64,000 nucleotides of DNA, from assembly GCA_030272585.1 (NCBI GenBank), contig BSYQ01000007.1, forward strand, positions 624,001 to 688,000. Direction: 5' to 3'. The notes beneath the pieces were generated by a model. The model was not told the origin of the DNA. It saw only the letters and a program-made list of their open reading frames with translations, and did no database searches. Of the stretch, positions 1 through 64,000 are shown piece after piece (position 1 is the first letter of the stretch; every line of letters begins with the position of its first letter). This DNA is from Bryopsis sp. KO-2023. Taxonomy: Eukaryota; Chlorophyta; Ulvophyceae; Bryopsidales; Bryopsidaceae. The position numbers were made by a program, and so were the translations under genes.

Positions 1-787
1 TGCAGGAATCACACCTGATCCACGATTGTCCATGACCTGAAACCCGATGTCCAGTTTTCCTTGCTTGCTTGGCTTTGGTTTTTCAACAACTGCAAGGCGC
101 AGTCAGAACAGCGTTTTAATGGACTGTCTGAAATCTGCCTGTGTCTACTTCCGAGCGAGGGTTTGTAAATGATGCAAGACTGGTTTTGCGATATTCTTTG
201 TGCTCAATTCACAAACACTGCCCTTAAAAAAAAAAGTGTGATCCGTACCTATGAGGGGAGGCTGCAAGTCCACCATGAACTTCGCAACATCGGACATCCC
301 CACATTGCCTGCATGGCCCTCCCCTGACACTTGGAATTTGTACCATCCATCCTCCAGTGTGTATTCTGCACTGCCTTCCACATCACCAGCACACGAGCCA
401 AATTTGCTGGGTTTACCCTTGGCCACCATGGAGCAGCTGTAGCCAGACACTTCTTCAGTCGATGCAAAGTTCCACCGGACGGTTTGAGCTCCATGGTAGG
501 TGTTGGGTTGCTGAGTGATGGTCACAACAGGAGGTGGCTGATTTCGTTTTCTGATTTTTTTTCCTTTTTTTTTTTTGGGGGGGGGGTCTGCATACCTTTG
601 TGTTCTCTTGTTTGCAGCAGGGTTTTCTGGAAAGCCCAAGTTTTCGTGGGGCTTGCTTTCTTGTCACCGTCGACAGAACATCCAGAACCTCAGAGGTTCG
701 ATTGGTGGCCGCTTGATGCAAAGCCTCGTTTGTCATTCGCAATGCCAGCGCTGAAGAGGCTATTGTATTGACCGCCCTACGCAGCAT
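1..787 (-). CDS. Ig-like repeat surface protein, 3' part only (partial)
   Basis: Three exons agree in phase: 596-787, 249-537 and 1-59, the last running off the window. Introns are 538-595 (58 bases) and 60-248. The middle exon holds one beta-sandwich module of about 90 residues with the layout of the bacterial/algal Ig-like repeat: it starts PPVVTI, has a paired-cysteine core around YSCSM and FGSC, then DGWYKFQV, GHAGNVG and a closing VDLQPP. The last exon continues with IGFQVMDNRGSGV, which resembles the start of a further repeat. In this family the repeats are extracellular and adhesive or structural; that is known of the family and not shown here. The true 5' end is unknown. Open stretches on the same strand at 1153-1275 and 1683-1973 could be earlier exons, because no signal peptide is seen at the methionine near 787. 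The module call is fairly sure; the gene limits are not. Confidence 0.5.
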
Positions 788-2110
788 CCACCACCTCTTT
801 TGTCAACTACACATGCACAACAGAACAGAATATTAGATCCTCAGATTAAATTTTCACCACCCCACATTCTTTCCCCATCAAAAGGATGAAGGTGCACTTG
901 GATTGGTTTGGGTCGAAGATGGTGATGATTTCTGGTCTAAATGACCCAAGGTCAAGGTCAATCAGTATGGAAATCTGCATGGAGCATGCCTGACTAGCAG
1001 CAAGGGTTTTTGTCACCCACACTGGTGGTTTGAGGACTTGTGTTGTATGAACAATCATGCCCTTCCCCCCCCATCAGCAAAACAAGAATGGCGAAAAAGT
1101 TAGCGAAAAAGTCTGTCGAGAGACTTGCATCAATTTTGACAAAAAAATTTACCTGTTTCAGTAGAGTAGCTCCTCTCGGCAATGAGATCATGCAATGACT
1201 GCCATTGAATGCCCTCAGAGTTCTCAAAGTCGCGACCCCCAACAGCACATCCTCCGTATCAGCCAGGCAGGTCCCCTAAACCTTTTGAAACGGATCCAAC
1301 TGCCATCCGGAGTACAAACATTTAGTACGAATCACGAATTCACATTGAGAATTTGTGCAGTTGTCAAACACGAGTGCTGGGCACCCTGGTAAAAGAAAAG
1401 GAAAGTAGAGTCTCAGCATCGAAAAACAAATAAAAATCACATGAGTCGTCACTGTCCTGCACTTGTCGCCTCTGTTCCTTATCAGAAAAATTGCGAAAGT
1501 CTGGCACAGCAGTTCTGGTTCGCGACGTCTGCGCGTCTGCGTCTACCTGTCGATGCGGTGAGTGGCCTCTCCGTCGAGTCGTCGTGGAAATCGAATCCAC
1601 TGTGCCGCTCCAAGGCGACAGCTCCCTTGAGCTCGACGACGCTGGAAATGGGGGAACCAGGAAAATGCACTTTCCCGATACTTCATTTGCTGCTCGAGCC
1701 ACTTCCCTGAAAGTTGTCCTGCTGAAAGTGTGAAGATGAAACGCGCAATTCCGTTTTATCAGTCACAACAATGACTGGGTAAATTCGACGTAGAGGGATT
1801 CGACCTAGCGGCAATAAATCGAATTCTCGAGCCCTGTCGAAGACGACCGACCACACAGGGGAAGCAGCCGCCAACGACACTGGCGAAAAGAGCCACCCTT
1901 CTCCGAAAACGAAGCACATGCGTGTTACGATGGTCGATGTATTCCTTTCTGACTCTCGAAGCCTACACAACAAAAATTATTCTTGCAGGACTGGGTCGAT
2001 GTGAACAAGGGGTGTGACCGCCGCTTCGCTCGTTTTCCCTTGATGCGACTCCCTCGCCGTTCTTCCACCAAAAACCAACACACTTCTTACACCAACGAAT
2101 CCTTTCTGCC
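788..2110. other. Stretch without a firm gene model
   Basis: The minus strand holds a phase-0 exon candidate at 1153-1275 with a good CAG/GTAAAT donor, and open reading at 846-1050 and 1364-1973. These may be upstream exons of the Ig-like gene. I could not join them in consistent phase. The right end, roughly 1980-2110, is the likely promoter of the mannanase gene. Confidence 0.35.
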
Positions 2111-5100
2111 ATGAGACGCCACTTCAACAACAGACCCATCCCTAATCCAGTCCTTCTGATAATATTCGTTGCTGTCAGCCTCGCACTTTACATCCTTACT
2201 GGTGTTCATTGCTTCTCGGGGTCCCTATCTGCGTCCTGTAACCATGCGCTAGGACGAGTATCTACGAGAATTGACGTTGCGTCCAGCGCCGCCAAAAGCG
2301 AGAATCACGCGGACGGCCAGAAATTCGCTAAGAAATCTCAAACACAGGGATTCGAACGTTCTATCGACACAACCAGTCGAAAGGAGTACTTCATAAGAAT
2401 ACACAATGGGGAATTCGTGGAAGGATGCAAAAGGTTTCGAATATCTGGATGGAATCAATGGGAGGTGAGTAATTTCAGGTGGAGAAATCTGCGTGTTGAA
2501 CATCCACCCAAAATGTCCCACATGCCGGATGATCGATGCAGGCGAAACCACTTGCATGATGACTAATTTTAAAGCAAGGGTGTTCGCATCCAGTCTTCAA
2601 AAACAATCTTAAGAAGAAAAGAGTGAGCTCGTTTTGTTGAGATTCTCAACTTGAAAATGACGATTGTGTATAAAGGACATGCTTACACGATTTCTATTTT
2701 GGGCAAAATCAATTGACAGGTTTTGGAGGCCGCTGCTGGAGCTCCAAACCTGATAGGCTCCAGCTACCCACCTGGAAAAACGGGTCCAAAAGTAAGTGAG
2801 CTACCCTGGCTTTTCTGGTGCAAGTGCGAACAGATTGAAAGTGCTATTTCAAATGCATATCATCCATTCGCTGAATTCCGAAAACACGAACCAACCCGCA
2901 AAAACTAAAACCACAGTAATTTTTAAATAGAGGTGGTGGAAACAACCCCAAATAACAAAAAATCTGTTGATGCTGCCATGGACCTCGAAATTCTGGAACC
3001 CCTCTCCACTATCCACTTCGATCTGATCTGATCTGATCCATTGGGTGTGTGTGCAACCGATCCTAAATACACATGCACTTGTGGTTTTTCTGTTTCCAGA
3101 TGATCAGGGACATGATGGAAGAAGGCAAGGCGAAGGGATTTAATGTGATGCGAATATGGGCTCACTCAGTATCGAAACAGTATGCACTACAAATATCACC
3201 AGGAGTCTACAACGAAGCTGTGAGTTGTTGACCAAAGCGCTTTCTTCCTTTTTGTCTGGAATCCCAAAACACCAAAATGCCAAGTTATCCCCAAAATTGA
3301 AGACAAAGTCAAAACAGAAACCAAAACTACTCATTGCTGTTGCTGTATATTTGAGACCGGGAAAAGCAACACAAGGAGCATATCGCTGGGATTGATGATG
3401 TCTTGGGTGGATAGATGTTCAGGGGATTGGACTACACTCTTGACCTTGCTCGGAAGCTAGGACTTCGTATGATCTTATCATTGACAGATAATTGGTCCGA
3501 GGCTGGCGGAGTGAACGAGTATGTAGAATGGAGCCGATCTGCTTCGAGGTACGGAGGAAACGAATTTCTGTTTTCTCGGGAAGGGGGTACTTTCAATTTG
3601 ACAAAAGTGCCCAACTGGTTGCACAGATCCAAATTCCAGCTTTTCAAGCAAGGCTGTTGTGGATTTCGATATGTTGAAATTCTGGACCATGATCTCCTAG
3701 CTGACACGATTTCATTTCTTTCGCTCCTACTTTCAGACATGAGCTTGAAACATTCCCCCGACAGCAAAAAAATTTCACTATGCATCCGTGTTGAAGTGTT
3801 TTTCTCCTTTGTACATAGACACGGTGACTTTTTCAAGGATCGAGCAGCCAGGAAATACTACCAGACGCATGTCAGAACTGTAATCAATAGAGTCAATACG
3901 ATCAATGGCAGAGCTTATCGGGACGATCCCACGATAATGGCCTGGAACTTGATCAATGAACCTAGATGTGTGGGATGTCCTGAGCACCTACAAAATTGGA
4001 TAGATGAAATGGCATCGTATGTCAAACGGATCGACCCCAATCACCTGCTGACCGTGGGGATGGATGGGTTTTATTCCACGAGTGGAAAAACTTGGAGCAA
4101 TCCACAGGGGGGAGGCCGCTGGTCTGAGAAGGTACAGTTATTTATGTGGTAGTGCTGTTATGCACTGTTGTTTTTTTGTGCTTTTTTTCACAAAGGATGT
4201 GAGGGCCTGGTAGAATAACCAACACCATTTGTGGCTTTATCCTGGCTCAGGAAGGCCAGGATTTCATCCGCAACCACAGGTCCAAGTCCATTGATTTTCT
4301 GACTTTCCACAGCTGGATTGACAATTGGGGCGATCCCACGGAGGCTTTCCAAAGATTATGGATTAGAGAGCATGTGGCGGATGCTTCTGTCATGAAGAGG
4401 CCGGTATTGCTGGAAGAATTTGGAAATCAAGTTCAACAAGGGGGCCCCACCATGGAACACAGAAACAAGTTTTTTGGTGTGGTTTATGATGAAGCAAGGA
4501 GGCAAATGGAAAAGGGACCCCTCCAAGGAGCAATGTTTTGGCAATGGTAGGTGTGGCTATGTTTGTTTCATTATTTTATACATAATTTTTCCCCCTCCCA
4601 GTTTATTTTTTCTCGCAGATTTGTTTCTAGGACGATTTCTTTGTGTATGAATTTTTTGGGGGGCAAAACCCCTCCACTTTTAGGTGTTTCTAACCAAAAG
4701 GGGAAAGTTGGGAAGAGGTTTTAAGTGAAGCTCTAAGACTTGGTCAGGTTCAATCAGTCCAGTGGATTCAATGAACGGATCTACATGTTTGGAGGGTTTT
4801 TTAGGTTTGACGATGGGCAGTCTGCTGTCAAAGATGGGGGAGACGCTCAGAGGTTTGCCATTTTTAAATCAGACGTGGCCTTTCAATCAATCTTATTATT
4901 CACATCTTTCATCAAAGAGTCGAACCAACCCTCGCTGCCAAATTGTGATGATCCCGGGAGGTTTTTTACCCCTGATGCAAACACCACCTCTTGCGAGAGC
5001 ACGTGGGTGAATGGAAAGCCTGGCACTGGATTCGAAGGTCCGTTTTGTGATTTTGACATCAATGAATGTGTGAGGGCCACCGCAGGCTGTGCGGAAAATG

Positions 5101-5994
5101 CTGGATGTGTGAATTTGGAAGGCAGCTACAAGTGAGTGCATCGTACCCATTCGGCTGTTTCGAGAAAACATTCCCCATGAAGTTTTGGTGGAAGTTGAGC
5201 TGAGTTGGTGGTGTGGATGATTGCCAGGTGCGAGTGTTTCTATGGCCACTCTGGTGATGGGCTGCAAGGGTGTGAACGAAACAGAGATTTTGATTCCTTG
5301 GCATCAATGTACTCCACTCAAGGTCGAGGTTTCGTGGCTTGTGATGAGGGGCAAGACGTGCTGTATCCAGTGGGAGCCCCTGGCTTTATAGATGACCCTA
5401 CTGGCAGCATTGACAAGAACCAGTGAGTTCTTTATTGCCAATCAGCTCGATGGAATAAGCCGAAAAATTGAGGAAGTGTGTTTAGCATTATTAGTGCAAT
5501 CAGTGTAGGCTCTACAGAAGAAATGGATATCACCAGCTTGATTTGCTTTTTGTGCATGCATGCAGATGCCCATATATTCACAAATACTCTTCATTTATCC
5601 CCTTGCCTTCTCAAATCGTTCCGAGTGATTTTCCCACTCCTTGAAGAAACCCGGACGGTAGTCAGAAGTACATGCCACAATTAATAACTGACATTAATTC
5701 TTTGTGCACAACAGATACTCGAAAGGGCAGTATGGATCCCGAAGCATGGTTTCTCTGCTGGATTGCGAAACGGCTTGTCAAATGTCGGTGGACTGCGATT
5801 CTTTTGCCTATAATTCCAATTTGAAGCAGTGCTTCTTGAAGAAATGCCCGTCAAAGAAAATGTGCCGCAGGAAAGAAGTCGTGTGCCTTACTTTGAGGAC
5901 CAAAGAAGAGTATTCTTGTGGATACTGGCAGACGTACTTTCACAGGGGTAGAATGAAGGACAGAAACTGTGGGCCATCGAAGTTCCAATTTTGA
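2111..5994 (+). CDS. Membrane-anchored GH5 beta-mannanase with EGF and PAN modules
   Basis: Exons 2111-2464, 2720-2791, 3100-3219, 3415-3548, 3819-4131, 4251-4546, 4748-5131, 5228-5422 and 5715-5994 join in full phase to 715 residues. Residues about 18-35 (VLLIIFVAVSLALYILTG) are a single hydrophobic segment near the N-terminus, so a type II anchor or uncleaved signal. The catalytic barrel shows the GH5 family marks: NVMRIWAHS, the acid/base glutamate in AWNLINEPR (about residue 273), HSWIDNW, and the nucleophile in VLLEEFGNQ (about 386). This matches plant and fungal mannan endo-1,4-beta-mannosidases, which cut the beta-1,4 backbone of mannans. A calcium-binding EGF module (DINECV...NAGCVNLEGSYKCEC) and a cysteine-rich PAN/apple-like module at the end follow the barrel. 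Such fusions suggest surface display and carbohydrate or protein binding. Enzyme class is sure at family level; mannan as substrate is inferred. Confidence 0.9.
3020..3039. repeat. Short GATCT tandem repeat inside a mannanase intron
   Basis: Four head-to-tail GATCT/GATCC units lie in the intron between the second and third mannanase exons. It is a small microsatellite with no evident role. Confidence 0.7.
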
Positions 5995-6070
5995 TTATCG
6001 TTATTTTTTTTTGTGTGTATTAGTATTGCTGGATTTTAACCACTGTTCTTGTCACAGAAGAGTGAGAATG

Positions 6071-6110
6071 TTTTTTTCAGTCTGGATGCAGACATCCAGA
6101 CTGAAAAAAA
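6071..6110. repeat. Perfect 18-bp inverted repeat with 4-base loop
   Basis: The arm 6071-6088 (T7 then CAGTCTGGATG) is exactly mirrored by 6093-6110 around the loop CAGA. It lies about 80 bases after the mannanase stop codon. As RNA it would fold into a long stem in the likely 3' untranslated region. Confidence 0.85.
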
Positions 6111-6639
6111 TCAGTCTTGTTTCGTGCCAGACAATTGCGTACATGGTCATCTGTTTTGAGAGGAAGATTGTGTAAAATGAATGTTCTTTGTTCCTGCAGT
6201 TTCGCTTCGATAGAGTATTTCCCCAGAACTCTGATAGCCTCTCGCGACCCACCATCACGTTTCCAAGTTGAGGGACAAGGAGGAGTATTCCTGTTCATAT
6301 CAAATCCTTTATATCGGACGATTGATTCGCCCTGGATCCCCAATTGAACGTTTCAAAACTTTCGACTTTGATCAAGAGCCCGACCCAAAATAACCTTTCA
6401 AAAAACTCCCTTTCCTTGCGCTGAAACCGTCCCCTTTGTACCCAAAGTCATGCGGATGAATTGGGCAGTCATATATATATTTGTATACGTCAACCGCCAG
6501 TCGCAAGCAAAGTCATTCAAAATCATTGACATGATAAAAACAAGAGGATGTTTTCTGGAATCCAGTGCTCGCAGTAGATGTGGAAATCTCAAATCATTGC
6601 AAATCTCAAAGCTCACTGTTGGGGACCCTGTTGTATGTA

Positions 6640-6828
6640 TACCGTAGATAGGGTAATTTCTGCGTTGGATTAATTTTTGCGAGTAGGAAAAATCGCAAAA
6701 ATTAGTGTCGCAAAAATTGGGTTCCTAAACCCTGGGCCCTTTGCGACCTGATTGAATCGCAAAAATTAGTGTCGCAAAAATAAAACACGCGAAAGTTCAT
6801 GCGCGCAAACATTACCCCATTTACGGTA
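6640..6828. mobile_element. Short inverted-repeat element (MITE-like)
   Basis: The left end reads TACCGTAGATAGGGTAAT and the reverse complement of the right end reads TACCGTAAATGGGGTAAT, so about 16 of 18 bases agree, and the similarity continues into TTTCTGCG/GTTTGCG. The body contains two exact 26-base copies (6692-6717 and 6756-6781) rich in TCGCAAAAAT. Size (189 bases), terminal inverted repeats and lack of coding point to a non-autonomous DNA element. TA flanks both ends but cannot be separated from the repeat itself. Confidence 0.6.
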
Positions 6829-7330
6829 TCTATGGACTCATTTTTTAAAAGATTTTTGACAGTGTTCACCGTCATGAAATTCTTTTGTCTGAACTGAAGT
6901 GAAACTTAAAAAACACTCATGACCACACAACATGCAGTCCTGTATATTCATAAATATCATGTCCATTGGTAACACACCCCCAAGGACAGCTAAAGGAAGA
7001 TACAAAAATCAAAATACACGAGATAACACGGAGAATTCTTACTCATCATATCAACCACACAAAAAGAAAAAAAAGCACAATGAAAGTCAAAACGATGACT
7101 GCAGTACGGGGGTTCAGTTCTAACAACAACATAAAGATCCGCCAACCCTCATCACTGACAGTGAAAAAAGTGAAAAAAGAGGACATAAAATATTTTTCAT
7201 TCTACAAAGAACTCACCCACATCCATTCATCAACAGCGACATTCATCTTGTTTCACCTAATCTTGTCTGTTGTAAACTTTTAACATTCAAAATTTACCCC
7301 AAAGAAAAAGAAAAAAAATATATAAATCTA

Positions 7331-9415
7331 TCATGCGTCATCGCCCTTGGATTTCTCCTTCAACCATGTGACAATTGTGAGAACCACTGCCAATCCTACA
7401 TAAAACACAGATAAGGTTTGCCCATACAAACTGGATATGAAATTGAAAAAAAGGAAAAAAAAAGCGGCATGTACATGTATGTATATGTGTAATATATATT
7501 GTGTGTGTGGGGAGTAGGTCACCGTACCTAAGATTGATGCGGAAAACACAAAACCCTTGCTCTGGAAAAACTCATTCGGAACTCCTGCAGTGCCCATCAG
7601 CATCTCTTTTTCACGGACGGTGTACTTCCCAGCTGGCAACTTCAGAATTTGATTGGCTGAATTACAATACAACAGCACAAAGACCTCATCAGGTCCCAGC
7701 TCCATCTTGTTACTTTTCTGATAGATCTCCATTTTGCACAGTATCAATGAAACAAAGCAGAATGATGCATTCATTTAATCCTTGCTCAACGATATCTCCA
7801 ACGAAAATATTTCATTGGAAATGTGAGTCCAGCCATTAGTGCACCATCCTCCCCTCATCCAGGCGTTCCAAAAAAGAGAACCCCACCATCTCTCAGTTAC
7901 GCATGACTGACCTTTCACTTTCCCCAACTCCACATCGGGGTTGAGTTTCTCCATCTCGGCCATCGAGATACCCCTCTTGGCAATGATGTCCTCAACAGTC
8001 TCGCCTTTTCGGACAGGATACGTTCTGTAGCTGTGCTTTCCGATTCCAGAAATGATGTCTTTATCTCTAACGGAAAGTTGATCTGCCGGAACCAATATGG
8101 TCACACCATCTTCCAGCGCGTTGGTGTCCAGCTGATGGTTCAATTGTTTCAGCTCCTCAACCTCGAACCCTGGAACAAGGCCATCCCCATTGACCGACTT
8201 TAGCCAATCCCTTTCTGCAGAGTTGGATGAGCACCAAGAAGTGCCAGCAAGCCTTGCAATTATATAATAATACTAATATAACACTAATATTTAGATGTAT
8301 TTGTCACCGCACACCCTGAGTTTTCCAAGTTGTGACTACGATACGCACACAACCCCCCATAAACACACATTAAGCGAAACTGGACACAGAAACCTCCCCC
8401 AAAAGGCGACCCCAAAAACCTATCAATATGGTTGCTTCACTGTAGCAACAGGTGATTTCACCAATAATGCCTAGTGATACTGGAGTACGCCCCCAGATTG
8501 GAGAAACTCGAGATAGTGGTATGATTCTGGAACGCTGGTGTTTTGCTACATTCGTTTTGTGTGCAGCCCTAGTCAGGTATTTTCAGAAAAAAACAAAATA
8601 AAAAACTATGCCCTCCTGTCCAGCCCCAAGAATGATCGGACAAAATAATGATATGGACATTTAATCAGTTTGGCGGTTGTTTTCCCCCAACACTTCCCAA
8701 TGCTGATTTTCAAGAGAACTCCCTCATGAATTGTAATGCTTGTACTTAAGAGATAAAAATTTGTGTGAAAATTCTGGAAATTTTCCCTATTGATTATTAA
8801 TCGTAGATACGATGGTGACTGATCGCATGTCAGACAGGTAAGGACAGGTAGATTCGGTTCCGCTTTTCAAAGAAATGCCATATTTGTTGTTACCTCTTTT
8901 TTCCGCGATGCTCTCGAACGTATCGCCCTTCCTTGTGGTGTAGGGCCTCACCATGAAAGCCGCACGGACGGACACATTTCGAACTCGGCCGGCCCTTCGC
9001 CCCAACAAGGGCTGCAAAAACACAATCCAGAAACAATCGGTCAAAACGCCCCCAATAACCGAAAAGGCGAAGAGAAAAAGGTATTAGGATCGAGTTCGGG
9101 GCGAATTTCGAAGCAGATCTCGACAGCGAACGCGACTCTAGGAAGGGCAACACACGAGACAAACTTGCGACGAATGGCGCGTCCCGAAATAGATCGACAC
9201 TGCGAAAGTGAGATCTATCAGGGGCGCCCGCTCGAGATCCCGACGGGTCGTGCACACGAGCGTGTATGTTCGTAGTTACGAAAGCGCGAAAGAACAAACC
9301 GACGGGTTTAGTATCGTCGAACGACGTGAAACGGTGCGGTGGTGGCTGCATTTTCGACCCTCACTTTGGCCACAGCGGTCCTCAAAGGAGAAGGAGCCAG
9401 CGAACCGAGAGCCAT
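7331..9415 (-). CDS. Plastid LysM-domain protein with C-terminal membrane anchor
   Basis: Exons 9365-9415, 8894-9011, 7919-8214, 7528-7717 and 7331-7395 join in phase to 239 residues. The first 17-codon exon starts MALGSLAPSPLRTAVAK and leads into an arginine/serine-rich stretch ending VRAA, a typical plastid transit peptide. Two LysM motifs follow: YTTRKGDTFESIAEKR and YRTYPVRKGETVEDIIAKRG with EMEKLNPD. Each is followed by the LxLPAGK-like strand seen in plant plastid LysM proteins (ILVPADQLSVRDKDI, LKLPAGKYTVREKEM). The last exon, AVVLTIVTWLKEKSKGDDA, is one membrane helix with a charged tail. LysM binds N-acetylglucosamine polymers. In plastids the target is unclear; peptidoglycan remnants are a possibility. 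The first LysM carries an insertion (DWLKSVNGDGLVPG). The internal junction at 7919/7717 has a GTGAAA donor, chosen for phase. Confidence 0.85.
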
Positions 9416-10058
9416 CGCCACTGTACCAATTTGCGATGGATGGTCAGAAAAGGCCAGGGAAACGACCACAAAGCAGGGCACGCAACAGCCCTGGATCAGC
9501 TCGAATGTCTAATAAAAAGCCCAGAATGATGGTGACAGTTTTCTTGACGTCTCCTTGGGATCACACGATCCTATTTCCATGTACATTGCGGGCAGCGGCC
9601 CTGAGATCGATTGTGTGAAAATTGTGTTGGCTTATCTTCGTTGGGATCTTGGTTCACATGTGCTCTTGGTTGTGTGCCAAATTGTGGGAGAGCGGTGGCT
9701 TTTTTTTGGTTTTGTTTCTTGGCTATATCATCATATCCAGGACTCGACAGATGTCACACCTAAAGCACAGCAGCTTTTGATAACAAGGCGACGTCTATGA
9801 TGTCTTGCGTTCACTGCTCAAACCTAAGTTTGTCCTCCCCACACCAACCATCAAGGGGGCGAAGTGGAAGGTATCGAAATCAATCCTTGATTTGGAATCC
9901 CAGGCCTCACGTTGGAAACAAAAGGGGCGTTCTCCACGACGTAGGCTGGCAAGTTATGCCAACGTTGTTTCACGTTGGGAAACAGAAGAAACACTAAGAG
10001 TTTCCAATTGACACCGCGGAGAGCCCGACTCCCAGAAATACAGAATCTCAGCCACATC
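9416..10058. promoter_or_regulatory. Shared upstream region of two divergent genes
   Basis: This space lies between the start codons of the LysM gene (leftward) and the unknown gene (rightward). Small open frames are present on the plus strand but none shows protein-like composition. A 5' non-coding exon of the rightward gene may lie here. Confidence 0.4.
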
Positions 10059-12437
10059 ATGAACAGATACAACTATCGCAGCCGACAACAGCCAGCCAAT
10101 TCGATGAGCAACGCACTCGTTCACCGAAGCTTTTGGGTTATCGATGCCTTGGAGGAAAATTCCCTTAAAGCGCTCCAGGATTCTCTGATCAACGCCGCCA
10201 ATACACTGTGCCTTTGTACAGAACCTCTCGTCGAGTTCCGCACGGGCTTGTGCGCGATTTCCCGCCCCCCATCGTCCAGAGACGCACAGCTGAGAGTCCT
10301 GCAAGACGTTTCGAAGGTGGGAACGAGCGATGAAAGTGTGCTTTCAAGCAAGCGGTCCGTCGATTTCGACCGGGCGATCGAAGAGGCTTTCTTTCGCAGC
10401 TGTGCCTGAAGAGCTTCCACCAGGCTGTGGGAAAATTGAAGCCATGCGCCGCGCACTCCGATCCCGACCAGTACAAACTGGCGACAGTTTTGAAATCCAT
10501 CGTAGACCTCGTGTCTCGTCCAGAGAAGAGTGCCAACGGCAACGATTTCCAGCACCAAAGGCGCAGCATTTATATCGTGGCGCAAGATGTCCGCTTCGGG
10601 AAGCACCTGAAACGAGTGCTCCAGATGGATCCCTCGATCGAGGTCCATTTCAGCGTCTTCCCATGCAACTTCGCAGCTGTGAGCATCTACCCATTTTCAA
10701 CAGAGCTTTCCTGCCAAGAAAATGTTAAAGAAGAAGTCGCTTTGTGTATTATTCGCTGTTGTTTGTCAATGCATCCCTCAGGATCCGCCGCCAAACGAAG
10801 CATCCCCGGAGTCTTGTTTAGTCGAGTTCGCCTCTGGCGTCGCGGATTTGGAAAATGTCACTTTCACGATATGTCCCTGCGACCCGTTGGGTTTTGAGCA
10901 AGCGGCTCTACTTTGGGTTCGCGACCTTCTTGCAAACAACCACCAAGAAGTGGATCTGATGATACCCCAAATGGAGTCGTTTCTCGATAGGGACAAGATC
11001 ATGTGCATGTATACTGAACATAAGATATCGTTGGACACGAGCTTCAGAGCGACGCCGACGTGCCCATGTCATGGGGAGCCCCTTGAAGATCAGTCGAACG
11101 CGCCCGTCGAGTTTGGCTCTGTATTTCCTCACCCCGTGGGGATAAGCGACGCACGGTGCGAACTTGAAATTCTACTGGGGGTATCACTGTTGTATGTTGC
11201 ATGCATATGGGCGTTTTGGTGGGCGTTAACACCGTTTCAAGTGGTACCATTTTCGACTGGCCACGGGTTTTCGTTCAGACGGTCTGAACGTGCATTTCAG
11301 GTGCTCTATCACGAGAGCTCCCCTCCGAAGGCAAGATTGCGGCCTTGACAATCGAATTATCCGGGTAGGATCGACGACCTTGCGACTACCGTCCTTCAGT
11401 AACTACTCCGATCTGCTTGAATCAACCAAGACTTGGGAAACCAGTGTGGGAATGCATCGCCCAATACTCCATGCGATTGCCACAATCCCTTTTGATCAAA
11501 TCCCGGAGACTTGCCTGACGGGCGAACCGCATACACTCTTCCCTAATTTGGCGGCGCAGGATGCTACCAACGATTGCATTTTGTCCTCCCTGTGTTCACT
11601 GCTGAACGATCAGGCTCAAGTTTTGTTGGTGCAAGGTCGCCAGGATCTGGATTCCAACATTGCGAAAGCATCTCTTCCTATGCACTACATCGCGAGACCA
11701 TCCGAGGTGGGAGAAGCAGTATTCCAACCAATTTTCAAAGCAGTGCAGGATACATTTCCTGTAATTGCTCGATCTCTTGACATCATGAGATGTACTATCC
11801 TCTTTTTTGCAGTGGTCCTTTTTTTATCACAGACAGGATAATATCGATGGATTCTGGACCTGGTTGAATGTTGAATGTATGCTCCAGAACTTATTTGAAT
11901 ATAATATGTTATTAAACGCAACCATGTGGTGTTGGCAAGCGGATTTCACTCATTCTACTTTGTATTCTGATGTCCCAGGATTGCAGGTGTCTAATGCTGA
12001 AAAAGATTGCACCCCGCGAACAGCTTCTACCAATAGGATGCATTGCACCAAGTCTAGCCGCCGCGGATCCAGCGGTGAAGGAAAAGCTTGAACTCCTCCT
12101 TGGAACCCTCGAGTGCATCAACCCCTTCAACCAGTTATATATTTCCAACGGATGCCACGATGTTCTACACAAGCTGATCCAAGATAGTATCCCACTTCAT
12201 ACAAAAAAGGCACCGCCGGTTACCGATCAATTACGAACACCTGGATGTTTGTTAGAAAGCGGGAATGTTGGTGGGGTCTATGATGGAGAAATTCATGGCG
12301 AGTTACACAGGGTTAGTGGTTCTTGTGTTGATAGAATGGGAGATGCAAGCACAAGGGGGAAAAGGGGCCGTGGAAGGAAAACGGGGGGAAGATCGTTCCC
12401 AAGAGGTAGAAAACGGGGACACAGGGGAGGAGCCTGA
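10059..12437 (+). CDS. Unrecognised 609-residue protein
   Basis: Exons 10059-10316, 10400-10678, 10782-11155, 11301-11760 and 11979-12437 fit in phase. I do not recognise a family. The N-terminal third alternates hydrophobic strands and helices (SFWVIDALEE, then SIYIVAQDVRFGKHLKRVL, IEVHFSVFPCN), which recalls a von Willebrand A-like or other Rossmann-type fold, but no metal-site motif (DxSxS) is present. A cysteine cluster, CPCHGEP, lies near residue 280. The C-terminal region has ECINPFNQLYISNGCHDVL and, if the last exon is read through, a Gly/Arg-rich tail (KRGRGRKTGGRS). Two joins are uncertain: the donor at 11155 (a donor at 11180 would break phase) and the 3' end. A donor near 12250 could instead lead to an exon at 12782-12900 (LPSYGFAPGDLEIVAF). 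The start is the first in-frame ATG; a second lies 18 codons on. Confidence 0.6.
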
Positions 12438-14572
12438 CATGACATGATTTTTCAGTCATTACTTTCTTTCTTTCCACTGTTTGAAGGAGGAATGAGATAG
12501 TGGCAGGGAAGAGATGTTTTCTGGATGTGGAACGTTGCGGAAGGCAGTCCAGGTCATGACTGCATTATTTTGCAACACAGCACATAACATCCACAATTCC
12601 AAGCGATCGTTGGAAACAACTAATATCCTACTCAAGTGAAACTGTTCCCCAGACTCCTCATATAACTTCACCTCCAAGCCCTCATATATGCCCGCATTAC
12701 CGAAAAGTTAATTTCAATTTTAATTTCAAAAGTTAGTTTTGTCCACGGATATTGAAAAGCATTTGAAAGTCGTTCTTTTCAGGCTGCCATCATATGGGTT
12801 CGCTCCTGGTGACCTAGAAATTGTTGCTTTCGAATGCTTTTTTGTTTTTTCAAGCGCCCTTTATGGTGATCAAATTGAAGATCAGATGCATCTGCTCAGG
12901 TGGGTGCTTGCCAGGATGGCCTTTCCCCCCTCACAGTTTCTAGAAACCCTGTGCATATTTTGAAGGGTCATGCCGTGGTCAAATTCAGGAGAAGGAATTT
13001 ATGGATTGCAGGTGCAATACATTATCTCTGACTTTAAACATTTTGTATTGTATATATTTTTTATGGCTGTGGAATATAGATACATCATTAATTCCTCAAG
13101 GTGTTGAAATCATGCATGATATATATGCATGTGTGTGAATTATAATTATGAATGAATGAATGTCTCCAAACATTATCAATCTATTCTTTATTTTGAACAG
13201 CTTGTCATAGGCTCAGACTCTTTGTTTTATGAGGGAATCAAGAGAGAATGCTCCTGGGGGCGTTCACACACAATAACTACTTGGGGATAATCAATTATTC
13301 ACAATCCACCAGCATGAAGCTTTTCTGGGATGTCCTAAAAGCAAATATTTTCCTACTTACATGACTACTCCCTTTCGCCTACATTATCAGAACCTGGAGA
13401 GAACCCACTGGGCAGCTTCTCAAAAAACGCCAATAAATACATATAACCCCTACCCTCAAGAGGCAACCCCTTTCCTGGAATGGGGACACCTACGGTTGAA
13501 AATATTATAGATGTAGAAGTTTTCCTGCTGGATGCATGCAATCTGAACTCCCCCCCTTCCCCCACAATTAGCACACAATGTCCTGTCTGGCTGAACATAG
13601 ATCCCCATTTCCTTTTTTTTAATCAAGAAAAAATTAATGAACAATCGACGGAAATGAAAGGCTGACATTTTATAGAAAACATCCCCCATAGGTGTTTGTT
13701 TACACAGCCCCACAGCCAATAATTATCTCTCCAAATTTCTTAGATTTGGAAATAAAAGAACGTCTATGGGCCGTCAAAATAAAGACGCAGTTATTTTTTT
13801 TTAAGGAACCCATTCTTCCTTTCCTTTTTTTTTTGCTCTTTCTTTTCCAGTCAACTTTTTCTTTTTTATATAATGAAAGAGGGGGGATCAGCAGGCCACA
13901 CAGGGGGGTCGTGCCAACCTCAACAATCTGAATGATAAAAAGATAAGGGGGGTCACTGCACCAAAAACAAAAAGGAAAAATTCCACCTACTTTTTTAACC
14001 TCCTAAAATAAACGACTGTAAGAAGATACTGTAAAGAAACTCTTTTTGTGTGTGTGTGTCTGAAAAACAAACATTTTAAAAATCAGAGGGACATAGAGTG
14101 AGGATGGGAAAAAAAACTCCTACTACAAATAGCCTCCCTTTTTTTTCTGCTTTCCTTCACCAATACATGCACTTCCCTGGACATCAAACATCAAATAATC
14201 ACTCTTTCAATTTTGCAAAGAAAACCAAAAGAGGGCATTCGATAAAAAGTTTCACCAAATACCTTTCGTCAAAACAATAATCTCCCTGTCTTTTTTCCTT
14301 TTTCTTCTTTTCAACCTCCCTCTTTTTTTTTCCCTCCCGAGAAATTTATCATCGTTCAAACCCCATATGCAATTTCTTAATTCCCCTCGATATGTCCCGC
14401 TAAGCACACACACACACACAAGACACCAAAAAAAAAGCACGAGGGCAATACAAATTCTGTATCCATCATAATCATCACGGCCCTCTCTTATTTTGTTTTT
14501 GGGGCAAAAAGGCTAAGAAGCTTGCGTATTGCATTTGTTGACTGGTGTGTGTCAGTACCTTTTTTCTTTTCC
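12438..14572. other. Intergenic, A/T-rich; possible extra exon at 12782-12900
   Basis: A protein-like stretch at 12782-12900, preceded by TTTTCAG and followed by CAG/GTGGGT, may be an alternative 3' exon of the upstream unknown gene. From 13000 to 14572 I see only A/T-rich sequence, homopolymer T/A runs, a short TG run near 14048 and a CA run near 14408. Confidence 0.45.
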
Positions 14573-17500
14573 TTAACCAGAGGTAGAACCCTCATCATCT
14601 TCAGACCGTGGATTGAGAAGAGATCCATAGGATTCGGAAGTTTCCAGAGCTTCCGCCAAAGTGACGGTCTTCGAAGGAATGGTCTCCAAGTCCGCAAGCA
14701 AGACAGCATCGACCAAGTGAATGACTGAGTTGCAGGCAAAGATGTCCAGCTTCGTGATATTTGCTGTGGACTCTGGAGCTTCCACCGAGAGGCCAGTTGG
14801 GAAAACAAGTGGGTCCTCCAGGATCTCCAATGTCTCTCGCTTGCCCTGCCATCACCCAACACAAAATTGCTTCAAGGGCCTGATAGACAACTCAGGTGCG
14901 GTAGAAATTTCTTGGCAATATTTTTGTGTGATTCTGAATTAGAGAGAAGGGCGCCAGGCAGTAGTGTGGTTACCTTCTTAGTCAAAGCTGTTTTCATTTT
15001 GAGGCCATCCTTCAGCAAACGAGCTGGGAGGGGCTTTCCCACGATGTGGTTGCTGACAAGGTTCTCTGCAAGGACCAAATCTGGCACGAGGTCAAAGAAT
15101 CCCTTTCCTCGGGGCAAAATGTTTCCAAAGGCAAAATCCATCGGAGCGAAAACGGTGACCTTCAAGCTCTTGTTGGTGAACACCCTGGCGAGCTTGGCTT
15201 GCCTCACGATGGATGAGAACACCTTGATTTCTGGGATCTGGCCCAGAACCTCAAAGAGACTCTGGGTTCCCACCTGGCAACCGCCAGAGCCCGCCGGTGC
15301 CTTCGTGGATGCAGGGGGGCTGTCGGAGGAGGAGGCAACAGCCTTGGACGGGGCAGAGATTCCTGCTACAAAAATCACAGAACAAAACATCCTAAACAAA
15401 AGCCAAATGATTGATTTTCTTTAAGATGGGGAACACCTTCTCAATACATATCTGCAGCGCACTGCAAAACGTTTGCCCACCAACCTGATTCCTGATACAA
15501 GAACAACACCTGACACAAGGCCATCCACAGCAAAAACTCTAGAAAAACCAAGCGAACAAGAATCTAAAATATCCTTGATAAAAGAGATAACGTGAATTGT
15601 CTCACTCTGCTGGCTTTTCGAAATATGGAAGGGATGTGACAATATAGTAGCGCATACCTCGGACACCCGTGCCAGATGAAGCCGCTCTGAAAGGCAGGAG
15701 GACATTGTTCACTTTATGGACCGCAGCGGTACATGATTTATCGATATCAGTTTCAGTAACCTTGGCACTGGACCCCACTCCGAACAGCTCGGCAACAGTG
15801 CCTTTAGCGTTTGTCTCCATCACAATGTCAGTTCCATTTCGCGACTTCAACTCGGTGGATTTTTCTTTCAGCAGATCTTTGCCAGTGAGAATGCTGTCGA
15901 TGATGTGATACTCCAGAATGCCGACAGTGTTGGGATCCTTCAGCATGTCATCGACAGTGGTCTCCAGGGTTTCGGCAGCCTTTTGGAAGGCATTGTTGGT
16001 GGGAGCAAAGAGAGTGTACTCCATAGATCCATCAGCCAAGTCGGCGGACAAAGCAAATGTGTTCAACAACCTACACCAAGCCACAGCAACCATTTAAGAA
16101 TCTCAATTCAGTACTGCACTCACCATGCTCATTGGGTTTAAATTAGAATGTTGATTAGCTTGATATTGGGGGCATTAACCTGGAGGATCAGGATGAAAGA
16201 TATCGCCACCCCTCATCACAAATCATGGGTTTCGACTTTTGAGGGACCAGTCCATATTCCACACAATGAAACAAAACCCTACACTTCAGCATTACAAACT
16301 ACTCACTCTGTCAAGATAGAGAGGTCTTCATCCTCGGAAACGGCGAAAAATCCATCGAAGCCTTCTTCACAAACGGCTTCCTTCTCATCTTCATCCTCAG
16401 GAGCAGGTGCAATGTCCACAGGGGCAATACCTGCCAGGTCTGAAGCTGGCAGCAAGACCGCATCCACCACGTACACAAGAGAGTTACAGATGGGAATAGG
16501 ATCTCCGATGATCTTGGCAGTGGAGCCAAGGCCCTCGACTTCCCGAACGCTGCCACCGATCAAAGGATCTCCCCCAACAGTTTCGATCTGCCTGGGTTGC
16601 TTCAGTTTGGCTGGCTCCAAAAGACCTTCAACCACGTGATACTTGGCAATGGTCTCGCCCTTGGGGCTACTGAGGAGGTCATCAACAGAGATGCCAAGGG
16701 CACCAACCCCATCTTCCACAGCCTGCAGGCCACCCAGATTTCAAACTTAATTTCCCTTCTAACTAAGAGAGCCTGATTTTCCAAGATTAGTTGGTGAAAT
16801 GCTCTCACTGTGTGTTCTTCAAATCACGGTCTCTTGCTTGGGCTGATTCAGTTTTACACTAGACTCCTCCAGAATCCAATGAAGCTTTTGGTTGAAGCTT
16901 TAAGTGAAGAATACCTTCTGTACCAGGTGGCTCCAGGCACTTACCTCGTTTGTTGGTGCAAAGACTGTGTAGGAATCCTTCTCAGATCCAAGATCAGTGT
17001 CCAGCCCAGCAGCTGCAAGGAGAGTAGCAAAAGCTCCAGTTGATTCTCCAGTGTTGAGTGCCTCGTACAAAGAGACTCCGCATGTTGCATTAGGATCAGC
17101 GAACTCCTGAAGAGGTTTTTCGTCTCCAGTAGGCTCATCATCCTGCGCACATTAAACCTATTTTCTCACCATTTCTGAAAATAGCAGAGAAACAACAAGA
17201 ATAAGAAAATGTTCAAAGGGAGAGCGCCAACCTCTTCAGCAGTGTCTTCTTCGACAGCTGCCTCATCTTCTTCGACAACAGCTTCTTCCTCCACTGCATC
17301 TTCTTCTTCAATAACAGCTTCGTCCTCCACTGCTTCTTCTTCTTCGACAACAGCCGCTTCTTCCTCAACAAGGGCAGGATCTTCCTCAGCAACAGTATCT
17401 TCATCCCCGACAACCCCGACAACAACAGCTGGGTCCCCCTCCTCGACAGCTGCTTCTTCATCCCCAACAACAACAGCGGGATCCTCCTCAACAACTGCTT

Positions 17501-18920
17501 CTTCATCCCCAACAACAACAGCAGGGTCCTCAACTGCTTCTTCATCCCCAACAACAACAGCAGGGTCTTCCTCATCAACTGCTTCTTCATCCCCAACGAC
17601 GACAGCAGGGTCCTCCTCATCAACAGCTTCTTCCTCAAGAGCAGCAGGATCTTCCTCAACAACAGCCTCCTCCTCTTCCACAGCCTCAGGATCTTCTTCC
17701 TCTTCGACTACGGTTTCCTCATCCTCAGCTGCAGCAAGGTCGGGAAGAATCACTCCAACTGCTGCGTCATCTTCCACTTCGTCATCAGCCAAGGCTGCCT
17801 CCTCTTCGTCAGCCTCCTCGTCCTCAGCGATTTCCTCACCAGCATCCTCAACAACTTCTTCATCATCATCACCAAGAGTCACAATTGGGCCTTCCTCATC
17901 TGCCTCTGCATCTTCCTCATCAGCCTCGGCATCAACATCAGCCTCAGCATCTACCTCAGCTTCAGCATCTTCTTCGTCAGCTTCGGCATCAACCTCAGCC
18001 TCAGCCTCAGCATCAACCTCAGCTTCAGCATCTTCTTCCTCAGCTTCGGCATCAACCTCAGCCTCAGCATCTTCCTCAGGATCAGCCTCAGCCTCTTCTT
18101 CAGCATCTTCTTCGTCAGCTTCGGCATCAACCTCGGCCTCTTCATCAGCCTCAGCATCAACCTCGGCCTCTTCGTCAGCTTCAGCATCAGCATCGTCTAC
18201 ACTCCAATCATATGACAAGTTACTTCACAGAATTCCAGCAAGAACTCGATGGCAAAAATTCTACGAATTTAAACTCTCGTTGCTGTTGCAGGGGAGCAGG
18301 ATACCTTCAGAGACCTCCTCGGGCTCCTCAGGAGCAGCATCATCAGATTCATCATCACAGGTGCAAGCTCCACATGTGTACTCACAGAGGTTGCTAGAGA
18401 TCATCCAATCCTCTGAACACTTCCCAAAATCACTCTGCACAGAGACAACCCCAATTCAATCCATCACTATCAGCCACCACGCGCAATACGAGACGAACAA
18501 GATGAGTGTAAAAAACACTCGAATACTCAATCACGTACCTGCTGTTCGCAAGTGAATTCGTCATCAGGGGGATTGTCTGTGCAATCGCATCCCGCCGGCA
18601 CCTGAGCGACCGCAGCGCCTGAACAGCGATAGATCAAACACCACCGCCACTATCAGATCCAAAATTCCTAGGCAAGAGCGCCACTAAAGGATCGGTTGTT
18701 AACCCCAGAAACAGATCCATGATTCTACAAGATATTTCCGCAACTAGCCGCCCCAAAATTCCACAGATCTCCAACAGAAGCGCCCAACAGGGCGCACGCA
18801 CGGGCTGCGAACGCCAATTGATCGATCTGGGAGGGTTTTTTCTGCGTTTCAAATCGCAGGGGTCTCACCTATACACAGCGCGAGCAGCACGCCCAGCAGG
18901 AGCGAACAAGTCCGGCCCAT
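14573..18920 (-). CDS. Secreted ShKT-acidic-triple fasciclin (FAS1) protein
   Basis: Nine exons (18869-18920, 18539-18618, 18305-18434, 17232-18196, 16945-17142, 16307-16722, 15658-16070, 14974-15365, 14573-14845) join in full phase to 972 residues. Residues 1-22 are a signal peptide (LLLGVLLALCIG, AVA). Residues 28-68 form a six-cysteine ShKT-like module (CDCTDNPPD, FTCEQQ, FGKCSEDW, LCEYTCGAC). A single 965-base exon then encodes about 320 residues made almost only of Glu, Asp, Ala and Val, first as EADEEAEVDA-type repeats, then as DEEAV-EEDPAVVVG repeats. Three FAS1 domains follow (about 420-610, 614-750, 765-960). Each carries the H1/H2 hallmarks YTVFAPTNE, YTLFAPTNNAF or VTVFAPMDFAF, and a VVDAVLLP-like end. 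FAS1 proteins act in cell adhesion and matrix. The acidic part could bind calcium or cationic polymers; that is inference. No GPI or membrane anchor is seen at the C-terminus. Confidence 0.9.
17400..17640 (-). repeat. Tandem coding repeats in the acidic region
   Basis: About five diverged units of roughly 40-50 bases each encode DEEAV(V/D)EEDPAVVVG. They lie within the 965-base exon of the fasciclin gene and look like recent tandem duplications. Confidence 0.8.
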
Positions 18921-20219
18921 TGTCGGCGTCAAGCTACCAACCGTGAAGTTAAAAGCTAACTCTTCTTCACTACGACACAACTCCCCGTGTCGATTCGAAG
19001 TTATTGGACCGGTGGCGCCTGATAAGAAAAACGAGTCCCGTGTGGGTGTGTGCACAGGCTTGCAGGCTATGGACACGCCTTTTTTACCGGTGGAGGATTT
19101 GTGCAGAGCAGGGAATCTTTAGGGAGCGCCGCACGGGTTGTCTGCCTGATTGTGACACCAACGCAAGAAGTTCCATCATCGACCAAGGTATTTTTGCTGA
19201 CGCCATGTCTCAGCGAAAGGTTCACGATGGAGCAGGCTTTGAAAACTGTGCGTCCAAAGCCGCAAAATTACACCCATGTGGATGACTGGACGTACAAAAA
19301 CGACTCTGTCCCCCCCTCTGCCGCCGACAAAAAAGAAAAGTTTCACAAACTTGGTTGTGGGGTCTGGACTGGAATACTGTCCCGTGTGGTGCATCCGATT
19401 GATACTTGTTTGGTGCTGGTGGGGTACCGACATTGCTTGCCTTGCTTATGAGACGATGTCTTTTTGTGAGGATTCCTTCAGAAGAGAACCCTCAGCCTTC
19501 ATGATGGCCTGGGGTTACCTTGCATGAACTTCAAATGCAACATTCCCCGGTTAGAGGGATAGTGGCAACAAAAAGGCAGTAAGCTCTGCACAGTCACTGG
19601 ATGGGTGGTAGTTAGTGGATATCTGCTTGATGAGTTATGTTATCGCGTTGAGCTGCTTACTCGCATGGAATTTCGGACCTTGACATTCTTGGGTTTTGTT
19701 ATGCTGCTCTAGGTACTGTAATGTACAATCTTTCGTCTTTGCGTGTTGAACAACCTATGTGCATAGTTGTGTTCGTTGGGGAGATGAACACAAAAGACAT
19801 GACAGCAATTTCCTTGCTGATCCAGTGGTCTCTGTACCCAATCAACAAACAAACTCATGAGTTTTTTGATAAAAAACACACAAATAGGCAAATCTGTCAA
19901 CATTTGTTATCATGCAAAATGAAAAGTGCTCATCATGCAAAAATACAAAGACCCATATCCTTGCAGAAAAAGCTCAAAATGTTTTGACTTCAAAGAGTCG
20001 ACAATGATCAGTTTTACCAAACACAGATTGATGATGTTTGAGGCAAGCTACAAAAAATGAAAATTGGCTTGTTTGGTACGAGTGTAAGCAGCTTATCCAA
20101 AAAGACATCAAAATAAACAGCCCAGTCTAATAACAAATGCACTGTAACACCAGCTTGTACGACAACGCCCCCACCGAACCCAATCACCAGACACCGAAAA
20201 CCCCTCTCATGTGTTGACT
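18921..20219. other. Promoter of the fasciclin gene and unassigned sequence
   Basis: The left part is the upstream region of the leftward fasciclin gene. A rightward open stretch at 19050-19451 contains a protein-like run (MEQALKTVRPKPQNYTHVDD, from 19226) but I find no family and no convincing exon partners. From 19500 to 20219 nothing is supported. Confidence 0.35.
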
Positions 20220-21044
20220 TCACACATCCACCATTGTTGCTTTCAGAGGTACTTGTGCTTCGCCTGCGATATCTGGCTGCTGTTGAGTGGCTCGATGTAC
20301 AATTGCAGCAAAAGTGACCATCAAAAGAACCCCTCCGGAAAACAGCCAAATGTAGTCTGCACCAAAACGCTTCTTCTTTCATGTTAATTAACATTGTCCT
20401 ATAAGACATATAATTCTGGATTCGTGGTTCACAAGATCGGTAAAAATCTTACAGCCCAGGGAAAATATGAGAACACAATTTGGGGATCTTACCAGGGTTG
20501 TCGGCTGATCGAATACAAAATGCACCAGTCCCATGGACAGCAATCAGTTGATGCTTTTTCTTGCAAGAAAGACATCCATCCACTGCTGAGCAAATGTCGC
20601 AGCCCATGGGGCACTCTGTCGCCATCACATCCCAAACAGTTGATATTTTTGCGATAAGTTTTAAAAGATACAGAAGATTAACTAAACAACAGAACAAGGT
20701 TGATGCAGGAGTACCGTGACAGAGGCCTTGGTCAAGGTACCAGCCGTCGGGACATTCCACACAAGGCTCAGATTTCTGAGTCAAGGCACAATCCAAGGGC
20801 TTGGAGGCAGAAACTGTAGCAAAACACCTGAGTTACGTTCTTTGCAACCTTCATCGATTCGCCATTGAGGCGCCGCCACCCTGTTGTTGAGTGACTTCCT
20901 CTTGGAGGATGCAATCAATTTTGTGAGCTCCACTGAATGTACAGGGTTCGGAATGGCATGCCCACCTATTGTGTTAACGAGCAGGGACGTCGCCACAAAG
21001 CATGTGCAGATCGTTCTAAGATAACGCCCTCCCCTGTGAGCCAT
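20220..21044 (-). CDS. Small cysteine-rich type I membrane protein (furin-like repeat)
   Basis: Exons 20966-21044, 20715-20813, 20493-20615 and 20220-20356 join with phase-1 introns throughout to 145 residues. Residues 1-27 are a signal peptide (TICTCFVATSLLVNTI). The ectodomain has about ten cysteines in a furin-like or growth-factor-receptor pattern: CVECPDGWYLDQGLCH, then CPMGCDICSAVDGCLSCKKK. The last exon gives one membrane span (IWLFSGGVLLMVTFAAIV) and a cytoplasmic tail of about 30 residues ending KATMVDV. Each exon is one module, and all introns are phase 1, the pattern that allows module shuffling. A receptor, co-receptor or matrix-contact role is possible but not shown. Signal-peptide exon design resembles that of the neighbouring fasciclin gene (ATAG/GT donor, phase 1). 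Confidence 0.8.
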
Positions 21045-22121
21045 AGCTGCTATTGCGAGCTCGAAGGCTGAGGAAATCGTAACACGGTTCCTGGCACCGA
21101 TACAGTGAGTTTCTTAGATCTAGTGTGTGGCTTGGTTCACTTTTTTGTATGTGAGCACACACGTCTTTTCCATGATAGTCTACACCAGTTTGCTGCCTGA
21201 AGATTCGGTCTTAATCATGCGATGGGATGTTCAAGGCTTCTAACAGCCAGGGGACGGGGGGCAGTTGAACCTGATCCAAAGTTGCATTTTTGTCCAAAAA
21301 AGTCTCAAGGCACCCCCACTCTTTCACCCGATATGTTCACCCAGTTTTACGGGTGACTTTCTTGTTGTTCAATTGATAATCTCCCTGAGATATGCCACCT
21401 CTCCTATTTCAAGGAGTGGATAAAATAAAAAACCCTACAACCTCTGTTGTTGTACATAGATCTTCAGTCAAAATGCTTCTTCATGAACCACTACACACAA
21501 CATTTCACAAGGAATCCCACTGTCCCAAACCAACCCCACAACAAGACATCCCAGGCGAAGCTCTTGTTTGCCATCCATACATTAAACAGGACCTTAAAAG
21601 TGTTCAGGTTCTCATACATTCGCAAAATACAGACCTTATTGTTCGACACAAAATTTTCTTCGCAATGCTCTACTGCAATTCTCTGCTCTGCAATAGGGAT
21701 CCAAGCAAAAAAAATCCGCATAAAATGCACTCCAAAAAAAGGAAATAAATACAAAAAACCCCAGCACGCATGGAGTCGTCATGGCCCTCCTACCCCTTGA
21801 TATACATATATAATTTGAACCAATTATACACATATATGTACAATATTTCTTTTCCTTGATGGGCTTTCAGCCCCATACATATTTCATAGACTCTGTCTCT
21901 CTCTTCCTGAAAAGTAACCACAGGTCAAAACACAAAATAACTAACTAGGTCAAAATCTTGAACAAAAACGGGAAATCCTCGTCCATTTCTTCTTCTCACT
22001 CTTTTTTCTTCTCTTTTACCCCCCCCCCCCCAAACAAACAAAAACACCACAAAAAGGAGACGCATTTTCCTCCACAACAAGCTCAGAGCGTCCAGCAAGT
22101 GGAACACTAGACTCTGTTCAG
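21045..22121. other. Intergenic, no gene seen
   Basis: This is A/T-rich sequence between the start of the furin-like gene and the end of the stress-protein gene, both leftward. It includes an ATATAT tract near 21800 and a run of about eleven C at 22020-22030. No coding is supported. Confidence 0.6.
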
Positions 22122-23776
22122 TCAGCCATGGAAGACGATGACTGGGATGGGTGCCTTTTTCGCAACTTCGGTGCTCTTTGAGCCGGCGAGCCAGGAGGCC
22201 AACCAATGCCTCTTATGAGCAGCGACTACCACCATCGATGCACCCAAACCAACAGCACCTACAAAACAAGCACCCAGAGGGAATCACTCGTGCATGTTCA
22301 ACTCAGGAGAACAATCAGAGGGTCATTGCAAGCCTCCAACAATAAACACATACTTCTGTATGTATACATTATTAACACTGTGCTAGGCTGCTTGCATGGA
22401 GACTGAAAAAAGACCACAATGTTTGATTTTGCCTTTTGTGTGAATTTCGGCTTGTTTACCATCACACACAGCCTCAGCAATGGTCTCATTGCTGCCTTCA
22501 GAAATGATGTCCACTTTGCAGCCCACCCCAAGATCGGTCAACACCGGGGTGAATCTTTCATTGATAACCACCTCAGCAGTCTCAGTCTGCAACAAAAAAA
22601 ACACATCAGCCCTTCAAAATCAACACTGCACAACAATCATCAATACCAAATACAATTTTCCAAAAAAACACATAATAACATTGCTGGATTGCTGAAAAGG
22701 TATTGAATTTTGAAAACGCCTTAAGATGCATGTTTTGCAGTGTGATTGCAATTTCTTTAACAATGCTTCAGCCTGAAGAGAAGTACTGGAAATCGCTTCG
22801 AATTGCCATACTCACCAGTTGCTCCTGGAGGCCTGGATCTACTGGTGGTGTATAATAGACAGCGCTTGGGACAGTCCGACGGTGGATAAAAGGAACCACA
22901 TGCAGAAGATGCAGCGAGTCACCTAGTCAATTTTACAAAAAAAATAGTGGAAAAAATGCGCGAAAATCCCCAAGTGCACAGTGAATTGACCCACAGCAGG
23001 CAGGCTTTCAACCACAATATTACAACACGTGTCAATAATAAAATGATAACGACACTATTACAACTTGTGGAAAAACCTGTACCAATATTCTGATAAAATG
23101 TATCTACCCCACTCGAAAGTGTTTTATCATGCTCCAAAAAGCTGGAATATGAGTTCACTGGGTGTTTTTTAAATCTGCTTCCTCACCGCCTCTGTAAACA
23201 TTGTTGACAGTCCACTCCAATGCCCTCACAGAATCCTGCAGCACATTTTTACAACCATTCAAAGACCAAAAAGGAGACTTTCTTGCACAATAATTGGTCT
23301 GATAGACATGAGATCGCAGTGTGGAACACTAATTTGATGAATGGAGCATAATGGCAATTTGTGGCGGTCTCAGTGGAGGGAAAGCCACAAATATCGAATG
23401 GTCGCCCACAGGATCGGTTGCTTTGCTTCATTTTCCTTTTCCATTTGTCTTTGATTGCTTAACGATATTGGTGAAGAGCAGCAACACCCACAGAAAACAC
23501 AGAAACGAAAACACTCACGTCTGTGTCGTCAACCGCTACAACGAGACTCCTGTTTTGATCAGCGCCTGGCACAACAGTTTCGGTTTGCGTCTCGACTGCA
23601 TTGGTCGAGTAGCACACTGCGGAAAACGCCCTTTCATGTCGACGGAGGTGAGGGTGTGTTTTTATCGAGCAACGACCGATGGACGCCCTCGTCCCTGACG
23701 GTCCATAAGATCGAATAGGGATGGGCGCCAGTGAAGGCTTGGTTCCGATATCGACGCCGTGCATTGCTGCCATCAT
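22122..23776 (-). CDS. Universal stress protein (UspA family), organelle-type extension
   Basis: Exons 23519-23776, 23187-23235, 22816-22922, 22460-22586 and 22122-22258 join in phase to 225 residues. The UspA fold is seen as RSLVVAVDDTD (first strand with the Asp), SVRALEWTVNNVYRGGDSLHLLHVVP, and the last strand and helix MVVVAAHKRHWLASWLAGSKSTEVAKKAPIPVIVF. The usual ATP loop G-2X-G-9X-G(S/T) is degenerate: only the final GS is kept, so this member may not bind ATP. About 70 residues precede the domain and are rich in Arg, Ser and His with few acids, which suggests a plastid or mitochondrial transit peptide. USP proteins bind nucleotides or partners under stress. The start is the first ATG of the open frame; a second Met follows immediately. 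Confidence 0.85.
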
Positions 23777-24800
23777 TGTTGCAAGTCTCTGTTTCGCTGC
23801 TGGGGAAGTTCTGCGAACGATCGAGGGGACGTAGGGCTGCTGGGAGTCGAATCTTTGTACTGGGAGGGGGGACTGGGTGGATGAGTCATCATGTTTGGAT
23901 GGCTGATTGTATCGTGTTCAACACAAGTCTCGTCTCGGATATTGCAAGCACGGCAATATGCAATATGCTTTTTTTTTGAAAAAGCTCCACGCGCACTCCT
24001 CGCAGCCTAGGGCAGTTGAGGATAACGTTGTTTGACGGACAGGACCGAACTGTGTTGCTTGTGAAGAGACTCCCTCCACTGGAGAGTGTTTTGAGAACGC
24101 CCAATGAGGCAGGGGAGGGAAATACGATGTTTCTTCGACTATTTAAGACGATATTTATCTTCAGAGTTGGATTTTCGACACTGTATTTCTCGATTTGTGT
24201 GTTGTCCCACCTTTCCCGTTTTTAAAATCTGAGGATTCCCACAATTAGCTTAAATGTGGGAAAAGTGGGAACTCCCGCGTTTGTAGATGCCTGCTCTTCA
24301 CTGATCACAGGGGGGGGAGCAGCATTTCCCTCAACTACATATGTCCCATGTGTTTTTTCCATCCGAAAAAACAGTAGAAAACAGGAGCACAACTAACCTC
24401 TTTCAAATGATATTGAATTCACCCCACCAACGGTGAAAACTGCTCCAGCAAAGCAAAGAGGATGCTCGCAAGCCTCTCAGCCAGAAAGAAACAGGTGTCG
24501 GCCATGCCTGCCACCAATCAATCAATCAATCAATGATTACATGCCTGCCACCAACGAAACTGAAAGATTCTGAAAGATGTCCAAATTTGGTGTTCGTTTG
24601 TTGTGTGTACGAGACGATCGAATTGATCGAACATCTTCTACAACCAAGCTGGCAAAAAAAACACAAAACTCAGATGATTTGCTGCGATCCGAATCACGAA
24701 TCTTGGGCGACTTCAAGGAAATCTGAAGAAACCCACTCACTGTGCGTCTGTCGTTAGCGTGTGGCTTCCTCACGCGCGCACATGACCGAATCTACATCTT
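23777..24800. promoter_or_regulatory. Divergent upstream region of stress-protein and START genes
   Basis: The two genes start 1024 bases apart and point away from each other. Nothing coding is supported. A short (CAAT)n run lies at 24514-24534. Confidence 0.45.
24503..24554. repeat. CAAT microsatellite between 15-bp direct repeats
   Basis: Five CAAT units (24514-24534) lie between two exact copies of CATGCCTGCCACCAA at 24503-24517 and 24540-24554. This looks like slippage or a small tandem duplication. Confidence 0.7.
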
Positions 24801-27800
24801 ATGAACGGAGGTCGTTGGGTTCATTGCGCGGGTGAACGGCCGGTTCATGAGCGGCCTCGCGCTCGAAGCCCCTTCGCCACGCCCATTCGAAACTCTTCAG
24901 CGTGTCGCAAGGGTTCTCCATGTAAATACAGGAAAAATCCTGCACGACCTGCGACGGCGCTGCGAGCGGCGGCCCAGATATCAGGTTGGTGTTACAAAGT
25001 TTGTTGGAACTAGTAGTTGGTTTTTACGCACCAACGGACTGAATGCACAGGGGGATTCCGCAAAGGTTTATCGTTCGATGTGAAGGCACGTGGGCCCATG
25101 TGCATCCTGCCCGCCATGAGATCGAGAAACCCTTTCGAAAAGACACGAATTCCCCAAGAGATCCAGTTGGTTGGAAAGCAGATCTTGGTCGAAACAAAGT
25201 GCCCTATTCTGGGGCCAATTTGTCTTTGTATGGAATCCTTGGCCCCAATCTGTCATGAATTTTTTTCAAAGGGTGGTTTTAGCAATGCCGGGACATGAAC
25301 GTTGGATGAGAAAATGAAGTTGAAGGGGGAGGAAACACAAGGAAGCAATTTCAAAAAGGGTGATTTGCTGGGATAGATTAAGGATCTGCCCCTGTCTTGA
25401 TGGCTACTTAGTCATTTTTTGATTCTTTTCAAAAGGTGAACCGGAGAGTCGTGAGTTGTCGATCGATGGCAATGTCACACGAGAAAAAGTGAGTGCCAAA
25501 GCCTTGGTGTCGGCATCTGTTCAACAGGTGGGTTATAAATCTCTGGGTTGACTCGGCAATACTGCTGTGTTAATGCACCCATCCAAAGTACAAAAAGTCG
25601 ACTCTGTGAGTAGGCAAAACGGTGGTAGAGTGGATATGTCCAGAAAGGGGATTCTGTAATCTGTTGCAGGTCTGGGGGGTGTTGACAGACTATGCGCAGC
25701 TCAGGAAGGTTGTGCCTTTTCTGGTGGAATCTAAGGCATTGGGCCAATCATCAGCCAGAGTTCGTTTGTTTCAGCGAGCCGTTTTTTGCTCCAGCCCCTT
25801 CTGGAAATTGCAGGGGGAAGGACTTTTGGATGTTGAAGAGAGATTATTGCCCATGGGGATGAGGGAAATCAGGTTTAGAATGGTGGAGGGTGATTTTGAG
25901 GTGAGACGAATTTCATTGAGGAAACTTGTTTCAAAAGCAGAGGCCGGTGCCTGTGAGGTGATGTTAAAAATTGATTGTTGACCTGATAATACAGGAGTAT
26001 TATGGGCGGTGGCTCCTTGAACCTAGTTACAATGGCAACACTTGCATTCTTCGTTTCGAAGTGGTAGTTCGTCCAAAGGGAGATATTCCTGAGATGTTGT
26101 TCATGCATGCTGTTGGAGCTTGGCTACCTTTCAATATTCGAGGCGTTGCTAGGGCTGCAGAAAAGGTGTGGGGGAAAAGAAATTGTCTTTCCATACCATC
26201 GTCATAGGTTTTTTTGTGTGTTGTCTGGATTAAAAGAAAGAAACTCTGATGACGAAAATCCTTCATGTTTTTGGTGATGGAGTCACCTTATTTTGTTTTT
26301 CTGCATTGCATAATCTTCTTAGCATCACACACCTCCCCTCCCCTCCTCAGTGTCAATAGAGGGCGGAAAAAACAGATTCAAAATAGTGTTGCCCCTGAAG
26401 TAAAATAATTTTTTTTATGAAATTTAGATTGCACAAGAGAGGGCTTCTGCTCCTGGGTTCATTGCAGCAGCATTGGAGGCCGATGTACCACTGAAAGTGC
26501 GCAAGGGCAAGACTCTGCCTAAGGCTGGGAATCGCCCATTGAAAGATATACGCACTGACAGGCAAGCGCAGCTGGTTCATTGAATATGTGATTGTAGATT
26601 CCACACTCAGGGAAAGCTGATGCTGCTTCATTCCTTCCTGCACTTTTCTGCCTGGGGTGTTTTTTGGTACAAAAAGTAAATGATTTTGTTTCAAGACTGA
26701 AAGCCTGCAGTTGCGTTTTCTCTGTGGATGAGGTCCCCAATCCGCAGAGCACTCCATGGATGGAATTCTCACCGTGTGGGGGCCCCGTTTTTTGACATAT
26801 TCGCCAGCTATTTTCATAATGTTTAGTCTCTTTTTTTCCATCTCTGTTTGGTTTTTATCTTTGCACAGGAGATGGACAGAGGAGCCCACTTCCTATCTTG
26901 GAACAATGTCGGTTCCAGTGCCAGCCTCCAAGTCGCAAAAACCCTCGGTGAAAGATGAGGTGAACACACAACTCCCTACATTCATTTCCGCATTGAATTA
27001 TTATTAAAACAACAAAATGGAAGAGTGCTAGCTGTGATTCACAAACACCGGCGACTTGATCGATATTGGGGGAAAAATAGTATTGGTTGAGATTTTGTGT
27101 ATAGCTTTCTTGACTGATTTTTTCCCCTAGTTTGTGGCTCAACCTGAAAACCTTTAAAGAAACCTCTTAAAGAGTTCAGATGTCGCACTGAAACGTGTTT
27201 GATCCTTGTCTGCAGCTTCCCTATCCTGAATTCAATGTGAACAACAGCCAGCGATCAATCAGTGAAGTGCATTTCAGGAAGTTGGATGTAGATGGCACTT
27301 TGCGCAGGTATATAGCCAGTTTTTTTGAAAATTTTCTTGGACAAGCGGGGTGTCTGGTAATAATGGTGATTTCTCCTATTGGTTTTCTTGTCTACCGCAC
27401 TTCGTGGCATTACACTTCATAGTTGCATTTATGGAAAATTGATTTCTATTGAAGAAAATCCCCAACTGGAGCCATGAAAACAGCTGCAGTGAAAAGAAGC
27501 TTCAATGTCTGTCCACTGTACTTTCCCTGTTCAGCTTTTTTGATCGAGGTTTGATGGGCGATTCAAATTGGGTTGTAGGAGGGTGGTGGCGATGGTTTCG
27601 ATCAAGGCTACCAGATTTCAAGTCTGGAATGTCTTGACGGACTATGAGAGGCTGCCAGAAATATTTCCAAACATGGTCGAAAGCAAGATAATCAAAACGG
27701 CGTCACGTGCTCCAAAAACATACCGTCGTCTCAGGCAGGTTGGGTGAATCTCCGCAAATTCTGAACACCATATTTCTCGCCAGTGGTCAAACCCTGAAAC

Positions 27801-29384
27801 CCATCCACAATTCGGGTTCGTTTCGATATGTTTTTTTGACCTTTCAAGGTTTCCTCAAAGACGGCTTCATTGGTTTTGCAGGTTGTGCGGAAATCTCAGC
27901 CATATATCGACCTGAGGTGTGCCTACGAGTTGCATGTCGTGGAGAAGAAGTTTAACGAAATTCAGTTCAGGAAATGCCGAGGCGAGATGGATATTCTGCA
28001 AGGAAAGTGGATTCTTTCGGAGAGCATGAGGTCCACACCAGAAAATCCAGAAACCGTTCTCAAGTATGCAGTCGAAGTGGAGGTCCCTATGGAAGAGGAT
28101 GCCATGCGCCTCATAGAACACACACTGGAATGGTAGGATTTTGGTTAAATCAATGAGAAGCATACGATCATTTATTTATTTTTTAATACTCGTTTCAGTT
28201 TACCAGATGTGATCTTGGTGGGTAAAGAAGTGGCTGGAGCTTTCACAGAATTTTTTTTTGGGATGTCCCAAAACAATATTTGATAGACTATGGAGGTCTT
28301 TTCAACCGTTGGTACTGCTGCTTCGATTTTTAGATGTGTTGTTGCACTGTGGCTATAATGCTAACATTTGTCAAAAGTGCAACTGTGTCATGGGGGGCAA
28401 AATGCAAATTTGCATGATCCCTCTCTTTAAGAACTTTATGCGTGGGTTTACTTTGCAGTGCCGTGTTCGAGGACCTACCCCTGAACCTCATGTCGCTTAA
28501 ATCCGAGGTGGAGACATTGTTCAAGCGGGTGGAAGTTGTTCCTGAGCCAGTGCCGATGGATATATATTCATTGGCATCGTTCAAAGGCCAAGCTCCCCCC
28601 ACCACAATGCTGGTGGAGGATTTCAACTTGGTTAGGGCTCTGCTTGAAGCGAGATATGGTGGGGGCGGGAATTATGTTCCTACGAGGGCTGAGTTGAGAG
28701 CGGACAACATGTCTGGATTGGAGAAAGCTATTGCAGCCCATGGTGGCCATGCAAAGGTACATGAAGCTTCGAGGGAAAAAGAATTGCCCATAGCGGATAG
28801 GAGGCATGTGTTTTTCCTGCGATGTGTTGCATAGGGGAATAGGGCAAGCTGACTATGGCTGGTTGTTGGTGGTGTTGGGTGGAGCTGTAAGCAGTCCAAT
28901 GAGAAGAACTGTGTTTGCGTTTGACATGTGTGTTTGTATTTCAAAGGTGGCCGAAAAGATGGGGTGGCGGCTGAAGCATAAAACTCGTCGACCCAGGGGC
29001 TATTGGCAGAGCATGGACAACATCCATACCGAAATCATGGAATTCATCGAAATGCATGATTTAGCCCCTGGTGTGATGCCCACGAAAGGCGACCTAAGAA
29101 GGGTTGGCCGAAACGATTTGAGGAGAGCCATCGAGCGCTCCGGGGGGTTCAACGAAGTGGCAGGAAAGCTGGGGCTTGGGATGAATATTTCGATGGATGA
29201 TGGACAGCCTAGGGGAAAACCTGTAAGAAAACCGACCGATGCTGAGAAAGCTATGGACCAGCAGCAAGTGGTTGATTTTGAAAGGGAAGTGCCAGGGAGG
29301 AAAATGTTGCTGGATCTTAGAGATTTAGATTCCATTGATGGGCTGGGTGGACAATGTCAGCTGCCCCCATCGTTTGAGTTTTAA
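24801..29384 (+). CDS. Plastid double START/SRPBCC-domain protein
   Basis: Exons 24801-24984, 25436-25527, 25670-25900, 25995-26165, 26428-26561, 26869-26959, 27216-27307, 27579-27738, 27882-28132, 28459-28756 and 28947-29384 join in full phase to 713 residues. The first about 60 residues are Arg/Ala/Ser-rich (SPFATPIRNSSACRK...ALRAAAQ), a plastid transit peptide. Two polyketide-cyclase/START-like domains follow, each opening with the same strand-helix: VWGVLTDYAQLRKVVPFLVES (about residue 93) and VWNVLTDYERLPEIFPNMVES (about 343). The C-terminal 200 residues hold two repeats of the form P-T-x-(A/G)-(E/D)-LR...GL/DL-x-x-AI...GG. The order matches a conserved plant plastid protein (Arabidopsis At5g08720 type), from memory. 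SRPBCC folds bind lipids or other hydrophobic ligands; the ligand is unknown. The intron after 26561 begins GC rather than GT. Confidence 0.9.
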
Positions 29385-30564
29385 TCCATAGGCCATGGAG
29401 TCTGCGGGTGTTTCGAGGGGGATGCACATCCCATTTCTAGGGTGGTGCATCTACCAATGCATGTATGCATTCATTTAATGTCGGGTTATAGGAGCAGGGG
29501 GTGAGAAAAAAAACAAAACAAAGAGAAGAGTATGGAGAGTGTGTATAGCTATTTTTTTTGAGTTGTATTTCTTTGGGTTTCCTTTTTTTTCTTGTCAAAC
29601 TTTGACTTTGCACTTTTGATATTTGCAAACTGGTGCTTGTAAAAGATTGCAGACCAGCCAGGCTTACATGCAAAGTATATGAATGCAAAACATATGAATG
29701 AATGCTGTGTTTTTTATTTCGTCTTTTCATTTTTTTCTGGGAGCAAGTGGATAGATATATATTGATTCAGGGGTAGTGAGTGGGGATGAATGTTAGCTGT
29801 GTGCAAGCATTCAATTCCACCAACTGTTGGGGTCCTTTTCATTTCCTATTATTTTTGCCCATAATTTGGGCTAAGGGGAAAGAAATATCAAGATTTGGAA
29901 AGCATGCACATGGACTCCCAAGTTGGTGTATTTTTTTCCCGTCCTTTTGTGGTTTGGGGGACATTGTCAGGTCAGGATGTGAAACAGCTTTGTTGATGTT
30001 TGTGTAATAGGCTAACTGTTTCTTACACTCTTGTTGCAAGGATAAGCATTGTGTTTTGTGGAATCTGGTGAGGAAAAAAATGAGTTTTGGAAGACTTTTA
30101 TAAATCTCTGCCAAACTTCCTTGTGTTTCTAATTTATGAAACTGTCAAAATGGACAATTTTGTGTCAGTAAATTATTTGCTTCCCAAAATATTCATATTG
30201 CACTCTGGCAGCAAATTAAAAATTGGATTTTCTTCGGAAATCCTGCTGGAGTTTTTTTCTTATACTTAGCTTATCAGTGGGAAACCACCCCAAATCTGCC
30301 AGAGCTTTCAGTGATGACCTCACAGCAACGGCTATATTTGTGGAAAAATCCAGCACTTTATTGGCTTCCCACTCTTCTTTCATTGGAGTGATTGGAAAAA
30401 TAAGGCGATAGATATGAGGGACAACCATCCTTTGCTACTCCATGGTCAATGGGTGCTCCAACAGAAAGACTTCCAAAGTTTAAAATTGTTCCGCAATTTT
30501 GAATTCTACCTAAAAATGAAACCTTCAACCTACTCCCCCTGGGGCATGTCCGTTTTCAAAGTTT
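29385..30564. other. Convergent intergenic space, no gene
   Basis: The 3' ends of two convergent genes meet here. Sequence is A/T rich with T runs, and no supported frame is present. Confidence 0.6.
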
Positions 30565-32325
30565 TCAAACCGTTTCCTTGGACTCCGTTGGCTCACCACC
30601 CACCCCAAGGTTTTTGAATTCCTGAGAAAGCGGCACAACGTTGTTGCGCTCCTCTTCTTTGTCATTTCTTGCCTCCACCACTTGGACCTCCAATTTCACA
30701 CTCTCGCCTTTGGTCTCTATGGCTACCTCCACAACTTCTTCTTTACTCAGTTTCCCCTCCCTGGCATTTGAGCTCGACCCTGCGCTTTTCCCCACCATCC
30801 CACCATTCTCCACTGTCAAATCCGGCTGCTCACTTGAGCCCTCCCCATTCTTCCCCTGAACTTCTGGCATCGATGGCTCAAACTCTGTTTTACACGACTT
30901 TGATGGAGGTGTGGACCTTCGGGCTAGCTCATCAGTGACAGTTGAAGTCCACCTCCGAACATCCCCTCCCTGGAAATTTGCCAGTTTTTCCGTGAGGATA
31001 TTGGCCAAGTGAACCATCACGTCGTCCCGTGGGCACTCCAGTTTCCAGGATGGCAAAATGACCATATTCCTTTCTTCCCCCTTGGCAGCCTTGTAGGCAT
31101 CATCGTCGAAAAGAATGACTTTCGATAGATCCGAAAACAGCGGACCAAGCGGCTTCATGGTGTCCCATCTCTTTCCACCTACCCTAGCTGAAACAAGATG
31201 ACTTTTTTTTCATTGGAAGAATTCGGCATAACTCCGCAGGTGTGAATGCCAAAGCAGCAAAATTTTCACAGATTGATGTCAACTCTAAATTTGCCAAAGT
31301 AAACATCTGGGAACAAAACAAACGAAACATTGAATATTGAAGCATGTAGTGCTCTTCCACCAGGTCTGAACCATCAAAAAGCACTCTCTCAACAAAATGG
31401 TATGGTAGGATAAAATTTCGGAGCAGCACGCTCAATCATTTAGTCGCATAGTGGACGGCCTATATGACCAGTCTTGCTGTGATACATGTTTCCTTAATTT
31501 AAGGAAAGCAATTGAACATCAGCGTAATGAAAACTGATTTCAACATATTTAAAGGAGAGGCAGATTGATCATTGGCCTGTTGCTGAATCATACCCACCTT
31601 TCGGACGAGTGTGGTCTCGACAGAGAATCAAATCGGGATCAAACAGCCCATCCTTGTCGAGTTCATTGGAAATCCCGCTCTCCACAGAATGGCGCATTCT
31701 CTGTGAATTATGCCCTGCGGCTGATGTGAATATGCCGATTCGGAAATGCGTCTGTTGTTAACAGAACATTGAGAAGAGCCTCGGACTGCTGACTGATTGA
31801 AAACATGTGTGTCGGTGCACCCAGATTTGAGTGTGAGCCCATGAAATGGAATTTCAATTCTCATGGGGTTTGATTTTTGCTGTCATGTCAGCTGGATGCC
31901 TTTCTTGCACAGTGAATCCAGGTTGATTATTTTGCTTTTGGGAGGAGGGAGTCTAGTTGGCTGCCATTATGGCCATTTCCTAATCTCAGGGAAAACGCTG
32001 TGTGCAAGATTTTCATGTGTGAAGTCACCTTCAGTCTCCACAGGTGATGCAACCCTGGCCTCAACTTGATGGACCTTTTTTTCTTCCCCCCTCTGCACAC
32101 CAGCGTCCCATTCAAGTCGAACAGCAAAATCACTCGATCATCTTGCGCTTTTTTCCTGCCCCTGGGTGGGACATATCTCTCGCCCGCCATGGTCCCAACA
32201 AATCGCTTGATCTCCGCCAACGAAGAAAAACATGGGTTGCCAAAATCCAGCTCATCGATAGGACCCCACCTTCCGACCGCGCCCCGGCCATTTCCGTCGA
32301 CGTCGGGCAGTAGTCCGATAGTCAT
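30565..32325 (-). CDS. FCP1/NIF-like HAD-family phosphatase homolog
   Basis: Exons 32029-32325, 31598-31751 and 30565-31178 join in phase to 354 residues. The HAD motif I is VILLFDLNGTLV, where the usual DxD is DLN: the second aspartate (general acid) is asparagine. This DLNG form is known in a plant branch of the NLI-interacting-factor family, so it may be natural and not decay. Motif II is FRIGIFTSAA, and motif III/IV is the region SDLSKVILFDDDAYKAA. The last 110 residues are a charged, low-complexity tail rich in Glu, Lys and Ser. Family members dephosphorylate serine in proteins such as the RNA polymerase II tail; the lost acid makes activity doubtful. The start is uncertain: the frame is open upstream, and in-frame ATGs lie near 32520, at 32325 and at 32190. 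Confidence 0.75.
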
Positions 32326-34136
32326 TGGCCAAAAACAGCGCGATCGGCTTCCGTCGAGCCCCCATCGCAGCGAAGGTAATGCATGGCACGAATTCGTCAG
32401 AAAAATGTCGACTTCGGCGCCCTGGAGATGGATTTCTCGCGATCGGAGAAATCCTCGACCGGCTCCCAAGACCGCCTCCCACAACCGGCGCAATATCCTG
32501 TATCCCTCCTCCGTCCTGAACATCAAAAACAAAGACCAAGAGCTCCCTGTGAAACCCCGCTTGGACGCTCGCCTACTGCCACTTGGGGAGTGACGTTTTT
32601 TGTTCAAGGAATCCAACTGTGAAGCTTGGAAACGAGCGAGGATCAGAAAACCAATGGAGCAATTCAAATACGAAGAAGAAAGCTGAACATCGGATTGCGC
32701 TGGGCGTTGGCCTGTCTCTCAACGCTTTCATTTTCCACTGACTCTAGAGGAGATCTGCTGCCTTGTGTTGAAAGCTGACTAAACGATATGACCATCTTTT
32801 TCACCTCAGATTCATTCAATTCAAAAAAAATGTGTGTAGAAGATAGGTGGAGTTTGGTTATATAATGTTTCTCCTACACAATGTAATTGATGTTTGTTTT
32901 GTTTTGTTTTGGTTATACAGTAGAATTCGGTTATTATTTCGTCGGCTACTGCAGCACGCCGTCTACTGAAGCAAAATCTCCAGGAACGGAATTTTCAGGG
33001 GGTGGGGGTGGCTGTTTAATCAATCTGGATTTCGGGTATTAAATCAAGGTGCTCACGAATTTCCTACGAGAATCGTCAAACGAGAGGACGCGCGCTGCGC
33101 CGTTTGGAAGTAGGCCTGGAGCGTCGGGGCTTTGACAAGATCGAGGTCTACGAGAATGCCCAAGACATCGTCGTGGCGTTCCTTCGACAGCAGTTGACGC
33201 GCCAGGCCTCTATTCAAGAGTCTTTTAAAGTTTGATTCACTTTGACGCGTCTGGGAAAGAGGAAATGTCGGACTTTGTTTTGTAAATCCGCCGCGTACTA
33301 AAGCGAAAAACCCGCCGCCCGAATGTGATTTAGTAACCGAATTCTACTGTATAATGGAAAGATTATGATCAGGAATGGGTGGCAGTACGACCTAGTTGGA
33401 GTGTGGTTACAGGTAGCGGTACGTGTTGAAAGGTATTTGGGGCGTCGGAACGGAGGTGTAAGATGAAGGCTGTAAGTCCCTTTCGGGCGTTCCCAAGAGT
33501 GTTCTTTGTGTGTTCAGGGTTGCCCTTCGGGGCTTCCCTTGGGTGATGGAAGACCCTAAACTTCCAAAGTGTGTCTCATCTCTACAATGTGCACATTTTC
33601 CAAAACTCTGCAGCCTGGATTTGGCATCCTGGCAACGCAGTGTTGCTGGGAAATGCTGAAAAACGTAACTTGAACAGTTTTCAGAGAATAACAGATCGTG
33701 GGTAAATTGGAAACAATGCTGTAGACCAGTTCAAGCAACCAGCTTTTTTGCAAGACATCATGCGATTTGGAAGAGAAGGGACGGCTACTGGGAACTCCCC
33801 TCAAATCCAATAAACATCGGCGTCCGCTTTTTCATTAGATTCTGATGTCGATGTCGACCGATCCTGTCCTGGAGTGCTTCACAAAGAATCGGTTCAGGGG
33901 AGGAGCTGCATCCCGGAAGATCGACAGAATCAGCCAGTCGGTCCCAAACGCTTTATTGCTCCCCGATCGGAGTGTTTTTACTTCCGTCAGACATACCCGC
34001 ATCCCCCCTCTCCCCCCCTGTTCCGATTCAAAGCGAAGCTTTTGCCATATTCGTCTACTTGATCTTCCGCCCACACTGATCGTCTCTTTTCCTACTGTCG
34101 GCGCAACTCGTTTTTCGTTTCCACTCCCACCACACT
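32326..34136. other. Intergenic, carries a pogo-like MITE
   Basis: This is the space between the start of the leftward HAD gene and the start of the rightward acy1-carrier gene. It contains the 432-base inverted-repeat element at 32918-33349. From 33845 to 34136 is G/C-richer sequence that is probably the 5' untranslated region and promoter of the acyl carrier protein gene. No further coding is supported. Confidence 0.5.
32918..33349. mobile_element. Non-autonomous pogo/Tigger-like element with TA target duplication
   Basis: The left end CAGTAGAATTCGGTTA (32918-32933) is exactly repeated, inverted, at 33334-33349 (TAACCGAATTCTACTG). TA flanks both sides, and the palindrome extends to TATACAG...CTGTATA. 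This matches the termini and TA target site of the pogo/Tigger branch of Tc1/mariner transposons. The 432-base body is too short for a transposase. It includes a G/C-rich open stretch (about 33090-33230) that may be a relic of one. Confidence 0.85.
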
Positions 34137-35407
34137 ATGGCTTCCTTCACTTTGACCGCGCGGTGTCCAACCAAAGCCGTCGCTGGGCGGCGGGTATTCA
34201 ACCGTGGATTTTCTGGGGTACGCATTTCAAAGCGGGGGATAAAGAAAGGAATCCCAAACTCTTCTATTTTTTTCCGGAATCGTTTCGAGTATTTCTGGTA
34301 TTCCCACCCCATTGTTCCACTGAAGTTCCTCGCATGACTCGAAGTATTGGTCTGGATTTGTCTGTCTTTCTTTGCGGAAAACCCGTGCGGTACTGCACCT
34401 ATATGCGCCAAGGAGCGCGACTCTTTGCTGGGGTCACTCTTGCGTGTATGAGTTTTAAGCTCATGGGGATAACTGTGGGCTTTTGATTCGTCGAACAGGT
34501 CCGTCTGACCACCACTCGCCCTCAATTCATCGTTCGCGCCGTCGACGAGAGTGAGGTTTTTGGCCGAGTGCAAGAAATCGTCAAGGAGCAGCTCGCTTTG
34601 GAAGAGGTAGGCGTGGTCTTGGGTTATTTCTCTGGGTCGTCGTTTCGAGAGAAATTAAAAAAACACAGTTTACACTGAGTTTGGTGTGGTGGCGCGACAG
34701 ACTCCCGTGAGCACTACCAAGTTTGCTGACCTGAAGGCCGACTCCTTGGACATTGTAAGTGCTGAATTCACGACACTGCGTGAAAAGTGTGTTGGAAGTG
34801 TTGGGAAAAAACTGGGAGGGAAAATCCAACTGAATTGAAAGCAGACCAAGCAATGAGAATGAAAGGGGGGAGGGGATCTCAATTGGAACTTAGATTTGAG
34901 TTGCTGTTGCGATTGATCCAGGTGGAGGTCATGATGGCCTTGGAGGAGGAATTTGGCATTGACCTGGATGAAGGCGGTGAGTTTCCAGAAAGCGGTTGCT
35001 AGTGCGGGTGGAAATTGAACCCAGTACTGCAGGGAGCATTCAAACATTGCACTTTTTTGGCACACGAACAAACCCTGCAGCATTAATATACTGCTGCAAT
35101 TTAGGGTAAAAGAATGTTGTTTTTTTTAATCCAAAGCAGCAGGAACCAGTCACCCACTAATTAATTGATTAATCACTGACAACGTGAATTAGAGAACGGG
35201 CCAAAGTCTGTTCGCTTTTTGAGTGGGTTTTACAAGCAACTTGATATCAGGGGTGGGGGTTGACTTTGGGGAAAGGCGAGTGTGGTAGAGTATGACTGTT
35301 TTTGATGATTGGTTGATTTCTTTTGTTCAGAGGCGGAGGAGATCAGCACTGTTGGCGATGCAGCCACCCTGATCGCCGCTGAAGTGGCCTCCAAAACCTC
35401 TTCTTAG
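34137..35407 (+). CDS. Plastid acyl carrier protein
   Basis: Exons 34137-34217, 34499-34606, 34701-34754, 34922-34976 and 35331-35407 join in phase to 124 residues. Residues 1 to about 41 (MASFTLTARCPTKAVAGRRV...FIVRA) are a transit peptide. The mature domain has EIVKEQLALEE, the phosphopantetheine serine in the motif DSLDIVEVMMALEEEFGI, and the closing helix TVGDAATLIAAEV. It carries growing acyl chains as a thioester in plastid type II fatty-acid synthesis. Length fits the family. The start is the first ATG after a G/C-rich leader. Confidence 0.96.
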
Positions 35408-36252
35408 AAAAGCTTTTATTCGGACAAGCCTAAAAAAAAGGGAGTGAGAGAACATGGGGTTTTGAGTGTTACTGGAATTGGGTAGCCCAGGATTTTTTGG
35501 GTGCCTGTTCGATACGGAAAAGAAAAAAAAAATGTCTTATGCCATTCCTCTTGTCAAGGCCACATACATTTTCGTTTTGTCGCCGATTTCCTTCCTCGGA
35601 ATTACTATTGTAGGACCGATGCGAGTTGTGCAAAGGAGGTCACGAATTCATTAATATGAAATAGGGGGATCGGATTTTTCGGTGGAGTTTTGTTGTAATT
35701 GTTTCAACATTCCACATCTTTCGGACGATCGACTCTCCAGCATTGCCTGACATGAAGGGGCTTGTGTGCATGTGCATTTTCTGTTTGGACTAAGTTTGAA
35801 CCAGAAATAACAGCGAAGAAGAATAATTTTTTGTCATCCCTGATTGTTGGATTCTCTCCTCTGGAGTCCGAACAGGGCAAAAGCTCCTGAAATGAGAATA
35901 CAAGCCTTGGCCAGTATGAAGGCAAAACTCACACAACATTCAAGAATTCACTGGCACTGAAAGTTGCTTTGTTCAGCATTCATGGCAGTGTATATCCAAA
36001 CATTCTGTCCAGGCAAATCGTACCTGGACATAGCTGAACCCCTTCCATAAACTCCTCTTCCACTCCATAGTCTCTTTTCACCCCACAGTAACATGGACAA
36101 TTTCATCACTGAGCTCTGTCGCAGTTCTGGACAGACATGGTGAAACATTACCCCCGCGATACAACTTTGCTCCGAGGATTTCATCTGTCCAGCTGTGTCG
36201 ACCAACGGAGCTGATTTTTCCCTTCGAGGGGGCGATCTCCAGGCGTAGCAGG
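35408..36252. other. Intergenic, no gene seen
   Basis: This is the 3' flank of the acyl carrier gene and the likely promoter of the next rightward gene. A minus-strand open frame at 36078-36305 overlaps that gene's first exon and has no family resemblance, so I leave it out. Confidence 0.5.
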
Positions 36253-37325
36253 ATGGGCGACGACATGGTTTTGGTGGGCTCCACGTTTTCGGTGGTAGTG
36301 TTCATCGCTTTGTTCGTCGGCTACGCTTTGTACACCTGGCGAATGGTACGTTTCTCGTGTGCAGCGCCCTGTTTTGTCGAGTTGTCGCGCATTGGGGAGA
36401 ATCTCCTGCTTGGGCTTGGCTCCTGACGTCCAGCGTTCGATATGGGTATTGTCAGATGCGTCAGAGACGGGCCCACTTGAAGCTGTGTGAAGGAGGGGCG
36501 GGTCGCTTGGGCTTGGACGCCGACGTCTCTATTTCCGACAGGGAATCGTGTACAACGCTGGAGGGCCCGGTCGTGGTCATCATGGATTCTATGGCGGACA
36601 ATGCGCACTCCCAAGATTTGCATTCGCCACATGCGTCGCTGTTTTCGACCAAGAACAAAGATCAGGGCAGCTCCCTTTCAGGAAATTTCTTAGTTTTCTC
36701 CAGCATGCACCAATCTGGCTCCATGAACACCATCGATGCATTTGAAAGCATTCAAGATGTGGGCGGGCTTCTGCGAAGCAATGATATCCGCCGAATCGAT
36801 GGATTTGAGCCTAGGGCAGGGCCGAGTGGGATCCATGCACAGGATGTCCATTCAATGGAGGAGACATTCAATGGAGATGGGGGGAACCAAGTTCTAAACA
36901 CAGCGATCGACCCTGTGAATGTGTTTGAGTCGGAGGATGGGCACAGTATCCTTGTGGAAGACGTGGATGAGAATGAGGTTTACCCAGAGCCGATCTCAAT
37001 CAGCCAACGATGGAAACAGATGTCCAAAATTTCGAGGTCGAAGTCTTGCCCGGTGCCCACCATATTCAAAGGAGGGGCGAAGGGAATTTCTTGGGGGAGA
37101 ATCTGGAAAGAATTGTATTGGCTGAACAATCAACGAGACTACGCATCGAATCTGGGGCCGAAAACGAAATGGGGACGCAGCGTGAGCTTAATTCCCAAAG
37201 TGTCGAAAATTCCTCGGCCTCGCAGTGGGTTTAAGATAGGGACTTGGGTGGGTGGAGCGAACGAGACGTCCATCGTGTTTCGTCCATTACCGGAGTCCAG
37301 GCTGCCACCCCCTCCCGCTGCTTAG
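36253..37325 (+). CDS. Membrane-anchored protein of unknown function
   Basis: Exons 36253-36345 and 36456-37325 join in phase 0 to 320 residues. The first exon encodes almost only a membrane span (STFSVVVFIALFVGYALYTW), preceded by a short acidic start, so an N-terminal anchor with the bulk on the other side. The rest has no domain I recognise. It is rich in Ser, Asp, Asn and Pro, with a basic stretch (RWKQMSKISRSKSCPVP) and a proline-rich end (LPPPPAA). In the last 300 bases a second frame is also open, so the 3' reading could be wrong. The large second exon without introns is unlike most neighbours. Confidence 0.5.
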
Positions 37326-39154
37326 CCAAGTTTGCAATGAAATGCTTTCAACTTTTCACTCTTTTTTCTTGCATTTTTTTTTTTTCAACTCTTAAACTTT
37401 TGTATCCCTTTTCGATCCGATTGCTGTTAGAATTTCCATGCATCGTCGAGACATGAATAAATTAAAGGAAAAAAGAGAAAGGAAGGAGAAAAAAGAAAGA
37501 ATTGCCAATGTGTTTTTTTTGTTACGTTTTTTTTTTCTTCCGCGCCTATGTTTCTTTTCTCTTTTCTTTAGTCTAGTAAATTCGCACGCGTTGAAAAAAA
37601 CCCACAGAAAGAAAACAAAAAGGCCAAAATGATTGCGAGTGGAAAAAATGGGGAAAAAAGAAAAGAAAAATATATCTATATATTTATACATATATAATTT
37701 CTATGCTTAGATGAATTTCGTTGAAGTGAATGATTGGAGTCGAGCTCCCAGTGCATTTTTCCTTTCAATCGATATGATATGCCTAGATCAGAGCAATATG
37801 TTTGTGGGGACGGACAAACAGTGGGTGTTGGTTTTATTTATGATTATTGGCACAGCCCCATGCATTCACTCAGTGTGGGGCTGCGAGCGGACTGCAATTT
37901 TGAGAGGATCCATCTTTTTGTCGCGTGGTTCCAGTTCATTTAGGGTCAATAATTAATGCGAATAAAGGGGACGTACTGGCAAAAGGGTACCTGTGCAGGG
38001 CCCAGCTCTCCGTCATTATCAAATAGAAAGGGTTTGATGGCTGAGGTGTTCTCGCTGAAAGAGATTTGTAGAATTCTGAGTTAGGTTTCGCCGGATGGGG
38101 GTGGGCGATTTTCAGATGGGTGATTTTAAATTTTCCAAAGTTGATAGGGGGCTGCTCGAGAGTGGGTGTGAACAAAGGAGGCGAGTTGAGTAATAAAAGG
38201 ATCGATCGAATTTCCCCGTCGGATCCATAGTTGAAACATCCAAGTGTGGGTAAGGATAAGGTGATTGATGTTTTCGGGGCTTTTAGTGAAGTGGGTGAGT
38301 GCGCTATGGACAAAAAAAAAGAATGAAAAAGCCACGAAGGAAGTGCACCAAATTGATGGCATAGGTCAAGCTCGATGACATAACATAAAGTTCACTGGTT
38401 GACGGCCACATAAAGTTCGGGGATGGGGCCGTGATTTCAAAACGCAAAAACAAACCATACATAACTTGTGGAACAAAGGATGGTTGGATTGGGCAGCTGT
38501 ATTGTGAGCTTGGGTTAGTTTCGGGAGGGATGCGTCAGTGCAAACCGGCGGAAACCTGATCACTCGGCGCCAATCGACGTCTTGATCTGTATTTTTTGTT
38601 GTAATATGCAGAATCGATAATTGGGGTGACCACCTCAAAACTGTGGACTGAATGTTCTATTGGTGGATTATGTTCTGTTGGTGAAAAAAAAGGAGCAGTC
38701 GACACAAAGAAATGTGCTTACACATAGTGCTATGTACATACCTAGCTCCGGGAAGAAAACCTAGATGGATCGCCTAGCCAGTGAAACGAGGTATTACACA
38801 AATTAATCACAACACACCTCTGATATAGAGTTACTCGAAAAAGGAAAACAAACCAAGCTTTCTCTTTCACAATTGATATAACTAAAAACTGATCGACTTC
38901 AAACAATGCAGTAAAAAACCTTGACACAGATTCCTGCGTTTTTCGGCAATGATGGACATTGCAGACCCCCAGACGGTGAGTACTTGGGTTGGCGACAGGT
39001 CCATTGAGGAAGGAAACGTCCCCCAAATTATATACCCATGCCGCCACTTTATTTGAACACTATAGGTAGAGCTTGTCACGCCAAAACCACAGGAGGACCA
39101 CCTGTGCTACAAAACAGTTTCCCCGCCCAAACGTTTCCCCTTTCAGTTTTATAT
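37326..39154. other. Convergent intergenic space, no gene supported
   Basis: This is an A/T-rich space with T/A homopolymers and a TATATA tract near 37670-37700. Open frames on the minus strand at 38742-39079 lack splice partners and family likeness. I see nothing else. Confidence 0.5.
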
Positions 39155-40558
39155 TCAACGGCCGGTGGCTATGGACGTTGATGAAACCGAGCCAGATCCC
39201 GACACCCTTGCCGAGGAAGAGGCGCGGCCAGGTCCAGCACAAGAAGTGCTGCTGGCCGAGTCGCAGGTCTCTCCAACGCACCAGTACGGCCCGCAAGACG
39301 TCAAGCCCTCTGGAGCCTTGCGGAACAAGTAGTTCTCGTGTTTGGTCTGCGCGGGATCCACACAGGTGTGCTTCTTCACCGTTGCGCACTTGAGGGCCTT
39401 CTTCTCGACGTCTTCACACTTCCTCTGGGATTTGCACTTGTGGCCTGGTTCGCATAAGTTCTCGCCACACTCCACGCCAACAGCGATGTCCTCATATTCA
39501 GGGTCCACCACGCACTCTTCGGCCATCGCCCTTGCACAGTGGTGCTTGTCCTCGCACAACTTGTCCCCGCACTTCAACTCTGGCAATACCCATAAGAAAA
39601 ACGACCTTAAAGATGCGACGTCGCCCCCCTCAACCTTCATTTGACCTGAGTTATTCGTGTGTGACGCTTTTTGCGGAGCAAGACTTACCTCGGTTCCACT
39701 CTTCCTTTGGCAGCCAGTCGTACTTGTAGCCACCGTAGTAACCGGGGTCGGAGCTGTGCTCCAGACGTTCCTTGCACTTGTAGTGGGGCTTGGAAGTGCA
39801 TTTTTTGGGAAGATCGTTCAACGGGCTGCAGCTGAACTGTTGCTCACAATCCTCACCTGAACGAATGGATATTGCTTGCTGTTGTTTATTGGCACTTATG
39901 AACGACGAAGCCGAGCGTCACAGGATGTCACGCGTACCAGTGCACTCGTTACACAGTTCGTTCCACGCGCAGAACAGATCGTCGCCGCATGGCTTTTGCA
40001 CAAGTTTGCACACGAACTCGTCTTCACCAGTGCACTCTTCCTCCACGAAAGTTTCTGGAAAACACACACGATACCAAAATAAAATTCCTCGCACTTCGTG
40101 GCCCTTTTCCGACTCAACGGGGCAAAGCTTTTTTGAAAACCAACCTTCCTTGCAGCGCTCCAACTCATTATAATCGCACACTTGGGGATAGACGCAGGAG
40201 ACGTCTTCGCCGCACGACACCTCGGCAGGGACGCCACACGAGTACCGCTCCGCTTTTATGCACCCTGTGCATGAAAATGTCAAGGAGGTAATTATTGGTC
40301 CAAGGGATTGCGCGCTAGCTGCGGTACTTTGGAGCGAATGGTTCTTTGTTCCTACCTCCTCCGTTCCCAGCTCCGATAGATAACAGGAGACTTCTGGACG
40401 AAGCGGCAGCTGACTGGTTTCCGAAACCAAGAGGTTAGAACACTCGCACGAGAAAGTCAACGGGAAAAGCAATGGACCCCGTTTCTGAAACAAATCTCCC
40501 CCAAGGTCATCCTTACATTCGCGAGCGCCAGCACGAGAAGACCCCACAGCCAACTCAT
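39155..40558 (-). CDS. Secreted cysteine-rich protein, unknown family
   Basis: Exons 40517-40558, 40356-40413, 40145-40264, 39938-40054, 39689-39856 and 39155-39579 join in phase to 295 residues; all introns after the second exon are phase 1. Residues 1-14 (MSWLWGLLVLALAN) start a signal peptide. The body has many cysteines in spaced pairs: YSCGVPAEVSCGEDVSC, FVCKLVQKPCGDDLFCAWNELCNEC, KCGDKLCEDKHHC, VECGENLCEPGHKC. These share the pattern C-G-(D/E)-x-x-C repeated about every 40-45 residues, so the protein is built from tandem disulfide modules. The last 40 residues are Ser/Gly/Ala-rich, likely a disordered or glycosylated tail. I do not recognise a named family. A wall, matrix or scale protein is possible. 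Confidence 0.8.
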
Positions 40559-41328
40559 GTTTCCGACAATTTATACTCCACCACACGCTTGGCTGCGTTC
40601 TTCACGTTCCCTGAAAGGTTACAAACAAGAAGACAGGTATGAAACAGATGAAGTTCTCTGCCCACCCTCCCGAACGACGCCCAGAAAATTGCACCACACC
40701 TGCTCGTCCCCCTGTTTCCTTAGACGTCCTTGGGTTTCCGACTGCGCCTGGGTGCGCGACTCCACCTCCAGGTTCTTTTTGTGAGACCTCCGCTGAGGAT
40801 GGCACGACATCGGATTAACACTCGCTTACGAACTGAATTGATCCAGCAAAGGAGACAACCATGGAGGGTTTGGATTTTGTCTTTGCCCCATGACAGGTTG
40901 AAATCGCGCGTAAAGTGGCGTGTCTGCACAAGGGGCGGGTTCCCTTTTTCTGGACCTGCACCAGACATCGGAATTTGGTCGCCTCGCAGAAAATTCCGCC
41001 AAAATCTTTTGAAAAATGTGATGCTTCTGTATCATATCCAAAGGGCGGACGTCGCCGTGCGAATGTGATTGTGGTTTCCCTCGTGATTTGGCGGTGATTT
41101 AGCAGCTAAAATAAAAATGCTTCCGGCGGAGGTGGCGACTGAACCCTTTTGTGATGTAGGGTTCCAGCAGACAACATATCTTATTGTTGTTGACAGAACC
41201 ACTGATGGTGGAAACCCCGTTGAAATATTTTTGTACAGATGGATGTCTTTGCTAGACTTTGATGATTTTATGGGAAGATGATGGAGCGAGGTTGAAAGTC
41301 CATTGGGAAACTGGATTACAAATGAGCA
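40559..41328. other. Intergenic, no gene supported
   Basis: This is the upstream region of the leftward cysteine-rich gene and the 3' flank of the leftward RNA-binding gene. An open plus frame at 40730-41068 is Arg-rich and random in look, so it is not called. Confidence 0.5.
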
Positions 41329-44090
41329 TCATTTTCTGCGAGTCATATTCTTGGATCCCCCAGATGGATGGCTCCCAGCAGTAGTCTTGACCAATTTCTT
41401 CCGCCCTTTGGTTCGAACCCCCTCCCATGCTGAAGAGTACCTCTTCATGTTGACCTTCACATCTGGAACAAAAAACATAAACACCATTCAAGACATGGGG
41501 AAGCTGCGAAGAATGGAGGGCTGTGAGGAAAACTCAGCTCAGGGATTCTGACATGCTGTTTTCCTGAAGTCTAATTCCCAGGTGGTTTCCTACCTTTTGG
41601 ATTCTTCAATGTCTTCACAGGATTGACCTTCAGACTTCGCCCCATGAACGTGGATTTGTGCAGCTCCAAAGCCGCCTTGGCCGCTTTTCTCGACTTCAGT
41701 TTGACGTAGCCAATGCCTTTGCAGACTCTGAGCCTGTGGTCTCGGATCAATCGCACGGCCTCCACTTTCCCCTTGCAATCATCAGCAGCTTTTTCGTTGC
41801 TGTTGAAGTACTCCACCACATCTTCGTCGGTCACTTCTGGCGGGAGGTTGTGAATGAAAACGCTGGTGTCGGGATCGTACGTAAATCCAGCAGCATCCCC
41901 GGCTTCATGAGCAGGGGGGGCAGCTTTGTCCACTCGAATGTGCCGATCCCCAAACTGTGCTATCTTTTTGGATGGAAAAAATGAATGGAAATTTCAAGAA
42001 GTTAGCTAAATGTGGAAAGTCTCTATGAGATCTTTGTTTGGAGGGCAAGCCCTCCAAACACTCGACGATTCAAATTTTCATGCAAAAATGAAGAAAAGAA
42101 CAACACACTTTTCACAAATGCAGTTGTTTTCGGCGCAGACAGGTTTGATCGACTGTTTGTTCCTTTCTGTATGATTACCTTTGTCATGTTCAGTCCCAGA
42201 GCGGCTTTCACCGAATCTTTCTCTTTGAACACCACATAGCCATTACAGGTCCCTTGCTTCCCAATAGCACCTTGGCATCGCGCAAATTTCTTGGGAAATT
42301 TCGAGCCTTCAGCGACACCGCCAGATCGAACCCTAGCAGATTCTATAGCCCCGAATCTATTTTCCACACCCAAAAAGAACGCATCAAAATTTTTGACCGG
42401 TCTTACCACCGCACATTTTCTTAACGCAATACAATAAAAAAGAAAACCCAAAAAAAGAAAGATGCACATAGGAGTGCTTTCTTGACAGCAGAAAAACGCA
42501 ATTCCAATGCTTGAAAATATAACCTTTCAGCTTCTTCGATTTTTTTTGATTTTTTTGTGAGCGGTAGCCCCTCCCCCCCCCCCCCCCCTCAATCACATCA
42601 CCAACAGGAATTTCATTTCCAGTGTAATTATGAAATTCCGCACAAAACATGAATGAAGCACCAAACTCATTTAAGAAATTAGCATTGCTCTCACTGTTTG
42701 AATGTGTTCTTCAATTTCTTCACTAATCGTGGTTCGTTTTCCAGATTTCCCACGAAAATTGTCCGGCCAAGTTTCTCTGTCTCCACCTCTCGCCTTTCCT
42801 ACAAGCATATCTCAATGCTCAATGGTGCATCAAGCACCATTACCAAAAACAAAAACTTCACTAATAAAATTGCTGTAAGGCAATCTTAATGTCGTAATAA
42901 ACCCAACACAGGGCAGAACTGAAACCTCACTGGGACACGAAACATTTCCCTACAGCTTTCTGAGATCCTACCCTGCATTCTTTCTTGCTCAATCTTTTCT
43001 TCTGACCGGGCTTCTTAGATGGACTTGGTGGGTTTTCCTCTTCAACCAGCTCATCTGAAGCAACGTCTTCAACTTCAATTGACTCATCCTCTGTTTCATT
43101 GATTTCTGGATCTTCCACTTCACCCCCCTCCTCTGTCTCTGGTATTTTTGATTTCTTTTTTGCTTTTTTTGACTTTCCTTCGTCAATCTGTGACAGCCCC
43201 AACAGCAAGGAGAAGACGAGGTATAGTAAGAAAACAGTGGAAGCAGAAACCCCAACTGAAAATAAATAAAATGGCGATAAAATCCACACATTAATCAATG
43301 CATTTCAAAAAAGCAACCACACTTTTTTGCGTGGATTGGTGCAACTTGACAGGTTTTTTCAAAAACAGTGAGGGAAGGACGTGGGAAAAATCACAAGAGA
43401 AACACATCAAACAGAAGAAAATTCGCAGCACATCCAAGACCATTTTTTCCACTGTTTTACCTCAGATCGCTCCTTCCTTTTCTTTCTGGCCCCCTCGCCT
43501 ACGTCATTTTCCTCTGTTGATGATTTCTTATGCTTCTTGCCTGCTTTCTGTTGAACAGAACCAGCCCCACAGAAAAAATCCACATCTGAACTACTGCTAT
43601 TCAAGAGCCAATATCGCTGAATGTAAAGATATTTTCACAAAATTGTGAAAAAAAACAACTCATGGGAAAAACCTATGGGTGGGTTGCTTCGCTATCATCA
43701 GTTTCTTTTTGTCATTGAAAGAAATCCACTGCGTCTTACAATTTTGAAACTGAAATGTTGTATTTTTGTTGTTTTGCAGTATTTTGCATGAGGCGAACAT
43801 CCAGTTCTATTGAATTCAAACCTAAAGATTCAAATGTACAAATGCATTCGATATTCCACCCCTTTTCATATGGCCTGGGCGAAAGTCCAACCACAAACAG
43901 TTTAAATCTTGAGAAAAATATATGAAATTTTCACACAGGTACGTGCCGAAATAACGAGCCGTTCGCTAACCTTGTCTTCACGCAGTGCGATTGGCTGCGG
44001 GTCATCTTCGGCAGCACGGCAAAACTTGCTTCCCTCTTTAAATAAAGAGGATTTCTTGCTGCCCCCTCCAAACAAAGCTTCGAAAGCCAT
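41329..44090 (-). CDS. RBM34/Nop12-type nucleolar RNA-binding protein
   Basis: Exons 43971-44090, 43461-43616, 42972-43187, 42695-42798, 42179-42356, 41594-41954 and 41329-41462 join in full phase to 422 residues. The N-terminus MAFEALFGGGSKKSSLF is followed by a Lys/Glu-rich region (about 55-165) typical of nucleolar proteins. RRM1 shows GRTIFVGNL and, after an insertion, GTCNGYVVFKEKDSVKAAL, closing with RHIRVDKA. RRM2 shows TSVFIHNLPPEVTDEDV, VEAVRLIRD and CKGIGYVKLKSRKAAKAAL. The C-terminus is basic (VKVNMKRYSS, TRRK). The order RRM1-RHIRVD-RRM2-basic tail matches RBM34 (yeast Nop12), which acts in large ribosomal subunit maturation. That role is known for the family and inferred here. 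The intron at 42357-42694 contains a run of at least 15 C. Confidence 0.9.
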
Positions 44091-44344
44091 TTCCGACACA
44101 CCCCAATGCCAGCGGCTGCGCAACGCTGCAAAGCTGAATCCGAACGCTTTAATATTTCGGCTTTTGTCATTTCCCTGGTTTTGTCTGACACCCAGCCTCT
44201 GCTGAATCATCAACTTTTACAAAACCAGCGAACCTTCCTGTCGACTGCTGTGTGATTGGGGCCATACAGAACAAATCTTCGCAAAGCTTTTTCTTCTTGT
44301 TTTGGGGTTTTCTGCACACTCGTGGTGGCAGTGTCTACGATTCG
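44091..44344. promoter_or_regulatory. Compact bidirectional promoter between RBM34-type and PAM18 genes
   Basis: Only 254 bases separate the two start codons, which point away from each other. The space must hold both 5' untranslated regions and the promoters. No TATA box stands out. Confidence 0.55.
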
Positions 44345-45612
44345 ATGGTGAGGATTATTTGGCAGTATTTCCATGTGTCGACATAAGGTGCATTGAAACG
44401 AGATTTTTCGGTTTTTCCTGGGCTGGAGTGGGCGAATGTTGTTTTTCTTTTCGTGTAGAGCACGACGATCCTTGCTGGTATCGGCGTTGGAGCGGCGGCC
44501 CTCGCCGCAAGGTCGGCACTTCAAGCTTTCAATGCTTTCAAGGCCGCCCCTCAGAAATTCTACAAGGTAGGTATTTTGCTCAGAAAAGAAAAATCTGGAA
44601 ATGATAGGCCTCACATTGATCCAGTTGATAGAACTGATCGCACCAAAATCTGCCCTGATTTCGAAGCCTCATTACCCGACCACAATGAACTGGAAAATCC
44701 TCCCACAAGATTCAGACCTTGGTTTATACAAAGGTTTTTCTTCTACTTAGATTTCGATGATGCACGATAAGAAATGATATCTACATAAAATGTGGCTTGC
44801 TCCTATTTCTCAAAAGAATAATTAAAAAAAAAACGAGAGCATGGGCTGAGGTGGGAGAGCAATCATGTCTTATCGGTCATTTGCACTGTGCTTATGCACC
44901 ATGTGGAAGTTCTACCCCAAGAATGCAACTCCCGATTTGATTTTTTTTTTCTGTTGGCAGGGTGGGTTTCTGCCTGAGATGACTCGGAGAGAAGCTGCCC
45001 TCATTTTGGGATTAAGGGAAAGCACACCGGAAGAGAAAATCAAAGAAGCACACCGTAGGATAATGATAGCCAATCATCCCGATGCTGGTAGGGCTTGATC
45101 AATACAGTCAAACAATGCGGTCCTCGATGTATGGATAGTTCATACATAATGATTGTTTTTGCGGGGGGGTTGTTCCATAAGAAAAGAAAAAAAAGAAAAA
45201 ATGCAAATTTCTTAGACTCTAGTTAGGGTTCCTTGTCTTTGCAATAGCTGCCATCATTGTAAATGTAAATGTGAAAAGAAATTGAAACTGCCCCCCATGT
45301 CGAATTACTGTGTCAGGATATTGTGATGTGATAAAATGAACCCCCAAGCACACCGATCCCTTGTCGTTTAATTTTGTCTAAGGTTGTGGTTTGGAGGTGT
45401 TTTTGGGACTCACACTGAAAAATTTGTTACAAATCAAAGCTTGTCACCCTGGAATAATTGTGGAACTGTTAATCATTATTGGTAAATCATACACCTACGA
45501 TTGATTTCTCTGCTGTTGTCGATCAGGTGGGAGCGATTACATGGCTTCGAAAATCAATGAAGCCAAGGACATGCTGATTGTCAAGAAGCGAGGGAAGTCA
45601 TCAGTGTTTTAG
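44345..45612 (+). CDS. Mitochondrial import J-protein PAM18/TIM14
   Basis: Exons 44345-44347, 44459-44566, 44961-45087 and 45527-45612 join in phase to 107 residues. The start codon is the last three bases of its exon: ATG is followed directly by the donor GTGAGG. The protein begins MSTTILAGIGVGAAALAARS, the single inner-membrane span, then the family marks FYKGGFLPEMTRREAALILG, the J-helix KIKEAHRRIMIANHPDAGG with the HPD motif that stimulates mtHsp70, and ASKINEAKDML. Length and order match PAM18/TIM14, a subunit of the presequence translocase motor. The short coding exon is supported because the family begins M-(A)-S-T at the same point. Confidence 0.93.
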
Positions 45613-46089
45613 AGCTGCCGTTTCCTAAGGATATTTCATTCATTTCATGCTTCCTTTTTGTACATTCCTTAGGTGATGATGAGCAGGGTTGGGAGGGGTA
45701 GGCAGGAGTGCTCTTCGTCGTGTTGTGTTTCAGAATCGGGATTTAGTCGGGAAAAATGTAGCCATCCATGTGTGACATTATGTCTGTTGCCTTCTTTACA
45801 TGATTATTCTTTAACCCTTGGCTTCCTGGTAGGCACTCAAGAAATCCTTTCCGCTTTCTGAAGCAAACATATACAAATGTATACACACTTCGCAATAACC
45901 ATGAGGCCAAAGATCCTCTTCATCTGCCCTGCCAAGTTTGTTGAGCTGAACAAGATATCTGGCACGATTCTCCCATGCTGTGTTTCAACCTCAAGCATCT
46001 TTAGGGAATGGTGGATGAGGTATTTCTGTGGTCGTGAAACGATCGTCCAACCGACCACACATTGCGCATCCTTGGTGTGCATCTCGTTT
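45613..46089. other. Convergent intergenic space, no gene
   Basis: This stretch holds the two 3' flanks and no supported frame. Confidence 0.6.
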
Positions 46090-47052
46090 TCAGCAACTCC
46101 TTACAGTTTCATCACAGGCATTCGAAAATGACTGTTCCAGTTCGGCCACAGCCGAACTCGAGGCGTCAGGCCCGAGATTTCTACACCTATCCAGCATCTC
46201 CCGCCTTTCAATGTTCAACTCTCTCCCAACCCGCCTCAACGCGCTGCTTTGAACGCCCTTTTTCGCCAACGCCTGCATTGCGTTCGACAGCAGTTTTCTT
46301 GAGCTTTCGTCGACAGCGTGCAACAAGCTGTTTGCGTTCGCAAGACGCCCCTCTCTTTCCAGAGCTTCCTTTTCTTCAGCAGTGGTTCCCACGGGAGGAG
46401 GTGATCCCCAAAGATCAAAGATGTTGTTCCAGATCTGATCCAGCTGCTTGGGATCTGCCGTGTTCGTCACTGAAGTGTCAATAGTGATCGTTGACTCCTC
46501 CCAAGTGTGTTTCTCTGGTGCGGGCTCGTTGAATGAGCCAGCCATCCTCACTAAGACGTCTTCTTTCACGACGGCGCCGCTAGCTCTTTTCAAGTTTCTT
46601 GATCTGCAGAGTTCCAGGGGGCACTTGAAATAGATCTGCAAATACGAGCAGCGGCAGTCGCGTGCCAGTCGGAACCACTCGTGTCTCATGCTGGTCAGCT
46701 GCATATTATCGTCAATGAGAAGCAACCGCCATCGAGCGTTGTCCGCTTTGCTTTCTTTCAACAGCCTGGTCGCTGTCGCCTTGCATCCTGCTCTACTGGC
46801 GTGCCACGCGTCGAGGTCAAAGGACTCTGACGAGCGCTTCAGGTCGTCATACTGTGCATCGAAGGATACCGCGACCACTTGGACACGTTCAGAAGACGTT
46901 TGCAAATATTGTGTAAGGTTGGCGGCGAAGGTCGATTTCCCAGAAGCTGGCAACCCACAAAGGACCACGACGGCTGACTCCGCCTTTCCGTCTTCGACCT
47001 CATCCATGCACTCGCGCAGTGACGAACTCTTTTCAAGCCCACACAAAAACAT
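46090..47052 (-). CDS. PSTK: L-seryl-tRNA(Sec) kinase (PSTK-like), intronless
   Basis: One uninterrupted frame of 320 residues. The P-loop is VVVLCGLPASGKSTF (about residue 30-44), followed by VVAVSFDAQYDD, LLLIDDNMQLTSMRHEWFRLAR, and the LID-like region IYFKCPLELCRSRNLKR. This set, including the IDDN(x)YY-like strand and the C-x-x-RN motif, is the PSTK pattern: it phosphorylates serine on tRNA(Sec), the step before SepSecS makes selenocysteyl-tRNA. The related Elongator factor KTI12 shares the P-loop, but the sequence around RNLKR fits PSTK better. The start at 47052 is the first ATG; the frame stays open upstream without another ATG. The lack of introns stands out among its neighbours. It starts 78 bases from the divergent DUF393 gene. 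Confidence 0.8.
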   Translation of the reverse strand: MFLCGLEKSSSLRECMDEVEDGKAESAVVVLCGLPASGKSTFAANLTQYLQTSSERVQVVAVSFDAQYDDLKRSSESFDLDAWHASRAGCKATATRLLKESKADNARWRLLLIDDNMQLTSMRHEWFRLARDCRCSYLQIYFKCPLELCRSRNLKRASGAVVKEDVLVRMAGSFNEPAPEKHTWEESTITIDTSVTNTADPKQLDQIWNNIFDLWGSPPPVGTTAEEKEALEREGRLANANSLLHAVDESSRKLLSNAMQALAKKGVQSSALRRVGRELNIERREMLDRCRNLGPDASSSAVAELEQSFSNACDETVRSC

Positions 47053-47130
47053 GACGTCATTATAACGTTTGTACCATTGTTTGTCCTTTTTGGCCGAAGG
47101 CCCCCTCTGTCTTTCAGAAAAGCGCGAAAA
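47053..47130. promoter_or_regulatory. Very short bidirectional promoter region (PSTK / DUF393)
   Basis: The first ATGs of the two divergent genes are 78 bases apart. Either the untranslated leaders overlap, or the rightward gene uses its next in-frame ATG (47176). Confidence 0.5.
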
Positions 47131-48674
47131 TATATGCAACGCTCGTTCAAATCTCTTGCTCCGGCACTTCGAGGAATGACTTTAGCTAGGACCACGACAA
47201 TGAACGTGTCTTCGTGTTTGGGACGTGGAGGAGTCGTCAGGAGCTCGCTCCAGGTGGCATTCCTCAAAGACCCCTAAACCGTGCTTTGACAGTCGTCGTC
47301 CCAAAAAAGACTTTCAACCCCCCGACTTATCTTTGGAATTTCTATTGTCGAACTCAGTATTTGGAGGTTGGGCGTGGGCCCTCTCCTCGGCTTCTCGCCG
47401 CTCGTGACACCCACCTCTCTACGGGCGGTGTTAGGAGCGGATTCAGGTCCCCAAGAAACGTGGCTTTATTTTTCAAGAACACTTCTATTGCGGATCCGCC
47501 AGCAAGTGATGCTATCCCAGGTGCAAAAGTTGAACCTTGACGACGCGCCGAGTTCGTGAAAGGAACAAACAGTTTGACGTGACTGTGCTCTTTCTGGTTG
47601 AAAACGTAACAAAAACTTTTACAAAACCTGTTATCGACACTAAACTTCTGAAGTAGTCAATGAGTACTTTATTAATGGTGGTCAGCTAAGTACTGGAGAG
47701 GATCACAGTGATCATATTAGGCTGCAGCCGGGAAATCATGCACAACATTGGTCGAGTGTCCCAGCTGTCGAGAGGGATGTAGTCTTTTTTGCATTGGGGT
47801 ATTCCATTCCACAGCGATGTTGCTGTGTGCCTTTGAAAATAAAGTCTCGGAATTTCCCTTGTCAGACTTATCGAGTTCCTGGTTTGCCCGATGTGCTGAG
47901 GAGTGTGCGTTAATCCAGCAGAAACCAGCCCAGTTGGGGCTGAGCCAGGCACATGGATGATCCGTTTGCTATTTGATGGGGACTGTCCACTGTGCATGAG
48001 GGAGGTGGATATGTTGAAAAATAGAGATGCCGGAGTGGGGAATATTGATTTTGTCGACATTTCTTCGCCGGACTACCGAGCTGAAGACAATGCTGGCGTA
48101 ACGTATGAGGAGGTCAGACCACCACACTCGTTGAAACTTCGATTGTGGTTCCCATTGAGAAATCGGGGTTTTTTTTGCCTCACAAGCAAAAAACCATTTC
48201 CTCACCGCATGTTTGCCTAACTTGGGCGTTCAGCGGTTTATGTTGTTTGTTCTGGAAAAGTGGGGTTGTTTCTCCAATGATGGAAGGATGCGCTCCTCTG
48301 GCATACATGATGTAGGAACTCATTCACACACTTCTTTTTACCATTTTTGTTGAATTTTGTAGGCAATGGGCCACATCCATGGCATTCTGCCAGATGGCTC
48401 CGTGGTAACCAACATTGAGGTTTTCCGCCGATGCTATGAGGCTGTTGGCCTTGGATGGGTCTATGCTGTCACAAAATATGAACCCATCAGAAAGGCTGCA
48501 GATGCCGTGTATGGTGTGTGGGCGAATTACAGGCTTCCACTGACGGGGCGACCTGATCTCTCCATGGTCCTCGAGAAAAGGCGAGACCAAATTGACGAAG
48601 TAGGCTGTGGTGGGGACGATGCCGAAACCTGTGAGTTGCCCTGGGTTACGGAGGAAGCCAACAACAAAAATTAA
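47131..48674 (+). CDS. DUF393/DCC thiol-disulfide oxidoreductase-like protein, plastid-type
   Basis: Exons 47131-47253, 47358-47520, 47934-48112 and 48363-48674 join in phase to 258 residues. The first about 80 residues are Arg/Ser-rich with no acidic run (SLAPALRG, LGRGGVVRSSLQ), a likely plastid or mitochondrial transit peptide. The DCC domain is clear: IRLLFDGDCPLCMREVDML with the CPLC redox-type motif, IDFVDISSPDY, then HIHGILPDGSVVTNIEVFRRCYEAVGLGW. Plant plastid members follow the same order. Family function is poorly known; a thioredoxin-like fold and a membrane-linked redox role are proposed for it. The tail is acidic and short. Starts at 47131 and 47176 are both possible. Confidence 0.85.
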
Positions 48675-49953
48675 AATTGACATGGACGAGCCGCGCAGAA
48701 TTGCACAGGGCCCATGGCCGAGTATTCTTAATTAGTGAGGAGGTGCTTCATTTGGATTGTATTTGGCAGTGTGTTTTTTTTTTGTTCTTACTGAGGTCCA
48801 GAGTTTGGCACCGCCAAGTTTCAGAGGAGGGGATGTCTTTGTGAGTTGTGGGGGTTTTCTTGAGTCATGATTGGAGACTTGTGAGACAGGCAGAACATTA
48901 AGCCTGTTGATGAGAATGTAAACTGCTGATTAATTTCTTGATTTCGAGGAATGACCACCTGATTTCCAATGATACCTTTCTGTTGAATCAAATTCTTTTT
49001 GTTTTTCTCGGGCTGGATTTGCTTGTGCCAGATATGAATGGTCTAGTGTCCCTTGGACATGTCAGGGGGTGAATCTGCACTTGGCTACATGAGCCACAGT
49101 CATCATTCCCCACAAACACAGCATCGCCCAAATGAAAAATTTATAGCAACTATTACCCTGCTCCCTGAACTGGTTCTTCCAGCCATTATGATCAGATATG
49201 TCACATATCTGATCATATATCATATCATATGTGATGAAGATGGCAAATTTATCATAGATTGTTTTTCTATCAGTCTTTTTCTATCTCAATCGGGGTGCTG
49301 CTGGTCAGCGTCAGTTTCCAGCTATTCATGGCTGTGTCTTGTTGGCCATGATGTCAAGACCCAATTTCTGTAATTTCCATAATATTTCACAACCACAGTA
49401 GGGGGAGGGGTTTTTTGGGAACCAGGGTGTTGGGATCCTACTTGGGAACAACCCCCAAAAAGAAACTGGCAGGCTCCGATTGAGGATTTTGTAGGATCTC
49501 TCCAACAAGGCCTTAAGATACAGAGAACCAAACACCTCAACACCGTCGTTAAGTTTAAGTTCCTACAACTGATTCACCCCACCCAAAACCAAAAGTACTC
49601 TTCCAAATACATCTCCCTTCATGATCCCAAACCACAATACCCACAATACTCTTTTTTTTTTTAATGGCAAAAATGCTTTTCACACGATCGATTTTGTACA
49701 CCCATATGTTGCTCTCCTCACTGCCCCACACTCAAGATAAATCTCCAAAATAAAAAAAAAAGAAAGAGAAACACTCCCAGAAAAACTGAAACCTCGCTTT
49801 TATCAACAAAGATGAAAAAAACCGGACCACAACTTTTTCTCAAACCATGTTGTGATCAAACGAAAGCTTCATGGGAAGCATTTTGTTTCGTTTGTTTTTT
49901 TTCCCCAATAAGACAAAACTGGAGGGTTTTTTTTGGGGGGAGTTCTGGTTTTT
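48675..49953. other. Convergent intergenic space with a 14-bp hairpin
   Basis: No gene is supported. A perfect inverted repeat (49187-49217) sits in an ATATC-rich tract. Confidence 0.6.
49187..49217. repeat. Inverted repeat, 14-bp arms, 3-base loop
   Basis: TATGATCAGATATG (49187-49200) is exactly mirrored at 49204-49217 around TCA. It is followed by more ATATC/ATATG units, so it could be a slipped palindromic tract. Confidence 0.8.
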
Positions 49954-51111
49954 TTAAGCCCATTTCCTGGGGTTCCGGCATGCATCCAACAAATCAGCCT
50001 CTGGGGTGCCCTCCTCCGGTTGATGGTTGTATTCCCAGCGGGCGGTTAAAGGAAGAGACATCAAAATGCTCTCTATTCTTCCCCCAGTTTTCAACCCAAA
50101 GGTGGTTCCTCTATCATAAACCAAGTTGAACTCCACATAGCGTCCTCTTCGTATTTGTTGCCACTCCTTGTTGCGGGTTTCGTAAGGATCGTCCTTGTGT
50201 TTAGCCACGATTGGGATGTAGGAGTCCACCACGCTATTCATACAATCCGTCGAAAAGCCCAGGATCTTATCCGCGTCCCTGTCGTTCAGGTCGTCGAAGA
50301 AAATCCCTCCGAGACCCCGCCTCTCCCCACGGTGCTTGATTAAGAAATAATCGTCGCACCACTGCCTGTACTTATCGTAAAATTCGGGGTCGTGCTTGTC
50401 GCACACGTTTTTGTAAGTTCCGTGGAAATGGCGCATGTCCTCTTCGTCCACGTACGAAGGCGTGATATCCGTTCCACCCCCGAACCACCACTGTGGCGGG
50501 ATGTCGCCCCAGGCGTCCGTCTCGAAATACCGATAATTAAAGTGCATCGTTGGGGCGAAGGGGTTGACAGGGTGCATCACTGAACTGATGCCAGCGGCGA
50601 AAAAGGGGACTCGTTCAGTGGCGCCTTCAGCGGCTCCGTTTCCCCCTTTCCCCGTCGCAGCTCGATACGCTTCGGGGGGCATCGAGCCGTACACAACGGA
50701 CACGTTCACCCCGGCCTTTTCCCAAACATTTCCGTTGGACAACACCCGGCTGATCCCGCCACCTCCACCAGGTCGAGTCCAAGCGTCCTCCCTGAACGAG
50801 CTTCCGTCCAGTTCGGACACCGCGGAACATATAGCATCCTGCGCACTTCTGATCTTTTCCTCGAAACGCGCTCGCATGGTGTCGGGTCCGTCGACGTCTT
50901 TCCTGAGCAGTGTTTCGGGAGTGACATCCACGATGGTTTCTTTCTCGATCGCGGAACTCGCTCGTACGGCGGACATCCTGCGGTTCACTCGTCCCGCTCC
51001 GAGACGTCCGTTCCTTCGAGATTTGGGAACGGAGGTAGACGTGCGGCGGCCTGACGGTGAGGAAAGCCCAGGGTAGATCGGCAAGCACTGTCGGCCGATA
51101 GTTCCCGCCAT
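49954..51111 (-). CDS. CPX1: Oxygen-dependent coproporphyrinogen III oxidase, plastid, intronless
   Basis: One frame of 385 residues. The first about 55 residues ([15 protein letters not shown]...[15 protein letters not shown]) form a plastid transit peptide. The mature part is full length and shows the family signatures: [98 protein letters not shown] and [15 protein letters not shown]. It converts coproporphyrinogen III to protoporphyrinogen IX with oxygen, a step towards haem and chlorophyll. The start is the ATG at 51111, after which the transit-peptide composition begins; upstream in-frame sequence is open but unlike the family. No intron interrupts it, in contrast to most genes in this window. 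Confidence 0.96.
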
Positions 51112-51770
51112 CGTGCCGCAAGAGAAACAGGGGGTCGAACAAAGCGGGGGGAAACGGATATAAACGGCCTGTTCTGCGAAGGGTTTTTTTGCCAGCAAAT
51201 CAAGTCCTTGGATTCGTCGTACGATCCCAAAAAGTATCGCGGAATCAACACGTGGGGTGGGTGATGCGCGCGCGCGCTGCGCACAACTTCCCCCCAGGAA
51301 TCCTTTCATGCACCATATAATTGTGTTTCTTCCACCACACAAGGCGGTGTTGGCCTACTCCCAGCCACCGTTTTTTACGACTCTATCGTTTTGGAAGAAG
51401 TCGTGGCAGCGCGCGCGCTATCGTCGAGGAGCAATAGCTTTGGATTTTAGTTTTTTTTAATAGAGGAGCGTTCTTGGCGCGTGCTGGAATATGCCACCAG
51501 GTTTTTCTCCCCAATCAATGGCTCAGCCCTCGATCAAAAGGGGCTTCCTGTCGGCGGTAACGGTGCAATCTTCGCAGGTACCAGCGAATGTCCCCCAATC
51601 TTTCGAACCAACTTTATTGGATGTTCCTGGCTGTTTGGGGAGGCTTAGACGTTGCATAAGACGTCGACCGTCAGTTACCTTTCCTACAATAATTAATTTG
51701 ATTTTGTCTTCTTGTTGGCGCTGTTTAGGCAGACAGGAGGCATCAAAACTCCTCCTCCCTCGTTTTTGAT
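51112..51770. promoter_or_regulatory. Divergent upstream region of CPOX and DUF506 genes
   Basis: This region holds the two leaders. The part 51112-51480 is G/C-rich, with CGCGCGCG runs. An acceptor-like site at 51732 (GGCAG/AC) suggests a 5' untranslated exon of the rightward gene. A possible TATA-like TTTATATC lies on the minus strand near 51150. Confidence 0.4.
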
Positions 51771-53498
51771 ATGGATTTCTCGTCGGAGTCGGGAAGTTTT
51801 GGGGTTCCTTTGAGGGGACTCTCCGAAACGGGAAGTCTGGAGGAGTTTGACTGTTTCAGGTCTTTGGCAATGGAGAGGGCCCAGGAGCTAATGACACCAG
51901 CATCACAATTGGAGAAATCGGTACTGCTAAAATAACATCTGTTATTTTTTGGACAAATAACCAGGATGGGGTGTCTGTTAACTGCACATCACGTAATTCA
52001 GTTTGTCTATTAAAAACATCCAACTTTTCCTTAACATCCATTATTAGTTTTTATTTTTTTTAATTTCAAATGTCGCATTTTTCCCTGTCAACTATGAGTG
52101 ATATATTTGGGCCAGATTTGCAAATCAATTTATTAGCGTTTTGTTTGATAAATTCTTATTTGAACAGCTGTAGAGGCTTAAGAAGAACAATAGGAAAGGA
52201 ATGGAAATGTAATTGTTTTCTAGCCCTCGAACATAATTCCCAAATATATTCCATTAGAAGAGGAGTTGGAAAAAAGGGAAGAAAGGCTTATTTTTAAATT
52301 GCGTGTCGCAAAGGATAGCAACAGAGATTGAAAAAGAAGAAAGCCGTGGTTTGTGTGGAGAGGCAAGTAACTTATTGATTCCAATTTTAGGGTCGGAAAA
52401 TTCTACTATCAATCTTGTAAAATAATGGAGAAATTCTGTTTGGATCCATTTGGAACCAGACTTTTTTAATCTTTTGCAATGGTGACGCAAATCACTCATT
52501 TGCACAGCATTTTGACCTGGATGTAATACAATTCAAGAGAACGAAAAAGAAAAAGTACCGGAAAATAAAAGGGCCCCTTGAAAAAGCAAGTAAACTTTAT
52601 TAATGTACACTTTTCAAGCAAGTGTGTGTTTGTTTGTTTTTTCATCTTAGAACATTTCATCACGCCGCTAATTTTTTTCCTGGTTCCAGATCTGTGATGT
52701 AGTAAGAATGCTTTGGCCGGAACAGTGCCTGTCGGAGGGCGGCAGCCCAGATATTCAACTGTTGAAAACACAAATGGAAGGAATGGGGTACAAAGTGGAC
52801 GTGGTGGGCGATGGTCAACCCCGAAAATCTCAGTCAGCCCCCTCTCAGATGTGGAAACACCTAAGGCATTCTTTCCTGGTGTGTTACGGGGTGTTGGGCC
52901 CTGCGGGGGTCACTCTGGCATATCAGAAAACGCCAGTTGTTGTGGACCCGAGGTTCAAAGAGCAGTTTGCGATCGCCCATCCTTCGCCGTGGTTTGAAGG
53001 GCTACTCAAGGTAATTGAAAGTGGGAGGTCATTCCGGAGATGCATGCTAAAATCTGCATGCTGAAATGAAACCTGTGTGGGGACGTCTGTGTGTGCATGG
53101 TTTTTTTTTCAAGAAAGAGAATGTTGAGCAAATGCTAGAAACACTGAAATAGAGACAAAGGGCAAATCACATGTGTAAATGGTACTTCCTATGAAAGTCG
53201 AAACAAGATGGATTGTTGACTTAATTATTCGTTTAAATTGAAGTACGTAAAGTAATTATTTGTGCTGTTGTGTGAAAACATTCAGGTGATGTCGAGTGAA
53301 TTTGTTGGACATCCTGATGCATTGAAACGACTCGTTTCTCTAGTTTGCGACGAAATGTTGAAAGTTTTTGTGGAGCAAAAGCTGTCCATTCCACCATGGC
53401 GAAATCAAAAGGCGATGCTCTCCAAATGGACCGGGCCAATTTCAGAATACATAAAAACGAGGCCAGCTGAACAGAGTGCTCTACAAGTGTGCGAATGA
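51771..53498 (+). CDS. DUF506 (PDDEXK-like) family protein
   Basis: Exons 51771-51920, 52690-53010 and 53286-53498 join in phase 0 to 227 residues. The order matches the plant DUF506/PDDEXK_6 family: an acidic Ser-rich start (MDFSSESGSF), the helix ICDVVRMLWPEQ, LKTQMEGMGYKVDVV, the core PVVVDPRFKEQFAIAHPSPWF (Asp and Glu at the places of the family's conserved acids), VMSSEFVGHPDALKRLV, and the closing SIPPWRNQKAMLSKW. Biochemical function is not known; the fold is related to nucleases. The upstream frame is open before the ATG, so a longer N-terminus is possible. The first intron (51921-52689) is long, A/T-rich and odd in content. Confidence 0.88.
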
Positions 53499-56235
53499 CA
53501 TTAGGTGTTTTCCCCCCTCCCCTTTTTACTTTCTTTTTGTGAACTGGGAAAAGGAGGGGGGGGGGGAAGAGGGGGGAGGAAAAAACGTGAAGGTGTAATG
53601 ATGGAATTGAAAATTATTCCATATCATCCCGATGGGGGTTTCAAAAAACAAAACAACACTCATGTTGAAAAGATTCTTTCCGAATCAGCGTTTGTTTGAG
53701 GTCAATTTTCAACCAGGTTTCTTTTTTTTTTGAGGGGGTTTTTTGTTCTAATAGTTGTTGACGGTTTTTTTTTTGGTGGAAAAAAATGGGAAGGGTAATA
53801 CGTCACAAAATTCGTTGAATTAGATGATTTCATTTCAAAAAAAAAAGATGCAATAAAAGGATTGTTGAATATGATTTGATTGGGGGGAAGGTGCGGAGAG
53901 GGTTGGGCGCTGATCAAAAAAGGGGGGGGGGAATGATAGGTGCAACTTTATTAAAAACTAGAAAAAAGAACAAGAATACTAGGGAATGAATGGTGGTGAA
54001 ACCTGCAGATGCATCTCAGTTTCGTGGAACGGGGTTGTGGAAATGAGGAATTTGATTGGAGAGACATTTTGATTGGGTGGAGGCAATTCAGGGCCTTCAG
54101 GGGATTAAAGAGGTTTTTGCCAGAATTCGTGGTTTTTTCCCGGGTCGTCGGATCAGGATGGTGTGATTATTGTAGCTAGTAGTAAAAAATGGAAAACAAA
54201 AAAGAAACAAAGAAGATGAAGAGAACATGGGGCGGATGAATGTTTTGATAAAGTGAATTGAACTACAACAACAAAATCCTTTGCAAATCCTTCGTGAAGT
54301 CTGGACTGTTCAGCCACTTCATGACTCTGTGCAATTTGCTTTTTTTTGTTTTTTGCTTTTTGGGGTATTATTCTACAACAGTTCCTCTATCCAAAAATGT
54401 GTATTGAGTACTTGGTACACACAGCATCTTTTGTTTTTACAAAACACTCCAATCCGAACACAACAAAAGGCCTACGTCAATTTCTGCAATTGTTATTCCA
54501 AATCTGACTGGGCATTCATTTGATTTCAAAGCATAGGTTACGTTTCTAACCCCAACAAAGCACAGCGTTCAATTGCCTTTTTTCATCAATATTGTTAGTG
54601 ATCTCTTTCTGTGAGGGCATCAAGACCAGCAGTGAACCTTCATGCAAGAGTGAAAGTATATGAACATGACATATATTCTCTTTGTCAGATTTTTCAAGCA
54701 TTGAATGAATGTTGTGATAAGTTTCTGGTGGTGGTTGTCAAGCTTTCATTTTTTCGAATTTCATAGCTCAGGTTTTCAATATCGGTGCTCAAGACATTGC
54801 AGAATATCACTGTTGAAGGAACTCAATTCTTGAATCACCCTGTCAGGCTAGTTTTGCAAGCAATCCAATGCAGTATGGACAAGCAATGCAGGTTTCAGGC
54901 TATCTGTCCTCAACAGATTCCAAGATTCGAAGTAATTGTGCCTGGCATATTTGCCTGTCTCATCGCAAACACCAGCACACGTCCCCTGGAAAGGCTGGAT
55001 TGAGGAAATATGAAAACCACTCAATGCCCCTGGAACTGTGTCTTACCTTGGTGAGATTACCTTGAAACAATCGGTTAAGAAAAAACGGAAAACCCGGCAC
55101 CTCCGCAAGCACATGGCTCCAGTAGTCTTCGAACTTTTTTGTTCCTGTCTTCGATCATGTGGGCACATGTCCCTCTATTTTTCAACAGTTGCAAAATCTA
55201 CAGAAATCCGTATGTGAAAGGTTGGCATCATTGATTGCGTTCTGTGCCATCCTTGAATAACTTATGCAAATTGAATTTGTTGGTAGTGACATGTTTCCGG
55301 AGTTGACAGACGAGAAGGCCAATGCATTGTTACATTCACAACTTCAACACTCACCAATTAACACCGATCTGTCATGCCCAATAACTGTCCATCTGACATT
55401 CATTCCTGACAATCCTCTATCAGTCATCGCATGAATTTTATGGATGTCAAGAAAGCAAGACTGTTCCCACTGAAATGGCATTTGGAATGACCCTCGATCG
55501 TGAAGAAAGACGAACAGAATTGTCCACTCTCTTTCCTGATGCTAAGTAGACATGTGTTTATCGATCAGAAAACACCGAGGAAGATGCACGGGGGGAAAGA
55601 AAACACATTACTGGGGGTTGAATGACAGGAAAAGTGTATTGATTTCTTTTGGGAACAATGTGATCACACTCTAAATTAATGGGGACACCATTTTTTGTGT
55701 ACAAGAATAACACCTTGATCCGTTACGTCAATTATAAAAAGACTTTTGTATTTTATCTCTATTGTAAATCTCAGCTCCACTTTCCACTTTCAGTCTTCAT
55801 TCTTGGAAACAGCAACGAATGATTCAACTGCTTTCTTTGTTTTCTGAATTTCCAGCTTCAGTGTGTTTGGATGAGATCAGATCAGAGATTCAGATCCTGA
55901 AATTCGAATTTCAACCCAGATAGCTGTCTTTTTGTTTGTTCTCTCTGCACAAGATCTCAAATTGTTGGCATCTGCTTCGAATTGTATGTGTAAATGCACT
56001 CCCAAGGTTCTGGAGAAATTAGGCCATCCCTATAAGGAAAAATTAGGCTGTGGCTGGCTCCTGAGGAGAAGTGGAAGTGTCCTAAAGAAAAGGAATGGCG
56101 GAGACATTTCTGTTGATGCAAAAGAAAGGTCTTGTCAAGTTGTGTCACGTGCGATGATGTTGTGTTTGGGGTGTCAAACTCTGTCGATTTCCTCGCAGAA
56201 CTCGAATCCCCCAAAGAACCAGGAATTCGATCAAC
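53499..56235. other. Long intergenic space, no firm gene
   Basis: Most is A/T rich with G and T runs (about ten G near 53558). A protein-like plus-strand stretch at 54785-55003 (TLQNITVEGTQFLNHPVRLV) has no splice partners that I can support. It may be part of an untranslated or non-coding transcript. Confidence 0.4.
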
Positions 56236-57734
56236 ATGGGCACAGATGGCAACCGAGGTGAGATTCATCGTGGTCTGGTTTCATTCTCGCGCGTGATTCG
56301 TCGGCTGGGTGAACGCAAAGCACGTTTTCTTGCAGGAGGAGATGATGAACTCAAGAAGGTTCTCATGGGGTCTTCGAAAACCAGCATGAATCTGGCTCTT
56401 GTGAGTGTCGAAGCTTGGCTGAAACACGGTTCACCATCAATTTAGACCTGGGTATGTTTCAATTGCCTAGTGAGATCATAATCAGTCCAGTGCACGCCTC
56501 AAAATCCAACTTCTGGATATGATTTCCTTCACAACCTTTGGGCAACATCACAGTGACCACTAAAAAACAAGCCACTCTACCTTGATTGACACTGGCAAAA
56601 AACTGAATGCTCTATTTTTGAACTCTGTCTGTTTAGTTCAAGCAGCGGACGGAAGATGTGTGCAAATCGCTGGATGCGATTTTGACGACTCTGCAGTTTC
56701 ACCAAGTGCAGTGGGGCCCCATGTTGGATCAGTTTTCCGTGTGCAATGTCAAGATGGCTCGAATGCGAGAGCAGTTGAGACCTCTTCTGCAGCATTATGC
56801 CGTCCATCCAACAGCTCTCACACAGGAAAATGCTGAAGGTGTGTTGCCCACCCTCCAGGCTTCACTTTATGATCTGGATGATTGCTTGGTCTCCACGCTG
56901 GCTACATCAAGAAGTGTTGCTGGCTTTTGTTCTTATTTCAGTTGGAATGCACAGGAATTTGCACAAATCTTGTGCAGCACAACAGATAATTCCTGTTGGC
57001 TCTCAGTGTATGTCCCAAGTGAGACCAATCTAGCTCAACGGGAGACCATGTCCGAATTTGATGTTGAATTTATTGTGCAGCACTTTGCTCCAGGATCACA
57101 ATTCATGGTTTTTTTTGTGGTATGAAATATGCAGGGATGCACCTACTTTTGGCAACAAAACTTTTGGCAGAAATGGAAGAAGAGGAGGTCGAGATGTTGG
57201 AGGAAATGGGAGTTGGTGGTGCAGATGCTCAGTTGGAGAGCCATTTCGTCAGGATCTCAGAGCAGGTGGACAACCTGAACGGCATCGTCAGCCATTTGAC
57301 CATAAAGTCAGAAATCCCTGAGTCTGGGATGTTGGATTCAAGGGTAAGCATGAATCACAGCGAAAAAGCCGAAGAGCAGTCCAATTTTGCATGAAAACAA
57401 AGGGTTGTCTAATTTGCACAGTGCTTGGACCATGGTGATAATTCCTTAGACGCTTGGTTTGTTGGCTTTGACTCCCCAGGGATCAGTGAGAATGAAAGTC
57501 AATGAGAATTCCAGGAAAATTGTCAGGACAGTTGCCAAGCTACGAGAAAAGAAACCAGCGCCTGGACCTATGAAGCGTGCTGGAAGGCCAGGAGGTACTG
57601 GGAAAGGTGGAAAAAGTCAAGGATCCAAATCCAAGCCTGACAGCCGTGAAATTCTATTGAATGCGATGCTGACTGGCGAAGGTCTCAGGGATGCACACCA
57701 TGGCCCTCTTTTGTCAAGAGTAAGGACAAAGTAG
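56236..57734 (+). CDS. MED8: Mediator subunit MED8
   Basis: Exons 56236-56257, 56336-56400, 56637-56838, 57135-57343 and 57450-57734 join in full phase to 260 residues. The MED8 core is seen as VCKSLDAILTTLQ, WGPMLDQFSVCNVKMARMR, LLQHYAVHPTALTQENAE and MHLLLATKLLAEMEEEE, which matches the head-module subunit's helices and its conserved 'P-x-x-L-T-x-E-N' and 'L-L-x-T-K-L' points. The C-terminal 90 residues are basic and low in complexity (GRPGGTGKGGKSQGSKSK), which is common in plant MED8. It would link transcription factors to RNA polymerase II in the nucleus. The first coding exon has only 22 bases; the start is the only ATG in phase. Confidence 0.8.
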
Positions 57735-59051
57735 CAGGGGGTGTCGACTCTGTATTATTAGCAGGGATTCGACTCATAGGGTTTCTTCTGCCGAAAGGTC
57801 ATTCTAGGTCGGCTTGGGAAAATGGTCTTCTGTGACTCGCATAGAGAAAACATAGGGTAAGTCATCGTGGGTGCTCATATTGTGCTGTGCCACTTCGGAG
57901 TGCTTGTGCGGTGAATATTGGGCCAGAAAAATGTCAGGTGGTCTGTTGATACGACCATGGTTCTGTCCTGGAAGACAGTCGCATGGACTCAAAATTTTGT
58001 ACCCAGCAAGAAAGCCATGCAACCATAATTCTTTCACGTCTCCCTTGTTTCATTCCGTCTGTAGCCTGTAGTGCAGTCAGATCCACAAACTGTCACCTGT
58101 GCTGTCGGACCTACAAACTGATTTGTTCGCACACCACTGAGGGTGAGGAATAGATTGTTTGTAGTGTCAACACCTTATCACTCAGAAACCTTGCTGAAGG
58201 TATGAAATTGGATACGATTGATGTTTCCATCCACTTTATTCATTCATGCAAAATATCGTGGCCCCAGGCCTTACAAAGTTTGGGTGGATGTGGACCTTTT
58301 GTGGCCCAAAACTGATGCTGTAAAAAAACGTTTCGACCCTTTTGTGGCCCCAACATTTGCCGTTCTTATTTCCTTTTTCTTTTTTTTTTGGGCCACAAGA
58401 AAATAAGAACAGATGAAATGATACATGAAAAGATTTGAAAAAAAATGATTGAAGAAAATCAGAGATATCCTCGAATGTTTCATCCTCAATCTTCCTGAAA
58501 ACAAATCCCTTTCTTTCAATATCTTTCATCTTTAGTCATGCTTTCAATTCTCGGTTAGTTCTGTTCTACCCAGATTTCGCCCAGGGGCAAAAACAATTCT
58601 TTGATTTTTTTTCCTGAATATGTTCCAAAACATCATTTGAAGAGAGTAACAAAGAAAGCCACCTAAACAATTTGTTGCAATTCCAGACACATTAAGATCA
58701 ACGCTCTGCCAGTTACAGCCGACATCCCTGCCAGACCTGGTTCGTGCGCGCACGCACATTTTCTTTCTATGTGTATTCAAACACGGAGCTTATGTTTGGT
58801 CTTGGCTTTACCTGAGGAAGGGCGTGAGAGAGTTGGAAGGTTTGTACATACGACGTGAGTACGGAGATTGCTCCTGTCCGCTGAATTCGTAAGCATCAAC
58901 TCGGAATCAGCTTTCAACCTTTCTGGGAGTGAAGGCCGTGCACAGCTCACAGGGTTGCTGATATTTTCCAGGAACGTAGCGAGTTGGTCGGACGAAACCT
59001 CCAGTAAACCTCAGGTTAATAAGGCTTGTTAACTCAGCAAGCGTTAGGACA
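57735..59051. other. Intergenic, no gene seen
   Basis: No supported frame is present. Two copies of CCTTTTGTGGCCC (near 58292 and 58338), a near mirror GGGCCACAAGAAA (58390-58402) and a 10-base inverted pair (58362-58371 with 58401-58410) suggest a decayed inverted element or a structured tract. Confidence 0.5.
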
Positions 59052-61016
59052 ATGCGCTCGCTTCCGAATGCTGCCTTCTCTATCGTGACGTGGCTGGAGA
59101 AGAGGGGGAAATTCGTTCAGCCGGAGCTCACCAGGGCACAGAAACGGTCGCTTTTGGAAACCTTTCACATGATTGATACGGACGGGAGTGGGTCGATTGA
59201 GCGTCGCGAGCTCTTGGAGGCGTTCCTAGCTCTTGGGCTGGCGGTATCCTCGCAGCAAATTGATGAAATATTGGGAGCGGCGGACTCAGACGGCTCCGGT
59301 TCTGTGGACTTCATGGAGTTTCTCCACCTGATGACGACTGTCCTAAAATCAGTTCAAGATGTGGGTCGGGATAGTAAGCAGGGCGGAACGAAAGGAGGGA
59401 TGCCCTTGCAGCTGCTGGCAACCGCTTATCGGCGGCGCAAGACACTGGAGGGCGTGATGAACAACAATACGTTCAGACGCCGCTTGATATTTCAAAACGA
59501 AGGGATGCTGGCAAGGTGACGAAAGCGTCAGGTTGACGTCTGTGGCTGGAAGGTGCCATGTGTCCAGTGCTTTGACTGGTCAAGATGGCGGGCGGCGAAG
59601 CAGAGTCATGAACGAGCAAGCTCGCATTTATCGCGTTAGTTGGGACTAAATAGGGTTCGGCTTGTTGCAGGGAAGAAACCGTCAGGCTGACTCGCCGGAG
59701 GATGTCCATCCGACAGAGGCAAACACACAATATGGGGATGGAGTTGGCTTCAGAACCAAGATATGACGTTTCCAGAGGGCCCGATCCGCCACGTGGTTCG
59801 TTTTCTTTGATGCCTTTATCCTAGCGCGTGCAAGGAAAACCACCACGGCTCTGACCGCAAGACGGGGTGCGTCACTTGACTGGGATAATCTAACGCTACT
59901 GTGCGTCCTTCAGCGCCGTCATCGAGTTCTTCGTCCACCACCAGCTCCAAACAAAGACAGCGCCAGCAACCGATAACAGGCTTGGTTTTGGAAATTGATG
60001 TGGGACTGGACTTTTCAGACGACTCCGAAGATTTCCACACCCCCTACTGGAAAACCCGCAGGTTGCCAGGAGATTTGGCTGTTGTTGCACCTATGACTCA
60101 ATGAATCAATCCATCTGAATTGCATGATTTTCCCAATCAATGTCAGCAAGAACTACTGTTGGACAGGGCACAGGTTGCTGAAGAAGTCAAAAGAAAGTTT
60201 TCCATCTGGAACGAAGAGGTGGAAGACCTCACAGGTGATATTTTGTCACCTTTCCAGATCAGCTTGTCCTTCCAGTAGTTGGTGCAATACTTATTTTTTC
60301 ATTGTGTTGCCTCGAGGTTGCTGTGTAGAAAGATAACTATGGGAAGCTTCGATCATTGATGGAGAAAATTGCTATTCACAGGGGTGTCTTGATTGCCAAC
60401 AGGCAAACTATTCCCCACACCGCGCATTGAACTCAGCCGATCCTCTCCACCAATGGTGAAGTTTTCGGACAACCATGCACCCCAATCAAATGAAGACATG
60501 ACTGATTTCAAAGAGAACCAGTGGCCTCGGTCTGGAAATGATAGGTTCTGGCTTCGGGACGATGCTGGGGGAGACCAAGGGGCTGTTGACACTTCCAGGA
60601 ACAGCTTTGTTGGGAAAGTGATACCCATTACCCGAAGACATGGGGCAATCAGTGGTCTTTCCCTGGCCCCTGAAGCGGACATCCATAACAGAGCAAGCTT
60701 GTTCAATTCTGTGGTATCCAGCTCCCCTTCGGTCGAGGTGGACAGCCACACCTACCCCCCCCCCAGAAAGCCAAGGAATTTCCGCAACACTTACACATCA
60801 AGGCGGGCGAAGTCAGTGGCACAGGCCACATCATGCTCAGTTGCTGTGCCTAGACTATGCAACAGATCGAGGTCAAGCGATCCAAGAAATGCAGCACGTC
60901 CAGCAAGGGGTCCATCAAATCCAGAGATGATCAAGGAACTGTGTGTGAACAAGCCAAATGCATACAAGTCCCGCGTTCGCTTGCAAGCATTTGAGGCTGT
61001 GAGAAATCGTTCATAG
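59052..61016 (+). CDS. EF-hand calcium-binding protein with long disordered tail
   Basis: Exons 59052-59515, 59671-59792, 59914-59999, 60147-60234 and 60403-61016 fit in phase to 457 residues. Two canonical EF-hand loops lie near the N-terminus: DTDGSGSIERRE (about 43-54) and DSDGSGSVDFME (about 79-90), each with all calcium ligands, in a calmodulin/centrin-like pair. The rest is basic, then coiled (ELLLDRAQVAEEVKRKF), then Ser/Pro/Arg-rich without a known domain. The join at 59999/60147 is the least sure; it was chosen for phase with a GTGGGA donor, and a donor near 60055 would break phase. If the first exon is instead terminal, the gene ends at 59519 with 155 residues. Role: calcium-dependent binding of a partner; the target is unknown. 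Confidence 0.65.
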
Positions 61017-61461
61017 TGGCATGGAAAGATTCAACTCACGGGTTACACAGAATCCCTCTGTTCCTTTTTTCTTTCCCGCATTTTGTTTCAAATGGTGGGG
61101 AGCAGTGATGTTGGTGCATGTGTGCACAGTTTTTTCCATCTGGACAGAGACACATGTAAATTGAAAATGATTCTATTTCCATGCAAAAGGACTCCGACAC
61201 TTGGATGTCGATAAACCCTCCCAAAACACACCAAAAGAATTGACGTCCCACTCCCAAAGATATTACAAGCCCTTTCCACTTTTCAAATCTCTCTAATCAG
61301 TCCGCTACAAGGAAGCACAAACCCTCTCCTGAGGTACTCACTATTCACAGTCCATATAAACAAGTTGATCTCTGTTCTCTCTTTCCCATCGAACTTCCCC
61401 ATTAAAAATCATTCTTTGTTAAACCTCACTTTTAGAATGTTTTCCTCACAAAACTTCCACC
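61017..61461. other. Convergent intergenic space, no gene
   Basis: This holds the 3' flanks of the EF-hand and ADA2 genes only. Confidence 0.6.
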
Positions 61462-63153
61462 TCAGAAAGTAGGTGAGTCAACACAAACCTCCATCGCAGC
61501 AGAAGCCTCATTGTCTTGCCCATTTTCACCTTTAGTAGGAGTTTCTTGGGCGATAGGCTCCGCTGGAGAGCTTCTAATCCATCCGCTTCCCAGTATCAAA
61601 TCATAGACCTTGAGGGCTCTGGTTGGTTCCAACCTGAAGAAGGTCTTGACATCATGGCGAGGGAAATAGCCCAATTTGTCGGCCTCTCTCAGCAACCTAT
61701 CTTTGAGCGCAAGGTAGTGAGCTGGAACAAACCGCGATGCAACGCAGAGTTCCCGTTCTTTCGCTGAGAGGATTTCCCAGCCAGGCAGCAACGTGATGTC
61801 AAGTTTGACCCCCCTTTTGACCCTCCAGTCGGCAAGCACACTCCCAGGTTTGTTCTGGCCTGCTTTGTTTTGACCACTGGCACCCTTAGCTCTAGGCACA
61901 CAGTATCGAGACCTGATCGCTCTTCGAGTTTTCGTGTCTCGCTCCGCAGCTTCAGCGTCCGAAAAAGTTCTGTGCCCTTTCCTTCTCATTTCCTTCAAGA
62001 TTTCAATGTGCTCCCTGAGCTTTTTCTCCACATACAGCCCCTCCACCAAGGCCTCATGCTCCTCCTGGGGCAGAAACCTGGCGAAAACCCTCATTTTGGC
62101 ATGAAGCTCGTTCAGCTCATCAGGCCTCCTCTTTTCCAGCACCTGCTGCTTCTTGACGTTCAGCAGCTTCCTCTCCCTGACGAACTCGCGCCTCACGTCA
62201 CGTTCGTCCAGACGCTCGTTGTAAATTCCCAACAACCTCAGCTTCTTTTCTTTGATTTCCTCTGGGTCTGCTGGGTTGAACTCGATGTCCGCTATGCACG
62301 ATTCCGCGTCGTTATCGTACTCGGGGTCAAACTCGTCCCGTTTGGCATTGTACCCCGTAACTTCGTACGTGTTTCCTCCGGGGACATCCTCCTGGTCGTC
62401 GCCCACCTTCTCACCGGCCTTCTGAGCGGCCCTTCGACCTTTCCCAACCTCCTCGACAGCATTCCGCTTGTCGCTTTCCCCCTCGACATCGCCCTGGCAC
62501 TGACCGTCGTGCTCCAAGCGCCTCCCCTTTTTCACCCCACTACCCGACGGCACAGGGGTCCCACTCTGGTCAGACACCTCGCCCGAAACCTGAGTCATCT
62601 TTTTCCCAGATTTCATCGTCTCCGCGCTGGAATCCAGTCTGTAGCGCTTGGGAGGCGGGGTTTCCGCGTGCATCCCCGCGGCGGTGTGCGCCGGGGTGTT
62701 GGTGGGAGTCGGAGCCGGACCTACCCCCGATTTCAGGTAGATTTGGTAGTAGTGGCGCTCGCACTCCTCCTTTCCCTTCGTCCCTACGTGCTCCGCCACG
62801 GACGACCAATTTCCCAGGCCATACATGTCCACCCCCTCCAACAGCAGCAGTTCCTCGTCCGCACCCCAGTTGGGCGCAAACAGCGGGAAACTCAAGTCAT
62901 CCACGACCCGGTACCCATGCGTGTTCTGATGGGGATGCACCTCCACCCCGACGGAGAAACATTCGAGGCACAGGTCGAAGTCGGTGCACACCGCGCACTT
63001 GATCCGAACCAGCCCCGAGATGTCCTTGTTGCAGTAGTTGCAGTGGTATTTCGCCCCCCGCACTGCCGCCGTGGTCCCCGCCTCACGTCCGCAACGGGAA
63101 CGCTTGCGCTTGCCTCTGTTCGATGCGGCGCCATTCTTTCCCACCTTGGACAT
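61462..63153 (-). CDS. ADA2: Transcriptional adaptor ADA2 (SAGA/HAT module), intronless
   Basis: One frame of 563 residues. Order: a basic start (GKRKRSRCGREAG), a ZZ zinc finger (YHCNYCNKDISGLVRIKCAVCTDFDLCLECF, six cysteines, then HPHQNTHGYRVVD), a SANT/Myb domain (WGADEELLLLEGVDMYGLGNW, ECERHYYQIYL), a charged linker, the ADA2 core (YNAKRDEFDPEYDNDAE, LRLLGIYNERLDERDVRREFV, MRVFARFLPQEEHEALVEG) and a C-terminal SWIRM domain (LCVASRFVPAHYLALKDRLL, VKTFFRLEPTRALKVYDLI). It bridges GCN5 and the SAGA complex to control histone acetylation in the nucleus. The ATG at 63153 is the first in frame after open but unrelated sequence. Length is usual for plant ADA2. No intron is present. Confidence 0.96.
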   Translation of the reverse strand: MSKVGKNGAASNRGKRKRSRCGREAGTTAAVRGAKYHCNYCNKDISGLVRIKCAVCTDFDLCLECFSVGVEVHPHQNTHGYRVVDDLSFPLFAPNWGADEELLLLEGVDMYGLGNWSSVAEHVGTKGKEECERHYYQIYLKSGVGPAPTPTNTPAHTAAGMHAETPPPKRYRLDSSAETMKSGKKMTQVSGEVSDQSGTPVPSGSGVKKGRRLEHDGQCQGDVEGESDKRNAVEEVGKGRRAAQKAGEKVGDDQEDVPGGNTYEVTGYNAKRDEFDPEYDNDAESCIADIEFNPADPEEIKEKKLRLLGIYNERLDERDVRREFVRERKLLNVKKQQVLEKRRPDELNELHAKMRVFARFLPQEEHEALVEGLYVEKKLREHIEILKEMRRKGHRTFSDAEAAERDTKTRRAIRSRYCVPRAKGASGQNKAGQNKPGSVLADWRVKRGVKLDITLLPGWEILSAKERELCVASRFVPAHYLALKDRLLREADKLGYFPRHDVKTFFRLEPTRALKVYDLILGSGWIRSSPAEPIAQETPTKGENGQDNEASAAMEVCVDSPTF

Positions 63154-63545
63154 CCCGACACGTTTTGGCCGCCAAAAAATCACTCTTCTCCTGGTCCTTT
63201 TCTTGGCTGAGATCCCGACTGCGAAAACTCCGAAAGCTGTTCCGCCCTTCTGTTATCAAGCGAGTTCACTTGGACCGTTCTTGGCGGTTAATATCTCTCC
63301 AACCTAACCACCGGTACCCTCAGAACCCACTCACTCCCTCGCTGAGTTCTAGTTTCGCCCTTAAACCAACGATGAGCAAAATGAACCGATTCCGCTCTCC
63401 GAAACTTCTTCTGTTCCGGATGCCCCTCCATGACAATTTCCTTCTGTCCTCCACCCCAAAATCACCTCTCCCAGAACAACCCTCAAGAATCTCTCTCTCC
63501 TCCCACCAGTAGAAAGGCACACATGTGAATTGCTGCCAAGGGTTT
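63154..63545. promoter_or_regulatory. Upstream region of ADA2
   Basis: This is the likely promoter and leader of ADA2, lying before the 3' end of the next leftward gene. No coding is supported. Confidence 0.4.
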
Positions 63546-64000
63546 TCAGCTTTTTGTCCATCCAATTAGGCTCGCCACAAGAATGGCCACTGCAGCCAGC
63601 CCCCCCCCCCCCATTTGTTGAAACCACTTCTCCTTGATTGTGTGTATCTTAGGGGGTGTTTTTCCAACAAGCTCCCTCCCCCCCTCCCCCCCAACACTTC
63701 CAACCCAAGCTGCTCTGTTTAACATCTCAGTGCTGAAGTTCCAAATGCAAGGAAGCACCCCACCTCTCCGGAAAATCGATACGCATGTTGTTGATACACA
63801 AGCCTTGCACCAAGATGGTGAAACAGTAAAAAAACGAACAGCTGCTCCCATTAACCTGAATATTGGGCTTCAGGCAACCACCGATTCTTCGAGCAGCAAA
63901 ACAATCTGGGGTGATCTGTACCATTTGCTCAGTCTCCATAAAGAGAGCAATGCTCAGGCAGTCTGTTGGAAAGAGGTACAGTGCAAAATTTCATCGCCGT
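63546..64000 (-). CDS. Partial unknown protein with C-terminal membrane span
   Basis: Leftward coding enters from the right edge. An exon ending at a CAG/GTTAAT donor (about 63857) encodes METEQMVQITPDCFAARRIG and CLKPNIQ. The last coding piece appears to be IHTIKEKWFQQM, four Gly, then LAAVAILVASLIGWTKS and a stop at 63546, i.e. a tail anchor. The glycines come from a run of at least 12 G, so the frame there is sensitive to sequencing error. The exon between (about 63760-63800) is ambiguous. I do not recognise the family. A tail-anchored or type I membrane protein is the most that can be said. Confidence 0.35.

Follow-up and report, generated by a model that had tools for sequence, protein, structure and literature searches.

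The locus described here raises the question whether a single gene of the green alga Bryopsis sp. KO-2023 indeed joins a small cysteine module to FAS1 domains by a very long and almost purely acidic stalk and, if so, what kind of protein this is and what the stalk could be good for. The gene is located in a stretch of 64,000 nucleotides (C7:624001-688000), hereafter the window, of an assembly of 91.1 Mb in 28 contigs. Its green-algal character is also seen in rubisco small-subunit genes on megabase contigs, whose first residues resemble, by eye, short transit peptides; a read-through of one copy, intron included, matched 1gk8 of Chlamydomonas best in the PDB (5.8e-47), ahead of 1ir1 of spinach (1.1e-36). 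A search of the window against Rfam gave no match.

The gene is encoded on the minus strand (18920-14573). Its nine exons are joined via eight introns, all of them GT-AG and with the phases 1, 0, 1, 0, 0, 2, 1 and 0, to a reading frame of 2916 bp that encodes 971 amino acids and a stop codon. This bears out the preliminary description, according to which the nine exons agree in phase and the fusion is real at sequence level. From the N terminus, the protein consists of a signal-like segment, a ShKT-like module (residues 30-68), an acidic linker of 361 residues and three FAS1 domains. Exon 1 (18869-18920) carries the start codon and most of the signal-peptide-like N terminus (MGRTCSLLLGVLLALCIG...), exon 2 (18539-18618) the end of this segment and the first half of the module (CDCTDNPPDDEFTCEQQ), and exon 3 (18305-18434) the second half of the module (GKC..WM..C..TCGAC) and the start of the linker. 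They are followed by the acidic exon 4 (17232-18196), which has 965 bp and encodes 322 residues of Glu, Asp, Ala and Val. The end of the linker and the first part of FAS1 domain 1, up to ...VFAPTNE, are encoded by exon 5 (16945-17142), the remainder of domain 1 and the start of domain 2 by exon 6 (16307-16722) and the bulk of domain 2 by exon 7 (15658-16070). Exon 8 (14974-15362), for which there is an alternative acceptor 3 bp upstream that is equally in frame, encodes a Ser/Pro/Ala linker and the first part of domain 3; exon 9 (14573-14845) encodes the end of this domain, an acidic tail and the stop. Inspected by eye, the N terminus resembles a signal peptide and the C terminus (...LNPRSEDDEGSTSG) is hydrophilic, with no hydrophobic GPI-like end.

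The assignment of the FAS1 domains is straightforward. Pfam Fasciclin (PF02469) matched the protein in three stretches with an E value of 2.1e-48 (164 bits, cut-off 22). H1, dyad and H2 were assigned by eye as VFAPTNE, YHVV and CNSLVYVVDAVLLP in domain 1, as LFAPTNNAF, YHII and CTAAVHKVNNVLLP in domain 2 and as VFAPMDFAF, NHIV and CNSVIHLVDAVLL in domain 3, in which NH replaces YH. The H1 and H2 motifs with a YH dyad between them are named in passages of a paper on the carotenoid-binding protein AstaP (PMC10147662). Among the structures in the PDB, the FAS1 region matched TGFBI (2.7e-15), LRC6 (2.3e-10), periostin (1.8e-9) and AstaP (8c18, 1.6e-8), and AstaP a second time (9wm8, 1.8e-4).

The cysteine module is more difficult to place. 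It has six cysteines at residues 30-68 and is flanked by two extra cysteines (residues 28 and 70). Like ShKT proteins (PF01549), it has six cysteines and a C-x-D start, and the spacing from the second cysteine on, 8-10-3-2, is that of three aligned Pfam ShK matches from the same genome; it differs from them in a longer loop of 10 residues between cysteines 1 and 2 and in the two additional flanking cysteines. Pfam ShK did not match the module itself at E ≤ 1. However, of nine family modules picked by hand from the genome, the one under study included, six are matched by Pfam ShK (best E = 2.8e-5). A profile of these nine modules aligned with three Pfam ShK domains of the same genome at E = 2.6e-5 (probability 75%, 27 columns) and matched six PDB chains at E ≤ 10, the best being a ShTK domain protein (7l2g, 1.4e-4). 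The other five, at E values of 0.007-0.048, are 6ckd, 2mcr, 6dri, 2md0 and 6buc, labelled OspTx2a, metalloproteinase, Acan1, AcK1 and OspTx2b; presumably, all five are ShKT folds. Since six of the nine modules match Pfam ShK and the profile finds a ShTK chain in the PDB, a relationship to ShKT at the level of the superfamily is well supported and the term ShKT-like can stand. Thus, a domain search gives FAS1 directly and ShKT through intermediates, and does not give ShK for the module itself.

The linker, counted from behind the final cysteine of the module up to the first FAS1 domain, has a net charge of -183. It is composed of 51% Asp/Glu, 20% Ala, 14% Val, 4% Pro and 2% Ser/Thr. Exon 4 (residues 88-409) accounts for 322 of its 361 residues and contains 112 Glu, 68 Ala, 55 Asp, 51 Val, 11 Pro, 11 Gly, 6 Leu, 4 Ile and 4 Thr, with a computed charge of -167 at pH 7. 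The linker has a single basic residue, a Lys near the FAS1 end and outside exon 4; from residue 50 on, Lys, Arg and His are absent over a run of 368 residues. The tandem repeats claimed earlier for this exon were indeed reported by Tandem Repeats Finder. Some of the arrays found are a unit of 45 bp of the EEDPAVVVGDEEAV type in 5.0 copies (17414-17633), a unit of 63 bp rich in Asp, Glu and Ala in 3.9 copies (17938-18189) and a unit of 36 bp in 2.7 copies (17258-17354), all inside exon 4. The core of the 45-bp unit, DPAVVVGDEE, searched as an exact degenerate pattern, has four matches in the genome, all within this gene. A match of the Val-rich repeat to the ice-binding family LbR_Ice_bind in Pfam (E = 0.0029, 18.1 bits, cut-off 30) was taken as compositional. 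A general enrichment of (D/E)A tracts over the whole genome was not seen: with 33 forward and 15 reverse matches, the pattern did not exceed the backwards control (43 and 15), and GARGCG simple repeats account for 36 of the 48 matches listed.

Is this architecture unique? In the genome, 43 matches to FAS1 exons group into 25 clusters, and for the cysteine module 51 matches (E up to 10) give 33 clusters. Ten of the 25 FAS1 clusters are accompanied, at a distance of up to 5 kb and in the same orientation, by a related cysteine module, where 0.05 would be expected at random placement. All these numbers are minimum values, and the module matches behind three of the pairs (C10:3606k, C9:4887k and C11:4426k) have E values of 0.01-0.08. 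In six of the ten, including the gene in the window, the module is upstream of FAS1. The preliminary description knew of no standard architecture like it; within this genome a one-off is not supported, and what remains special is the composition and length of the stalk. The closest relative, B (C7:842.5-845.3k), is 200 kb away and has the same order of ShKT and three FAS1 domains. Both genes are collinear, with each domain finding its best partner in its counterpart (ShKT 56%, FAS1-1 35%, FAS1-2 45%, FAS1-3 49%). By eye, they have in common a phase-1 intron in the signal segment, a phase-0 intron inside the ShKT region (C7:842.7-842.9k in B), a phase-1 intron between ShKT and linker and a phase-2 intron after FAS1-1; the two introns before and inside FAS1-1 are missing in B. 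The module is also upstream of FAS1 in C (L054), D (L055), E (L060) and F (L061). D may comprise two genes that differ in their linker, which is short in one and poly-proline in the other. C shares the phase-0 intron inside FAS1-1, after exon 5, and its second module continues into the linker without an intron (both by eye). A search for relatives in viral contigs yielded six stretches that fit the pattern of FAS1 domain 2, none of which was confirmed.

The stalks of these proteins are strikingly different. The 361 residues and net charge of -183 described above compare with only 72 residues and -1 in B. With boundaries that were set by eye from the exons and are approximate, the stalk of C has about 209 residues, Lys/Glu-rich and then poly-proline (net -12), that of D about 119, poly-proline/alanine and then Glu-rich (net -22), that of E about 70 (net -3) and that of F about 201 of mixed charge (net -23). 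The collinear domains of B and the introns shared with B and C indicate that the ends were kept while the stalk changed. Judged from these comparisons, the gene in the window represents the extreme of a family of the type ShKT-stalk-FAS1, with conserved ends and variable stalk chemistry. A second FAS1 protein, G (L056, C7:563k), is encoded about 75 kb away and has 75 C-terminal residues of Asp, Glu and Ala with a net charge of -37. A scan of the extracted loci for acidic open frames (at least 36% Asp/Glu over 50 residues) gave 12 stretches, two of them from the gene in the window and some antisense. The same scan revealed Glu/Pro/Gln repeats at the locus of another FAS1 match (L016) and, at L021, an acidic stretch that follows poly-proline.

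Since the stalk is so unusual, it has to be asked whether it is translated as assumed and whether it belongs to one message. Opposite the acidic exon, an open frame of 456 codons on the plus strand could encode a Ser/Thr/Ala-rich protein. In a comparison of the repeats of exon 4 (60 bases, 78% identity), all 18 pairs are in register, their offsets being divisible by three. Counted in the minus frame, the first codon position carries 12 mismatches, the second 68 and the third 139. The 219 mismatches are thus concentrated at the third position and rarest at the first, which corresponds to the third position of the in-register plus frame; this ranking was reproduced under two further settings, with 31/31 and 23/23 pairs in register. 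Sequence evolution in the acidic exon is therefore that of a coding region read in the minus-strand frame. The adjoining exons are also on the minus strand, and coding by the plus strand is extremely unlikely. An alternative would be separate messages for the ShKT and FAS1 exons, with the acidic exon as a fortuitous bridge. Against this, exon 4 is flanked by in-phase splice sites, B is collinear and has the same order, and this order recurs at four more loci; we therefore regard two genes as very improbable. A single gene is very likely, since a paralogue shares the order ShKT-FAS1x3 and several intron positions. As had been proposed, FAS1 domains and a small ShKT-like module are joined by the acidic exon of 965 bases. 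Chance or artefact was rejected in view of the repeat-frame test and the collinear paralogue, and an exon-shuffled cassette was rejected as well: with phases 1 and 0 and 965 bases, skipping of exon 4 would break the frame. On these grounds the gene is confirmed as real at sequence level.

What, then, could the stalk do? Our preferred reading, to which we would give an even chance, is that of a secreted cell-coat adhesion protein of a green alga, in which a cation-binding polyanionic tether separates ShKT and FAS1. The putative signal peptide would direct the protein into the cell coat, where the ShKT module and the FAS1 tandem would serve as binding ends. The acidic stalk of about 360 residues, presumably disordered, would separate them as an extended and hydrated chain. 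Fully stretched, at some 0.36 nm for each residue, it could reach a length of roughly 130 nm. As about every second residue carries a negative charge, it should, judging from its composition, be highly swollen and bind calcium; its dense carboxylates may bind divalent cations as well as basic partners, with basic proteins or polyamines as candidates suggested by the composition. The matrix would then stiffen or loosen with calcium and ionic strength. It is plausible that the protein could, as predicted, organise calcium, cationic polysaccharide or mineral, although nothing in the sequence analysis or in the background literature covered points to mineral.

The main rival is a neutral, soluble spacer. 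The stalk would then need only length and solubility and no structure, any hydrophilic filler would suffice, and its acidity would be a by-product of replication slippage in GNN tracts. In line with this, length and charge of the stalk vary widely among the relatives, and tandem arrays make up the acidic exon, in which 296 of 321 codons are GNN, compared to 272 of 650 in the remaining exons; acidity may thus partly reflect an expansion of GNN triplets at the DNA level rather than selection for charge. The stalk of the nearest paralogue, 72 residues long and neutral, also suggests that the family may fulfil its core role without strong charge. Of 155 codon differences between exon 4 repeats (17 pairs), 44 are synonymous, 44 are exchanges of Asp and Glu, 38 of acidic and non-acidic and 29 of non-acidic residues, but the preservation of charge class in 117/155 is weak evidence for selection because Asp/Glu exchanges arise from third-position changes in GAN codons. 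Against a mere spacer, Asp and Glu (A at position 2) are commoner among the GNN codons of the acidic exon than among those elsewhere in the gene (166/296 versus 107/272) and Gly is rarer (11/296 versus 52/272), and this depletion of Gly speaks for some selection. The complete lack of basic residues over 368 positions and the acidic tail of the neighbouring protein G also argue against it. Altogether, we consider the spacer possible, if doubtful. A different function is suggested by AstaP. These FAS1 proteins also come from green algae and are among the PDB matches (8c18 and 9wm8, see above), and acidity would be explained as a property of a water-soluble carotenoid carrier. However, TGFBI is by far the better match, and we regard a carrier as improbable. 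Since the pigment-contact residues tested in AstaP can be changed without loss of binding, as stated in the part of PMC10147662 that deals with them, carotenoid binding is not decidable from sequence alone.

Returning to the polyanionic tether, it is tempting to speculate that the family as a whole consists of matrix adhesins that keep the ShKT and FAS1 ends and swap the chemistry of the tether, from polyanion to polyampholyte to poly-proline. Charge and swelling of the coat would then be set by the choice of stalk, and the gene in the window would provide a genetically coded, pectin-like polyanion. This extension is tentative and we do not lean towards it. Irrespective of this, the most useful result of the analysis is a set of paralogues in which the ends are constant and the stalks exchanged. 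It would allow a direct test of tether charge, length or glycosylation in a FAS1 adhesin.

The common view of the green-algal matrix is that its proteins are mostly hydroxyproline-rich glycoproteins. In the literature searched, which leaves most subscription journals outside its coverage and is thus weak evidence of novelty, a combination of ShKT or ShK with fasciclin or FAS1 was not found among the papers listed, nor was anything on ShKT in connection with Chlamydomonas and extracellular. That FAS1 tandems bind matrix partners is established for the family, according to a review (PMC6032426) whose main text does not contain the term ShK. FAS1 is described there together with Cys-rich CROPT domains, with EGF repeats and with a disordered tail, and in Algal-CAM with a PAST-rich region.

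Among known systems, the protein can be compared with the animal matrix proteins periostin and TGFBI. TGFBI is the best PDB match of its FAS1 region. Periostin and TGFBI have four FAS1 domains and the protein described here has three. Animal FAS1 matrix proteins have, in the sections of the review that cover them, an N-terminal Cys-rich domain in front of tandem FAS1 domains, and periostin a disordered tail (PMC6032426). In the same account, however, the Cys-rich domain of periostin and TGFBI is CROPT and not ShKT-like, and the disordered region of periostin is C-terminal with a basic end, whereas the stalk described here is central and acidic (PMC6032426). With AstaP, the protein has the FAS1 domain, the green-algal origin and a PDB match at 1.6e-8 in common, but this match is weaker than that of TGFBI, and neither a ShKT module nor an acidic stalk is mentioned for AstaP in the available parts of PMC10147662. 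Algal-CAM of Volvox and the fasciclin-like arabinogalactan proteins (FLAs) of plants are likewise FAS1 proteins of the green lineage with a low-complexity region outside FAS1. Their region is rich in Pro, Ala, Ser and Thr; that of the stalk is Glu/Asp/Ala/Val, and at 4% Pro and 2% Ser/Thr it is not a Pro/Ala/Ser/Thr-rich glycomotif region, so that by composition the protein is no FLA, and it has a ShKT-like module in addition. The GPI-anchor signal of many FLAs is, by eye, also lacking at its hydrophilic C terminus. Poly-proline stretches are present in the relatives C and D. Taken together, the gene encodes a FAS1 protein of a known type, probably a matrix protein, with an unusual ShKT-like head and an extreme acidic stalk.

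The minus strand at about C7:563-565k (L056) encodes a FAS1 protein that is kin to the third FAS1 domain of the window's gene and has a C-terminal stretch of 75 Asp/Glu/Ala residues. At L004 (C6:5085-5088k), the strand opposite the FAS1 match contains VDEDVDED repeats in an open frame, antisense behind the FAS1 exon; if the sense strand is the coding one, this tract would probably be Ser/Thr-rich.

In the window itself, the open frames adjoining the FAS1 gene at 20449-21113 (minus), CVECPDGWYLDQGLC... and CPMGCDICSAVDGC..., look like a small Cys-rich protein. Of ten long open frames in other parts of the window that were compared with Pfam, five gave matches: glycosyl hydrolase family 5 (3415-4149, plus; weak, 2.5e-5), an NLI-interacting-factor-like phosphatase (30568-31209, minus; 8.6e-6) and, all on the minus strand, KTI12 (46093-47181), coproporphyrinogen III oxidase (49957-51354) and an ADA2-like protein (61465-63252). 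The rubisco small subunit has ten exon matches in the genome, on contigs C10, C3 and C8; two C10 copies (L058 and L059) look, by eye, like precursors with a short transit-peptide-like start.

Judged from the sequence, there seems to be a second sub-family in which the ShKT module lies within a FAS1 domain. It is represented by two loci with FAS1 profile matches, L044:1450-1905 (C4:3504k) and L027:1495-2016 (C11:4425k). In L027, the module is preceded by FAS1 profile positions 28-102 (E 6.2e-8); in L044, it is followed by positions 98-123, a weak match (E 0.011) whose 16.4 bits are below the cut-off of 22. A similar order, a FAS1 match and then a ShKT-module match, is seen on C1 (2943k, 4014k and 4017k). 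L027 also has a match to the lamin tail domain (LTD; L027:11-370; E 9.4e-8, 32.8 bits, slightly below the cut-off of 34.3), which lies upstream of its module-bearing FAS1 domain and would be an unusual companion for FAS1.
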